From positions 1,984,001-2,048,000 of the forward strand of contig NZ_CP035534.1 of NCBI RefSeq assembly GCF_009068765.1: a DNA stretch of 64,000 nucleotides, in the 5' to 3' direction. Within the stretch, counting starts at the first letter, position 1. Each line of letters opens with the position of its first letter. Below are positions 1-64,000 of the stretch, in pieces. The DNA comes from Sulfurimonas hydrogeniphila (GTDB taxonomy: Bacteria > Campylobacterota > Campylobacteria > Campylobacterales > Sulfurimonadaceae). The position numbers and the translations under genes were made by a program. The notes under the pieces are model-generated. The model was not told the DNA's origin. It saw only the letters and a program-made list of their open reading frames with translations, and did not search any database.

Positions 1-1322
1 CAAAATATTTAAAAACACTTCTTAGCATATCTACTGTTGCAGCGACACTTCTTTTAAGTGGCTGCGGTTCATCATCTGACAGTACTGCTACAGCCACATC
101 TCTCACTGCAAGCGGGCAGCTTGTAGACAGTTTTGTCGCTGATGTCAACTATACATGCAGTGACGGTACAACAGGTGTGACCGATGAAAACGGCTCATTT
201 ACATGTACTGCACTTCCAGTAACGTTCAGTGTTGAAACACTTGAACTTGGAACAATTTACACACTTCCACAGGATGCTATGGTTTTTCCGCAAGATTTGA
301 CAGATGTAAACAGAACAGATCTCAATAACAGTGAAGTCATCGCAATTGCAGAATTTTTGCAGTCATGCGACGACAACAACAACGCAAATGATGGTATTCG
401 TATTCAGGCACAGGTACGCGAACAGCTTCGTCAAAGAGCACATGAAAAACTAACAGCAGAAAATCTTGATGCAATTGCTGCAGATTTAAACCTTACACTT
501 GTCGACCAAGAAACAGCAATCCAACACCTTACCCAAACAACAGATTATGTCCAAAGTGTCATTTCGGCTCATGGATATTCAAGAAACTCAGCCGCACATC
601 AGGGTAATGGAATTTCAGATACCGCTACTATGCAGACACAAACAACATCAGCAGTAACACAGGCACTGCTTTCACCTGCTTCTGCTCTTACACAAGAGGC
701 AAAAGATACCCTGGCATATATGGGAAATGAAGAGCGTCTGGCACATGATGTCTATATGACACTCTATAATTACCACCTTGAGAGCGGAACCGAAATTAAA
801 ACACTCTACAATATCGCAACAAATTCTGAGACAGTCCATACAACAGATATGCAACTTTTGATTAAAAAATATATCACTTCTTTAGATGAGTTTACCAATG
901 TAGATGCAGCTCAAAATCTTCCGGATGCGAATTTAAGCTATTTAGATATGAGTGTAAGTGAATTACCGGCAGGACAATACAACATTCAGGCTATCCAAAA
1001 TCTTTATGACACACTCGTAGCAAAAGGAAAACAGTCTCAACAAGATGCACTTGAAGTCGGATGTATGGTAGAGGTGACAGATATCAACGACCTTGATGAG
1101 GATATCGCCATTGCACAGGATTCAAATGCAAGCGATGTCGTCACCGTATTTAACTTTTTAAGAGACGGTAGCTATACACACTACTGGGCATTTGATACGG
1201 CCCTCAAAAATATGGGTGTAACAGAGGGATGTGCAGTCATTGGTGAAGAATACAATCATCCGGAGTATCCACAAGACACAGCATCTGCAACAGGAAACGG
1301 TCATCAATACGGACGACAGTAA
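1..1322 (+). CDS. DUF2202 domain lipoprotein (5' end outside window)
   Basis: The reading frame is open from base 3, so the start codon lies left of the window; 439 residues are visible. The first residues form a lipoprotein signal peptide with lipobox LSGC (Cys at visible residue 21), so the mature protein should be lipid-anchored. A cysteine-containing segment follows (VNYTCSDGTTG ... GSFTCTALP), then from about visible residue 230 a ferritin-like DUF2202 domain beginning LAYMGNEERLAHDVY, with the usual acidic and His residues of a helical bundle. The biochemical function of DUF2202 is not established. A hairpin follows the stop codon. The family call is fairly sure; the role is unknown. 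Confidence 0.8.
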   Translation, partial: KYLKTLLSISTVAATLLLSGCGSSSDSTATATSLTASGQLVDSFVADVNYTCSDGTTGVTDENGSFTCTALPVTFSVETLELGTIYTLPQDAMVFPQDLTDVNRTDLNNSEVIAIAEFLQSCDDNNNANDGIRIQAQVREQLRQRAHEKLTAENLDAIAADLNLTLVDQETAIQHLTQTTDYVQSVISAHGYSRNSAAHQGNGISDTATMQTQTTSAVTQALLSPASALTQEAKDTLAYMGNEERLAHDVYMTLYNYHLESGTEIKTLYNIATNSETVHTTDMQLLIKKYITSLDEFTNVDAAQNLPDANLSYLDMSVSELPAGQYNIQAIQNLYDTLVAKGKQSQQDALEVGCMVEVTDINDLDEDIAIAQDSNASDVVTVFNFLRDGSYTHYWAFDTALKNMGVTEGCAVIGEEYNHPEYPQDTASATGNGHQYGRQ

Positions 1323-1333
1323 AAAACTTCCTA

Positions 1334-1358
1334 AGCCCTTTTTTACCTAAAAAGGGCT
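1334..1358 (+). terminator. 10 bp hairpin between the lipoprotein gene and ispG
   Basis: AGCCCTTTTT and AAAAAGGGCT form a perfect 10 bp stem around a 5 nt loop. It sits 11 nt after the lipoprotein stop and 11 nt before the ispG start, without a clean U-tract on the plus strand. It may end the upstream transcript. The only SD-like AAGGG before ispG lies in its right arm, so it could also mask ispG translation. Confidence 0.4.
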
Positions 1359-1369
1359 AAAATCCAACC

Positions 1370-2428
1370 ATGATAAAAAGATACCCAACTAAAAAAATAT
1401 TTGTCGGTGATGTGCCCGTCGGTGGTGATGCTCCTGTCTCTGTGCAGTCTATGACCTACTCTGACACACACAATGTTGCAGCAACGGTTGAGCAGATAAA
1501 CCGCCTGCACTTTGCAGGAGCGGACATTGTCCGAGTTGCTGTACCGGATATGAAAGACGCCCTTGCACTCAAAGCCATCAAAGCACAGATTTCACTCCCG
1601 CTTGTTGCAGATATTCACTTCAATTACAAACTTGCACTCATTGCAGCCGAATCAGTGGACTGCATCCGTTTCAACCCCGGAAATATCAGCGATAAAAGCA
1701 AAATAAGAGAGATAGTAAAAGCCTGTCAGGAACGAAATCTTCCTATTCGCATCGGTGTCAATGCGGGGAGTCTCGAAAAAGAGTTTGATGACAAATACGG
1801 TCCGACGGCAGAAGCAATGGTCGCTTCGGCAGAGTACAACATAAAGTACCTTGAAGACTTGGGTTTTGATGACATTAAAATATCGCTCAAAGCCAGCGAT
1901 GTGCAAAGAACGGTTGAAGCCTACAGAATGCTGCGTCCAAAGAACCACTATCCGTTTCATTTGGGTGTAACAGAGGCGGGAACTATTTTTCATGCAACCG
2001 TTAAAAGTGCCATAGGCTTGGGAACACTTTTACTTGAAGGTATCGGCGACACTATGCGTATAAGCATTACAGGCGAACTCGAAGAAGAGATCAAAGTCGG
2101 CCGTGCAATATTAAAAGACAGCGGCGTTGCAAAAGAGGGCTTAAACATCATCTCCTGCCCGACCTGCGGACGCATCGAAGCCGATTTGGTCTCAGCAGTA
2201 GCCGAAATAGAAAAAAGAACAGCCCACATAAAAGCACCGCTGGATGTAAGTGTAATGGGCTGTGTCGTCAATGCCATAGGCGAAGCCAAACACGCCGATG
2301 TTGCCATAGCCTACGGAAAAGGCAAAGGGCTTGTCATGGTAAAAGGCGAAGTGGTTGCCAATTTGGATGAAAAAGAACTTGTCGACAGGTTTGTCAGCGA
2401 AGTGGAAGATATGGCTAAAAAATCATAA
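1370..2428 (+). CDS. ispG: 4-hydroxy-3-methylbut-2-enyl diphosphate synthase (flavodoxin)
   Basis: IspG/GcpE performs the penultimate step of the MEP isoprenoid pathway, reductively converting 2-C-methyl-erythritol 2,4-cyclodiphosphate to HMBPP with a [4Fe-4S] cluster. The 352 aa length is normal for the short bacterial form. It starts with the typical [18 protein letters not shown] segment. The iron-sulfur ligands are visible as CPTCGR (about residues 262-265) and GCVVN (about 297) next to GEAKHAD. It lies upstream of the MntA-HepT pair and dnaB on the same strand. The ATG has no strong Shine-Dalgarno outside the upstream hairpin. Confidence 0.97.
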
Positions 2429-2482
2429 ACCTTTGATATAAATTATGCTAAAATATGTCTAATACACAAAGGATGTTGCGTT

Positions 2483-2770
2483 ATGACAAAAGAGTATATT
2501 TTAAACTTTTTAAAGAACAATAAACAACTTTTAAAAGAGAAATATAATGTCACTAAAATCGGACTGTTTGGAAGCTATGCACGTGATGAGGCAGAAGAAG
2601 CAAGTGACATCGACTTAGCGATTGAAACATCTAAAAAAGATTTTTTTATCAAATCTGATTTACAATATTTTTTAGAAGATACTTTCGGCACAAAAATAGA
2701 TATAGGCTATTTAGACAGTATGAGAGAGTTTTATAGACGCCGTGTTGAAAAAGAGATACTTTATGTCTAA
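2483..2770 (+). CDS. mntA: MntA-type nucleotidyltransferase antitoxin
   Basis: This 95 aa minimal nucleotidyltransferase has the exact GSX10DXD signature: Gly30-Ser31 followed by Asp42-x-Asp44, with a further IDIG acidic strand later. In characterised MntA-HepT systems, MntA AMPylates a tyrosine of HepT and thereby neutralises the RNase toxin. The gene overlaps the downstream hepT by 8 nt, the usual coupling of antitoxin and toxin. AAAGGATG upstream is a good SD and AT-rich -10-like sequence lies at about 2440-2460. The family is clear; activity is inferred. Confidence 0.88.
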   Translation: MTKEYILNFLKNNKQLLKEKYNVTKIGLFGSYARDEAEEASDIDLAIETSKKDFFIKSDLQYFLEDTFGTKIDIGYLDSMREFYRRRVEKEILYV

Positions 2771-3224
2771 AAAAAGAGATGTTGAACTCTTTGTACTCGA
2801 TATATTTATTGCTATATTTAAAATAAAAGCATATTCTTCCAACTTTTCATCAGCACAAGAATTATTACATGATTCTCTGCATTGGGATGCTACTATAAGA
2901 CAATTAGAAATTATTGGTGAAGCCATTAAAAACCTACTTCAAACAAAACAGTTCCATCAATCTTCACCAAAATATTTTAGACAAATCATAGATTTTAGGA
3001 ATATAGTTGCTCATGGTTATTTTGGTATTGATGAAGAAGAAGTTTGGAACGTTTTACAAGACAAAATTACTCCACTTCATGATGACCTAAAACAAATAAC
3101 TATAAATATTTATAATTTAGGTGAAGCTTTCGACACTACTATTAACTATGATCTGAAAAATAGAGATGAAAAACTAAAAACATATTTAAAAAATTTACAA
3201 AAAGAATTAAACAATGCAAGATAA
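2763..3224 (+). CDS. hepT: HepT-type HEPN RNase toxin
   Basis: This all-helical HEPN protein of 153 aa carries RNIVAHGY, which is the full RX4HXY motif (Arg79, His84, Tyr86). In HepT toxins Arg and His form the RNase site and the Tyr is the residue AMPylated by MntA. I chose the ATG at 2763, which overlaps the mntA stop by 8 nt; an upstream in-frame ATG at 2742 would overlap further. The 3' end overlaps the dnaB start by 11 nt, so toxin translation may be coupled to replicative helicase synthesis. The motif is intact, so the toxin is predicted active. Confidence 0.87.
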   Translation: MSKKRDVELFVLDIFIAIFKIKAYSSNFSSAQELLHDSLHWDATIRQLEIIGEAIKNLLQTKQFHQSSPKYFRQIIDFRNIVAHGYFGIDEEEVWNVLQDKITPLHDDLKQITINIYNLGEAFDTTINYDLKNRDEKLKTYLKNLQKELNNAR

Positions 3225-4659
3225 CCTCTACAACCTCGCTTTTGAACGTTCCGTCTTAAGCTCCATAGTCTTTGAGCCGAGTCAGTTTGATGAACTGAGT
3301 GTCATACTGAAAAAAGATGATTTTTACCTGCCTGCTCATCAGGATATTTTTGCTGCAATGCTTACACTTTTGCAAAAAGACCAGCCAATCGATGAAGAGT
3401 TTATAAAAAAAGAGCTCATGAAGGCAAAAAAATTTGACGAGCAGGTTTTGCTTGAAATTCTCTCTGCCAACCCTATTTCAAATACCAAAGCCTATGTTGA
3501 TGAGATCAAAGACAAATCACTCAAACGCCATCTGCTGACACTCACGACCGAGATAAAAAGAGTGACTGTAGAAGAAGAACTGCCATCGGCCGAAGTGGTT
3601 GACATCGTAGAGAAAAAACTCTATGAAATCACCCAGGACAACCAGACAAGCGATTTTAAAGACTCTCCAAAAATGACCTTTGATACTATGGAATACATCA
3701 AAGAGATGAAAGCACGAGGAAACTCCGTACTCGTCGGTGTCGATACAGGCTTTAAAGAACTGAACAAAATGACAACCGGATTTGGCAAGGGAGACCTGGT
3801 TATCATCGCCGCTAGGCCGGCGATGGGCAAAACTTCTTTTATACTCAACACCGTTAACTCTCTCATACTCCAAGGCAAGGGAGTAGCCTTTTTCTCGCTT
3901 GAAATGCCGGCTGAACAGTTGATGCTGCGTCTGCTTTCTATTCAGACCTCCATTCCTTTGCAGAAGCTTCGTGTAGGGGACATGAATGATGACCAGTGGT
4001 CCAATCTTAACGGTGCCATAGACAGAATGAATGACGCAAAACTCTTTGTCGATGACCAGGGAAGTTTAAATATCAACCAGCTCCGCTCAAAACTCAGAAA
4101 ACTCAAAAATCAGCATCCCGAAATTGAGATAGCCGTCATCGATTACCTGCAGATTATGCAGGGAATAGGCTCGCAGGACAGACACCTGCAAGTCTCAGAA
4201 ATTTCGCGTGGACTCAAAATGCTCGCGCGTGAGCTTGAAATGCCGATAGTTGCACTCTCTCAGCTTAACCGTGGCCTTGAGAGCCGTAATGACAAGCGTC
4301 CGATGCTCAGCGATATTCGTGAATCTGGTTCAATAGAGCAGGATGCCGACATTATTTTATTTGTCTATCGTGATGATGTCTACCTTTACAAAGAAGAAAA
4401 AGAGCGTGAAAAAGCCGCAAAGGCCGAGGGCAAAGAGTTTACCTCAACCTACGTAGAAAAAGAGGAAGAGGATGCCGAAATCATCATCGGCAAACAAAGA
4501 AACGGTCCGACAGGGCATGTCAAACTCATCTTTCAAAAAAAGCTTACCCGTTTTGTGGACGCGCCGGGCTATGCGCAAGGTGTTGAGACCGTCTATGAAA
4601 ATGTAGATACCAAATCAGCAAATATTGATATGCCGCAGGTAGAGATGCCCTCTATCTAA
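3214..4659 (+). CDS. dnaB: replicative DNA helicase DnaB
   Basis: DnaB is the hexameric 5'-3' helicase that unwinds DNA at the replication fork. The 481 aa protein has the N-terminal DnaB domain (about 1-120), a linker, and a RecA-like motor domain from about 170. Walker A ARPAMGKTS lies at about residues 200-208 and the Walker B region reads AVIDYLQIMQG. The SQLNRGLESR and RESGSIEQDAD motifs are typical. Its ATG is embedded in the last codons of hepT, so its ribosome binding site is inside the toxin gene. The stop TAA is directly followed by the comEC ATG. Confidence 0.97.
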   Translation: MQDNLYNLAFERSVLSSIVFEPSQFDELSVILKKDDFYLPAHQDIFAAMLTLLQKDQPIDEEFIKKELMKAKKFDEQVLLEILSANPISNTKAYVDEIKDKSLKRHLLTLTTEIKRVTVEEELPSAEVVDIVEKKLYEITQDNQTSDFKDSPKMTFDTMEYIKEMKARGNSVLVGVDTGFKELNKMTTGFGKGDLVIIAARPAMGKTSFILNTVNSLILQGKGVAFFSLEMPAEQLMLRLLSIQTSIPLQKLRVGDMNDDQWSNLNGAIDRMNDAKLFVDDQGSLNINQLRSKLRKLKNQHPEIEIAVIDYLQIMQGIGSQDRHLQVSEISRGLKMLARELEMPIVALSQLNRGLESRNDKRPMLSDIRESGSIEQDADIILFVYRDDVYLYKEEKEREKAAKAEGKEFTSTYVEKEEEDAEIIIGKQRNGPTGHVKLIFQKKLTRFVDAPGYAQGVETVYENVDTKSANIDMPQVEMPSI

Positions 4660-5943
4660 ATGCAAATAATTGAGAAAGTAACACTTTTTAGTGCAAAAAG
4701 AGATTACTTTCTCTTTGTGGGACTTATGCTCACGCTTCTTAGTTTTTCCTTCTCTTATGAGTACTACAAATACAAACAGCTCACAAAATTTGATTCCCAA
4801 CTTTCTGACGTCACAGTTGTAAAAGCCTACAATAAAACAAAGTTGACAAAAAATGGAAAGATAAAAAGCTATAAAATTTTAAAACTCAGGAGTGATGACG
4901 GATTTGTTTTTTATACAACCGCAAAGAAAAATCTTCACAACCTTCAAAACAAACGCTTACATGTAGAACTGTGGGCGGGGAACATCAGCTTCAAAGAGTA
5001 TCTCAAAGGTTTTTTTGCCTTTAGCAAAATACTCAAAATTTATAAAAAGCCTACTTTCAAACAAAAAACGGCCTCATTTATAGATGCACAGCACGCAAGC
5101 AGTGAAATTGCCAAACTCTACAAGGCACTGTTTTTGGCACTTCCCCTCCCAACATCTATACAGACACAGTTTTCCAACCTCGGTATTTCACACCTCATCG
5201 CCATCAGCGGTTTTCATTTGGGTGTTTTAGCTACTCTTTTGTTTTTTCTGTTTAAATACCCTTATAAATTTTTGCAAAACAGATACTTTCCCTACAGAAG
5301 CTACAAAAGAGACAGTTTTTTCTTTATCAGCCTGGTTTTGCTTGGCTATTTGCTCTTTTTGGGTTCACCGCCCTCACTGCTGAGAGCCTATGTAATGCTT
5401 GTCGTCGGTTTTGTATTGTATGACAGAGGCATGCAAATCATCTCGATGCAGACACTCCTGCTTACCGTGCTTTTGATTCTTGCACTTTTTCCAAAACTTC
5501 TGCTCAGTATAGGTTTTTGGCTTTCGGTAAGTGGCGTTTTTTACATCTTTTTATTTCTGCTGCATTGTAAGGAGTGCAGTAAGCTTACACAGTTTCTGCT
5601 CCTGCCGTTTTGGGTTTACTTGATGATGCTTCCTTTTTCTATGGCAATATTTGGCAACTTCAGCCTGTATCATCCCCTTTCAATTCTCTGGACAACACTT
5701 TTTACGCTCTTTTACCCCTTGGCAATTGCATTACATGTAATGGGCCTGGGAAATCTTTTAGATGCACCTCTAAGTTATCTCTTACATGTAAACGCACATG
5801 CCCTGCAACACACACTTGCAAAAGTTTATCTTATTGCAGAAATTGTGCTTTCACTCGCAGCCGTATTTAGCAAAAAGGCACTCTATGCCTTACTCGGCTA
5901 TACGCTGCTTCTTTTTGTATATTTCATCTATAATGTGGCATAG
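4660..5943 (+). CDS. comEC: ComEC/Rec2-type competence membrane protein (short form)
   Basis: ComEC forms the inner-membrane channel that takes up single-stranded DNA during natural transformation. This 427 aa version has an N-terminal membrane segment, an OB-like domain (about 40-130), and a polytopic competence domain with the signature HLIAISGFHLGVLATLL. The C-terminal metallo-beta-lactamase domain of longer ComECs is absent. The gene starts immediately after the dnaB stop, so the two are probably co-translated. Its last 54 nt overlap the convergent brkB-like gene on the other strand. Confidence 0.9.
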   Translation: MQIIEKVTLFSAKRDYFLFVGLMLTLLSFSFSYEYYKYKQLTKFDSQLSDVTVVKAYNKTKLTKNGKIKSYKILKLRSDDGFVFYTTAKKNLHNLQNKRLHVELWAGNISFKEYLKGFFAFSKILKIYKKPTFKQKTASFIDAQHASSEIAKLYKALFLALPLPTSIQTQFSNLGISHLIAISGFHLGVLATLLFFLFKYPYKFLQNRYFPYRSYKRDSFFFISLVLLGYLLFLGSPPSLLRAYVMLVVGFVLYDRGMQIISMQTLLLTVLLILALFPKLLLSIGFWLSVSGVFYIFLFLLHCKECSKLTQFLLLPFWVYLMMLPFSMAIFGNFSLYHPLSILWTTLFTLFYPLAIALHVMGLGNLLDAPLSYLLHVNAHALQHTLAKVYLIAEIVLSLAAVFSKKALYALLGYTLLLFVYFIYNVA

Positions 5944-6714
5944 TTTCAAACCATACAAAAAGATAATCCACGAAACATAAATCCACAAAAACAAAAACAT
6001 CAAAATAGCAAAGGAACCGTACATTGTTGTGTAGGATTTGTTTAAAAAGACATAGTAGATAAAAGCATTTTTACTGACACTGAAAATTACAGAGACAATA
6101 AAAGAACTGATAAGTGAAGCTTTTGGATTTATTTTTGCATTGGCGGCAATTTGAAATATCAAAAAGAAAAGTCCCCAAATGATGATGTAGGGAACCAGAG
6201 GCAAAATATTAAGCCCTGAAGTCAAAGAATTTGAAGCCATAAGCGCGGCAATGTAGCCTGTAATATAAAAAGAGATGCCAAGTGCAACAGGCGTAAGTGT
6301 CAAAAGTGTCCAGTAGGTCGTAATGCTCTCCCACAAAGTTCTTGGTTTTGCATGAAAAATTCTGTTGGCAATGTATTCAAAATTTTTAAAAAACAAAAGA
6401 GAAGAGACTAAGATTGCCACAAATCCTATGGCTCCCATTTTAGAAGCGTTTTGTAAAAATCCGTTTATCTGAAACATAACCGTGTCCGAATTCACAGGCA
6501 TCAAATTGGAAAATATAAAGCCCTGAATTTTTTCATAATAATCGGCAAAAGAGGGCAAGGCAGTCAAAATAGCCATCACAATCAACAAAAGAGGAATAAT
6601 GGTAAAAATCGTATAAAAGCTCAAACTTGCCGCAAAAAGTGTGAGCTCTTTATCAATAAAAGAGCTGACAAACAGTTGAACAGGCTTAAAGTATTTTGTC
6701 AGCTTTTCATTCAT
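5890..6714 (-). CDS. YihY/BrkB family inner-membrane protein
   Basis: This 274 aa polytopic protein has about six membrane helices and the family-typical opening FAASLSFYTIFTIIPLLLI. The YihY/BrkB family (once misassigned as RNase BN) is widespread; its function is not firmly known. The ATG lies 6 nt after the stop of the upstream FAD oxidase gene, so they are probably co-transcribed. Its 3' end overlaps comEC by 54 nt in the convergent orientation. Confidence 0.9.
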   Translation of the reverse strand: MNEKLTKYFKPVQLFVSSFIDKELTLFAASLSFYTIFTIIPLLLIVMAILTALPSFADYYEKIQGFIFSNLMPVNSDTVMFQINGFLQNASKMGAIGFVAILVSSLLFFKNFEYIANRIFHAKPRTLWESITTYWTLLTLTPVALGISFYITGYIAALMASNSLTSGLNILPLVPYIIIWGLFFLIFQIAANAKINPKASLISSFIVSVIFSVSKNAFIYYVFLNKSYTTMYGSFAILMFLFLWIYVSWIIFLYGLKLCHIIDEIYKKKQRIAE

Positions 6715-6720
6715 GACCTA

Positions 6721-8106
6721 TTAGTCAAGCCCCATTTTTGCAGGATTTAAAATATTGTTCGGATCAAATGCTTTTTTGATGGATTTAAAAAGTGCCATCT
6801 CCGCATCTGTAAACGCCATTTTCATGTACGGTGCTTTTGCAAGCCCTATTCCATGCTCACCAGAGAGTGTTCCGCCCAAATCAATTGTTGCCTGAAACAC
6901 CTCTTCTATGGCTTTATAGGCAATTTTTACCTGCTCAGGGTCGCTGCCGTCAACCATGACATTTGTATGCACATTTCCGTCACCCGTATGTCCGAAACAC
7001 GGGATTTTGACATTGTATTTGTCCGCTATTGCATAAAATCTCTCTAGCAGTTCCGGCAGTGCCGAACGGGGCACTGTTACATCTTCATTGAGTTTTTTAC
7101 TGCCGTAAATGCTGAGTGACGGCGAAGCATTTCGACGGGCAAACCAGATGTCTGCCGCCTCTTTGTCATCTTTTGCCACTTTAAAGTCACTGCATCCGTT
7201 TTCACGGAATACTTTTTCAATCTGTGCAAGTTGAAAATCCAGATCATCTTCAAGATTGCCGTCAACATCCGTAACAAGCAAAGCGCCCGCATCAACCGGC
7301 AGACCTTTATGAAAGGTCTCCTCCACGGCTCGAATCGTCAAATTGTCCAAAAACTCCATGGCAACCGGAGTAATACCGCTTGCCATTGTTTTGTAAACTG
7401 CTTCCATTGCCTCATTGACAGTCGGAAAGATTCCCATTGCCGTTTTTGTCATTTTCGGTTTTGGGATGAGTTTGAGCGTGATTTCTGTAAGCACTGCCAA
7501 GGTGCCTTCACTCGCGATCAATATCCCGCTTATGTTATACCCTGCCACATCTTTGATGGTTCTTTTTCCTGCTTTTATCACATCACCGTTTGGCAAAACA
7601 GCCCGTGTTGCCATGACGTAATCTTTTGTGATTCCATACTTTGCAGCACGCATTCCGCCGGCATTTTCACTCACATTTCCACCGATGGTAGAATAATCCT
7701 GACTCGCAGGATCCGGCGGATAAAACAGCCCTACCTCTTCTACTCTCTTTTGCAGGTCCATATTGATCACACCGGGCTGAACAATGGCGACCATATTTTT
7801 CATATCTATTTCAAGAATTTTGTTCATATGTTTTTCCATTGCCAGGACAATTCCGCCTTTGCTTGGAAGTGCTCCGCCCGTAAAACCGGAACCGGCACCG
7901 CGCGGTACTATAATGATCTGATGTTCATTACAGTACTTGAGTATTTCGCTGACATCTGTTTCATTTCTCGGAAAAATAACCGCATCGGGCTCAAAATGTT
8001 CCCGTGTCGCATCATACGAATAGGCAAGCAGATGTGCCTTGTCGCTGTAAATATTCTCTTCTCCTACAATATTTGTAAAATGTTGTAAATGTATTTTATC
8101 TATCAT
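6721..8106 (-). CDS. glcD: FAD-linked oxidase, GlcD/D-lactate dehydrogenase type
   Basis: This 461 aa flavoprotein has an N-terminal FAD-binding domain (VIFPRNETDVSEIL, RGAGSGFTGGALPSKGG) and a C-terminal oxidase domain with FGHTGDGNVHTN and SGEHGIGLAKAPYMK. Members oxidise 2-hydroxy acids such as glycolate or D-lactate and feed electrons to quinone or cytochrome partners. No glcE or glcF neighbour is present, so the substrate cannot be fixed. The start at 8106 follows an SD (AGGA) and lies 1 nt after the stop of the upstream gene; longer in-frame starts exist but overlap that gene. Confidence 0.9.
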   Translation of the reverse strand: MIDKIHLQHFTNIVGEENIYSDKAHLLAYSYDATREHFEPDAVIFPRNETDVSEILKYCNEHQIIIVPRGAGSGFTGGALPSKGGIVLAMEKHMNKILEIDMKNMVAIVQPGVINMDLQKRVEEVGLFYPPDPASQDYSTIGGNVSENAGGMRAAKYGITKDYVMATRAVLPNGDVIKAGKRTIKDVAGYNISGILIASEGTLAVLTEITLKLIPKPKMTKTAMGIFPTVNEAMEAVYKTMASGITPVAMEFLDNLTIRAVEETFHKGLPVDAGALLVTDVDGNLEDDLDFQLAQIEKVFRENGCSDFKVAKDDKEAADIWFARRNASPSLSIYGSKKLNEDVTVPRSALPELLERFYAIADKYNVKIPCFGHTGDGNVHTNVMVDGSDPEQVKIAYKAIEEVFQATIDLGGTLSGEHGIGLAKAPYMKMAFTDAEMALFKSIKKAFDPNNILNPAKMGLD

Positions 8107-8107
8107 C

Positions 8108-8905
8108 TTATTTTCCTGTTTCAAATTCATCAAGTAAATAATGCAAAGAAGCATCACCGTTTTTTATAATATTATAAAGCTCTTTGTTCGTTTTGTTGTT
8201 TGCAACCAACAGTTCATAATAGTGTGGCGCATAACTTTTGAGTCTCGAACTCCCCGCTCCCCACCATGCAGCATCAATGTTGTTGACACGCGTATAAAAA
8301 GGAAGATGTACCTTGTCCTGCTTGAGTTTTGCATCACTGATACTCAGGATTTTAAAACTTTTGATGTCGAGCGTATATACTTTTTGATTGAGATATATAA
8401 AAAGCAATCCTACGCTGCCGGCATCTGCCATCGCTTCAAAGTCCTCTTTCAAAGGTGTCGGATGTCCCCGAAAAGAAAGAACCGTTGCAAAAAGATCCGG
8501 ATGAATCCATTGTGTCTGCACACTCTTGGCAATTCTATAATAAATCTCTTCATTGGGAGCGATAAGCAGTGAACGGGAGTAGCCAAATGCCAACTCGACC
8601 GTATCACCCACTTGCACTTGCCATTTTCCGTGAGGCAGTGCACTGTTTTGCAGAGCAGTAAATGCACTCATTTTGATTGTTGCCGTCTTTGTTTGTGCAT
8701 TAAAACTCTGCACAACAGCATTTTTAACAATGGCACTGTGTTCAGGGCTAATGTGATGTACAACAAAACCGCTGACACCGACATCAATTTTGTCTGTTTT
8801 TATTGTTGCAGTTTCATTTTGATTATCAACTGAGATTACAGGTGATTTTATAACAGCGCCAAAAACTTCCAACGCAAGTATCGTGAATAAAAGTATATAT
8901 TTCAT
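8108..8905 (-). CDS. PgbA-like N-terminal domain protein
   Basis: This 265 aa exported protein has an N-terminal signal peptide (MKYILLFTILALEVFGA). It resembles the N-terminal domain of Helicobacter pylori PgbA/PgbB, described as plasminogen-binding surface proteins; in free-living relatives that activity is unlikely to be the real role. It lacks the long lysine-rich tail of PgbA. It is the first gene of a minus-strand run with glcD and the yihY-like gene. The family call is from recognition of the VKNAVVQSFNAQTKTATIKM region. Confidence 0.7.
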   Translation of the reverse strand: MKYILLFTILALEVFGAVIKSPVISVDNQNETATIKTDKIDVGVSGFVVHHISPEHSAIVKNAVVQSFNAQTKTATIKMSAFTALQNSALPHGKWQVQVGDTVELAFGYSRSLLIAPNEEIYYRIAKSVQTQWIHPDLFATVLSFRGHPTPLKEDFEAMADAGSVGLLFIYLNQKVYTLDIKSFKILSISDAKLKQDKVHLPFYTRVNNIDAAWWGAGSSRLKSYAPHYYELLVANNKTNKELYNIIKNGDASLHYLLDEFETGK

Positions 8906-9005
8906 GTTTCTTCTTTGATTTTTTGTTTATGATTATATCAAACAAACCTCAGACTAAGCCAAAATTTGATAATCTTTGCAAATTATTTATTCTAGGCTTA
9001 TATTT

Positions 9006-10202
9006 ATGATACGATTTTTCATATTTTTTTTACTGATTACCTCCTCTTTTGCTGCCCATGTGGACAGATACCGGTGGAATAACGGAGAAACCTATCTGGA
9101 TTTTTTACAAAATCACAATCTTCCGTTGCGACCGCTCTACTACAATCTTGACAAGGATGACCAAAGACTCACAGAGGAGATGCGTGCAGGCATTCATTAT
9201 CAGATTTTAAAAGATGACAAAGAAGAGATAGAACAGATTTTACTGCCTTTGAATGATGAACTGCAAATCCATATATACAAAGATGACAAAAGCTACAAAT
9301 TTGAAGCCATTCCCATTATAAGCACAACAAAAACAGAAGCTTTTTACACAACAATAACAAGTTCACCGATGTACAATATTTTAAAAGAAACAGGTTCCAA
9401 AAAACTGGCACAAATTTTTGTTGCCAGTTTCAAACACTCATTAAACTTTAAAAACGACATTCGCAAAGGCGATGAACTTGTCATGATTTATGAACAAAAA
9501 TATCGTCTGGGAGAACCTTTTTCCATGCCTGCTTTAAAAGTCGCCATGATAGAGATGCACCATAAAAAACACTTTATCTACCTCAACAGTGACGGACGTT
9601 ATTATGATGAAAAAGCCCATGAGGTCGAAGGATTTTTACTGGCCCGTCCGGTAAGGGGAGCCAGAATATCTTCTTATTTTACAAAAAGGAGATGGCACCC
9701 TGTACTGCATAAATGGAAGGCACATTTGGGCGTTGACTATGCTGCAAGACGCGGAACACCGGTTATTGCAGCGGGCAGAGGTGTCATTGTATGGGCTTCA
9801 AGAATGGGAAGCTATGGAAATTTGATAAAAATACGCCATGCTGACGGCTATGAAACACGCTATGCCCACTTAAAATCATTCCGCAGGGGTATTCACAGGG
9901 GCAAACGTGTAAAAAAAGGGCAGACTATAGGCTATGTCGGCTCTACAGGCCGCTCTACCGGACCACATCTGCATTTTGAACTCAGGAAAAGAGGACGTGC
10001 AATCAACCCGCTCAGAGTTGTACAGGTAACGACCAAAAAGCTCAAAGGCAAAGCAAAAAAAGCATTTTTACGATTAAAGAAAAACTATGATGAAAGTGTC
10101 AATCTTCACCTCAACAACAAAACAGCCTATAAAAAACGCCCGCCTTTTGAAAACATGTCCTATATTCATCTTTTACAAGGAAAAAAGCAATGGGTAAAAT
10201 AA
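9006..10202 (+). CDS. M23 family metallopeptidase (LytM-type cell-wall hydrolase)
   Basis: This 398 aa protein has a signal peptide (IRFFIFFLLITSSFAAH), an N-terminal CsdI/OapA-like domain, and a C-terminal M23 domain. The zinc ligands are visible as HLGVDYAARRGTPV, then YAHLKSF, then HLHFELRKRG. Such enzymes cut peptidoglycan crosslinks; Helicobacter and Campylobacter homologues (Csd/Pgp3-like) set cell shape. The ATG at 9006 gives a clean signal peptide. The 3' end overlaps the Nudix gene by 13 nt, suggesting translational coupling. Confidence 0.9.
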   Translation: MIRFFIFFLLITSSFAAHVDRYRWNNGETYLDFLQNHNLPLRPLYYNLDKDDQRLTEEMRAGIHYQILKDDKEEIEQILLPLNDELQIHIYKDDKSYKFEAIPIISTTKTEAFYTTITSSPMYNILKETGSKKLAQIFVASFKHSLNFKNDIRKGDELVMIYEQKYRLGEPFSMPALKVAMIEMHHKKHFIYLNSDGRYYDEKAHEVEGFLLARPVRGARISSYFTKRRWHPVLHKWKAHLGVDYAARRGTPVIAAGRGVIVWASRMGSYGNLIKIRHADGYETRYAHLKSFRRGIHRGKRVKKGQTIGYVGSTGRSTGPHLHFELRKRGRAINPLRVVQVTTKKLKGKAKKAFLRLKKNYDESVNLHLNNKTAYKKRPPFENMSYIHLLQGKKQWVK

Positions 10203-10771
10203 CTTCCATAAAAGAGCTCAAAGAACCAAATTTTGTCAAACCGGTGGAAATAAACTACACACAAAACGGCAAAGAAAAAAGATGGGAAGCCGTACTTTCG
10301 CATGACAGTGTTGCCATACTGCTCTATCACACACAAAAAGATGCCTTTGTGCTTGTCAAACAGCTTCGCGCTACCGTGCTTAACAAAAATCAAAACAACG
10401 GTTACATGTATGAACTCTGTGCCGGCATTGTTGACAAAGAGTGTTCCATAGAGCAAATAGCCAAAGAGGAAATTTTGGAAGAGTGCGGATATGATCTGCC
10501 TGTGCAAAATCTGGAAAAAATCAGTGCTTTTTACACCAGTGTCGGCATATCGGGGACCTATCAGACACTCTACTATGCCGAAATTGACGAACATATGAAA
10601 ATAAATGAAGGCGGTGGTCTTGAAGAGGAAGAAATCGAGGTCATTTACATCCCCGTATCTGAAGCAAAAAAGTTTATGTTTGATGAACGCTATCAAAAAA
10701 CAACCGGTGTTTCTTTGGCTTTTTACTGGTTTTTTGATACAAAAAAGTCGGCACTACAGAAAAAAATTTAG
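10190..10771 (+). CDS. Nudix hydrolase of the NUDT14 (UDP-sugar pyrophosphatase) type
   Basis: This 193 aa protein has a Nudix box at residues 79-101 (GIVDKECSIEQIAKEE, then ILEECGY). The first Glu of the canonical GX5EX7REUXEE box is Cys and the Arg is Glu. This pattern, along with YELCAGIVD before it and a SVGISGTYQTLYYAE segment after, closely resembles human NUDT14, which hydrolyses UDP-glucose and ADP-ribose. A nucleotide-sugar pyrophosphatase is therefore more likely than a MutT-type enzyme. SD AAGGA precedes the ATG inside the peptidase gene. Confidence 0.85.
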   Translation: MGKITSIKELKEPNFVKPVEINYTQNGKEKRWEAVLSHDSVAILLYHTQKDAFVLVKQLRATVLNKNQNNGYMYELCAGIVDKECSIEQIAKEEILEECGYDLPVQNLEKISAFYTSVGISGTYQTLYYAEIDEHMKINEGGGLEEEEIEVIYIPVSEAKKFMFDERYQKTTGVSLAFYWFFDTKKSALQKKI

Positions 10772-10800
10772 TTTTTTTCCAAGTCATGCTTTAGCATAGA

Positions 10801-10854
10801 AAGTACCGATTCCGTAGTCATCCTCCCTCTCCAAACCCAAACTTCAGTCTGGGC
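10801..10854 (-). repeat. Two-hairpin dispersed repeat, partial copy
   Basis: On the minus strand this copy has hairpin A (CCCAGACT GA AGTTTGGG at 10836-10853) followed by a purine-rich spacer GGAGAGGGAGG and the start of hairpin B (GGAATCGGTACTT at its end). The stretch 10801-10830 is repeated directly at 10905-10934 with few changes. It lies in the 356 bp gene-free gap between the Nudix gene and priA, which otherwise holds only related repeats. Confidence 0.65.
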
Positions 10855-10890
10855 TGTGCGGCATGAGAGTTCAAAAGATGAAGCAAAGAC

Positions 10891-10962
10891 ATCAGTCGGC
10901 ACTGAAGTACCGATTCCGGGGTCATTCTTCCTCTCGGCATCGAGGCTTCAGTCTCAATGCCA
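10891..10962 (-). repeat. Two-hairpin dispersed repeat, full copy
   Basis: On the minus strand: hairpin A (GGCATTGAG-ACTGAAGC-CTCGATGCC), a spacer containing GAGAGGAAGAATGA, then hairpin B with core CGGTACTTCAGTGCCG and end ACTGAT. The order stem A, GAGRGGGA-type spacer, stem B is shared with the copies at 12671 and 15072. Both stems are centred on ACTGAAGT or its complement. Confidence 0.65.
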
Positions 10963-11089
10963 TTAAGTTAAGCGGCTTTTTCGGAACCCGTACTTCAGTG
11001 CGGACTTTGTGTCTTTCAAGACTAAGGCCTAGGTTCCAAAAGAATATCGAACTTTTTTCTTAACTTAATGGTATTGAGACTTTAGTCTT
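10942..11089. repeat. Nested inverted repeat in the nudix-priA gap
   Basis: Arms 10942-10972 and 11059-11089 are reverse complements at about 26 of 31 positions, including the identical AATG-CATTAAGTTAAG-type core read in opposite directions. Inside are further dyads: GGAACC (10983) with GGTTCC (11033), CCGTACT-TC-AGTGCGG (10988-11003), and GTCTT-TC-AAGAC. It could be two repeat elements in opposite orientation, or a convergent terminator region for the Nudix and priA genes. Confidence 0.6.
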
Positions 11090-11127
11090 GGTTTTACTGC
11101 ATTACAGCCAAAAATCCTTCGTATGAA

Positions 11128-13044
11128 CTACCCAAACTCTATGGGGTCCATATCTATTTCTGCCAAAGCCACTTTAGCTTTTTTTACTGCTTTTATGATA
11201 TCGGTGCTTTTATCAGCCCGCAAAAGTATCTCAAATCTGTACTTGTTCGCCACTTTTTCTATGGCACATTTTTTTGCACCGACAATTTCCACACCTTTAC
11301 ATGTAAGCAGATTTTCATGCATTTTTCGCATCTGTTCTTGTGCTTTTGCTCCGTTTTTATGGGCAAACAAAATACGACACAGTTTTTTATAAGGCGGGTA
11401 AAGTTCTTTTCTGAAAACCTTTTCTTCTTCCAAAAAATCTTCATATTTTTCTATATATGCTTTGAAAAAATCTTCATTGAAAGTCTGCACAATGACCTTT
11501 GCATCTTTTGCCCGTCCGCTTCGTCCGGCTACCTGAATCAAAGAAGCAAGCGCTTTTTCCCGCGCACGGTAATCACCCATGTTCAGCATGTTGTCCATAC
11601 CCAAAACCACAGCCAAAGTGACTCCGTGATAATCATGCCCTTTTGAGAGCATTTGAGTGCCGACAAGAATATCACTCTCTTTGTCATTAAAACGCTTTAA
11701 TGCTTTTTTGAGTTTATTCGCGGTTGTGATGACATCTCTGTCAAACTGTTCTATTTTTGTTTCTGGAAAAATTTCACTTAAAATTTTTGCCGCTTCTGCC
11801 GTTCCAAGTCTAGAACTGGACAAATTCTGACTGTGACACTCCGGACAGACTTGCGGTATAGCCTGCGTAAAATTACAATAGTGGCATTTAAGTGCGCGTG
11901 AATGCTGATGTACGCTCATACCGACACTGCAAAAGGCACATTTTACAGTATGCCCGCAGTCTTGACACTGCAAATATTTAAAATTGGCACGTGTGGGCAA
12001 AAAGACAATGGACTGCTCTTTTTTTTCAATAACTTCTTGCAAATTTTTCAGAATCAAAGGCGAAAGAGTTTCCGCACTTTTTTCATATATAAATTTTTTA
12101 TCTGCACTGAAATGTCCCCCTTTGAGCCTAAAATGAGGAAATTTCACATAAGAGGTCAAAGAGGGTGTCGCACTGCCAAGCACTACGGGAACAGCATATA
12201 ATTTTCCCATATATATGGCCAGATCTCTTGCATTGTATCGCGGTCTTGAAGATGACTTATAACTCTCATCATGCTCCTCATCTACAACAATGAGTCCCAG
12301 ATTTTTGACAGGCAAAAAAAGAGCTGAACGGGCACCTGCAATGATTTTTGCTTCACCTGCATATATTTTTTCCAGTGCTTTTTTCTTTGCCAATGGGGTG
12401 AGTTTTGAATGCCACATCACAAAATCTTCACCAAAATGTTCTTTGAGACGTTTGGACATCTGCGGTGTCAGAGAGATTTCAGGCATTAAAAAGATGGATG
12501 TTTTTTCTTCTTGAATCATCTGTTCAAAGTATTTCATATAGACTTCTGTTTTTCCGCTGCCTGTATCGCCGAAAAGAAGGGAGACTTTGTGTTGTTTTAA
12601 GAAGGTGAGTGCTTTTTCCTGTTTTGATGAAAGTATAATTTTTGAGGTACTTTTTATGTTCTTATGACGTACAGCCCAGACTGAAGTCTGGGTTTCGAGG
12701 GCTGCGGCCTCAGTTTCATTTGCACCTGGAACCGCTACTTCAGTGCCGGCTGATTTATGCGGCAATATTAAAGCCAAAGCATCTCCGAGTGAGCAGATAT
12801 AATAAGAGGCTATAAACTTTGCCAAAATGAGCTGTTTGTCTGAAAAACAAAATGCACTCACTTCCAAAATTTCATGTGTTTTAAAATCAGGCTGTTTACA
12901 TGTAGCAATAACAACACCGTTGACTACTCTGTTTCTTACATGTACGCTGACACGGGTGCCGATTTCTATCTCTTGTTCTGAGTGATAGGTAAACTCACCA
13001 AGCGGTGAACCTATGAGTGCTATATTGTAGTAATTTATACGCAA
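11128..13044 (-). CDS. priA: primosomal protein N' (replication restart helicase PriA)
   Basis: PriA reloads DnaB at collapsed forks. The 638 aa protein has the N-terminal 3'-DNA-binding domain (1-95), a helicase core with Walker A FGDTGSGKTEVY and DEEHDESYK, paired zinc-binding cysteines (CQDCG, CAFC, CHYC, CPEC), and a C-terminal domain ending AEIDMDPIEFG. The start is TTG with only a weak SD. Residues about 98-125 (from SAGTEVAVPG to SVWAV) have no counterpart expected in PriA and are encoded by a dispersed palindromic repeat, placed between the DNA-binding and helicase domains. The frame is intact, so the protein is probably functional. Confidence 0.95.
   Translation of the reverse strand: MRINYYNIALIGSPLGEFTYHSEQEIEIGTRVSVHVRNRVVNGVVIATCKQPDFKTHEILEVSAFCFSDKQLILAKFIASYYICSLGDALALILPHKSAGTEVAVPGANETEAAALETQTSVWAVRHKNIKSTSKIILSSKQEKALTFLKQHKVSLLFGDTGSGKTEVYMKYFEQMIQEEKTSIFLMPEISLTPQMSKRLKEHFGEDFVMWHSKLTPLAKKKALEKIYAGEAKIIAGARSALFLPVKNLGLIVVDEEHDESYKSSSRPRYNARDLAIYMGKLYAVPVVLGSATPSLTSYVKFPHFRLKGGHFSADKKFIYEKSAETLSPLILKNLQEVIEKKEQSIVFLPTRANFKYLQCQDCGHTVKCAFCSVGMSVHQHSRALKCHYCNFTQAIPQVCPECHSQNLSSSRLGTAEAAKILSEIFPETKIEQFDRDVITTANKLKKALKRFNDKESDILVGTQMLSKGHDYHGVTLAVVLGMDNMLNMGDYRAREKALASLIQVAGRSGRAKDAKVIVQTFNEDFFKAYIEKYEDFLEEEKVFRKELYPPYKKLCRILFAHKNGAKAQEQMRKMHENLLTCKGVEIVGAKKCAIEKVANKYRFEILLRADKSTDIIKAVKKAKVALAEIDMDPIEFG
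12671..12753 (+). repeat. Two-hairpin dispersed repeat inserted in priA
   Basis: Hairpin A is perfect: CCCAGACT-GA-AGTCTGGG (12675-12692). A spacer with CGAGGGCTGCGGCCTC follows, then hairpin B with GGAACCG and core TACTTCAGTG, ending CCGGCTGAT (12728-12753). It shares TGCCGGCTGAT with the copy at 15072 and the ACAGCCCAGACTGAAGT stretch with the copy at 10801 (minus strand). It lies wholly in the priA coding sequence and keeps the frame. Confidence 0.7.
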
Positions 13045-13080
13045 ATTTAAAAAGATTTATTTACACTATATGATATAGTA

Positions 13081-13176
13081 CTAACTATCAATTTCGATTA
13101 TTTGTTTTGTTCCGTATATTATTGTAGCTGCAAAAAGAACTGCTACTGCTACAATTGCAATTGTTGCCAAATCCAT
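13081..13176 (-). CDS. 31-residue single-pass membrane peptide
   Basis: The peptide starts MDLATIAIVAVAVLFAA and ends EIDS: one hydrophobic helix with a short polar tail. An SD (AAAGGA) lies 8 nt before the ATG, which supports real translation. It sits 63 nt downstream of another small membrane gene on the same strand and just upstream of priA. I do not recognise a family. It could be a subunit-type or regulatory membrane peptide. Confidence 0.5.
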   Translation of the reverse strand: MDLATIAIVAVAVLFAATIIYGTKQIIEIDS

Positions 13177-13239
13177 TTTATAAATCCTTTAATCTTTTTA
13201 TATTCGAATGAATACTCCGTGATATTATAATAAATAAAG

Positions 13240-13377
13240 TCAAAAGAGAATTGTTATATTATTGGAAACATACAACCTTGATACACCTGCACCCAGTGTT
13301 AATATAATAGCGACTAGAATATTCAAATAACTCTTCAGTGCGCCAATATGCTCTTTTATCTCATCTATTTTAGCCAT
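13240..13377 (-). CDS. 45-residue small membrane protein
   Basis: The protein has a charged N-terminus (MAKIDEIKEHIGALKSY), one hydrophobic helix (LNILVAIILTLGAG) and a short tail. This layout, charged amphipathic start then one helix, resembles small hypothetical membrane proteins common in Campylobacterota. There is no clear SD, but a perfect TATAAT (minus strand, 13383-13388) lies 5 nt before the ATG, so transcription could begin at or next to the start codon (leaderless mRNA). Function unknown. Confidence 0.45.
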   Translation of the reverse strand: MAKIDEIKEHIGALKSYLNILVAIILTLGAGVSRLYVSNNITILF

Positions 13378-13408
13378 ACTTAATTATACTCGAATTTCGA
13401 TTAATTAT

Positions 13409-13909
13409 TTAGTCTACAAGTTTATCGCAAATTGTATCTTGACCGGTATTTAAATCAAATCTACCTGTTGTAGGGCTATAGGTAAACGCACAATCTTTAC
13501 CGCCGATTTTGTAGACATAATGCAAATAAGGCGGAGCATCGTCTGTTGTACTCCAATGTCCGTCAGTATCGCCGGCAGTTACACCGTACATCAGCAACTC
13601 TCTTGTTCCGTTTCCGTCAAAAAGAGTTGTACTGTTTTGACTCAAACCCGATATATAATCCGGATCGCCTTGAATAATATGTGCCTGTCTGTCTGTAATT
13701 ATAGCAGAGCGTATAGAGGCAATATCTGCACGTCCTTTGCTTATCTGGGCATCTGTTCTTGTTGCAGCAAACTTGGGAATGGCAATACTTGCCAAGATAC
13801 CCAACACAACAATGACAAAGACAAGCTCTATCATTGTAAAAGCGTTTTGCAACGAGTGCCCTTGGGCTGCCTGTTTTGATTTTTTCATAAACATATAACC
13901 TTTTTTCAA
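13409..13909 (-). CDS. type IV pilin / type II secretion pseudopilin-like protein
   Basis: This 166 aa protein has a class III prepilin signal: a basic leader, then AFTMIELVFVIVVLGILAS, with the conserved Glu5 and a hydrophobic N-terminal helix. It ends in a disulfide-capable C-terminal region (DCAFTYS ... DTICDKLVD). The first ATG overlaps the upstream pilin gene's stop by 4 nt; ATGs at codons 6 and 8 are also possible. Pilins of this kind serve DNA uptake, secretion or adhesion; the presence of comEC on this window makes uptake possible but unproven. Confidence 0.85.
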   Translation of the reverse strand: MKKGYMFMKKSKQAAQGHSLQNAFTMIELVFVIVVLGILASIAIPKFAATRTDAQISKGRADIASIRSAIITDRQAHIIQGDPDYISGLSQNSTTLFDGNGTRELLMYGVTAGDTDGHWSTTDDAPPYLHYVYKIGGKDCAFTYSPTTGRFDLNTGQDTICDKLVD

Positions 13910-14388
13910 TAAGTAACAGATGTTCCACGGAGTTTCATTGGGTATTGCGTGGCATCTATAGCACTTTGCAGTGCTGTACAGAGTGTATCACTGTTTGGGT
14001 TGCCAAAGAGAATTGTTAAATTATCATCATTTGGACCTGTCTGTATCTGTATTGTAGCACAATCATTCACAGAACCCACTTGAATAACTGCTTTTTTATC
14101 GGCTACAGAAATAATAGCTTCTCCTGTATTTTCCAAAGAAGATATAGCATTGGACATTACAGACAAATTATTTTCAGTTTTTGCTTTACTCATTGCATAC
14201 GAAGCAATTTCAGATGCCCCTGTCATTATATTCATTGCTATTTTAGAGACTTCAGCATCATCTCTGGTTGCAGCCAGCCTCGGAAGTGCAACAGCTGCCA
14301 AAATACCTAAAATAACAATGACAAAAACCAATTCAATCATTGTAAAAGCGCTGTGAAAAGAATGTCTCTGAAATCTATTTTTCATCAC
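13906..14388 (-). CDS. type IV pilin / pseudopilin-like protein
   Basis: This 160 aa protein has the prepilin motif SAFTMIELVFVIVILGILAAVALPRL after a short basic leader (split here: SAFTMIELVF plus VIVILGILAA). Two cysteines occur in the C-terminal half (NDCATIQ, DTLCTAL), as in minor pilins. It overlaps the next pilin gene by 4 nt, so both are co-translated. The 196 nt before it are AT-rich, carry -10-like sequences and no gene. Confidence 0.85.
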   Translation of the reverse strand: MMKNRFQRHSFHSAFTMIELVFVIVILGILAAVALPRLAATRDDAEVSKIAMNIMTGASEIASYAMSKAKTENNLSVMSNAISSLENTGEAIISVADKKAVIQVGSVNDCATIQIQTGPNDDNLTILFGNPNSDTLCTALQSAIDATQYPMKLRGTSVTY

Positions 14389-14584
14389 TATTTATTCCTT
14401 AATAATATAAAAAAACTGGATTTGTTTATAATATCATAATTTTTATTATTTTAGTTTTAAAGTTTGGAGAGATTCTATAACTTAGATAGGTAATGGAATA
14501 AGAGCTTAAAGAAAATAAAAATATTTTACAGAAATTCCCAACTCATAAATTGAGAATATCTGCAATATTAATCAGTAGTAAATA

Positions 14585-14962
14585 TTAATATACTATATTA
14601 GTACCACCGAATTGATGTGTCCCATTTAAATCTTTGGCCTCAACCGCAGTCTTTACATTAGCACAATAAGTTCCACCAGCACCAGTATAAGTTACTGTAA
14701 TATTACCATCAGTTGCTGAAGTCCCCGTAGAAACACTATAACATTTAAGTTGCGTACAAGATGCTGAACTATTATCTTCTGTTCCTGTTGCTGTATAAGC
14801 ATTACCCGCATCATTTATACATGTAGCAATATTTGTAAGCTCCGTTGAAGCTTTCGCATCATCACGCGTAGCTGCAAGCTTTGGAATGGCAACTGCTGCC
14901 AAAATACCTAAAATAACGATAACGAAGATCAATTCGATCATTGTAAAACCAGCTCTTTTCAT
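14585..14962 (-). CDS. type IV pilin / pseudopilin-like protein (small)
   Basis: This 125 aa protein has a short leader MKRAG, predicted cleavage before Phe6 (FTMIELIFVIVILGILAAV), then a small globular domain with four cysteines (TCIND, SCTQLKCYS, TYCANV). The compact Cys-rich head suggests a pilin with one or two disulfides. It is separated by 196 nt from the other two pilin genes and likely has its own promoter; AGGAG lies just before the ATG. Confidence 0.85.
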   Translation of the reverse strand: MKRAGFTMIELIFVIVILGILAAVAIPKLAATRDDAKASTELTNIATCINDAGNAYTATGTEDNSSASCTQLKCYSVSTGTSATDGNITVTYTGAGGTYCANVKTAVEAKDLNGTHQFGGTNIVY

Positions 14963-15071
14963 AAGAACTCCTTATATTTTTAAAAATTGGATTACACTGG
15001 TAATCTTAGAAAACATTATGGACCTATTTTCATTAAAGTTTGCTTAATCTGATTGTTTTCAATTTAAACGA

Positions 15072-15142
15072 GGCATTGCCCGCACTAAAGTACGGATTCC
15101 GGGAGGGAATGATTTAGGAACCGGTATTGTAATGCCGGCTGA
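15072..15142 (+). repeat. Two-hairpin dispersed repeat upstream of flgB
   Basis: Hairpin A is CCGCACTAAAGTACGG (15080-15095), the spacer ATTCCGGGAGGGAAT is itself a dyad, and hairpin B begins GGAACCGG and ends CCGGCTGAT with arms CCGGTATT and AATGCCGG (15121-15138). It has the same A-spacer-B layout as the copies at 10891 and 12671, and ends 8 nt before the sigma-54 promoter of flgB. Confidence 0.65.
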
Positions 15143-15150
15143 TAAAATAT

Positions 15151-15168
15151 TTGGAATAAAAGTTGCTT
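15151..15168 (+). promoter_or_regulatory. sigma-54 (RpoN) promoter for flgB
   Basis: TTGGAATAAAAGTTGCTT has GG at 15153-15154 and GC at 15165-15166 separated by exactly 10 nt, the -24/-12 layout. It matches the TTGGAAC-N5-TTGCTT form described for Campylobacter rpoN promoters. The predicted start near 15178 leaves a short leader with SD AAGGAG (15192-15197) before the flgB ATG. Rod and hook genes in this phylum are classically RpoN-dependent. Confidence 0.75.
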
Positions 15169-15203
15169 ATTATCTGTTATTACATGTAAACAAGGAGTCA
15201 TTG

Positions 15204-15635
15204 ATGAGCATTGAAATTTCCAAAACCCATTCTCTTTTAACGAAAGCGATGGACTATCGTGTTGCACGTCAGGATATGATAGCATCAAATATTGCCAATG
15301 CGGACACGCCTTATTACAAACCGAGAGATATCAGCTTTGAAGATGCTTTGATTGCACAAAAAAATACCCTTTATCAGGACAATACACATCAGTTGAAAAT
15401 GGCTCGTACCAATGCCAATCATTTGGCGCCAAAAGAAGAGACAAGCGATCTCAAACCCACACTCTTTTTCAGAGACGGACATATGGCTCGCAATGACGGC
15501 AACTCTGTCGATATAGATGTGGAAACAACCGAAATGAGCAAGAACTCCATTATGTTTAATGCCATTGTCATGGCAGCCAAAAAAGATGCAGGCATTTTCA
15601 AAAGTGTCATAGATGCTTCTGCAAAAGTAAATTAA
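15204..15635 (+). CDS. flgB: flagellar basal body rod protein FlgB
   Basis: FlgB forms the proximal rod of the flagellum in the periplasm. The 143 aa protein contains the rod signature DMIASNIANADTPYYKPRD near the N-terminus and a C-terminal amphipathic helix. SD AAGGAG lies 6 nt before this ATG. It is the first gene of flgB-flgC-fliE-ftsI, the order found in Campylobacter, and is preceded by a sigma-54 promoter. Confidence 0.96.
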   Translation: MSIEISKTHSLLTKAMDYRVARQDMIASNIANADTPYYKPRDISFEDALIAQKNTLYQDNTHQLKMARTNANHLAPKEETSDLKPTLFFRDGHMARNDGNSVDIDVETTEMSKNSIMFNAIVMAAKKDAGIFKSVIDASAKVN

Positions 15636-15647
15636 GGATAGACAACC

Positions 15648-16142
15648 ATGAGTAACTTTCTCAACAGTTTTGATATCAGCGGATACGGACTCTCAGCCCA
15701 AAGAGTCCGTGTCAATGTCATTTCAAGCAATATAGCCAATGCCCAGACAACAAGAACAGAAGAAGGCGGACCCTATCGTCGCAAAGAGGTTGTTTTTAAA
15801 GCAGTAAACTTTAATGATGTATACAACAAAGCCCTGGGTGGGACTGCACAAAGTGCCAAATATCAAGACCCTTTGAATGAAGGGCAATTTGGACAAAAGG
15901 TAAATCCTGCTATAATGAGTGTAGTAGTTGACAAAATTGTAAGAGACGACAGCAAACCTCTTATGAAATTTGAGCCAAACAACCCGGATGCAGATGCAAA
16001 CGGATATGTGGCATATCCAAATATTAATCCTGTTGTGGAAATGTCCGATTTGGTAGAGGCAACACGCTCCTACCAGGCAAATGTTGCGGCATTTCAAAGT
16101 GCAAAGGATATGGCAAACGCTGCCATATCACTGTTACAGTAA
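15648..16142 (+). CDS. flgC: flagellar basal body rod protein FlgC
   Basis: FlgC is a second proximal rod component. The 164 aa protein has the rod motif VISSNIANAQTTRTEEGG and the C-terminal VEMSDLVEATRSYQANVAAF, both diagnostic. It follows flgB by 12 nt with SD AAGGATAG, and precedes fliE by 18 nt, so the three form one transcript. Confidence 0.97.
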   Translation: MSNFLNSFDISGYGLSAQRVRVNVISSNIANAQTTRTEEGGPYRRKEVVFKAVNFNDVYNKALGGTAQSAKYQDPLNEGQFGQKVNPAIMSVVVDKIVRDDSKPLMKFEPNNPDADANGYVAYPNINPVVEMSDLVEATRSYQANVAAFQSAKDMANAAISLLQ

Positions 16143-16160
16143 AAAAGGAAGTGAAAGATT

Positions 16161-16460
16161 ATGAACAACATTAATAATATTTCCGGTGCTTCAACAGCAG
16201 ACCTTTTAAAACAAAAAGGCAGTACTGAAAAAACCGGTGGCGAAGCTTTTGCTCAGCAGTTAAAATCAGCCCTCAATGAGGTTAATGAGATTCAAAAAGA
16301 GAGCGAAGAAGCTATAGCCGATTTGGCAACAGGCCAGGTAAAAGATCTCCATCAGGCAGCTCTTGCAATCGGCAAAGCAGAAACAAGTATGAAACTTATG
16401 TTAGAGATTCGAAACAAAGCATTAAATGCCTACAAAGAGATTGGCAGAACACAATTATAA
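16161..16460 (+). CDS. fliE: flagellar hook-basal body complex protein FliE
   Basis: FliE links the MS ring to the rod and is needed for export of rod proteins. The 99 aa protein has the typical C-terminal region DLHQAALAIGKAETSMKLML followed by EIRNKALNAYKEI. Placement directly after flgC confirms the call. SD AAGGAAG lies before the ATG. Confidence 0.95.
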   Translation: MNNINNISGASTADLLKQKGSTEKTGGEAFAQQLKSALNEVNEIQKESEEAIADLATGQVKDLHQAALAIGKAETSMKLMLEIRNKALNAYKEIGRTQL

Positions 16461-16484
16461 TCTGCCTCTGCACATAATAACTTC

Positions 16485-18245
16485 ATGGTAAACCGTAACA
16501 AAAGTAAAAAAATATTCCTTCTTTATGTCCTTATTTCTCTTGCTTTTGCGGTTTTTTTAAGCGTTATGCTTCTCACTGCCACAAAATCACGCCGTATGCC
16601 CTCTTTGTATGCAACAGAAAGCTCAAAAGCACAACGTGGCAGTATCATCAGTGCAGACGGTTTTCACATAGCTACAACAAAAAAACTCTATAAAGCAGTT
16701 GTCAATACCAGATACATCGACCCTGATAAAAAAGAGTTATTTGTCAAGCTTTTCAGTATTTACTCAGGTATGACACCAAAGGCCATTGAAAAAAGACTCT
16801 CCAAACGCAAAGGTGTTGTCGTTTTGAGTTATAATGTGCCACAAATAAAAGCACATTATCTCAAAACACTCGCGAGAGAACTGCGACGCTTTAAAGTATT
16901 TTTAGAGTTAAAAAACCCGGCAACAGGGCTTCGTTCTGTGCATGGGCTCAGCATACTTGAGAGCGGGGAAAGCCGGGAGTATCCTTATGGAACACTGCTT
17001 ACTCCTGTTATAGGCTATCCGCATAAAATAGAAGAAGACGGATATACCTCCATCAAAGGAGTCAAAGGACTTGAAAAAAGATTTGACAACGAACTCTCAC
17101 CCAGACAGGACGGCTACAGCAGAGGCAAACGTGATGTAAACAGCTACATTATTTTAAATAAAGAGAGCTTTACCAAACCAAAAATAAACGGGCTTGACAT
17201 TAAACTGACCATTCCGGTTTCTTTTCAAATACGCATAGAAAAGATGCTTGACAGTATGAAAAAAGAACTCCGTGCAAAAGAGGTTATGATTGCTATTATG
17301 GACTCCAAAACAGGTGATGTCTATGCTATAGCCAGTTCCAACAGATATTTGCCAAAAAAGATTAGACGCAGGGACTATCCCTCTCTCAACAGTTCTATGA
17401 TAGAGTACAGTTTTGAGCCGGGAAGTGTTCTGAAACCTATCACTTTTGCCCTGCTCCTGGAACACAAACTTGTGAATCCCTATGATTTGGTAAACGGACA
17501 TAACGGACGCTTTAAAATAGGGAGAAAGGTTATTACTGACGAGCACAGATTTGACTGGCTTTCGGCTGAGAATGTTATAGTCTACTCTTCAAATATCGGT
17601 ATAGCCCAACTGGCACAAAGACTCTCCGGGTATGACTTTTATCAAGGGCTGAAAAAATTTGGCTTTGCAAGCAAATCCACACCTGATTTGATTTATGAAA
17701 GAAAAGGTTCTGTTCCAAGTGCCAAACGGCTTGAAAATGAAATATACAAAGCTACCTGTGCCTATGGTTACGGCATCCGTGCAAATCTTATGCAACTGCT
17801 CCGTGCCTACAGTGCTTTTAACAATAACGGGCGTATGGTAAAACCTAAACTTGTCAAAAGTTTTATAGATGAACACGGCACTGTAAAAGAACTCGGTTAT
17901 GAGGAGAGTGTGCAGGTTATAAAAAGTGCAACTGCCAAAAGAATGAATAAAATTTTACTCAAAACCGTGAATGAAGGCACCGGAAAAAAAGCCATCACAA
18001 AAGGATTGCAAATCGGTGGAAAAACAGGAACTGCGCACATTGTTGAAAAAGGACAGTATGTAAGGAAATACAACACCGCTTTTATGGGATTCGCCAATGA
18101 CAAAAAGCACAAATACACTATAGGTGTTATTGTTATACAGCCTAAAAAAAGCCAGTTTGCAGCCCAAACTGCTGTTCCTGTCTTTAAAAAAGCGGTTGAT
18201 ATTATGATAGAAGAGGGTTATTTAGAGCCAAATATTGTCAAGTAG
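16485..18245 (+). CDS. ftsI: peptidoglycan D,D-transpeptidase (FtsI / PBP2-3 family)
   Basis: This class B penicillin-binding protein cross-links septal peptidoglycan. The 586 aa protein has one N-terminal membrane helix (FLLYVLISLAFAVFLSVML), a dimerisation domain, and a transpeptidase domain. The active-site motifs are SVLK (Ser at about 314), SSN (about 368) and KTG (about 512). In Campylobacter the division PBP gene also follows fliE. Its last 24 nt overlap panC in convergent orientation. Confidence 0.93.
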   Translation: MVNRNKSKKIFLLYVLISLAFAVFLSVMLLTATKSRRMPSLYATESSKAQRGSIISADGFHIATTKKLYKAVVNTRYIDPDKKELFVKLFSIYSGMTPKAIEKRLSKRKGVVVLSYNVPQIKAHYLKTLARELRRFKVFLELKNPATGLRSVHGLSILESGESREYPYGTLLTPVIGYPHKIEEDGYTSIKGVKGLEKRFDNELSPRQDGYSRGKRDVNSYIILNKESFTKPKINGLDIKLTIPVSFQIRIEKMLDSMKKELRAKEVMIAIMDSKTGDVYAIASSNRYLPKKIRRRDYPSLNSSMIEYSFEPGSVLKPITFALLLEHKLVNPYDLVNGHNGRFKIGRKVITDEHRFDWLSAENVIVYSSNIGIAQLAQRLSGYDFYQGLKKFGFASKSTPDLIYERKGSVPSAKRLENEIYKATCAYGYGIRANLMQLLRAYSAFNNNGRMVKPKLVKSFIDEHGTVKELGYEESVQVIKSATAKRMNKILLKTVNEGTGKKAITKGLQIGGKTGTAHIVEKGQYVRKYNTAFMGFANDKKHKYTIGVIVIQPKKSQFAAQTAVPVFKKAVDIMIEEGYLEPNIVK

Positions 18246-19043
18246 CCTTGTTTCACCTACAATCGCCTCCACAAGAATAACAGTATTGCCGATTTGTACT
18301 TTCTTTATTACTTCAAAGTCACGATTAAGTACTTCTACATATTTTACTTCCAAAGGAGACAAGATAGCGTGCATCTCCTCTTTAATTTTTACAGTATCCA
18401 AAATATTTTTACTGATTAGCTTTGAAGCTGCATATAAAGACTTTGGAATCTTTAAGGCTTCTTCCCTTTGTGCCTTTGAAAGATATACATTTCTGCTGCT
18501 GAGTGCCAGTCCATCATTATCGCGAACGATATCTACAGGAACAATTTCAACATCCATGAAAAACTGTTTTACCATGAGACTTATCAGGTTAAGCTGTTGT
18601 GCATCTTTTTTTCCAAAGTAGGCTCTTGTCGGAGAGACAATATTGAGCAGTTTCATAACAACTCTCAAAACACCGCTGAAATGCCCCGGTCTTGTTGCCC
18701 CTTCTAAAACATATCCACGTACATTAGGCGCACAGATTTTCACTTCATCCTTACTGTATATATCTGAAGCAGTTGGGAAAAAAAGAATATCTACGCCTGC
18801 CAATTCACATATTTTCTTATCAGCATCATCTTTTTTCGGATATTTGTCTAAATCTTCACCTGCCAAAAACTGTGCAGGATTGACAAAGACAGAAACTACC
18901 ACTGTTTCATTCTCTTGTCTTGCGCGTTTTATCAAAGCAATATGCCCTTCATGCAAAGCACCCATGGTAGGCACAAAACCTACGGTTTTATTTTCATCTT
19001 TTAAGTATTGTTTTAATGCCAAAGGATTTGATATAATCTTCAT
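18222..19043 (-). CDS. panC: pantothenate synthetase
   Basis: PanC condenses pantoate and beta-alanine using ATP, the last step of vitamin B5 synthesis. The 273 aa protein shows the HIGH-like PTMGALHEGH (residues 25-34), VFVNPAQF, the GVLRVVMKLLNIV segment and the KDAQQLNLI motif, then SSRNVYLS. Length is normal. It is divergent from prfB; an AT-rich 63 nt spacer with -10-like TATATTATAT lies between. Confidence 0.96.
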   Translation of the reverse strand: MKIISNPLALKQYLKDENKTVGFVPTMGALHEGHIALIKRARQENETVVVSVFVNPAQFLAGEDLDKYPKKDDADKKICELAGVDILFFPTASDIYSKDEVKICAPNVRGYVLEGATRPGHFSGVLRVVMKLLNIVSPTRAYFGKKDAQQLNLISLMVKQFFMDVEIVPVDIVRDNDGLALSSRNVYLSKAQREEALKIPKSLYAASKLISKNILDTVKIKEEMHAILSPLEVKYVEVLNRDFEVIKKVQIGNTVILVEAIVGETRLLDNIWL

Positions 19044-19106
19044 TTTAAGCCCTGATATAATATAATCGCAATTATAACAAATTTAATGCCCCCTAAGTGA
19101 TGGAAT

Positions 19107-20204
19107 ATGGATAACTACGAATACACAGAACTTTTAAAAAATATTGATGCAAAAATGAAAAACATTACCGAGGTTGTCGAACCGGAAAAAATCCACAAGA
19201 GACTCAAAGAGATTGAGACTATGGAAAATGACCAGGATTTTTGGAACGATGCTGCTTATGCCGCAAAAATACAAAAAGAAAAAACTCAGCTTCAAAGAAA
19301 ACTTGACAAATACAATACTGCCAAAAATGCTGTTGATGACGCAAAAGAACTTTATGAAATGGCTAAAGAAGAGAATGATACAGAATCACTCGAAGCACTT
19401 TACGAAGATGCGCCAAATTTGGAAAAACAGATTCGTGATATGGAAATTGAAGTCCTGCTAAGAGGTGAAACCGATGCCAATAATGCCATTCTTTCTATTC
19501 ATCCCGGTGCCGGAGGAACAGAGTCCCAGGACTGGGCAGAGATGCTGCTGAGAATGTATAAACGCTGGGCAGAGCGGCGCGGTTTCAAAGTAGAAGTTTT
19601 GGATTACCAGGCAGGAGATGAAGCAGGCATCAAAGATGTCTCCATACTTATAAAGGGGGAGAATGCCTATGGGTATCTCAAGGTTGAAAACGGTATTCAC
19701 AGACTTGTAAGAATTTCACCGTTTGATTCCAATGCCAAACGTCATACCTCTTTTGCCTCTGTTATGGTCTCTCCCGAAATTGATGATGATATAGACATTA
19801 CCATAGAAGACAAAGACATACGCATTGACACCTACCGCTCAAGCGGTGCGGGCGGACAGCATGTTAACAAAACCGAATCTGCCATACGCCTAACCCATAT
19901 CGCCACAGGTGTTGTCGTACAGTGCCAAAATGACAGAAGCCAGCACAAAAACAAAGCAACAGCGATGAAAATGCTCAAATCCCGCCTCTATGAATTAGAA
20001 CTTGAAGAACAAAAAGCAAAAGAAGCAGGTATCGCCAAAAGTGAAATAGGCTGGGGACATCAGATACGCTCCTATGTTATGCAGCCTTACCAGCAAATCA
20101 AAGACACAAGAAGCAATGAAGCCTACTCTAATGTCTCTGGTATCCTTGACGGAGATATTGATACAATGATTGAAGGTGTTTTAATAGCTATGAACCGTAC
20201 TTAG
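19107..20204 (+). CDS. prfB: peptide chain release factor 2
   Basis: RF2 reads UGA and UAA and triggers peptide release. The 365 aa protein has the SPF tripeptide anticodon ([12 protein letters not shown], about residue 203) and the catalytic GGQ loop ([15 protein letters not shown], about 249). The frame runs unbroken from the ATG, so the programmed +1 frameshift common in prfB is absent here. It overlaps the next convergent gene by 4 nt. Confidence 0.97.
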
Positions 20205-20524
20205 TCTTGCTCTTTTTTTATAAAACTGTAGCCTAGAAACAATACTCCAAGCAGCATTGCAAAAATCGTAAGATACTTTTTTTGCTGTTGCTGTGCACTT
20301 ACTAAAGACTCCCTGAAAGTGGCTATGTCCGGTTTAGCTTTTTTTACACCTGGTACATGCCCGGATACACTGGCTTCAATTCTTGCAACATTGGCTGCAG
20401 CTACCTCATTTGCACTCATTGCGATTTTGGGTGTCGTCCAAAAATGTACTGCAAAACCGATAAAAAACATGAATATGCCAACTGACCTTAAAATAACAAT
20501 CTTATGTTTTAAAAAAAATTCCAT
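20201..20524 (-). CDS. hypothetical two-helix membrane protein
   Basis: This 107 aa protein has a hydrophobic helix near the N-terminus ([15 protein letters not shown]) and another near the C-terminus ([18 protein letters not shown]). The loop between has an alanine-rich and glutamine-rich helical part. I do not recognise the family. It overlaps the prfB stop by 4 nt on the opposite strand and is divergent from bpt. SD-like AGAGAAG precedes the ATG. Confidence 0.6.
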
Positions 20525-20577
20525 CTTCTCTCTTTTTCTTTTGCTGTTTCTAAAGCAAATTATGTCAAAATCCCGGT

Positions 20578-21291
20578 ATGAATCTACTTAAAGAATTTTT
20601 ACTTGATGATACGTGCTCCTATCTGAGCGGCAAAAAACAAACTACACACTATAAAGTGATCAACAACTGTGACTCCAAATCTTGTGAAGCCCTGATTGAA
20701 CGAGGATACCGTCGTTTTGGAAAAATGTACTTTAGACCCATATGCACTACATGTACAGAATGCCAGAGTATTAAAATTGATGTAGAAAACTATGCATTCA
20801 GCAAATCTGCAAAAAGAGTTATCAAAAAATCCAAAGATATTACTTCTTACATACAGGTACCGAGTGTAACCCAGGAGCACCTTGAACTGTTTGAAAAGTA
20901 CCATCTTTATATGCATGATAAAAAAGGGTGGGACTACTCTGCGACAACTGCACAGCACTACTATAACTCTTTTGTCACAGGCCATGCTGACTTTGGCTAT
21001 GAAGTACTGTATTATGATCAGCAAAAGCTCATTGCAGTAGATTTGATAGATATTCTTGAAAACGGAATATCATCAATCTATTTTTATTATGATCCTGATT
21101 ATGCCCAGTACTCCTTAGGTAAACTCTCCCTGTATAATCAGATAAAATATGCTAAAAATACAAACAAAAAATGGATATATTTGGGGTACTATGTAGAAGG
21201 ATGCCCTTCTCTTTCTTATAAAGCCCAGTATACTCCTTACCTCACGCTTCAAGGCAGACCGCACGAACACGAAAAATTTATATGGTCTTAG
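20578..21291 (+). CDS. bpt: aspartate/glutamate leucyltransferase (Bpt, ATE-like)
   Basis: Bpt adds leucine from Leu-tRNA to N-terminal Asp or Glu, marking proteins for ClpS-ClpAP degradation (bacterial N-end rule). The 237 aa protein begins with the ATE N-terminal domain: DDTCSYLSG, then YRRFGKMYFRPICTTCTEC with its cysteine pairs. The C-terminal domain has SSIYFYYDPDYAQYSLGKLS and GYYVEGCPSLSYKAQY. Length and motifs fit well. The 3' end overlaps the next convergent gene by 14 nt. Confidence 0.93.
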   Translation: MNLLKEFLLDDTCSYLSGKKQTTHYKVINNCDSKSCEALIERGYRRFGKMYFRPICTTCTECQSIKIDVENYAFSKSAKRVIKKSKDITSYIQVPSVTQEHLELFEKYHLYMHDKKGWDYSATTAQHYYNSFVTGHADFGYEVLYYDQQKLIAVDLIDILENGISSIYFYYDPDYAQYSLGKLSLYNQIKYAKNTNKKWIYLGYYVEGCPSLSYKAQYTPYLTLQGRPHEHEKFIWS

Positions 21292-21946
21292 AGAGCTCTT
21301 TTTTTTGTTCTTCTCTAATTTGTAACTTTTTCTTTTGTACTTCTTTGTTAAGTTGCTCTTCCAGTTTTTGCTGTTCGAGTTTGTCTTTTTTTCTGATTCT
21401 TTGAATTTTTTCCAATTCTCGTTCTTTTTTTCGTTGCAGCAGGCTTTTTTTACGCTCTTTTTTTGCCTGTAGTTTTTTATCTTCATCCAAATATTTTTGT
21501 ATTATTCCTGTTGTATTGACATCATCAGAATGTGCAAAATAGTAATCGAGTATCTTGCTTTTACTTCTTTTTTCATCAATCAGTCCGCTGTTTGCCAGTT
21601 TTGTGAAAAGTTTTGAATTTTCATTTTCGATTGCCAAATCCAAATTTCTTTTGACAGAGCGTACAAAAAAATCATTTGTTCGTGAAAGTTCTCTTAATCT
21701 GTTTAGATAGCGCATCTTGTCTTTAACCGCTCCCTCATCCAATGAAAAACCCTCTTTTTTCAACTTTTTGACAGCAGTAGCATACTCTTGTATTTTCTTT
21801 TCGTACGGTGCGTACTCATCTATATTTGCAAGCTTCTGAATTTTATCTACATTATTGTAAACAATATCACCAAGCGCAGAAAAAGCTTTTGGATTTTGTG
21901 CCGCAAGCAGTGTAACGAGTATAAGTAAAAGTAGTATTTTATGCAT
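21278..21946 (-). CDS. hypothetical exported coiled-coil protein
   Basis: This 222 aa protein has a signal peptide (HKILLLLILVTLLAAQN), a helical mid-region, and a C-terminal third made almost only of Lys, Glu, Arg, Gln and Leu (KERKKSLLQRKKERELEKIQ and onward), a long charged coiled coil. No enzyme motif is visible. It probably sits in the periplasm. It overlaps bpt by 14 nt in convergent orientation. Confidence 0.65.
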   Translation of the reverse strand: MHKILLLLILVTLLAAQNPKAFSALGDIVYNNVDKIQKLANIDEYAPYEKKIQEYATAVKKLKKEGFSLDEGAVKDKMRYLNRLRELSRTNDFFVRSVKRNLDLAIENENSKLFTKLANSGLIDEKRSKSKILDYYFAHSDDVNTTGIIQKYLDEDKKLQAKKERKKSLLQRKKERELEKIQRIRKKDKLEQQKLEEQLNKEVQKKKLQIREEQKKELSKTI

Positions 21947-22006
21947 TCAAATCAGCCTGAAAAATTTTTACCATTATAACAGAATTTTATTTTTAAAAGA
22001 AGAAAG

Positions 22007-22041
22007 ACTCCTCTCTCGTTAAAGAGAGAAGAAAGGAGAGT
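22007..22041 (-). terminator. Likely terminator after fusA
   Basis: CTCTC and GAGAG pair around GTTAAA inside an outer ACTCCT/AGGAGAGT pairing with a bulge. On the minus strand it is followed by a pyrimidine-rich, T-rich run. It lies 15 nt after the fusA stop, at the end of the superoperon. Confidence 0.45.
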
Positions 22042-22055
22042 TTGTGACGAAAATA

Positions 22056-24146
22056 CTATCCGTTACGTTTTTTCTGAATCTCTTCAGCTATATTTCTTGG
22101 AACTTCTTCATAATGATCAAATTCCATTGCATATGTTGCACGTCCCTGAGTTGCAGAACGAAGGTCGGTTGAGTAACCGAACATTTCGGCAAGTGGAACA
22201 AAAGCATCAATAATTTTGTTACCGGCACGGTCACTCATATTGTTTACCTGTCCGCGTCTACGGTTCAAGTCACCGATAACATCACCCATATACTCTTCAG
22301 GAACTTCAACTTCAACTTTCATCATCGGCTCAAGTATAGCAGCATCTGCTTTACGACAGGCTTCTTTAAATCCCATTGAAGCAGCGAGTTTAAACGCCAT
22401 TTCATTTGAATCCACATCATGGTAAGAACCGTCATACAGTGTAACATCAATATCTTCCATAGGATAACCCGCAAGAACACCTGCCTGCATCGCTTCTTCA
22501 CAACCTTTTTCAACAGCAGGAATATATTCTCTTGGAACAGTTCCCCCTTTGATTTCGTTGTGAAATACAAAACCAGAATCAGGCTCACCCGGCTTCACTT
22601 TCAAGAATACATGACCAAACTGACCACGACCGCCAGACTGTTTTGCATACTTGTATTCCTGGTTGACTTCTTTCTTGATTGTTTCACGGTAAGAAACCTG
22701 CGGAGCACCGACTTCTGCTTCAACTTTGAATTCACGTTTCATTCTGTCAACAAGAATTTCAAGGTGTAACTCACCCATTCCTGAAATAATAGTCTGACCT
22801 GTTTCATCATCAGTGTGTACTCTGAAAGACGGATCTTCCGCAGCAAGTTTACCTAGAGCTATACCCATTTTTTCCTGGTCAGCTTTTGTTTTTGGCTCAA
22901 CCGCAACAGAGATAACCGGCTCAGGGAAATCCATTCTTTCCAGTACAACTTTCTCAGCAGGATCACATAAAGTATCACCGGTAGTTGTTGATTTTAGTCC
23001 GACAACGGCACCGATTTCACCGGCATATATCTCTTTGATCTCTTCACGCTTGATAGCATGCATTTTCAAGATACGGCCGATACGCTCTTTTTTGTCTTTT
23101 GTCGTGTTGTGTACGTACGAGCCTGATTCTAAAGAACCGCGGTATACACGGATAAATGTAAGAACACCCACAAACGGGTCAGTCATAATTTTGAAAGCAA
23201 GTGAAGCAAAAGGGCCGTCATCAGTTGATTCAACAACAACTTCTTTCTCTTCATCATCCATCATAGTACCCATGATTGGCGGTGCTTCAACCGGTGAAGG
23301 AAGATAGTCAACAACAGCGTCAAGCAGAGTCTGAACACCTTTGTTTTTAAATGCAGTACCCGGAGTCATCGGAACAACAGCCATGCCGATTGTTGCAGAT
23401 TTGATAGCCGCTTTGATCTCTTCTTCAGAAATTTCTTCGCCTTCAAGGAATTTTTCAGCAAAATCATCATTGCCTTCAACTTCAGCTAAAGTCTCAAGCA
23501 TTTTTTCTCTGTATTCGTCTGCAATTTCCTGTAACTCAGGACGAATATCCTGTACATGGTAGTTTGAACCCATCGCAGCATCTTCATCCCAGACAATCTC
23601 TTTCATTTTAACTAAATCAACAACACCTTCAAACTTGTCTTCAGCACCGATAGGCAGCTGAAAAGGCATAGGATTCCCTTTAAGACGATCACGAATCTGA
23701 CGCTCAACTTCATAAAAGTCTGCACCTGTTCTGTCCATCTTGTTAACAAAAACAATAGATGGAACTTTATAACGATTACGTTGTCTCCAAACTGTTTCTG
23801 ATTGTGGTTGTACCCCACCAACAGCACAGAATACTGAAACAGCACCGTCAAGTACACGCATAGAACGCTCAACTTCAATAGTAAAGTCAACGTGGCCCGG
23901 AGTATCGATAATATTTATCTGTTTTCCGTTCCACTCACAGGTAGTCGCAGCAGAAGTAATCGTAATACCACGCTCCTGCTCTTGTTCCATCCAGTCCATA
24001 GTAGCAGCCCCGTCATGGACCTCACCGATTTTATGCTCAACACCAGTATAGAAAAGAATTCTTTCTGTTGTTGTCGTTTTACCCGCATCAATATGTGCAG
24101 CAATACCGATGTTTCTTACATCTTCTAATTTATGACTTCTTGGCAT
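22056..24146 (-). CDS. fusA: elongation factor G
   Basis: EF-G is the GTPase that drives ribosomal translocation. The 696 aa protein shows G1 [12 protein letters not shown] (about 17-28), switch [15 protein letters not shown], and the later domains with [12 protein letters not shown] and [16 protein letters not shown]. Length is standard. It is the last gene of the str part of the operon, 11 nt after rpsG. Confidence 0.98.
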
Positions 24147-24157
24147 ATGTTATCCTG

Positions 24158-24637
<480 letters not shown>

Positions 24638-24730
24638 TTACTTCAATTTTTTTCAAAATTTACTCAAAATTAATCACTTAAGATTAATCCTGTAGCTATT
24701 TTTGAATATAGTTAAAAAAATAATCTCAGA

Positions 24731-25105
24731 TTATTTTTTTGGTTTTTTAGTTCCGTATTTAGAACGGGCAACCATACGGTTAGCAACACCGGCAGTATCA
24801 AGTGCACCACGAACGATATGATACTTCACACCCGGTAAATCTTTAATACGACCGCCACGTACAAGAACGATTGAGTGTTCTTGAAGGTTGTGACCTTCAC
24901 CACCGATATATGAAATAACTTCAAAACCGGAAGTTAATCTGACTTTGGCAACTTTTCTTAAAGCCGAGTTAGGTTTTTTAGGTGTAGTTGTGTAAACACG
25001 TGTACATACACCACGACGCTGTGGACATGAGTCAAGAGCAGGTGATTTTGATTTTTTAATCACACGTTTACGCTCTTTACGAATCAATTGATTGATTGTA
25101 GGCAT
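24731..25105 (-). CDS. rpsL: 30S ribosomal protein S12
   Basis: S12 sits at the decoding centre and controls accuracy. The 124 aa protein carries the streptomycin-relevant [16 protein letters not shown] and [17 protein letters not shown] segments. The lysine of TPKKPNS is the wild-type, streptomycin-sensitive form. It begins the str gene group; a 253 nt spacer separates it from rpoC. Confidence 0.98.
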
Positions 25106-25313
25106 ACAATTCCTTTTTTCTTAAATTTTCCAGTAGAATAAAACTCACTAAAAATTTTAGAGAGTTATAGACACGAAATAATACAAAAATTGTAATTAAA
25201 GTTAGCTTATTTTAAGGAATTATTAAAGTGGATCTTAGATTAGTGTGCACATATTACTAATGTAAAAACTCTGGCTCTCGTAAAGAGACTAGCTTTAGTG
25301 CCGAACGCAGTGA

Positions 25314-25342
25314 TCAGAATATGGGCTTTGCTCATATTCTGA
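25314..25342 (-). terminator. Hairpin in the 253 nt rpoC-rpsL spacer
   Basis: TCAGAATATG and CATATTCTGA pair and extend through GGC/GCT to a 13 bp stem with a 3 nt loop. No U-tract follows directly; a weaker CTCT-TTACG-AGAG stem with a run of T follows about 40 nt further on (25273-25285). The rest of the spacer (25106-25270) is AT-rich with -10-like sequences that may serve a separate rpsL promoter. Confidence 0.4.
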
Positions 25343-25358
25343 ATATAAAAAGAAACCT

Positions 25359-34020
<8,662 letters not shown>

Positions 34021-34146
34021 CTACCTCGATAAGTTGTTAATTAGGGACTTGATAAGTTCAAGCATATCGTATCCAGTCGTCACCAGATAGATTGTTTTAC
34101 TCTTAGCTATTAAGAGATTTTTTTATAGTGCTTATAAACGACATAA

Positions 34147-34190
34147 GGGCACTTTAGCCAAGAGAGTCCGTTCTCTTCGCTAAAGCGCCC
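34147..34190 (-). promoter_or_regulatory. Long processed-type hairpin in the rplL-rpoB spacer
   Basis: GGGC, CTTTAGC and AGAGA on one side pair with TCTCT, GCTAAAG and GCCC on the other, giving an interrupted stem of about 17 bp with a 4 nt loop. In E. coli the same spacer holds an attenuator and an RNase III site that set the ratio of ribosomal protein to polymerase synthesis; the same use is inferred here. Confidence 0.5.
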
Positions 34191-34193
34191 AAA

Positions 34194-34215
34194 AAAGAGG
34201 GACAAAACCCTCTTT
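34194..34215 (-). terminator. Intrinsic terminator/attenuator after rplL
   Basis: On the minus strand AAAGAGGG and CCCTCTTT pair around TTTTGT and run into TTT. It starts 15 nt after the rplL stop codon. Because rpoB and rpoC lie downstream, partial read-through (attenuation) is more likely than full termination. Confidence 0.65.
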
Positions 34216-34230
34216 GTTTTTAAGTTAAGA

Positions 34231-34602
34231 CTACTTAACTTCTACTGTAGCACCAGCTTCTTCTAAAGCAGCTTTTGCCTCTTCAGCAGTTTCTTTATCT
34301 ACACCCTCTTTGATTGTAGACGGTAAGCTTTCACATGCTTCTTTTGCTTCTTTTAGTCCAAGACCAGTTAAAGCACGAACCGCTTTAATAACACCGATTT
34401 TTTTCGCACCGACATCAGTTAAAACAACATTGAATTCAGTCTGCTCAGCAGCAGCAGCGCCAGCATCACCGGCAACACCAGCAACAGCAACAGGTTGTGC
34501 AGAAACACCAAATTTTTCTTCAAACTCTTTAACAAGTTCAGATAATTCTAAAACAGAAAGTCCAGAAATAAACTCTAATACATCTTCTTTAGTAACAGCC
34601 AT
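34231..34602 (-). CDS. rplL: 50S ribosomal protein L7/L12
   Basis: L7/L12 forms the flexible stalk that recruits translation factor GTPases. The 123 aa protein has the N-terminal dimerisation helix, an alanine-rich hinge ([16 protein letters not shown]) and the C-terminal domain with [23 protein letters not shown] precedes the ATG. It follows rplJ by 43 nt. Confidence 0.98.
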
Positions 34603-34645
34603 AATATTAGCTCCTTAATTTTATTTTATATATTGTAAAGAAAGC

Positions 34646-35131
34646 TTACGCTTCCTCTTCTTCTTTCTTTTTGCGTAAAGCATCAATTCCAATTGCCATA
34701 TTTGTAATTGGAGCCATCCAGGTAGCAGCAAGCATACCGAGAAGTTCATCACGACCAGGAAGTTTTGCGAATGCTTCGATTTTAGCTACGTCTGCAGGTT
34801 CTTTATCTAAATAACCGGCTTTAATCACGAACTTGTCATGATCTTTGGCGAAATCAGCCGCGATTTTAGCAGCATTGATAACATCATCAGACCAAATAAA
34901 AATATTTGTATCTTTGATTTCAACACCACTCATCTCAGCATTATTCAGTGCAATTGTTGCTAAAGTATTTTTAACAACCTGAACACTTGTGTCTTTTGCA
35001 CGAGCAGATTTACGTAACTCTTCAAGTTCACTTACAGTTAAACCTTTGTAGTCACATATAACAACTGCCGTAGTATTGGCAAATGAAGTAGTTAACTGCT
35101 CAATTACTTCAGCTTTTTTTGACTTAAGCAT
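34646..35131 (-). CDS. rplJ: 50S ribosomal protein L10
   Basis: L10 anchors L7/L12 dimers to the ribosome. The 161 aa protein has the typical VVICDYKGLTVSELEELRK and VVKNTLA segments. SD AAAGGAG precedes the ATG. A leader with L10-type structure lies upstream, where L10-L12 complex binding would repress translation. Confidence 0.97.
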   Translation of the reverse strand: MLKSKKAEVIEQLTTSFANTTAVVICDYKGLTVSELEELRKSARAKDTSVQVVKNTLATIALNNAEMSGVEIKDTNIFIWSDDVINAAKIAADFAKDHDKFVIKAGYLDKEPADVAKIEAFAKLPGRDELLGMLAATWMAPITNMAIGIDALRKKKEEEEA

Positions 35132-35159
35132 ATATAGTTCTCCTTTCCAGACATAACTT

Positions 35160-35230
35160 CAAGCGGGGCGAAAGGGTACGATTAAGCTCACTGCCGACAC
35201 GGCAGATACCCCCAACTATCTTTAGTCCAA
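35160..35230 (-). promoter_or_regulatory. Ribosomal protein L10 leader (autoregulatory)
   Basis: On the minus strand GGGTA and TACCC (35207-35211 and 35174-35178) close a helix that encloses CTGCCG-TGT-CGGCAG. This lies about 45 nt before rplJ, as in known L10 leaders. Binding by L10(L12)4 is the expected control; only the position and helices are seen. Confidence 0.55.
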
Positions 35231-35304
35231 GTAATTCAGATTTCCAAAATGAAAATCTTTATTGTAATATATATTTTATACTACAATAAAAACTTTTATT
35301 TCAG

Positions 35305-35333
35305 CATAGGAAAAAATTTGGTTTTTTCCTATG
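35305..35333 (-). terminator. 12 bp hairpin between rplA and rplJ
   Basis: CATAGGAAAAAA and TTTTTTCCTATG form a perfect 12 bp stem with a 5 nt loop, directly after a smaller GGGCT-TT-AGCCC stem (35336-35347). It follows the rplA stop by about 15 nt and precedes AT-rich promoter-like sequence, so it probably separates the rplKA and rplJL transcripts at least in part. Confidence 0.6.
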
Positions 35334-35349
35334 AGGGGCTTTAGCCCGC

Positions 35350-36042
35350 TTATTTGATATCTGCCAACTCTACAACATCAAGTTTAACTGCAGGACTCAT
35401 AGTTAGACTCAATGCTGCATTTTTAATATAACGCCCTTTTGCAGAGGCAGGTTTTTGTTTATTGATTGCAGAAAGAAATGTTGTTAAATTCTCTGCAATT
35501 TGAGAAGCTTCAAAGCTTGCTTTCCCTATACCGGCATGGATATTACCTTTTTTGTCAACTCTAAAGTTAACCTGGCCGCCTTTGACATTTTTCACAGCTG
35601 TTGCAACATCAGGTGTTACAGTTCCAGTTTTAGGATTTGGCATCAATCCTTTTGGCCCAAGAATACGACCAATTTGACCTACAAGACCCATACAGTCAGG
35701 TGCTGCAACAACAACATCAAAATCAAAAATTCCCTCTTTGATTTGTGCAACCAAATCATCAGTTCCAACGATGTCTGCACCTGCAGCTTTTGCTTCATCA
35801 GCTTTGGCACCTTTGGCAAATACAGCAACACGAACTGTTTTACCGGTTCCATGAGGAAGAACGATAGCACCGCGAACCATTTGGTCTGCGTGACGAGGAT
35901 CTACATTCAAGTTCATTGCAATTTCAACTGTTTCGTCGAACTTTGCACTTTTTAAATCTTTTACTGTTGCAGAAGCTTCTTCTACACTGTATGATTTTGT
36001 TTTGTCAATTTTTTCTAATAATTGTTTATATCTTTTGCTCAT
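35350..36042 (-). CDS. rplA: 50S ribosomal protein L1
   Basis: L1 forms the mobile stalk at the E site. The 230 aa protein starts [13 protein letters not shown] at the ATG with SD GGAG 7 nt upstream; an upstream in-frame start (36069) would add nine unlikely residues. [17 protein letters not shown] and [19 protein letters not shown] are diagnostic. It follows rplK. Confidence 0.98.
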
Positions 36043-36106
36043 TACAAATCTCCATATTAATTCTGCCACATAATTTTGAAATCACTGTGGTCGATGATTG
36101 TTTTTA

Positions 36107-36532
36107 CTAGTCTTTGATTTCTATACCGATTGAACGGGCAGAACCAGCCAAAGTATTTGCAGCCATCTCTTTGTCGTCAGTATTTAAATCTTCGATTTTA
36201 GCTTCTACAACTTCCATAAGCTGTGCACGAGTTAATGACCCTACTTTGTTTTTAAGAGGATTGTCACTTCCTTTTTTCAGTCCGGCTGCTTTCATTAAAA
36301 GTTCAGAAGCAGGTGGTTGTTTTGTAACAAAAGAAAAACTTCTGTCATTGTAAACTGTAATAATAACAGGAACTTTAAATCCCATTTTATCTTTTGTTTT
36401 TTCATTGAATGCTTTACAGAATTCCATGATATTAACACCACGTTGTCCTAATGCAGGTCCTACTGGTGGAGCCGGGTTAGCTTTACCAGCTTCTATTTGT
36501 AGCTTGATATAATCCATGACTTTTTTTGCCAT
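36107..36532 (-). CDS. rplK: 50S ribosomal protein L11
   Basis: L11 is part of the GTPase-associated centre. The 141 aa protein shows [20 protein letters not shown] and [15 protein letters not shown]. The N-terminal [20 protein letters not shown] is typical. It follows nusG by about 110 nt and precedes rplA. Confidence 0.98.
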
Positions 36533-36643
36533 TTTTTGTCCTTTTCATTATTTAATTACGTAATCCAAACGAGGTCCAGTTTACTACGCTAAGGTTAAGT
36601 TTCAAAAAATTAAAACCTAGCCTTAGCGTAGCAGGGTTCTTTA

Positions 36644-37171
36644 TTAGATTATTTTTTCTACCTGTGTGTAAGAAATATCTACAGGAGTAGCTCTGCCAAA
36701 GATTGAAACATTCAGCTTAAGAGTGCCGTGTTCAAGGTCATACTCATCAACTGTTCCCGTAAAGTTGGCAAAAGGTCCGTCAATAATACGTACCGTTTCA
36801 CCATTATCAAAAAATACTTTTGGTTTTGGTGCGGCACGGTTGTTCACACGATCCAAAATAACATTAATGTCATGTTCGCTCAAAGGTGTAGGTGTGTTTC
36901 CTTCCCCGATAAAACCTGATACTTTCGGTATTGACTGAATCATATGCTGAATTTCTGTATTTAAATCTATGCGGGCGAACACATAACCGGAATACAAAGA
37001 TCTCTCACTCACCTTCTTCTTTCCGTCTTTTACTTCAATAACATCCTCTGTAGGAACTATTACATCGGTAATATGCTCTTCCAAACCATGTTCTTTTATC
37101 ATATTAAAGATTGCATCTCTCACTGTTCTGTCACTGCCATAGGTCTGTATAGAGTACCATTGATGTGCCAT
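36644..37171 (-). CDS. nusG: transcription termination/antitermination protein NusG
   Basis: NusG binds RNA polymerase and links it to Rho or to the ribosome. The 175 aa protein begins with [20 protein letters not shown] and has the NGN domain with [10 protein letters not shown], then the KOW domain [21 protein letters not shown] precedes the ATG, 10 nt after secE. Confidence 0.97.
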
Positions 37172-37181
37172 TTTTTACTCC

Positions 37182-37361
37182 TTAACCTAAAATTGCAGAC
37201 ATAACAGATGACATAAGCAAGTCAACCAATGCAAGAAATGCTGCTATTGCAGAAACTACAATAACAACTGCTATATATGCCTGTTTTACCTGACTTTTGG
37301 TAGGAAAGATAACTTTGCTCAGTTCCAGTCTTGCGTTACTTATTACTTTACTTAAATTCAT
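37182..37361 (-). CDS. secE: preprotein translocase subunit SecE
   Basis: This small gene encodes 59 aa: MNLSKVISNARLELSKVIFP, then TKSQVKQAYIAVV and one membrane helix (AVVIVVSAIAAFLALVDLL). The FPT pattern before the helix and the place immediately before nusG are diagnostic for the short single-helix SecE. It stabilises SecY in the inner membrane. Confidence 0.93.
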   Translation of the reverse strand: MNLSKVISNARLELSKVIFPTKSQVKQAYIAVVIVVSAIAAFLALVDLLMSSVMSAILG

Positions 37362-37432
37362 CTATCTTTTCCATATATTGAAATGTCATTTGTTATAAAT
37401 AAAGCAGATCTGCTCTACTTATAATAAATGTG

Positions 37433-37508
37433 TGGCAGGCGTAGAGAGACTCGAACTCCCAACACCCGGATTTGGAATCCGGTGCTCTACCATTGGAGCT
37501 ATACGCCT
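37433..37508 (-). tRNA. tRNA-Trp (CCA)
   Basis: A full cloverleaf on the minus strand: acceptor AGGCGTA/TACGCCT, anticodon loop with CCA, T-loop GTTCGAGTC and encoded 3' CCA. It lies between rpmG and secE, a common position in bacteria. Confidence 0.97.
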
Positions 37509-37528
37509 AAATTTTTACAAAATTTAGG
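37506..37528 (-). other. Hairpin overlapping the 5' end of tRNA-Trp
   Basis: CCTAAATTTT and AAAATTTAGG form a 10 bp stem with loop TAC whose last three bases are the first three bases of the tRNA. It may guide 5' processing. The remaining spacer to rpmG (37529-37651) holds two more dyads, GTTTCC/GGAAAC at 37588-37606 and GGCACTAGTGCC at 37611-37622, which may act as a weak terminator after rpmG. Confidence 0.4.
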
Positions 37529-37651
37529 CACCAATTATTTAATAGTGACGACATCGGAACAAGTCCCGATATCTACGCTAACGCTGAGTTTCCTTCGGCA
37601 GGAAACCCGCGGCACTAGTGCCTTCATTTGTTACAAAAAAATGAACTGTTA

Positions 37652-37804
37652 TTACAGTTTCATCTCTTTGTGAATTGTGTGCTCTTTACACCATTTACAG
37701 TATTTACGTACTGAAAATTTCTCAGTGTGAGTCTTTTTGTTTTTTGTTGTGTGATAATTACGTCTTGTACATTTCTCACAACCCAAGTGTATTGCTTCTC
37801 TCAT
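37652..37804 (-). CDS. rpmG: 50S ribosomal protein L33
   Basis: This 50 aa protein begins MREAIHLGCEKCTRRNYHTT and ends KWCKEHTIHKEMKL. The two CxxC pairs (Cys9/12 and Cys36/39) mark the zinc-binding form of L33. It sits between tuf and tRNA-Trp-secE, its usual place. Confidence 0.95.
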   Translation of the reverse strand: MREAIHLGCEKCTRRNYHTTKNKKTHTEKFSVRKYCKWCKEHTIHKEMKL

Positions 37805-37849
37805 ATTAAGGAACCTTTTAAAGGATTTTGCATATTAGCCAAAGGCTAA

Positions 37850-39049
37850 TTATGCAAGAATCTCTGCAACAACACCGGCACCAACTGTACGTCCACCCTC
37901 ACGGATAGCGAACTTAGTACCTTTTTCCATTGCAATTGGGTGAATTAACTCAGCAGTAATACTTACGTTATCACCTGGCATTACCATCTCAGTACCTTCT
38001 GGTAAAGTGATTGCTCCAGTAACGTCTGTAGTACGTACATAGAACTGTGGACGGTAACCATTGAAGAATGGAGTATGACGACCACCCTCATCTTTACTAA
38101 GAACATAGATTTCTGCAGTAAATTTAGTGTGAGGTGTAATTGTACCCGGCTTACAAAGTACTTGACCACGCTCAACTTCATCTTTCGCAATACCACGAAC
38201 AAGAATACCACAGTTGTCACCGGCTTCACCTTGCTCCATTTCTTTACGGAACATTTCAACACCGGTTACAGTAGTTTTTTGTGTATCACGGATACCAACG
38301 ATTTCTACTTCTTCACCAACTTTAATAACACCACGCTCGATACGTCCAGTAACAACTGTACCACGACCAGAGATTGAGAAAACATCTTCAACAGGCATTA
38401 AGAAATCTTTGTCAGTTTCACGTTCTGGTTCAGGAATATACTCATCAACAGTTTTCATAAGCTCAACAATCTTCTCAGACCATTCACCCAAAGTACCTGC
38501 TTTTGCTTCTTCAAGAGCTTTTAATGCTGAACCTGCAGTGATTGGAGTGTCATCACCTGGGAATTCATACATATCAAGCAGTTCACGAATTTCCATTTCA
38601 ACCAACTCTAACAACTCTTCATCATCAACCATATCTTCTTTGTTCATGAAAACAACGATGTACGGAACACCAACTTGTTTTGAAAGAAGGATATGCTCAC
38701 GAGTTTGTGGCATTGGGCCATCCGCTGCAGAAACAACAAGAATAGCACCGTCCATTTGTGCAGCACCTGTAATCATGTTTTTAACATAATCCGCGTGACC
38801 AGGACAGTCAACGTGCGCATAGTGACGGTTGTCTGTTTCATACTCTACGTGTGAAGTAGCGATAGTAATACCACGCTCTCTTTCTTCAGGTGCATTATCG
38901 ATTGCATCATAATCCATAAATTTTGCATCATTTTTAACTGCAAGTACTGCAGTAATAGCTGCTGTTAATGTTGTTTTACCGTGGTCAACGTGACCAATTG
39001 TACCGATGTTAACATGGGGTTTGTTACGTTCAAACTTTTCTTTTGCCAT
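37850..39049 (-). CDS. tuf: elongation factor Tu
   Basis: EF-Tu delivers aminoacyl-tRNA to the ribosome. The 399 aa protein shows [38 protein letters not shown] and the conserved C-terminal end. It lies after four tRNA genes and before rpmG-tRNA-Trp-secE-nusG. No second tuf copy is in the window. Confidence 0.98.
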
Positions 39050-39100
39050 AATGTTCTCCGACTTTAATTTTGAATTGAAATGGAATTATACCCAAAAATC

Positions 39101-39244
<144 letters not shown>

Positions 39245-39367
39245 AATTCTTTTATTTTGATATTAGTTTTTTTGTGATTAGAATATTCTATATAAATATA
39301 TATTTTACAAATATACAGATTGTATGAAGTAAGATAGAAATTATACTTCAGCTTCCAGAATCTCAGA

Positions 39368-39443
<76 letters not shown>

Positions 39444-39450
39444 ATATGAG

Positions 39451-39535
39451 TGGTGGTGGGAAGAGGAGTCGAACCTCTGAACCCATAGGGAGCAGATTTA
39501 CAGTCTGCCGTCGTTGGCCACTTGACTATCCCACC
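39451..39535 (-). tRNA. tRNA-Tyr (GTA)
   Basis: Acceptor GGTGGGA/TCCCACC, anticodon loop CTGTAAA (GTA), a long variable arm as expected for bacterial tRNA-Tyr, and encoded CCA; 85 nt. Confidence 0.97.
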
Positions 39536-39595
39536 ACGTGTACATTTATAAAATGTTTTTCTGGTCTAACACTGTTTCTAATATTCAAAATTCAA

Positions 39596-39672
39596 TGGTG
39601 CCGACACGAGGATTTGAACCCCGGGCCTGCTGATTACAAATCAGCTGCTCTAGCCAACTGAGCTATGTCGGC
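39596..39672 (-). tRNA. tRNA-Thr (TGT), first copy
   Basis: Acceptor GCCGACA/TGTCGGC, anticodon stem GCTGA/TCAGC with loop TTTGTAA (TGT), T-loop GTTCAAATC and encoded CCA. It is the first gene of the tRNA-tuf operon. A copy identical over all 77 nt lies at 57461-57537 on the other strand. Confidence 0.97.
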
Positions 39673-39689
39673 ATCGAATTTGAGCCAGA

Positions 39690-39718
39690 ATTATAGTGCA
39701 AAACAAATTCAATGTCAA
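39690..39718 (-). promoter_or_regulatory. Consensus sigma-70 promoter of the tRNA-tuf operon
   Basis: On the minus strand TTGACA (39718-39713) and TATAAT (39695-39690) are separated by exactly 17 nt. The predicted start is about 10 nt before tRNA-Thr(TGT). A match of both boxes is rare in this phylum, where -35 boxes are usually weak, and fits very high expression. Confidence 0.85.
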
Positions 39719-39727
39719 GGGTTTTTC

Positions 39728-40510
39728 TCAGAAATTTATAAAATCACCGTCTTTTAGTAGAATTGGCCTAAAATTTCTCCCAAATTCTTCTATTTCTTCA
39801 GTAATCTCTTTTAAATATGACGGTTTGATATGGTTAATATAGAGTCTTATATCATCTCTTTGTAATTTCTGCAATGCTTTAAAAAGCAGTTTTGGTGTCA
39901 GGTGTTTGCTTACTCTTGCTAGTTTTTCCATACTTGAAGGAAAAGAGCATTCAATAACAAGCGACTTTATTTCTCTGTCATTGTTCAGTCTGTTTATAAT
40001 ATTTTCAAGAGAGAGTGTATCTGCCGTTATAAGTACACCTTTGTTGTTTACTTTATAAATATAGCCGCAACTCGGAACCGTATGGTCCGTTTCAATTGGC
40101 ATAATAGTTGTTTTGTTATTGAGTGTATATGTCTCGTTACAATGTACATCTCTGTATCTGATGCTCATTTCTTCTGAGCCTTCCAAAGGAATTTTGGAAA
40201 AATCCGGCCATATTATGTCATTAAAAAAATGTTTTTTTAATGCCTGTATTGTTTGGGGCAAGCTTATGATATGCAAAGTTTTTCTTCTTTGTAAAAAATA
40301 GTTGTCTACAATATAAGCTATATCCGCTATATGATCAAGGTGAGAATGTGTTAAATAAATATACTCTACATGTAAAGAGTTCTCGGCCAAAGCATTTAAA
40401 AGATTTCCGGCATCAATCACAGTTGCGGCATCCAACATAAAGGATGTTGTTCCAAAACCTTTGGCTTTAGTTCCATAGGCACCTAAAATTTTTATGCTGT
40501 TTTCATACAT
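39728..40510 (-). CDS. MBL-fold class II cyclic-nucleotide phosphodiesterase-like protein
   Basis: This 260 aa metallo-beta-lactamase fold protein has the metal motif THSHLDHIADI (HxHxDH), later ETDHTVPSCGY and a C-terminal NHIKPSY. The piece HFFNDIIWPDFSKIP after the metal site resembles class II cAMP phosphodiesterases such as yeast PDE1. It likely hydrolyses 3',5'-cyclic nucleotides, which fits the adenylate cyclase at 61745. Start at ATG 40510; a GTG at 40519 is possible. Confidence 0.75.
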   Translation of the reverse strand: MYENSIKILGAYGTKAKGFGTTSFMLDAATVIDAGNLLNALAENSLHVEYIYLTHSHLDHIADIAYIVDNYFLQRRKTLHIISLPQTIQALKKHFFNDIIWPDFSKIPLEGSEEMSIRYRDVHCNETYTLNNKTTIMPIETDHTVPSCGYIYKVNNKGVLITADTLSLENIINRLNNDREIKSLVIECSFPSSMEKLARVSKHLTPKLLFKALQKLQRDDIRLYINHIKPSYLKEITEEIEEFGRNFRPILLKDGDFINF

Positions 40511-40596
40511 TTTATACACTTTTTGCTGTTTTGGAAATATTATAGCATTTATGTAGATATAATTGCATTAACAGTTTTTACAAAGGTATATAAATA

Positions 40597-41325
40597 ATGT
40601 TAAAAATACTATTTTCTCCATCAGAAGGGAAAAAGAGCGGCGGAAACGAAAAAGCAAAAGACCTTTTTGGTGCATTAAATGCCAGGAAAGAAATTTTGGA
40701 CGCTTATAATACTATAGTATTAAGTGCTAATGAAGAAAAAATAAAAGAACTTTTTGGTTTTAAAAAATTCAGTGAATGCTGGCCATACATAAACGACATA
40801 TACAATTCTGCTTTGATGTGTGCGATAGAACGCTATCAGGGTGTAGCCTATGACTACCTGAAATATGCTGAACTCAATGAAAGTGCGCAAGAGCATCTCA
40901 AAAACAATACTCTTATATTTTCAAATCTTTACGGTCCTGTACTCGGTGGTGATGTAATTGCAAACTATAAAGTCAAACAGGGAAACAGTATCGGTGATAT
41001 TGCACCGGATAAATTTTACAAAGAACGTTTTTCCTACCAGCTTGATTTATATCTTGGAGGCAATGATATTTTAGATTTACGGGCAGGCTATTATAATAAA
41101 TTTTACAAACTCACGCAACCGCATACAACACTGAAATTTTTAAAAAACGGAAAAACAGTTTCACACTGGGCAAAAGCCTATCGGGGAATTGTTTTGCGTG
41201 AAATTGCAAAAGCCGGTGTAAACTCTCTGAATGATTTTATGAAACTTGAGATAGAAAATTTACAGGTTCACGAGATTACAGAGCAAAAACTAAAAAAAGA
41301 AATTGTATACAATATAATAGAATAG
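40597..41325 (+). CDS. yaaA: YaaA/DUF328 family peroxide-stress protein
   Basis: This 242 aa protein begins MLKILFSPSEGKKSGG and has NDIYNSALMCAIERYQGVAYDYL and NLYGPVLGGDVIANYKVKQG (typical of YaaA; shown as NLYGPVLGGD). E. coli YaaA lowers damage from peroxide by limiting free iron and binds DNA. It precedes the trmH-like gene by 12 nt. Confidence 0.85.
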   Translation: MLKILFSPSEGKKSGGNEKAKDLFGALNARKEILDAYNTIVLSANEEKIKELFGFKKFSECWPYINDIYNSALMCAIERYQGVAYDYLKYAELNESAQEHLKNNTLIFSNLYGPVLGGDVIANYKVKQGNSIGDIAPDKFYKERFSYQLDLYLGGNDILDLRAGYYNKFYKLTQPHTTLKFLKNGKTVSHWAKAYRGIVLREIAKAGVNSLNDFMKLEIENLQVHEITEQKLKKEIVYNIIE

Positions 41326-41337
41326 GAGAAACACAAT

Positions 41338-42087
41338 ATGAAAGACTCTCAAGAGTATAAAGAAAAAAAAGCTTTTTTTGAAAAAATCATTACCTTGTAC
41401 GGAAGAAATGTCGTTGTAGAAATACTCCAAGACAGTTCTATTGAAATTCACAAACTGCATCTGGCAGATTCAAACAAACCTGACGGAGCAATAAAAAAGA
41501 TTCTTTTACTTGCAAAAGAGCGTAATATCGAAACAGTGAAACATAACAAAGCCGCTCTTTCACGCATAAGCAAAAATGCGAAACAGGATCAGGGAGTAGC
41601 CATTGATATAGTTTCTAAAACATATTTACATGTAAACAAAATAAAAGAACTGCAGCAATACAGACTCATTGCACTTGACGGTATACAAAATCCGCAAAAT
41701 TTAGGAATGATTATACGTTCGTGTGCTGCAGGAAATATTGACGGTATCATTCTGCCAAAGAAGAACTCGGCAAAAATTTCTCCTCTTGTTGTCAAAGCAA
41801 GTGCCGGCACGCTTTTTAAACTGCCTGTCTACTTTTGTAATACACTTGAAGAGATATTGCCGCAACTTCAAGAAGCAAAAATCTATTCCCTCTCCTCCCA
41901 TGCAAAAACTGCTCTCAACGATATCAGAGAAGATAAAAAAACCGTCTATGTTTTGGGGAATGAAAACGAAGGCGTCAGTGATGCAGTGGAAAAACTCTGC
42001 AATGATTCTGTCTCTATTCCCATGAACAGAGGTGTAGAATCACTCAATGTTGCCGTTACGGCATCACTGATTGCCTTTAAAGCGTAA
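41338..42087 (+). CDS. TrmH family RNA 2'-O-methyltransferase (SpoU)
   Basis: This 249 aa protein has an N-terminal substrate-binding domain and a C-terminal SPOUT domain with the three knot motifs: [28 protein letters not shown] and [18 protein letters not shown]. It methylates ribose in tRNA or 23S rRNA; the RlmB/TrmH split cannot be made here. SD AGGAG precedes the ATG. It overlaps the convergent chemoreceptor gene by 11 nt. Confidence 0.9.
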
Positions 42088-43540
42088 CTTTGGGGTTACC
42101 TTCTCTTACCATTGCTCTAAAGAGATCAAACATCTTAAAACTCGCTTCTTCCATATCTTTAAATCCGCTTATAACATTATCCTGGTTTTCTTTCGTAATA
42201 CAGGTATGTTCAGGGACACAGCGCATTACTTCAAATATTTTATCATGGACTCTCTTATGGACATTCCCCAGCTCTTTATAGGCTTTTGTATGTCCAAACT
42301 TCTGTTTTGCATCGGTATTGTACCACTGTCCCATTCTACATTTATTGTGATCAACAAACTCTTTTACCATTGCTTCATTTTCATCTAAAAGCGCCTTGTA
42401 GGCTTTGTGCTTGAGTATAATATGGTCTACTTTTGCCAGACTGGTATAGAGTGAGTCATACATAAATACAGCTTCATATGCTGATTCATTTGCTTTGTTT
42501 GCAAAGCTGTTGAGTGTATTGTTAAATTTTGAAACATCTTCTTGGGAACGCATTGCAAGATCAGTAATCTGCATAGAGTTGTTTTGGATATCATCCGCTT
42601 CCTGCTTGAGTGTATTGGTTGTAATAGAGATTTCCTGGGTTGCTTTTTGCGTTCTTTCTGCCAGTTTTCTTACCTCATCGGCTACTACAGCAAACCCTCG
42701 CCCGTGCTCTCCGGCACGCGCTGCTTCAATAGCAGCATTGAGTGCCAGCAGATTTGTCTGGTCTGCAATATCTTTAATCAAATCAACAATAGTATTGATT
42801 TCACCTGTCTGTTCATTCAAAGCACGAATGACTTCATCTGAATTTGTAATAAGTGTGATAAGTTCTTCCAGCCTGTTTGTAATATTATTCACCACAACTT
42901 TGGACTCTGTTGCTTCCTCTGCCGTCTCTTGTGTACTGTGTGCAATTCTTTGCAATATGTCCAGATTATCAGATATATCTTCTTGAATAATATTCAGTCC
43001 ACGTGTCACACCCCCATTACTGTTGACATCAAAAACTTCTCCAAGGTTTGTTTTTTGTGCAGCTTTGTGAGATACTCCTATAGACGTAATGGCATGGTTG
43101 AGCGCAGGAATGGATGCAAGAAATTCTCCTCTGTATCCGTTTTCATAGATTATTCTGTTGTTATATCCCGCATTTGCATTTTCAATCGAAGCAATCACAT
43201 CACGGATATACTGTTCTGTCTGATCAAGCAAATCATTGATTCCCCATGCAACTCCCTGCATTATATGGGTATCAGGTATGTTTGTAATTCTATAAGAAAG
43301 CTCTCCTTTGCCAGCCTTGAGAAGCACATCTCTGATCTGTCGAACCAACTCATCCTGGAAGATTTTATCGCAGATATCACCTGATGCGAGCGATAAAAGC
43401 AATGTTGAGATAAGTCCGGCAAATACTGCTCCTGCAAATATATACTGTCCTGTAACCAATGTGTAAATCAATATGGCACCTAAAAGCATATAGAGAGAAA
43501 GTGTTTGCTTAGTGCTGTAAATGGAAGATAAAATCATCAT
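42077..43540 (-). CDS. methyl-accepting chemotaxis protein with CZB domain (CetA-like)
   Basis: This 487 aa receptor has two N-terminal membrane helices with almost no periplasmic part, a cytoplasmic linker, a signalling domain with the tip [20 protein letters not shown], and a C-terminal zinc-binding CZB domain ([11 protein letters not shown]). With the PAS gene upstream this matches the two-part CetA/CetB energy-taxis receptor of Campylobacter, except for the added CZB domain. The ATG at 43540 has SD AGGA 6 nt upstream and overlaps the PAS gene by 32 nt. Confidence 0.85.
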
Positions 43541-44018
43541 ACCCTGTCCTTTTTTCATGGAGTAGTGTGTCAAGCATTTGTTTTGAGCCAGCCATTCCTG
43601 ACCTTTTTTCTTCCTGCAGCAACTGTGCATAAAGCTCCGGAATGACCGCCATTGCCCTGGCAGAGGGTTTACGCCTTACAGAATGGTAATCAATAACATC
43701 TCCGTTTTTTCCCATAGTGACTGTGACATTTGCCAATACCCAGTAATAGGAACCGTCTTTGGAGAGATTTTTCACATAGGCAAATATCTCTTTTTTCGCT
43801 TTGAGTCTCTCCCAAAGCAGTTTAAAGATAATCTTAGGCATATCAGGATGTCTCAGTATTGAGTGGGGCTGGCCAAGCAACTCTTTTTCTTCATAACCGG
43901 AAATCTTTATAAAAATTTTATTCCCGTAAAGAATTTTTCCTTTTGTATCAGTTTTAGAAACTATAAACTCATCTTCTGCGAGTGTTATTTCGTTATTTCT
44001 CGGAACAATTTTATTCAC
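43509..44018 (-). CDS. PAS-domain sensor protein (CetB/Aer-like)
   Basis: This 169 aa protein is essentially one PAS domain ([20 protein letters not shown], then [18 protein letters not shown]), of the Aer/CetB type that binds FAD and senses redox state. The start is GTG with SD AAGGA 6 nt upstream. It overlaps the chemoreceptor gene by 32 nt and lacks a signalling domain of its own, so it should act through that receptor. Confidence 0.87.
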
Positions 44019-44090
44019 TGCTTATCCTTTCAAAAGGTTACAAGAAGCTTACAAACATTGTATTATTTTATATAATATTACAAAAGGATA

Positions 44091-44411
44091 TTAAGAGATC
44101 ATAATTTCATAAGGACGGCGTATCTCCCGAATAACCTCATCCACACTCATATGACGGGATTTTCGCAAAAATTCCCTGCCGTCTAAAAAAACGAGTATCG
44201 TAGGAATTGCAAAAACACTAAAATGTGCCGCTATTTCCTGCTCAACTGAAATATCAACAGTTACAATGGTAAATTCTTTGAAATTTCTATCTATCGCTTC
44301 AAGCAGTTTTGGTTTGAGCGCATGGCATACATTACATGCAGGCGCAGAAAAGTAGAGCATCACTGCCGGATTTTCTTGTATTGTTTTTTCTATGTTTTCT
44401 ATTGTGTTCAT
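44091..44411 (-). CDS. thioredoxin-fold protein with CNVC active site
   Basis: This 106 aa protein has YFSAPACNVCHALKPKL, a thioredoxin-like active site of the form CNVC instead of CGPC, and the cis-Pro region FAIPTILVFLDG. No signal peptide is seen, so it is cytoplasmic. It is the last gene of the long polysaccharide/secretion array, 4 nt after the O-antigen ligase gene; SD AGGA precedes the ATG. Confidence 0.85.
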   Translation of the reverse strand: MNTIENIEKTIQENPAVMLYFSAPACNVCHALKPKLLEAIDRNFKEFTIVTVDISVEQEIAAHFSVFAIPTILVFLDGREFLRKSRHMSVDEVIREIRRPYEIMIS

Positions 44412-44415
44412 AAAT

Positions 44416-45609
44416 TTATCCTTTCTGATGATTTTCTATTCTTGATATTCCTAAAAAAAGACCGCTGAACAAAGCAAAAAAGACCATGGGATTCATTAGA
44501 TGCAATGTGTTATGTGTCATTGAAAAAATGATAAAACTCAATACAAACATAGTATTGAGTATAAAGTATTGTTGTGTTGCAAATTTAAGTCTCAACAGGG
44601 CATACAGCATAAAAAGAACAAGCAACAGACCAATACTGCCAAGTTCTACTGCTTCATTGAGAAACATATTGTGATAATCAGCAAATTCGTTCATGTTTCT
44701 ATGCTTAAAGCCGTGCTGGGAAGCCACCAAATTTGCCTCTTTCATTGCATTGCCTATTCCCGTTCCTGTTACTGGATGCTGCATAAACAGGTCTGCCCCG
44801 ACTATCCACAAGGCAGCCCGCATACCTCCCTGGTCTGTATAGTCATCGTTATTAAATATTTTTGTCACTCCCTTTTTAAACTGATCTATCCGTACAGTAA
44901 AATTATCGGAGTATGTATAGGCAAGAAAAAAACTTGTAAATATAATAGAAAAAGCCAAAACAGCCGCTTTTATTTTATGCTTTATCAATAAAAAAGGCAA
45001 CAGTGCCATCAAAGCCATAAAAGCAATCTGTCCTGTTCTTCCGCCGTTGATAAATAAATTTACAGTGACCGTAATAAAAAAGAGTATATTAAAAAATTTG
45101 TATTTATACTCTTTTGCTGTAAATACATTTGTAAGCAGAATTGTACCTGTGAACGCCAAAATCACACTATAGGTAATATGGTGCATAAACGGTGTCGGGA
45201 ACTGGGCTGTTGCCCCTTTATAGGTAAAAAGATGAAAAAAAATGCCATAGGACATCAGTTCACTCACAAACACACTGAGTACAAAAGCTGAAAAAACATA
45301 AGGAATGTATCTCTTTTGCAATGCAGTATATACCACAGGTATCAATAAAAAATGATGGTATTTTCCGATATATTGCAATGCGAATTCGGTATCTGACGCC
45401 CACATAACAGACAGCAGACTGTAAAGCAGAAACAGTCCCAACACTCTGATAAAGAGACTCGACTGTAAAAGTCTCAGTTTTTCTTTCCAGTTTCCCTCGT
45501 ATATCCACAAAAGCAGTATGACTGCTTCCAAAATGTTCACAGCTGCTTTTGATACCGGAAAACTGAATGCATAAAGAATAATTAAATAATTGATATACCT
45601 GTTTGTCAT
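44416..45609 (-). CDS. O-antigen ligase/polymerase family protein (WaaL/Wzy)
   Basis: This 397 aa polytopic membrane protein with about ten helices carries the Wzy_C-type region NGGRTGQIAFMALMALLP and the periplasmic loop signature FADYHNMFLNEAVELG. It should join O-chains to lipid A-core or polymerise units in the periplasm. It overlaps the sugar transferase gene by 4 nt. Confidence 0.85.
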   Translation of the reverse strand: MTNRYINYLIILYAFSFPVSKAAVNILEAVILLLWIYEGNWKEKLRLLQSSLFIRVLGLFLLYSLLSVMWASDTEFALQYIGKYHHFLLIPVVYTALQKRYIPYVFSAFVLSVFVSELMSYGIFFHLFTYKGATAQFPTPFMHHITYSVILAFTGTILLTNVFTAKEYKYKFFNILFFITVTVNLFINGGRTGQIAFMALMALLPFLLIKHKIKAAVLAFSIIFTSFFLAYTYSDNFTVRIDQFKKGVTKIFNNDDYTDQGGMRAALWIVGADLFMQHPVTGTGIGNAMKEANLVASQHGFKHRNMNEFADYHNMFLNEAVELGSIGLLLVLFMLYALLRLKFATQQYFILNTMFVLSFIIFSMTHNTLHLMNPMVFFALFSGLFLGISRIENHQKG

Positions 45610-46898
45610 TTAGCACCAACTTTTGCTAAAACAACTTTTACCGTTTTGACCAAAATTACAAGATCAGCCCACAGAGACCAGTTTTTGATATACCAGACTT
45701 CCAGTTCGCTTCTTTGTCTGAATGTCAAATTATTCCTGCCGCTTACCTGCCATAACCCGGTAATGCCGGGTTTTACTTTTAAAATAAGTTCTCGCAGTTT
45801 TCCAAGTTTTTCTGCTTCACTGAGCATATACGGTCTGGGTCCGACAAAGCTCATCTCCCCTTGCAACACATTCAAAACCTGAGGCAGTTCATCAAGAGAA
45901 CTGCTTCGTAAAAATTTCCCTACTTTTGTTATACGCGGATCATTTTTATATTTATGATATTTTTCATAGTAGGCAATCTCTTCGGGATGTTCTGTAAGAT
46001 ACTGTTGCAACAGTGCATCAGAGTTTTCATACATTGTTCTGTACTTGTAGCATTTAAAAATTTTGTTATTTTTCCCCAACCGCTCCTGTTTAAAAAAGAT
46101 TTTTCCTTTCGATTCCAATAAAACAGCCAAAGCGACAAAAAAATGCACAGACAGAAATATCGGCAATACTGCAAATGCCAGGAGATAATCAAAAATATAC
46201 TTTATATATACATTTTGCTTTAAAAGCAGTTTGTTCTCTATACGAATGGTATTTACCCGAACATTGGTATAATCCATAATCACGGAATTTGCGAAATCAA
46301 TACTTGTCACATAGGGAACAACATAAACAGCACTTTTTTCATTGAGATATTTGGTGATGGTGTTGTCCATCTCCTGGGGGTTCATACCCTTTGAAGGAAT
46401 AATCACAATATCATAAAATCTCTTATTTGTTTTCATTCCCAAATACCAGTTTTTTTGAAACTCTTTTTTTAGTGTTCTGATTTGTACCGTATTCCCCAGC
46501 AGCAAAACATTTTTTTTAAAGCAGTCAAAAGAATAAAGAACTCTTTTTTCCAGCCGTTTTACCACCGGCAGTAAAAAAAGACCCAAAAAAAAGTAGGTAG
46601 TAATAAATATTTTTGAATACGCAAAAGAAGTTTTTAAAAGTGCCAATATCGCCATCACCAGAAAAAATGCCAAAACAAGGGACTTTAAAATTTTATAGGT
46701 TTCCTGCCAAAAATCATAATGGAGCGTATAAATTTTTTCATATACAAATAAAATAAAAATAATAAAAATAATAAATAAAAAATCCCCCAAAGCAATTTCT
46801 TCGGAGTGAGGAAAGAAAAAAGCAGTGATGTAAAACAGCACTGTCAAAGCAAGCAAATCAATACCAATAATTATCATATGGGAGATGTAAGTTTTCAT
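45606..46898 (-). CDS. polyprenyl-phosphate sugar-1-phosphate transferase (WbaP/WcaJ type)
   Basis: This 430 aa protein starts polysaccharide repeat-unit synthesis by loading a sugar phosphate on undecaprenyl phosphate. It has four N-terminal membrane helices, a degraded nucleotide-binding middle part, and a C-terminal catalytic domain with CYKYRTMYENSD, SSSLDELPQVLNVL, MSFVGPRPYM and VKPGITGLWQVSGRN. Overlaps of 4 nt on both sides place it in one transcript. Confidence 0.93.
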   Translation of the reverse strand: MKTYISHMIIIGIDLLALTVLFYITAFFFPHSEEIALGDFLFIIFIIFILFVYEKIYTLHYDFWQETYKILKSLVLAFFLVMAILALLKTSFAYSKIFITTYFFLGLFLLPVVKRLEKRVLYSFDCFKKNVLLLGNTVQIRTLKKEFQKNWYLGMKTNKRFYDIVIIPSKGMNPQEMDNTITKYLNEKSAVYVVPYVTSIDFANSVIMDYTNVRVNTIRIENKLLLKQNVYIKYIFDYLLAFAVLPIFLSVHFFVALAVLLESKGKIFFKQERLGKNNKIFKCYKYRTMYENSDALLQQYLTEHPEEIAYYEKYHKYKNDPRITKVGKFLRSSSLDELPQVLNVLQGEMSFVGPRPYMLSEAEKLGKLRELILKVKPGITGLWQVSGRNNLTFRQRSELEVWYIKNWSLWADLVILVKTVKVVLAKVGAK

Positions 46899-47986
46899 TT
46901 TGCCAGCTTTCTTTCTACAAAAGTTTGAAATTCTGTTTTAAATCTTTTTTTATTAAAAATCTGTGCATGTTTGGATATAAGCTTTGCATCAAAGCCCATA
47001 TTTTCAAAACGCTCTACTGCTTCAATTATATCCAAAACTGTTTGTTTTTTAAAATGGATGCCGGTAATACCCTCACAAACTGTTTCATGCGTACCACCCT
47101 CATCTAAAGCAATCACAGGTGTTCCGCATGCCTGTGCCTCTACAGGAACAATGCCAAAGTCCTCTACCGCCGCATATACAAAAGCTTTTGCTTTTTGCAT
47201 GTACTCTTTTAGTATCGGTTTTTCCTGGTAGCCAAGAAGTATTATATTGGGTTTTGCGATTTTTTTTATGGCACTGTACTCTTCCCCCTCACCTATCACA
47301 ACAAGTTTTTTGTCAGGCATGGCATTGAATGCCTCTACTATCAGTTTTGTTTTTTTATACGGTACCAGTCTTGAAGCACTCAAATAAAAATTCTCTTTAT
47401 TTTGACACAAAGTAAAAGTCTCTACATCTACCGGAGGGTATATTACAACAGAATCTCTACTATAAATTCTTTTGATTCTCTGCTGTACAAATTTTGAATC
47501 GGCTATAAAGTAATCGACTCGATTCAGAGTTTTGAGATCCCACCTGCGAATGTATTGCAAAACTGCCTGCACTAAAAACTTTTTTGGCTGTTTCAAGCTT
47601 CCTGTATATTCATCATATAAATCCCAGGCATACCGAACAGGCGTATAGCAATAGGAGATATGCATTTGGTTTTTACTCTTTTTGATGCCTTTGGCAACTG
47701 CCCAGGAACTACTGATGACAAGATCATACTTTTGCAGATCAAAACTTTCAATTGCGGCCGGAAAAAGTGGCAAATAGTTACGAAAATGTTTTTTTGCAAA
47801 GGGAAATTTTTGTATAAAAGAAGTGTACGCATATTTGCCGTGTAACACATTTTTTCTCTCCTTTTCATCCAAAAAATCCACCAGACTAAAAATATCGGCA
47901 TCAGGATATATCTCCAAAACAGCTTGCAAAACTTTCTCTGCACCGGCATCTGTTACCAGCCAGTCATGTACTATTGCTGTTTTCAC
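46895..47986 (-). CDS. glycosyltransferase family 4 (GT-B)
   Basis: This 363 aa protein has a GT-B fold: N-terminal TAIVHDWLVTDAGAEKVLQ, a middle SYCYTPVRYAWDLYDEY, and the C-terminal nucleotide-binding EDFGIVPVEAQACGTPVIAL with the E-x7-E pattern. Start is GTG at 47986 overlapping the previous stop (GTGA) with GAGG upstream. It resembles mannosyl/rhamnosyl transferases of O-chain clusters; donor GDP-D-rhamnose is inferred from gmd and rmd nearby. Confidence 0.88.
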   Translation of the reverse strand: MKTAIVHDWLVTDAGAEKVLQAVLEIYPDADIFSLVDFLDEKERKNVLHGKYAYTSFIQKFPFAKKHFRNYLPLFPAAIESFDLQKYDLVISSSWAVAKGIKKSKNQMHISYCYTPVRYAWDLYDEYTGSLKQPKKFLVQAVLQYIRRWDLKTLNRVDYFIADSKFVQQRIKRIYSRDSVVIYPPVDVETFTLCQNKENFYLSASRLVPYKKTKLIVEAFNAMPDKKLVVIGEGEEYSAIKKIAKPNIILLGYQEKPILKEYMQKAKAFVYAAVEDFGIVPVEAQACGTPVIALDEGGTHETVCEGITGIHFKKQTVLDIIEAVERFENMGFDAKLISKHAQIFNKKRFKTEFQTFVERKLAK

Positions 47987-49107
47987 TGCTTTAGTACCTC
48001 TTTGAAAACTGACAGATGCTCTTTTGCCGATTTTTCCCATGTAAACTGTTTTACTCTTTGCAAACCTTTGTCAATAAGTGTTTTTTGCAGAGATTTATCA
48101 TACAGAAGAAGTTCTATTTTTTCTTGCATCTCTTCTATATTGCAGGGGTCAAAATAGAGTGCCGCATCACCACACACTTCAGGCATTGAACTCGAATTTG
48201 AACTTACAACAGGCGTTCCGCAAGCCAGTGCTTCCAAAGGAGGCAATCCAAAACCTTCATAAAAAGAGGCAAAAACAAAAAGTGAAGCCAGATTATATAC
48301 TTTTGCCAGTTCATCATCACTGATAAAACCAAGATAAACAATATTGTCTTGATTTTTATGAATAATCTGCATTAACTCTTTGTTTTGCCATCCTTTAAAT
48401 CCAACCATCACAAGTTTATACTCTTTCTTTATAGCGTCATCCATAGCATCATAAGCCTGAAGAAGCCCTCTAAGATTTTTTCTTGGCTCAATACTGCCAA
48501 CGCTCAATATAAATTTCTCAGGCAAAGCAAAAGGCAGCGAAAGTTCTTTTTTTACTTTAAATACATGATGATTGATTCCATGATAGATTACTCTTACTTT
48601 CTCTTCATCAAAATTGAGTCTTTGCAGTATTTCATTTTTAGAATAGTTGGAGCCTGTAATGAGCATGTCACTCAGAATAATATTTTTAAAAAAATTCTTT
48701 TCAAAATATTCAATCCGTTCTTTTGGATGAAAATCTCTATGAAGTATAAAGGAAAAATCATGTACGGTGGTTACAATTTTTTTTGCTTTTACATTCTCAT
48801 TGGGTATAAAATTTGGCTGCCAGTATAAATCATAACTTGAAAAATTCACCGAACTGTATATTTTTAACAGTTTTCTTGCTGCTTTTTTTAAAAAAGTGTT
48901 TTTTGCAAGAATTTTTTTAATACTTTTAAGTGGTCTTGAGTGAGTCTTTTGATCCTCTAAAATTTCTTTGGAAACGTATCCATAATAAAAAAATGTATTT
49001 ATCTGTGTGGAGCTTTGTAGATTTTTTGAAATTTCATACGTATATCTTCCTATACCGGTCAAAGGAGAAAGCAATGCAACAGCGTCAACTAATATTTTAG
49101 GCTTCAA
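47983..49107 (-). CDS. glycosyltransferase family 4 (GT-B)
   Basis: This 374 aa GT-B enzyme has LLSPLTGIGRYTYE at the N-terminus, ILSVGSIEPRKNLRGLLQAY at the domain junction and EGFGLPPLEALACGTPVVSS in the donor domain. The start is probably TTG at 49107, inside the end of the upstream reductase gene; longer frames overlap that gene further. It likely adds mannose or D-rhamnose to the O-chain. Confidence 0.87.
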   Translation of the reverse strand: MKPKILVDAVALLSPLTGIGRYTYEISKNLQSSTQINTFFYYGYVSKEILEDQKTHSRPLKSIKKILAKNTFLKKAARKLLKIYSSVNFSSYDLYWQPNFIPNENVKAKKIVTTVHDFSFILHRDFHPKERIEYFEKNFFKNIILSDMLITGSNYSKNEILQRLNFDEEKVRVIYHGINHHVFKVKKELSLPFALPEKFILSVGSIEPRKNLRGLLQAYDAMDDAIKKEYKLVMVGFKGWQNKELMQIIHKNQDNIVYLGFISDDELAKVYNLASLFVFASFYEGFGLPPLEALACGTPVVSSNSSSMPEVCGDAALYFDPCNIEEMQEKIELLLYDKSLQKTLIDKGLQRVKQFTWEKSAKEHLSVFKEVLKQ

Positions 49108-49975
49108 ACATATCTCGCAAAGTATCTTCAAACTCTTTTTGTTGTACTGTACCAACAACAGAAAAAAGTTTTTCTGCAGAACCTGTTAAAGATTCGATTT
49201 CATTTTTTCTGACGAAAGCAGGGTTTATTCTGACTTCAATTTCATATCCGGCAATTTTATTCATCATTGCTATAGCATCCAAAAGCTTTATTCCTCTTCC
49301 TGAACATATATTGAGTATTTCGGATTTTTTTTCGGATTCTAAAAGCCTTTTGTATACTTCACACACAAAACTGACATCGTTAAATTCACGCCTTACATGT
49401 AAGTTGCCGAGTTCTATACTCTTTTTGCCCGCTTTAAAGTGACTGACTATTTTTGGTATTAAAAAATTTTCTGCCTGCCCTGTTCCTGTATAGTTAAAAG
49501 GACGGGTTATTATAAGGGGTAATTTTTCAAAATAGTTTTGTGCCAGACACTCCATAGCGTATTTGCTCGCACCGTAATGGTTTACAGGCTTTGGACATAA
49601 AGACTCGTCCAAAACGCCAATACCCTGATTGCCATAGACTGTTGCACTGCCTGCCAGTATTACTTTTTCAGGTTTTGTATCAAGTTGACATAAGGCTTCT
49701 AAAATATTTGTTGTTCCGACAGTATTTACTTTATAAAAATCTTCACTGTTGCCGTGTGCACTAAAAGAGATACCCGAAAGATGAATCAAATACTCAGGCT
49801 GCACAGCCTGCAAAACTTTTTCAATGGCATTTTTGTCGGTTATGTCACACTGAAACTGTTTTTCATTCTCGTGAAAGAGAGAAGTTCCATAAACATCATA
49901 CCCATGTTTCTCAAGATAGTGTGCCAAATGTTTTCCTGTAAAACTGTCACTGCCTGTTATTAAAACTTTTTTCAT
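49097..49975 (-). CDS. rmd: GDP-6-deoxy-D-mannose reductase
   Basis: This 292 aa short-chain (SDR) enzyme has the NAD(P) site GSDSFTGKHLAHYL and catalytic YGASKYAMECLAQ. Next to gmd, the best call is Rmd, which reduces GDP-4-keto-6-deoxy-D-mannose to GDP-D-rhamnose. A role as GDP-fucose synthase is less likely, as the sequence lacks epimerase features I would expect. It lies 3 nt after gmd. Confidence 0.75.
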   Translation of the reverse strand: MKKVLITGSDSFTGKHLAHYLEKHGYDVYGTSLFHENEKQFQCDITDKNAIEKVLQAVQPEYLIHLSGISFSAHGNSEDFYKVNTVGTTNILEALCQLDTKPEKVILAGSATVYGNQGIGVLDESLCPKPVNHYGASKYAMECLAQNYFEKLPLIITRPFNYTGTGQAENFLIPKIVSHFKAGKKSIELGNLHVRREFNDVSFVCEVYKRLLESEKKSEILNICSGRGIKLLDAIAMMNKIAGYEIEVRINPAFVRKNEIESLTGSAEKLFSVVGTVQQKEFEDTLRDMFEA

Positions 49976-49978
49976 TCT

Positions 49979-51016
49979 TTAAAACTTGAAACCTGTTTTA
50001 TTGCGTTTTAAATCCTCTGCAACCATCATCATGCAAAGCTCTTCGAGTGTTGTTTTTGGTTCCCATCCAAGTATGTTTTTTGCTTTTTGAGGATCACCTA
50101 TGAGCAAATCCACCTCAGCCGGTCTGTAAAATTTCGGATTTACACGAACAACAGTTTTACCTGTTGCTTTGTCAATTGCCACCTCATTTTCTCCATCTCC
50201 CTGAAACTCAAGCTCAATATCTGCTGCTTTGAATGCCATGGTAACAAAATCTCTGACTGTTTCTGTTCTGTTTGTTGCCAGCACAAAAGTATCCGGCTGC
50301 TCTGCCTGCAGCATCAGGTACATTCCCTCGACATAATCTTTCGCATACCCCCAATCCCGTTTTGCATCCATATTTCCAAGCTCCAGGCACTCCAATTTTG
50401 CAAGTTTTATTTTTGCAACTGCATCTGTGATTTTTCTTGTTACAAATTCAAGTCCTCTTAAAGGGGATTCATGATTAAACAAAATGCCACAACTGCCAAA
50501 GATATTATAGGATTCTCTATAGTTGATTGTCATCCAGTGCGCATACTGTTTTGCCACACCGTAAGGGCTTCTTGGATGCAATGGTGTCGTTTCTGTCTGT
50601 GGAATCTCCTGAACTTCTCCAAACATTTCAGAAGTACTCGCCTGATAAAATTTTATACTTTTATCTACGATACGAATTGCCTCAAGCAGATGCACACACC
50701 CAAGTCCTGTGATATGTGCAGTTGCAAGAGGCTGCTCAAAAGAAACACCTACAAAACTCTGTGCCGCAAGATTGTAGATTTCGTCCGGCTTAATCTCAGC
50801 TACCATTCGGATACTGTTTGCCTGATCTGTCAAATCATATTCAATCAAATGCAGATTCGGATGATTCTCGATTCCCAAATCTTCTATTCTCCAAAAGTTG
50901 ACAGACGATACACGTCTGTATGTTCCATACACTTCATAGCCCTTTTGGAGTAGCAACTCTGCCAAATAAGCGCCGTCCTGCCCTGTAATTCCTGTTACAA
51001 TTGCTTTTTTCTTCAA
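49979..51016 (-). CDS. gmd: GDP-mannose 4,6-dehydratase
   Basis: Gmd makes GDP-4-keto-6-deoxy-D-mannose. The 345 aa protein has [15 protein letters not shown], the substrate loop [34 protein letters not shown] and the [14 protein letters not shown] motif. The start is TTG with a strong SD (AAAGGA) and lies 2 nt after the tolC stop, so sugar and secretion genes share a transcript. Confidence 0.95.
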
Positions 51017-51018
51017 AA

Positions 51019-52308
51019 TCAGTCCTTTAAAAATCTATCCAGTATTTCAATGTTTTTCATATTATTTGTATCAGCCAAAATCTTTATATAGGATTGTAGC
51101 ATATCATACAAGTTATTGATATATTTATAGCGTATATTATAGAGTTTTTGTTTTGCTTTGTTATACTCAATAATACTGCTCAAACCTCTGTCATATTTTA
51201 TCTTTACCGCATCAATGTACTGCTGTGCAGACTTCAGTGCTTCGGCATACAGACTCACAGAGTCCATAGAAGAGTAAAAAAGAGAACGCGCATTTTCATA
51301 CTTCATATTGACCTCTTTTTTTGTATTTTGCAAGTCTTCATAAGCTGCCTGCTTTATCAGTTTTGCCACTTCAACAGCAGCGGAATTGTATCCACCGTCA
51401 TACAATGGCATACTTAAACTCACTACTGCATACTCTGTTTTCACAAAAGGATCTTGAATTGTCAGAGAATTCATATCAGATTTAGAATAGACTACATCCA
51501 GGTCTATTTTGGGATAATACCCTGCTTTTGCCTGTTTAATTTCATACTCTTTCATTTTAAGCACTATATTTGATTGTTTTACATCCACAGATTCTACCTG
51601 ACCGCTCGCAGCTCTTTGCATATCGTACAAAAGGGGCTGCATATCTTTGTGTAACTTTATTTGTGGTATTTCAATACTCTTTTTCCCTGTGTATTCTTGC
51701 AGTTTTTGCACATACGTTTTATATGTTTTTTTTTCTTTATCCAGCTCTATTTTTGCCGAATTATATTCTACCTGCATCTCTAACAAATCTACTTTGTCTG
51801 AAAGTCTCATCACAAACTGTTTTTGTATTTTTGTCTGCATAGAACGGGTGTATGCTATCTGGGACTCTAAAAGTTTTATTTTTGCATCAGAACGCATGGC
51901 ATCAAGATATGCTTGCATTGTATCCTGTGTCAATGCTATTTTTTTCTGTTTTACATCTATATCAGCATATTTTTCACGCTGCTTTTGAAGATTGATTCTC
52001 GCATAAGTTCCTGCATTATATATACTTTGCTTTAAAGAGAGTGCATAGTTTGCTACCGTCTGTTTGCTGACATCCGTAGCATAGTATCTCGCCTTTTTAT
52101 ATGATGCAGAAAGATTCAAATGCGGATAAAGAGCAGATTTTTCCTCTTTTAGCTTTTGTATTTCTGACTGATACATGTAACTTGATGACTTGACTGCATG
52201 TGAATTTTCCAAAGCCAGATTGTAGGCCCTCGAAAAGGTCAGCACTTCTGCATTTAGGGAACCTGCAACAATAAAAAGCAATATACCTGCATATATTTTA
52301 TTCTTCAT
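51019..52308 (-). CDS. TolC family outer-membrane channel of a type I secretion system
   Basis: This 429 aa protein has a signal peptide ([20 protein letters not shown]) and two long helical repeats typical of TolC channels ([17 protein letters not shown]-type and [19 protein letters not shown]). It completes the exporter with the HlyD and ABC genes upstream. The ATG at 52308 has SD GGAG and overlaps hlyD by 11 nt. In C. fetus the equivalent is sapF. Confidence 0.88.
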
Positions 52309-53593
52309 TGAAACTTCTCCCGAGCATATCTCTAAAAGGCTTGACAATATAACTTAAAAAAGTTCTTTGTCCTATATTTATCATTGCTTCAGCAGGCATC
52401 CCCGGTAAAAGTACTATTGATTTACTTTCCAACTCTTTTTTCCCCGCATCTGTAACTTCTATTTTCACAATATAGTAGGATGTGCCATTTCTTTTTTCCG
52501 TAAAACTGTCTGCCGAAACATAAATAACTTTCCCTTTTACTATGTCAAGCTGTGCGACATTAAATGCCGGAAACTTCAATGTTGCTTCAAGCCCTCTATG
52601 TACTTTGTCGATATCTTTTGTCTGAATCTGTGCTTCTACAATCAGGTGTTCATTTTGAGGCACAATACTTAAAATTTCTTCTCCCGGTTTTATAACACCG
52701 CCTACTGTATGTATATTCAGACCAACCACTGTTCCACTGATGGGTGCATTGATATTTGTTTTGCGCAGCTTATCCTCATAAGCAATGATTTGAGACCGCA
52801 AATCTGCTTCATCCGATTTGGCTTTTGCATATTTTTCCAATATTTCCTGCTGAAACTTTTTTTCTCTTAACAACTGCTGATTTTTTGCTTCGACTATCTG
52901 TTCTTTCAGTTTTGCCATATCAAAAGAGTTACTGAGAATTTCACCCTGTAAACTGTTGTATGTTTTTTGCAGTTTTCGTATTTGTTCATTGCTTACAAGC
53001 CGTTCTTTAAAAAGTTCTTTTTGTTCTTTTATTTCTTCGGCAACAGCTTCCAGGTTTTGTTTTTTACTTGCTACCATTGAAGAGAGACTGCTCATCTGAT
53101 TTTCAAGTTCAGTTATTCTGTTTTTGGTAATTTCTCTCTCTTTGTTGTTGCTTTTATGCGTTACATTAAATATTTTCAGTTGAGTACTTCGTGCATTTTG
53201 ATTTTGCAGCTCTTTTGGAAAATCTATCTTTTCTCTTGCCTCTTTCTGTGCTTCGAGTCGAGCTACAAGCGCAATGGTTTCTTGATATTTCGCTTTTGCG
53301 ATAGCAAGTTTTGACTTTATTTCCACATCATCCAGTTTGATAAGAAGATCACCTTTTTGTACCTTGTCACCATTATTTATATAAATCTTTTTTATTGTAC
53401 CGCCATACTGATTTTGAACAGTTTTTTTATAAACTCCCGCAGAAACTTTTCCCGGAGCAACCACAGATGTTTCAAGCGGATTAAACGCTGCCCATACCAG
53501 CAACACAACCATTAACAGCAGTATAAACAGGCCATACTTGATTACTTTTGTTGTATCGTGTGGTGGTAACTCATGTTCTTGATTTTTTTGCAT
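52298..53593 (-). CDS. HlyD family periplasmic adaptor of type I secretion
   Basis: This 431 aa membrane-fusion protein has one N-terminal helix (YGLFILLLMVVLLVWAAF), a lipoyl half-motif (KKIYINNGDKVQKGDLLIKL), a long coiled coil (about 110-270) and a C-terminal beta-barrel. The ATG at 53593 has SD AAGGA 7 nt upstream; an ATG at 53608 overlapping the ABC stop (TAATG) is also possible. In C. fetus the equivalent is sapE. Confidence 0.9.
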   Translation of the reverse strand: MQKNQEHELPPHDTTKVIKYGLFILLLMVVLLVWAAFNPLETSVVAPGKVSAGVYKKTVQNQYGGTIKKIYINNGDKVQKGDLLIKLDDVEIKSKLAIAKAKYQETIALVARLEAQKEAREKIDFPKELQNQNARSTQLKIFNVTHKSNNKEREITKNRITELENQMSSLSSMVASKKQNLEAVAEEIKEQKELFKERLVSNEQIRKLQKTYNSLQGEILSNSFDMAKLKEQIVEAKNQQLLREKKFQQEILEKYAKAKSDEADLRSQIIAYEDKLRKTNINAPISGTVVGLNIHTVGGVIKPGEEILSIVPQNEHLIVEAQIQTKDIDKVHRGLEATLKFPAFNVAQLDIVKGKVIYVSADSFTEKRNGTSYYIVKIEVTDAGKKELESKSIVLLPGMPAEAMINIGQRTFLSYIVKPFRDMLGRSFNEE

Positions 53594-53607
53594 ACTCTTA
53601 TCCTTCA

Positions 53608-55407
53608 TTACTTTTGCGGTTTGCTTAACGAAACTTTTGGCATAGCTGTCTGTTTGCCTGCTGCTTGTGTTTTTGTCTGTGCCTGCTGTTTTGCCTGTTG
53701 TGCTTTTGCTGCTGCCTGTTCATTAAGTTTTGCCAAAACATCATTTGTCGGACCATACATCTGCAGTGTACCTCCGCCGAAAAGTGCTACTCTGTCAGTT
53801 ACCTTTAAAATATCCATCTTATGGGAGATAACCAGGACTGTTGAGCCTATACTTTTTAGGTGTAAAATGGTGTTATTCAACGCCATCTCTCCTTCGGCAT
53901 CAAGATTTGAGTTTGGCTCATCCAGTACTACAAGTACCGGGTTGTTGTATACAGCACGTGCCAGTGCTATTCTTTGTTTTTGTCCGCCTGAAAGTCCAAC
54001 GCCGCCATTGCCTATTGGAGTATCATAGCCATTTGGAAGTTTCAGTATCATTTCATGAACACCGGCCATTTGCGCGGCTGCAACAACTTTTTTATCATCT
54101 ACTTCGCCAAGTCTGGCTATATTTTCTGCAATTGTTCCCTCAAAAAGTTCTATATCCTGTGGTAAATAGCCTATATATTTTCCAAGTTTCTGACTGTCCC
54201 ACTGATGAATATCAGCTCCGTCAATTCTTGCTACACCGCTTTGGATAGGCCAGACACCCAAGATGGCTTTTGCAAATGTCGTTTTTCCACTGCCGCTTGC
54301 CCCTATGATACCTACGGTAATGCCCTGCGGTATATCAATGTTAATTCCCTTGAGCACCGGAAGTTTTGCCATCGGAGGAATAACAATAATATTTTCTGTT
54401 GTAATATGCCCTTTAGGTGCAGGCAGTTCAGTAGTTTCTTTTTCTTCCTGGTAATCTTTGAGCAGGGCATCAAGTCTTTTATAGGCAATTTTTGCATCCG
54501 CAAAACCTTTCCATGAACCTATAAGCAAATCAAGCGGTGCCAAAGCACGCCCAAGCAACACAGCCCCCGCAATAATTGTACCGGCAGAAATATCTCCGTT
54601 AATAGCCAGATAAGCACCGATACCGTAGGTTAATGACTGAAACAACTGTCGCAGTGTTTTACTCAGGTTGGACCATTTTCCCGCATTGTCACTTGCTCGC
54701 GACTGTGTATGCAAAAATTTTATATGCTGTCTGTACCATCTTTTTTTAATATCTTCCTGCATCCCCATGGCATGAATAATTTCTGCATTTTGTATATTTT
54801 TGTTGATATAGAAATTTGCCTTGTTTGAGAGTTTGTTTGCCTCTTCAAGATCTTTTTTTGTACTTCTTTCATTTATGATGGTAATTATAACAATAACCAA
54901 GGCAGCAAAAATTGTAAATCCTGCAAGAAAAGGACTAAACAGATACATTACAAAAAGATAAAAAGGAAACCATGGCACATCAAAAAGGGCAAAAATCCCC
55001 TGTCCCGTCAAATACTGTCTCAATTTTGTCAGATCACTCATCGGCAAAGAAGAAACCTGTCCGGGTTTTAACCGTGCTGTTTCAAAAATAGTGTCAAAAA
55101 GTTTTGTATTCATATCCAGATCTATTTTATTCCCCACCCGAACAAGTATTCGTGAACGAATCATTTGCAGTGCGCCAAGAACAAAAAACAATCCTGTCAC
55201 TAAAACAGTCAGCAAAATCAGCGTATCCATGCTTCGGCTCACCATAACTTTATCATATACCAGCAACATATATATTGACGGCAAAAGCATCAACAGGTTT
55301 ATAAACATGCTGAAAAGACCCGCATGCACAAAAGCATTTTTAGACTTTTTAAGTATTTCAGCCAACGATAATGCTGCTTCACTGTTTTTTGATTGTTTTT
55401 TATTCAT
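53608..55407 (-). CDS. type I secretion ABC transporter (permease/ATPase)
   Basis: This 599 aa half-transporter has six membrane helices in the first half and a nucleotide-binding domain with Walker A IGASGSGKTTFAKAILG, signature VGLSGGQKQRIALARA and Walker B VLVVLDEPNSNLD. It lacks an N-terminal C39 peptidase, as expected for exporters of substrates with C-terminal signals (PrtD/SapD type). The C-terminus ends with an unusual Ala/Gln/Lys-rich tail. Confidence 0.93.
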   Translation of the reverse strand: MNKKQSKNSEAALSLAEILKKSKNAFVHAGLFSMFINLLMLLPSIYMLLVYDKVMVSRSMDTLILLTVLVTGLFFVLGALQMIRSRILVRVGNKIDLDMNTKLFDTIFETARLKPGQVSSLPMSDLTKLRQYLTGQGIFALFDVPWFPFYLFVMYLFSPFLAGFTIFAALVIVIITIINERSTKKDLEEANKLSNKANFYINKNIQNAEIIHAMGMQEDIKKRWYRQHIKFLHTQSRASDNAGKWSNLSKTLRQLFQSLTYGIGAYLAINGDISAGTIIAGAVLLGRALAPLDLLIGSWKGFADAKIAYKRLDALLKDYQEEKETTELPAPKGHITTENIIVIPPMAKLPVLKGINIDIPQGITVGIIGASGSGKTTFAKAILGVWPIQSGVARIDGADIHQWDSQKLGKYIGYLPQDIELFEGTIAENIARLGEVDDKKVVAAAQMAGVHEMILKLPNGYDTPIGNGGVGLSGGQKQRIALARAVYNNPVLVVLDEPNSNLDAEGEMALNNTILHLKSIGSTVLVISHKMDILKVTDRVALFGGGTLQMYGPTNDVLAKLNEQAAAKAQQAKQQAQTKTQAAGKQTAMPKVSLSKPQK

Positions 55408-55424
55408 TGTTTCTCATCCGATTA

Positions 55425-56816
55425 TTAGGCTATATTTTGTTTTTGCATTGTAAGTTTAAAAAGCGTTTCTATGTGTTTGAGTGATTCCAAATGTGCATCT
55501 ATCAAAGTAATAATACCTTTTCTTACCCAGTCTGCCAATATGTCATCACTCAGTGCATTGAGTTTTTCTCGGTCGACCACTTTAAATCCGTTCACAAGAA
55601 CTTTTTTCTCATCACCTTCACCTACAGAAATTTCTCTCTCTTCAAGAATACCGCTTTGACTAATCACTTTGGCAACATTGGCTGTAATCACTGCCTGGTT
55701 TTCATGATTTGTCAAAAATTCTATGGCATGTGTCAACAGTTCTGACTGCTCACCGCTTTTTTTAAAAAGCTGTTTGCCTTTTGATTTTGAAACAAGCGGT
55801 GATTCTTCATCTATGAGAATGACCTTTTGCTCCGGATTTTCTTTCGTACTTGCCAAAGCAAACGGATATTTTCTCAAAAACGACGGAACATACTGTGTAA
55901 TCCATTTTCCTTCTTCATTAATTGCCAAAGAGTCACCGCCAAGTGATACAAGCGCAATAAGTGAAGGATTTTCATCCGCACTGAAAACTACAGGAAAATT
56001 CGAGCCTACTGTTGCCACTTCACTGGCTAAAACAGGAATAAAAGCACTCTGTTTTGCAAAGTTTAAATTTTCCATTGCCGCTATTTTAAGGTCTTTGTGT
56101 TTTTCTTTGTCTAAGACTACTAAATTTTTATACATGGTTTTCCTTTTTTCTTTGGTTTGTTTTTTTGGACGACCTCGACTTTTTGAAGCCAGTGTCATTC
56201 CGACAAGTGATTCTAATTCTTTTATAAATTCAGGAGTTGCTGTTATACTTTGTTTTTCCAGAGAATGTTTGATAAAAGAAATCTTTTTTTCATCTTTTTG
56301 TTCATTAAAAAGTTTTGCATACGCTTCAACCCTTTTTTCATCTGTATAGCCCAATTCTTTATACATTGGATGATAACTTACAATACTGTCTGCTCTACTG
56401 TAAAGGTTTTTACCTATACTGCTAAAAGAATGATTTTTCCCAGCCAATTGTTCAATGTATATCATGACATCAAATAAAAAAGATTTGTCCTCTACAAGAG
56501 AAGCTTTATATCTTCCTTCCCACAGTGTGCCACTGCGCTGGTATTTTTTATTATAGTAACCGACATATCTTCGTCCCAAACTCTGCATAAACTTTGGCAA
56601 AGTATCAGGTGCTGCCGGAGTAGCCAAAAATTCAAAACACTGACTAAGCAAGCTGTAGGCATGAATATGCAGTAAATTATCTGCTGAGAGCTCTTTTACT
56701 ATGTTCATAAATACCGTATAATCATCACTGTCCTTAAAAAGCACCATATCATTGATACTCTTTAAAAGTACATGCTGTGATAAATTCTCTACAAAAACTC
56801 TGGTTTTCCGTGCCAA
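55425..56816 (-). CDS. RAYT-like transposase domain fused to SapC domain
   Basis: This 463 aa protein starts at TTG with SD AAGGA 6 nt upstream. Residues 1-130 look like a REP-associated (Y1) transposase domain: RSGTLWEGRYKASLVED and MIYIEQLAG match, but the HUH site reads SQCFEF at 58-63, so both metal-binding His are replaced (Cys60, Glu62). An AT-hook-like RGRPKK (214-219) follows. From Met228 (MYKNLVVLDKEKH) to about 440 it is a SapC-family domain. The Met228 codon (56135) has its own SD (AAAAGGA, 5 nt upstream), so SapC alone may also be made. The gene heads a T1SS operon as sapC does in C. fetus. SapC function is unknown. Confidence 0.8.
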   Translation of the reverse strand: MARKTRVFVENLSQHVLLKSINDMVLFKDSDDYTVFMNIVKELSADNLLHIHAYSLLSQCFEFLATPAAPDTLPKFMQSLGRRYVGYYNKKYQRSGTLWEGRYKASLVEDKSFLFDVMIYIEQLAGKNHSFSSIGKNLYSRADSIVSYHPMYKELGYTDEKRVEAYAKLFNEQKDEKKISFIKHSLEKQSITATPEFIKELESLVGMTLASKSRGRPKKQTKEKRKTMYKNLVVLDKEKHKDLKIAAMENLNFAKQSAFIPVLASEVATVGSNFPVVFSADENPSLIALVSLGGDSLAINEEGKWITQYVPSFLRKYPFALASTKENPEQKVILIDEESPLVSKSKGKQLFKKSGEQSELLTHAIEFLTNHENQAVITANVAKVISQSGILEEREISVGEGDEKKVLVNGFKVVDREKLNALSDDILADWVRKGIITLIDAHLESLKHIETLFKLTMQKQNIA

Positions 56817-56925
56817 GCAAATTCCTTGATTTATTCTCAGAATGCATTGTAGTAGAATAAAACTTTATTGTTTATTAAATCACTCCGACACTGTTTTTAT
56901 TTTAAATAATTGGTGCCATAGTGAT

Positions 56926-57381
56926 TTAAAAATTTTCTGCAATTCCCCAGTTAATATTTGGTATCGCACTTTTTAAAACATGAAATATCTCCTGCATAAC
57001 AAAAGCATCTACAACTGCTGTTGCAAGAATATTTTGAGATGCCAATGATATTTTTATCTCATTTTTTGCCTGTAAGGTAAAATTTACTTCCATAAGCAAC
57101 TCTTCTTTTGTTCTATAAAGCTCAAGATTGACTCCGTCAGTTTCTGTCCGTGCTGATACAGCAGAATTTTTATTTTCCTGTATTGTCCGGATCGGAGTAT
57201 CAAGAGAAAAATGTTTTTCAAGAAACTCTTGGGCAGTCGGAATCAGATCTAAAATAAAATTTCTTGTAATCATAAAATCTATTCGGTTGTGTATGTCTTC
57301 ATAATTAATGACAAAGCGTATCCGGTCTTCTACCACATCATAAATTGGTGTAAATGTTTGTGCAGTTACTGTTTTTTTCAT
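56926..57381 (-). CDS. hypothetical protein next to the secretion locus
   Basis: This 151 aa protein has alternating beta and helical segments (RIRFVINYEDIHNRIDFMITR, shown in part) and no signal peptide or membrane helix. I do not recognise it. It lies upstream of the RAYT-SapC gene on the same strand, separated by 109 nt, and may belong to the same system. Its start at ATG 57381 is natural; a T-rich stretch follows its 3' end. Confidence 0.6.
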   Translation of the reverse strand: MKKTVTAQTFTPIYDVVEDRIRFVINYEDIHNRIDFMITRNFILDLIPTAQEFLEKHFSLDTPIRTIQENKNSAVSARTETDGVNLELYRTKEELLMEVNFTLQAKNEIKISLASQNILATAVVDAFVMQEIFHVLKSAIPNINWGIAENF

Positions 57382-57460
57382 AACGCAAATTATATCTTTT
57401 TTTCACTGGTTTTAGCTTTGCTCAAGGTTTTTTAGATATTATTCTGCTTCTACAATATTT

Positions 57461-57537
57461 GCCGACATAGCTCAGTTGGCTAGAGCAGCTGATTTGTAAT
57501 CAGCAGGCCCGGGGTTCAAATCCTCGTGTCGGCACCA
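57461..57537 (+). tRNA. tRNA-Thr (TGT), second copy
   Basis: All 77 nt, including encoded CCA, are identical to the copy at 39596-39672, but on the opposite strand. A -10-like TATTAT lies at 57437-57442. The protease gene ends 2 nt beyond the tRNA 3' end in convergent orientation. Confidence 0.97.
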
Positions 57538-57539
57538 TT

Positions 57540-58970
57540 TTATATCACGACCATAGTATTATCCTGAAAATAAATACCTGTCAAATCAATAAACTCCTGC
57601 GAATTTGAAAACCCTACAACCACATCAGCCTGTGTAAATCCCTTGTTCATTGCTTCTTCCCAATAGAGTAAACCGTCGGTATCTGCGCTTCGAAACAAAA
57701 CATTTTCATACAGAGAATTTATAAATTCTGCATTTGTCTGTGAAACACCGTACAAAGAGCTAAACTCAGCAGAAAGTACAAAAGAGTTTGCAATATCGTT
57801 AATACTCTGTCCGTTGTTAAGGTTATTTACCCAGTAGTTTAAACCGGCGCTGTCTGCAACCCTGTCCAAAACAGCAAGGTAAAGTCTTCCTATAGCCGCT
57901 TCACTGCTTTGAGTATAAAAAACAGTACTTCTTTGGTAGGCAGTAAGGTTTACTGCAACGCTGTCAATATAAAGTGCTTCTACGTTTGTAAGCACATCAA
58001 AACCGGTATCTGTTCCCGCTACTACAATAGTATTGTTAAAATAATCCACTCTCGGCACCCAGGTAATACCTTCTTCATACACAGTATCATACCCATTCCC
58101 TGCATCTACGTTATTATTGAGAGAATTGAGAACAATTGTATCAGAAGATTGACTTCCGACAATATTTTCTATATAAGTATCTTCAGTTAATGCCAGATAG
58201 TGTTTCACTTGACCATTTATAATGATACTTTGTGCACCCGGATTTATATCAATATATTCATTCCCTGATGCACTGAGAGATTCAAGTGAAATTGTATCAT
58301 TCCCTCCAAAATCATAAATAGTTGCGATATTCCCTGTTGTCTGAAAGTTACCATATATCTTCTGGCTGTAAAGCAACGCATTTAAATCATACAAGGTATC
58401 GCCTGTATCCTCTTTCACACCATATATAGTCTGTAATGCCTTAATATCCGCTGCCTGATAGGAAGTAAAAGTATTGATGCCGTTATAAGGATTATAGGAC
58501 ATATCGGTATCATGTATATCTACACCTGGGTAAAAACCGTCTCCAAAAGGATGGCTTAGTCCAAGAGCATGCCCTATTTCATGCATCAATGCAGAATAAC
58601 CAAGCCCTCCATAGCTAAAATCCTCATCATTAAAAGCTGCAGAAATATAAATATCTCCAGAAGGGCTTTTCACATCAGAATAAGGAGTGTAGGCATATCC
58701 GAGAGTTGTCGAATCTGACATATTTTTGTCAGATATGACTATATCTCCTACTCCGCTTGCATCATATATAAAATCTAGATTTATAAGAGCAGTAATATAA
58801 TCAAATATTTTAAAAGCAGCATTTTTGAGTGCTGCTGATACTGTGACACTGCCTTCATAATCTGCAGCAAGTTCATAACTGAGTCTTGAACTCTTAAAGG
58901 AGAAAGAAACCGTTGTTTTGTCCCATTTATCACCATATATTAAACCATCAACCAATTCTTGTGTAGTCAT
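57540..58970 (-). CDS. M10-type metalloprotease with DUF4214, likely T1SS substrate
   Basis: This 476 aa protein has no Sec signal. The zinc motif HEIGHALGLSH (His130, His134, His140) and Met-turn DMSYN (Met157) mark a serralysin-like protease. A middle part (about 220-330) has degenerate RTX-like strands (GGNDTISLESL, GNGYDTVYEEG) but no true GGxGxD repeats. Residues about 357-476 hold DUF4214 repeats (LYLAVLDRVADSAGLNYWV). The end DNTMVVI is an acidic-hydrophobic tail typical of T1SS signals. Export by the nearby tolC-hlyD-ABC genes is inferred. Confidence 0.85.
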   Translation of the reverse strand: MTTQELVDGLIYGDKWDKTTVSFSFKSSRLSYELAADYEGSVTVSAALKNAAFKIFDYITALINLDFIYDASGVGDIVISDKNMSDSTTLGYAYTPYSDVKSPSGDIYISAAFNDEDFSYGGLGYSALMHEIGHALGLSHPFGDGFYPGVDIHDTDMSYNPYNGINTFTSYQAADIKALQTIYGVKEDTGDTLYDLNALLYSQKIYGNFQTTGNIATIYDFGGNDTISLESLSASGNEYIDINPGAQSIIINGQVKHYLALTEDTYIENIVGSQSSDTIVLNSLNNNVDAGNGYDTVYEEGITWVPRVDYFNNTIVVAGTDTGFDVLTNVEALYIDSVAVNLTAYQRSTVFYTQSSEAAIGRLYLAVLDRVADSAGLNYWVNNLNNGQSINDIANSFVLSAEFSSLYGVSQTNAEFINSLYENVLFRSADTDGLLYWEEAMNKGFTQADVVVGFSNSQEFIDLTGIYFQDNTMVVI

Positions 58971-58997
58971 AACAGTATTATACCGGCTTTATACTAA

Positions 58998-60494
58998 CTA
59001 ATACGAAATTTCCTGATCGCCGGTACCGCTCCCTGGTCCAGTGTCGGGACCAGGATTGGCAGCAGCAGCGGCAGCATCTGCTTCCTCTTTTGCCTGCGTC
59101 GCCGCATCCTCGGCTGTACTTTGTGCATTCTGCACCTGAGTAAGTTTTGCAGCGGCATCACTTTCTATCTGCACTGCCTGCTCCTTATATATTTGCACAT
59201 TAAGATTTGCAGCAACGGCTTTATCACTCGCTGTCTGAGCATCTTCAGAGAGCGATACAGCCAGATCTGAGTGTTCTTTTGCTGCATCTTTTAAAATATT
59301 AATTTGACTGAGACTGTTTTCTGTTTGTGCACTTTGAGCGTTAAAACTTGTCTGTGTCGCTTCCAAGAGAGTCTCATTTGCTTTTTGTGTTGCTATGTCT
59401 GCCTGATTTCTGGCAGTATTTAATTCTTCAGATGCCAAAGTTTCTATAGTTGTCACATCCTGTGTCAGCTGATGTATATCATTTGCTGTATTCTGTGCGC
59501 TCTCTGACTGTGCTTGTGCTGTTGCAGCCGCTGTTGCAGCCGCTGATTCTCTTGCCGCATCCGCTGCCGCCTGTGCAGCTGCATCCGCTGCTGCCTGTGC
59601 AGCCTCATACGCACTGATTTCATAAGCTGTAACATTCTCTTTTGCCTCTACAATTCTGTTAAAGGCCTCGTTGGCACTGTTTGCAGCTTCTGTTGCTGCC
59701 TGTGCCGCCTGCAATGCATTTTCTTTTGCCTGAAGGGCAGTCTGTTCATATTCCAGTGCCAGACTTTTTGCTGTATCTATTTGTGTTTCAACTTCATTCG
59801 TCACTGCAGTTGCAACAGAATTTTGGTTAAAATTACCGGTTTGCTGTATTGCACTCTCTGTATTTGCACTTACAGCTGTATTGACACTTTTGCTTACTTT
59901 TACCTCTTGTGTTGCAACAGACACACTTTTTTTTTGTTCTTTTGCTGTTTTTGGTTCCTGCGGTGCTTCTCCGACAGGAACAAAAGTATACTCTCCTGCC
60001 TGTACATCCTGGCAGCTTCCTGAAGCACACACAACAATTGCATGCTCAATACACTGTATGAAATCTCCGTTTTCCCCTGTTGTTCCTTCAAAAACTGTTC
60101 CTCTGATACCGATTGTGGCATTTCTTGTTTTGAGATGAAAACGTTCCTGTGCTATTTTTCCTATTTTTCCCGTTATAACCCTGAAAAATCCTCTGCTGAC
60201 TTTAAAGTCTGCTTTTGATTCCTGCGCAGTATCAAAAAAATATTCCTCTGTTTTAAAAATTGTTTTTTCACCAAGAGTAATAACTGTGTCATCTTTAAAA
60301 ACAATTTTTGCCAAAGAATTTTTAGCCGTGCTTATTATATCTTTACGCTCTATTGGAAGAGATTCAAAGGCTTTGACAGATCTGTTGTCTCGCAAAATAT
60401 GGACATCTCCTTTGAGCAGAGCAAAAGAACCTATACTCCCATGTACCCCAACCGTACATGTCAAAATTAACAAAACTATTTTAAAAATCTTCAT
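58998..60494 (-). CDS. FecR-domain protein with long Ala-rich coiled coil
   Basis: This 498 aa exported protein has a signal peptide, a FecR domain (about 25-165, with TRNATIGIRGTVFEG and a Cys pair CIEH/CASGSC), then about 230 residues rich in Ala, Glu and Gln that repeat in alanine-type coiled coil, ending in a Gly/Pro tail (PGPDTGPGSGTGDQEIS). FecR domains in such proteins often bind cell-wall or act structurally, not in iron signalling. It lies between the protease and the barrel gene. Confidence 0.8.
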   Translation of the reverse strand: MKIFKIVLLILTCTVGVHGSIGSFALLKGDVHILRDNRSVKAFESLPIERKDIISTAKNSLAKIVFKDDTVITLGEKTIFKTEEYFFDTAQESKADFKVSRGFFRVITGKIGKIAQERFHLKTRNATIGIRGTVFEGTTGENGDFIQCIEHAIVVCASGSCQDVQAGEYTFVPVGEAPQEPKTAKEQKKSVSVATQEVKVSKSVNTAVSANTESAIQQTGNFNQNSVATAVTNEVETQIDTAKSLALEYEQTALQAKENALQAAQAATEAANSANEAFNRIVEAKENVTAYEISAYEAAQAAADAAAQAAADAARESAAATAAATAQAQSESAQNTANDIHQLTQDVTTIETLASEELNTARNQADIATQKANETLLEATQTSFNAQSAQTENSLSQINILKDAAKEHSDLAVSLSEDAQTASDKAVAANLNVQIYKEQAVQIESDAAAKLTQVQNAQSTAEDAATQAKEEADAAAAAANPGPDTGPGSGTGDQEISY

Positions 60495-60506
60495 AATGAT
60501 TCCTTT

Positions 60507-61673
60507 TTAAAAATACCGGGACAACATGAGGCTCAGTGTATTCTTTTTATAGGCAAAAGCACTGATTGTTGACTCGTTTTTTATATAATTGTATTTCAAA
60601 GAAAGATTATATACTTTGTAAAAACTTCTTGAGACTGTTGTCCCATACGTTTTTCTTCTGTCTTCTCTTTCTCCCAAACTGACATCATGATCGATAAAAT
60701 GTCTCTTTTCATATTTTGCATCTACAGCAAAAGCATATTTTTTTATAAATGTTCTGCTGTAGCCTGTTTCAAATATATATTCATCTCGACTGATATCTGT
60801 TCTGTTTCCGAATTCTTTTCTTATTTTTTGGTATGCCACAGTACATTTTACAGCAGTCTGTGTTGTGAGATTATACATTGCAAAGAGTTTATACAAAGCT
60901 ATATTGTCATTTTTTGTTTTATCTTCATCATGAACAAATTTATCTTTTTTAAAGGCAATATCCATTTTCGTCCGCAAACGTTGAAAAAACACTTTTGAAA
61001 GTTTCACGCCCAGACCATATGTGTACATATAATGCCGTGCGGCATAATTTAAATCATTTAGAAGTATCTGCGGGCTAAGAGTATATCCGTTTTTATGTAC
61101 AGCAGGTCCACTCGCAAGAGAAGTATACAACATATTTTGATCAGAGTATTTTAAACCATTCCTGTGAAAAAGCAAAACACTGTCTTCCCATGTTGTAAAC
61201 GGGTAGTCCGGCATTGTATAAGTATGGGAGAAATAAACAAGTTTGTCTATAAAGATATCACTTACAGCATTTGTGTCATTGCTTAAAATAATCGAGTTAT
61301 AACTTGTAACAGGTTCATAGGTATTGTTTCTGATGTTGCTGTCATATGTTGTCCCTGCAGACAAAAGGACAAAATATTTATGCAGTCGTTTTGTTCGATC
61401 AATTTGTTTAAGATAATATTGTGCCTCTTTTTTAAATTCGGCTTTTTTTAAAATCAAAAAAAGTTTTTTGGCGTCTTGAAGTTCTCCCAGATTGTATAAA
61501 GATTTTGCCAGATAGAGTATTACTTTTTCATTTTCAGGTTCCTTTACATGTAATATATAAAATTTTTCATATGCCTGCACAAAATTCTCTTCTTTATACA
61601 GGGTCACTGCATCTGAAAACACAGAAGCAAAAAGCTGAACAGTTGCAAATAATAAAATATATATAAATCGCAT
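60507..61673 (-). CDS. TPR plus outer-membrane beta-barrel protein
   Basis: This 388 aa protein has a signal peptide (MRFIYILLFATVQLFASVFS), TPR-like helices (about 25-100: LYLAKSLYNLGELQDAKKL) and then about 280 residues of amphipathic strands ending in LSLMLSRYF, a barrel C-terminal signal with final Phe. The layout resembles the Slam/DUF560 surface-assembly proteins. It starts the operon with the FecR and protease genes (12 and 27 nt gaps). Confidence 0.7.
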   Translation of the reverse strand: MRFIYILLFATVQLFASVFSDAVTLYKEENFVQAYEKFYILHVKEPENEKVILYLAKSLYNLGELQDAKKLFLILKKAEFKKEAQYYLKQIDRTKRLHKYFVLLSAGTTYDSNIRNNTYEPVTSYNSIILSNDTNAVSDIFIDKLVYFSHTYTMPDYPFTTWEDSVLLFHRNGLKYSDQNMLYTSLASGPAVHKNGYTLSPQILLNDLNYAARHYMYTYGLGVKLSKVFFQRLRTKMDIAFKKDKFVHDEDKTKNDNIALYKLFAMYNLTTQTAVKCTVAYQKIRKEFGNRTDISRDEYIFETGYSRTFIKKYAFAVDAKYEKRHFIDHDVSLGEREDRRKTYGTTVSRSFYKVYNLSLKYNYIKNESTISAFAYKKNTLSLMLSRYF

Positions 61674-61688
61674 GTTTTAATTCCTTTT

Positions 61689-61711
61689 TTTAAAGTATAG
61701 TATACTTTAAA
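61689..61711. promoter_or_regulatory. 23 bp perfect palindrome in the divergent promoter
   Basis: Arms TTTAAAGTATA and TATACTTTAAA meet at a single G (61700). Each arm contains TATACT, a -10-like box, one on each strand, so the dyad could hold two back-to-back promoters (starts near 61713 plus and 61687 minus) and serve as the operator of a dimeric regulator. It lies 16 nt from the barrel gene and 33 nt from the cyclase gene. Confidence 0.6.
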
Positions 61712-61744
61712 TTGATTTTCCTTAAAATATGTTATCATTCATGT

Positions 61745-63907
61745 ATGAACAAATATAAAAAAATATTGATGCAGCTTTTCATTTTTGTCAATATTACACT
61801 TATATCCATGTTTGCCTATTTAAAATACCCTTCCTTCTTTTCGCTGTTTGAAAATAAACTCAATGATGTAATGTTTCTTGCAAGAGGAGACAAAACAGCA
61901 GATGATCGTATAGTTATTGTTGATATTGATGAAAAAAGTCTTCAACAACTCGGACAGTGGCCATGGAGCAGAAACAAAATTGCTACGATTTTAGAGCATC
62001 TGACACAATACGGTGCAGGTATTATCGGTTTGGATATTGTGTTTGCAGAAAAAGACAACAGTTCTCCAAAACTTGTGCTGCAGAAGCTTGGTTTGAAAAA
62101 TATAGCAGCAGAAGATTATGATAAAATTTTGGCAGAAACAATTGCTGCATCACCTACTGTTACGGGCTATGTTTTTGCACTGAAAAATGATACCCTGGAA
62201 AAAAGAGAAACCCTTCCAAAAACAACTGCAATTATTATAGAAAAAAACAAACCGGAAAAATCTTCTCTGATTAAACCTTACAGGGCCATTGTAAATATCC
62301 CTGTCATTAAAAATGCCGCTTATTCCAGTGGATATTTTAATACCATACCGGATGAAGACGGTGTGGTGAGAAGTATTCCTATGATTATGGAGTACCGTGG
62401 TCTGCTCTACCCCTCTTTAAGCCTGGAGCTTACAAGATTGGCACTTGGGGAGAGAAAAGTTGTTATCAATTATTATAAAAAAGGAGTAGAATCCATTCGT
62501 ATAGGTAAAATCACTATTCCTACCGACAGATTTGGAAGAATGATAATCAATTACAGAGGAAGACAGCACAAATACAAATATATCTCTGCCTGTGATATTT
62601 ATGCAAATAAAATTGATCCAAAAGAGATAGCCGGAAAAATTGTACTTGTCGGAACAACAGCAGCCGGACTGCTTGACCTCAGAAGCACGCCTTTTGACAG
62701 TGTTTACCCTGGTGTTGAAGTCCATGCAACAGCAATTGACAACATACTCAACCAGGAATTTCTTGCCCGTCCCTCATGGATTATCGGTTTTGACATAGTT
62801 GATATATTTCTCTCTTTGAGCATAGCATTCGGGCTGCTGCTTATCCCGAATGCTATGCTCAGTTTTACATTTTTAACTCTTTTCATCACAGGACTGCTCT
62901 TTATGCACTACTATACCATGACTGAAAAGGGACTGCTTATCAATACTCTGTTTCCTTTGGCAGGCATCAGTTTTTTGTTTGTTATTGGAGAAGCTGTCAA
63001 CTACTTCCTTGAATCCAGACAGAAAGAGAGAATCAAACAAAAATTCGCCACAAAAGTTTCTCCAGCCGTTGTTGAAGAACTCATTGCAAATGCAGACTCG
63101 GATACTTTTGATGTCAAAGAAAAAGAGATAACCATACTTTTCAGTGATATAAGAGACTTTACCTCTATATCTGAAAAAATGGATTCTGCAAAAAGTCTTA
63201 TAAACCTCCTAAACGAATATATGACCCCTATGGTGGATATTATCACAAAATATAAAGGTACTGTCGACAAATTTATAGGTGATGCCATCATGGCATACTG
63301 GAATGCACCCACAGATGTGCAAGATCATCCGGATAAAGCCCTGCAGTCTGCAATAGAACAGATTCTACGGCTTGAGACATTAAATATAAAACTCAGCAAA
63401 GAAAAAAAACCAAATATAAATATAGGTATAGGCATCAATACAGGTGTCAGTGTTGTCGGAGAAATGGGTTCCATAGGAAGAAGTGATTACACCTGTATAG
63501 GAGATTCTGTCAACCTGGCATCGCGGGCAGAGGGATTGTGCAAAGTCTATGCAAGTAAAATCATACTGAGTGAATATACAAAAAAAATGCTCAAGAAAGA
63601 CAACTACTTCTTGAGAGAACTTGATACCGTTCGGGTAAAAGGCAAAAACAAACCGGTTACAATCTATGAATGTATGGGATACAAAGAAAAACACTGGGTG
63701 AATTTTAATGAAAATGATACTAGAATCTATACAGAAGCTTTAAAATTGTACAAAAACAGTCATTTTAAAGAGGCAAAAAAATTGTTTACCCGGCTTAACA
63801 ATGCAAACGTCCAAAAACTTTATACCATATATATACAAAGGTGTGAATATTATATACACAACAGACCAAAAGATTTTGACGGTGTTTTTACATTTACAAA
63901 CAAATAA
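61745..63907 (+). CDS. CHASE2-domain class III adenylate/guanylate cyclase
   Basis: This 720 aa protein has an N-terminal helix, an extracytoplasmic CHASE2 sensor (about 35-330; GDKTADDRIVIVDIDEKSL), three membrane helices (about 340-430) and a class III cyclase domain (about 465-650). The metal-binding ILFSDIRDFTSIS, KFIGDAIMAYWNAP and DYTCIGDSVNLASRAEGL are intact, so it should be active, most likely making cAMP. It is divergent from the barrel-FecR-protease operon. The C-terminus has a short TPR-like helical tail. Confidence 0.9.
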   Translation: MNKYKKILMQLFIFVNITLISMFAYLKYPSFFSLFENKLNDVMFLARGDKTADDRIVIVDIDEKSLQQLGQWPWSRNKIATILEHLTQYGAGIIGLDIVFAEKDNSSPKLVLQKLGLKNIAAEDYDKILAETIAASPTVTGYVFALKNDTLEKRETLPKTTAIIIEKNKPEKSSLIKPYRAIVNIPVIKNAAYSSGYFNTIPDEDGVVRSIPMIMEYRGLLYPSLSLELTRLALGERKVVINYYKKGVESIRIGKITIPTDRFGRMIINYRGRQHKYKYISACDIYANKIDPKEIAGKIVLVGTTAAGLLDLRSTPFDSVYPGVEVHATAIDNILNQEFLARPSWIIGFDIVDIFLSLSIAFGLLLIPNAMLSFTFLTLFITGLLFMHYYTMTEKGLLINTLFPLAGISFLFVIGEAVNYFLESRQKERIKQKFATKVSPAVVEELIANADSDTFDVKEKEITILFSDIRDFTSISEKMDSAKSLINLLNEYMTPMVDIITKYKGTVDKFIGDAIMAYWNAPTDVQDHPDKALQSAIEQILRLETLNIKLSKEKKPNINIGIGINTGVSVVGEMGSIGRSDYTCIGDSVNLASRAEGLCKVYASKIILSEYTKKMLKKDNYFLRELDTVRVKGKNKPVTIYECMGYKEKHWVNFNENDTRIYTEALKLYKNSHFKEAKKLFTRLNNANVQKLYTIYIQRCEYYIHNRPKDFDGVFTFTNK

Positions 63908-63922
63908 AAAGGAGCTTTTGCA

Positions 63923-64000
63923 ATGCAAGGCATAAAATTTTTAGGTGCTGGCGGCAGTGTCAGTAATGATTCTTATACTACTTGTATACAGTTGGGCAAT
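63923..64000 (+). CDS. start of a gene, probably MBL-fold hydrolase (truncated)
   Basis: Only 26 codons are in the window (MQGIKFLGAGGSVSNDSYTT then CIQLGN). SD AAGGAG lies before the ATG, 15 nt after the cyclase stop. KFLGAGGSV-S followed by a strand fits the opening of metallo-beta-lactamase fold enzymes such as phosphodiesterases. Co-transcription with the cyclase is likely. Confidence 0.5.
   Translation, partial: MQGIKFLGAGGSVSNDSYTTCIQLGN

Follow-up and report, generated by a model that had tools for sequence, protein, structure and literature searches.

We found that Sulfurimonas hydrogeniphila carried a gene in which a REP-associated tyrosine transposase (RAYT) domain was fused in frame to SapC, and that this gene was preceded by a conserved palindrome akin to a transposon end. 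On balance, we favour the reading that a domesticated transposase and its own terminal repeat would together form an autoregulator of the adjoining T1SS operon, with two nested products made from one gene. The stretch of DNA analysed, hereafter the window, was 64,000 nucleotides long and contained the following features.

55425-56816 (-): RAYT-SapC fusion gene, 463 aa, single open frame, TTG start
56151-56816 (-): RAYT/TIRYT domain, residues 1-222, with a GRPKK tail at its end (from the match to 4er8 and the GRP-type tails of standalone relatives)
55425-56135 (-): SapC domain from the internal ATG (Met228), 236 aa (from Pfam and the codon test)
56823-56827 (-): Shine-Dalgarno AAGGA for the TTG start of the full-length product
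56141-56147 (-): internal Shine-Dalgarno AAAAGGA for SapC (codon test)
56631-56639 (-): lost HUH site, Cys60-Phe61-Glu62 (alignment of the fusions)
56457-56459 (-): former catalytic Tyr120
56872-56932 (-): conserved palindrome with arms at 56872-56891 and 56913-56932; related to TIRYT terminal repeats and a candidate operator
56846-56874 (-): promoter-like TAAACA / TACAAT with a 17-nt spacer, between the palindrome and TTG (consensus match only)
53608-55407 (-): T1SS ABC transporter, directly after the fusion gene in the operon
52298-53608 (-): T1SS HlyD-type adaptor
51019-52347 (-): T1SS outer-membrane TolC-type protein

The fusion gene and its predicted fold

The earlier note on this DNA had described a RAYT-type N-terminal domain whose frame ran on into a full SapC domain, and both parts of this description held. 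Within the 463-aa frame, residues 235-452 matched SapC (Pfam PF07277) along the entire profile (1-220 of 220; E 7.9e-62, 209.2 bits vs. a cut-off of 28.9). The N-terminal part matched Y1_Tnp at residues 9-123 below the curated Pfam cut-off (E 0.0021, 18.6 bits vs. 23), and its match to REP_Tyr_transpos (NCBIfam) was weak (E 0.01, 15.7 bits vs. 80). For a fusion with an intact HUH site (L005), Y1_Tnp passed with 57.9 bits and REP_Tyr_transpos, at 63.8 bits, did not. The AlphaFold2 model of the window protein (mean pLDDT 87.9, 43 aligned sequences) had its best PDB match in 4er8 (Foldseek E 3.1e-6), a REP-associated tyrosine transposase with a bound REP hairpin, and model residues 3-188 could be aligned with it over 147 residues (VIA Z 14.9, rmsd 2.6 A). 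The model thus places a RAYT fold in the fusion protein and extends it past residue 130; a prediction lacking the Y1 fold, which would have spoken against the earlier note, was not obtained. SapC alone had no clear sequence relative in the PDB (best E 0.17), and the VIA run barely covered this part.

The motif RGRPKK had been read as an added AT-hook. This reading was ruled out by the GRP-type tails that ended eight of the ten standalone relatives, the exceptions being L117 (GRS) and L123 (none). The parts of the protein belong to known families. Because neither the HUH site nor the curated scores supported a working RAYT, we file the fusion as a protein of the domesticated-transposase kind instead.

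Distribution of the fusion and its neighbours

The fusion was present in 12 of 397 genomes of the phylum (11 near full length; G431 split across two contigs) and in 22 of 120 congeneric genomes. Among the best 80 of 234 relatives there were at least 36 SapC-bearing fusion loci (L077-L112), which came from Sulfurimonas, Sulfurovum, Sulfurospirillum, Arcobacter-type and other Campylobacterota records and represented several families of the phylum. The counts given below refer to 33 complete genes, the window included. Left out were L105 and L107, which ran into contig ends, L101 because of its internal stop and L098 because of masked bases; L113 and L115 were N-terminal pieces only, and L086, L088 and L112 were near-copies. 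The RAYT parts of all 33 grouped in a single clade (100/99) when compared with 10 standalone and 3 HisS-fused relatives. Conservation across Campylobacterota, which the earlier note had left to be checked, was therefore found in at least 33 complete genes. Its proviso that the two parts might always be separate genes, joined here by a sequencing error that removed a stop, was ruled out by the same 33 fusions, one of them in the complete genome of Sulfurospirillum diekertiae JPD-1.

In the window, the fusion gene was located directly upstream of the ABC, HlyD and TolC-type (OEP) genes, and an ABC gene came next in 35 of 36 fusion loci, L110 being the exception. On the upstream side, positions 56926-57381 encoded a 151-aa protein with no Pfam match; its relatives recurred upstream of the fusion in many further loci, in some cases in the opposite orientation. 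Near the T1SS operon, positions 57540-58970 also encoded a DUF4214 protein, which weakly matched an M10/reprolysin-like metallopeptidase and is a possible secreted substrate.

Another type of fusion was observed in Vibrio fujianensis, Photobacterium kishitanii and a Pseudogulbenkiania MAG, where RAYT-like domains were joined to PF13393 (histidyl-tRNA-synthetase-like) in proteins of 609-634 aa (L114:6001-7905, L124:6001-7881 and L122 from 4239). The RAYT-like domain of these proteins had no HUH motif, Y1_Tnp was found in two of the three, and in the tree they were sister to the SapC fusions (93/82). This suggests that the transposase-fusion route was used more than once.

The palindrome upstream of the fusion

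The earlier note had alluded to repeats that it did not specify; what we found near the gene was a conserved palindrome. Upstream of the fusions, the palindrome had approximately the form ACTATGGCAC - 21 nt - GTGTCGGAGT. Its arms were 80% complementary in the window and perfect (GTATCYGACCCT / AGGGTCRGATAC) at the HUH-intact loci L103, L106 and L108. The right half-site reached 1.88 bits per position and the left one 0.64, compared with 0.07 in the far upstream region and 0.29 in the vicinity of the start (29 of 35 sequences, without the near-copies L088, L097 and L112 and without L103, L106 and L108). In 28 of 35 sequences, the half-site and the start were 70-79 nt apart; in the other 7, the distance fell outside this range.

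Over the 35 sequences, 82% of the cells were paired, vs. 30-48% in slid registers. Cells changed on both sides numbered 38; the shuffles gave 23.4 +- 3.3, and none of the 500 reached this value. Related sequences can, however, top shuffles without any structure. Two of the five measures did not exceed the shuffles, namely the number of pairs altered on both sides (8 vs. 7.3; 208 of 500) and further pair types (25 vs. 22.8; 81 of 500). Moreover, only in 14 of 37 regions was the palindrome both the best upstream hairpin and superior to every one of 20 shuffles, and the left arm was degenerate in, e.g., L092, L097 and L104. We therefore regard the conservation of the half-site as a strong fact of these alignments and the pairing as a moderate one.

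Several other identities of the palindrome were considered. A general role as terminator of the upstream gene was rejected, as no terminator-like site was found (0) and the palindrome persisted where a relative of that gene was not found or was on the other strand. A composite transposon with the T1SS as cargo was rejected since no second end was found in the 13-kb loci L103, L106 and L108. A REP population was rejected as well: the palindrome model (R1) had one strong place in the window's own genome (E 4.7e-13; the next at 0.12) and one in the HUH-intact genome G252. Within the window, a loose half-element pattern (up to 2 mismatches) matched 13 times vs. 4.6 expected, with the only exact match at 56908, and the other half-element matched 8 times vs. 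5.5 expected. An exact copy of ACTCTGACAC, the inverse half-site, stood alone at 1458-1467, far from the fusion, and is probably due to chance.

A candidate operator of probable transposon origin

The half-site core GGGTCRGA fitted GGGGWSAS, the motif published for TIRYTs (given in the accessible part of PMC3733652). It was found within 100 nt upstream of eight of the ten standalone RAYTs (all except L119 and L121), and its inverse within 140 nt downstream of six (L116, L118, L120, L121, L125 and L127). By these matches, the half-site of the palindrome is of the transposon-end type. A REP or TIR element thus adjoined the RAYT-SapC gene in the form of a 5' palindrome with a TIR half-site core; no genome-wide repeat family was seen in the window's own genome, and no downstream copy at L103, L106 and L108.

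In congeneric genomes, R1 matched at E<1e-8 in 22 of 120, which were exactly the 22 with the fusion, and the other 98 included 2 with weak matches only (0.064 and 0.097). This agreement was largely obtained by construction because 19 of the 22 loci had served for training R1 (G297, G369 and G436 were outside; G486, which is L112, was inside). In the order, R1 matched at E 0.001 in 8 of 298 genomes, all of which had the fusion, and in the fusion genome G434 it gave only 0.0125, at the right place. Among 17 control loci with a standalone sapC, there was no match at E<0.1 (best 0.15, L050); the tree contained 20 standalone sapC sequences, of which one was L110's own and L014 and L049 were outside the R1 scan.

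The locus L110 (G047) deserves a separate description. Here the T1SS was preceded by a standalone sapC that lacked the RAYT part; in the tree, this sapC fell inside the clade of fused SapC sequences (98/92 and 98/91, with weak support for its lower placement). The palindrome was located 74 nt before the ATG of this sapC (R1 E 2.2e-7, outside the training set), and an HUH-intact RAYT-SapC gene diverged from the same 200-nt gap. An operator served in trans would be expected to show such an arrangement.

The earlier note had proposed that the protein might repress its own T1SS operon, and the candidate operator supports the idea of autoregulation as such. The main alternative is that the palindrome serves an unrelated host regulator as its operator and that RAYT-SapC acts at some other place, e.g. 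as a module for protein-protein contacts in the secretion machine. The link between protein and site was drawn from sequence, the position of the palindrome would also suit a standard dimeric regulator, and R1 gave no significant match at the ends of standalone RAYTs (best E 1.4, L125). However, the half-site core by itself was common to most standalone RAYTs compared, and neither the scanned genomes without the fusion nor the standalone-sapC controls yielded a strong palindrome match. We consider an unrelated regulator unlikely.

Two predicted starts in one gene

As the earlier note had claimed, the ATG of Met228 was preceded by AAAAGGA at a distance of 5 nt. The internal start codon was ATG in 31 of 33 fusions, TTG in L111 and ATA in L110, where the sapC before the T1SS was separate and the internal ATG of the fusion was gone. 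The first start codon of the fusions was TTG in 31 of 33 and GTG in 2; all ten standalone relatives compared started with ATG.

The codon test, in which 30 of the 33 sequences could be scored, gave counts rather than a p-value as the sequences were related. When Arg occupied position -3, it was encoded by AGG in 17 of 19 cases, vs. 6% of 527 other Arg codons. When Gly was at -3 or -4, GGA was used in 10 of 10 cases, vs. 32% of 611 Gly codons, and fusions with Gly in place of Arg still kept AGGA in the DNA. This bias towards AGG and GGA bears out the suggested internal start as one that is selected at the nucleotide level. From this codon-level selection we infer that the gene yields two nested products.

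Selection on the RAYT part

For 11 pairs with dS<1 in both parts, dN/dS was 0.08-0.41 in the RAYT part and 0.04-0.29 in SapC. Thus, the domain that the earlier note had described as deprived of its HUH site was still under selection. It evolved faster than SapC, with a median dN ratio of 1.6 over 528 pairs. Across 43 RAYT sequences 14 columns were invariant, including Tyr84, Asn89, Lys90, Lys91, Tyr92 and Arg102, and seven of the 14 fell within Tyr84-Tyr92, which in the model formed the end of the helix after the HUH strand. In TnpAREP, the REP contacts are located on a conserved DNA-binding helix, according to the accessible text of PMC8266576, and we infer that the helix at Tyr84-Tyr92 corresponds to it. 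The linker between GRPKK and SapC varied in letters and length, yet the frame remained open in 33 of the 34 genes that were full-length and unmasked. This speaks for a requirement for the fused product too.

The exception was L101:6001-7383 (G004), in which codon 109, within the RAYT part and outside the linker, read TAG, and the SapC part was intact and retained the internal ATG and the Shine-Dalgarno sequence. Either this genome can do without the full-length protein or its assembly contains an error; the locus can be regarded as a natural example of SapC production that relies solely on the internal start. In G368, a contig end carried an additional RAYT part that was broken (L115:6001-6550, contig C7), with 8 stops and its own palindrome upstream, which was detected as a second R1 match in that genome. 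G368 also had a full-length fusion with an open frame but with masked bases.

These two loci, together with the TTG start, the loss of the HUH site in most fusions and the faster evolution of the RAYT part, might suggest that the RAYT frame is a mere leader whose translation is coupled to that of sapC, or a decaying passenger, the domain itself being idle. Such a role seems doubtful, with only a slight chance of being correct: dN/dS was far below 1, nearly all frames were open, the six residues named above did not vary, and the palindrome of the transposon-end type was retained with the gene. We therefore take the RAYT part, by its substitution pattern, to be under purifying selection and not a plain relic.

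Loss of the catalytic site

The earlier note had pointed to the loss of both His of the HUH site, and this was confirmed for the window protein (Cys60 and Glu62). In addition, its Y---NP motif kept Tyr120, and the Asn four residues on was replaced by Leu and the Pro by Ala. TnpAREP uses a catalytic Tyr with Asn as a metal ligand, as stated in the available part of PMC6006769. Both His were intact in 4 of 33 fusions (L103, L106, L108 and L110), a Phe-x-His was present in one (L104), and 28 had x-Glu with Tyr, Cys, Ser, Phe or Ile at the first position. The Asn ligand was retained in 4 of 33 (L102, L106, L108 and L110) and elsewhere replaced by eight different residues. The catalytic Tyr was retained in 32 of 33 fusions and changed to His in L093; beyond the 33, it was His in G297 and Phe in G434. 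Only 3 of the 33 kept every catalytic residue.

Since 4 of 33 fusions retained the HUH motif, its loss was not inherent in the fusion. The HUH-intact sequences branched outside a clade of 28 dead ones (96/88), and L104 had lost the first His separately. Judging from this tree, the catalytic residues were lost after the fusion, and the RAYT domain of the fusion is probably catalytically dead. The common Tyr and the frequent Glu could also be read as a re-engineered active site in which Tyr120 and a new Glu make up a different metal site, still able to nick the one palindrome, but this is very improbable given the variety of residues at the first His and at the Asn ligand, the changes of the Tyr itself and a palindrome confined to a single place even in HUH-intact G252.

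Proposed mechanism

Returning to the autoregulator, we propose the following course of events. In an ancestor of several Campylobacterota, a TIR-flanked RAYT (TIRYT) would have arrived directly upstream of the sapC gene of a T1SS operon, and, as the gene anatomy and the trees suggest, its frame would have fused to sapC. The 5' terminal repeat would have stayed before the gene as a palindrome of two half-sites, close upstream of a putative promoter found by consensus match only. Later, as the alignments show, the metal-binding site decayed, with the fold and the rest of the domain retained. In the present state, weak initiation at TTG would give full-length RAYT-SapC, and the internal ATG, behind a Shine-Dalgarno sequence of its own, would give free SapC. 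The RAYT part may bind the palindrome and in this way could set the transcription of the sapC-T1SS operon; a dimer, or contact with the extruded hairpin, would be the likeliest mode of binding. More speculatively, the SapC part might convey the state of the secretion system to the palindrome.

The position of the palindrome would fit repression as well as activation. The box TAAACA overlapped the outer end of the palindrome arm by 3 nt, and both signs fit because a promoter-like pair at this outer edge is expected by chance (1 pair found vs. 2.0 expected in shuffles). The binding mode of known TnpAREP proteins counts against the autoregulator, since, as far as the accessible text of PMC8266576 goes, they bind folded single strands and not duplex operators.

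A fuller version can be put forward tentatively, as possible rather than probable: a secretion-coupled feedback switch made from a transposon. In this switch, a DNA-anchored SapC, joined to the dead RAYT, would coexist with free SapC, the captured end would serve as the operator, and the state of SapC or of the T1SS substrate would decide the occupancy of this operator and thereby the output of the operon. In G047, the operator would act in trans on the sapC operon that had become de-fused.

Significance and comparison with known systems

We found no prior description of the RAYT-SapC combination, the decay series or the retained end in the open-licence literature, and a review of recruited mobile elements (PMC8987985) mentioned neither RAYT nor SapC. 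A survey of the superfamily discarded unexpectedly long proteins as gene fusions or annotation errors, according to the available part of PMC6006769, and such fusions may therefore have been filtered out. The molecular role of SapC was likewise not found in the open-licence literature; if our reading is true, SapC would gain a first link to regulation. Bacteria would also provide a fusion of host protein and transposase with its steps still visible (HUH-intact fusions, one with the site partly lost, most with it fully lost, one broken and one split again) and with a transposon-type end kept before an operon. To our knowledge, RAYTs have no defined host task, and the SapC fusion clade would offer a concrete and testable one. 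RAYTs have been termed domesticated (PMC8266576, in the part available).

The closest known systems differ in several respects. Like the TIRYT/TIRtron elements (Di Nocera 2013, PMC3733652, as far as its accessible part describes them), the fusion had a RAYT-type domain, an adjoining inverted repeat fitting GGGGWSAS, and few or single copies. In contrast to the TIRYTs listed there, all of which conserve the HUH and the Tyr, the HUH was lost in most RAYT-SapC proteins; the domain was fused to SapC, and only the 5' palindrome was present, with no downstream partner seen at the HUH-intact loci L103, L106 and L108. The fusion shared with E. coli TnpAREP/RAYT and REP (4er8; PMC8266576 and PMC6006769) the fold (Z 14.9), the position of the Tyr and an imperfect palindrome, but its metal ligands were lost and no genome-wide repeat family was found.

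A full SapC located directly before ABC, HlyD and TolC genes resembles the SapC of T1SS/S-layer loci (PF07277), such as sapCDEF of Campylobacter fetus in the accessible part of PMC4943207; unlike C. fetus SapC, the protein studied here had a RAYT domain upstream and an internal start. Similar to primate CSB-PGBD3 (PMC3459987, available part), a transposase domain was fused to a host protein whose product would also be made alone. CSB-PGBD3 is derived from a eukaryotic piggyBac and is spliced, whereas the bacterial gene had nested starts and an operator-like end before it.

TldR proteins are nuclease-dead and RNA-guided, have an unrelated fold and are not known to be fused to the gene that they regulate. 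What they have in common with the proposed function of RAYT-SapC is that a transposon-type protein, TnpB in their case, was turned into a regulator of transcription (PMC13418256, accessible part).
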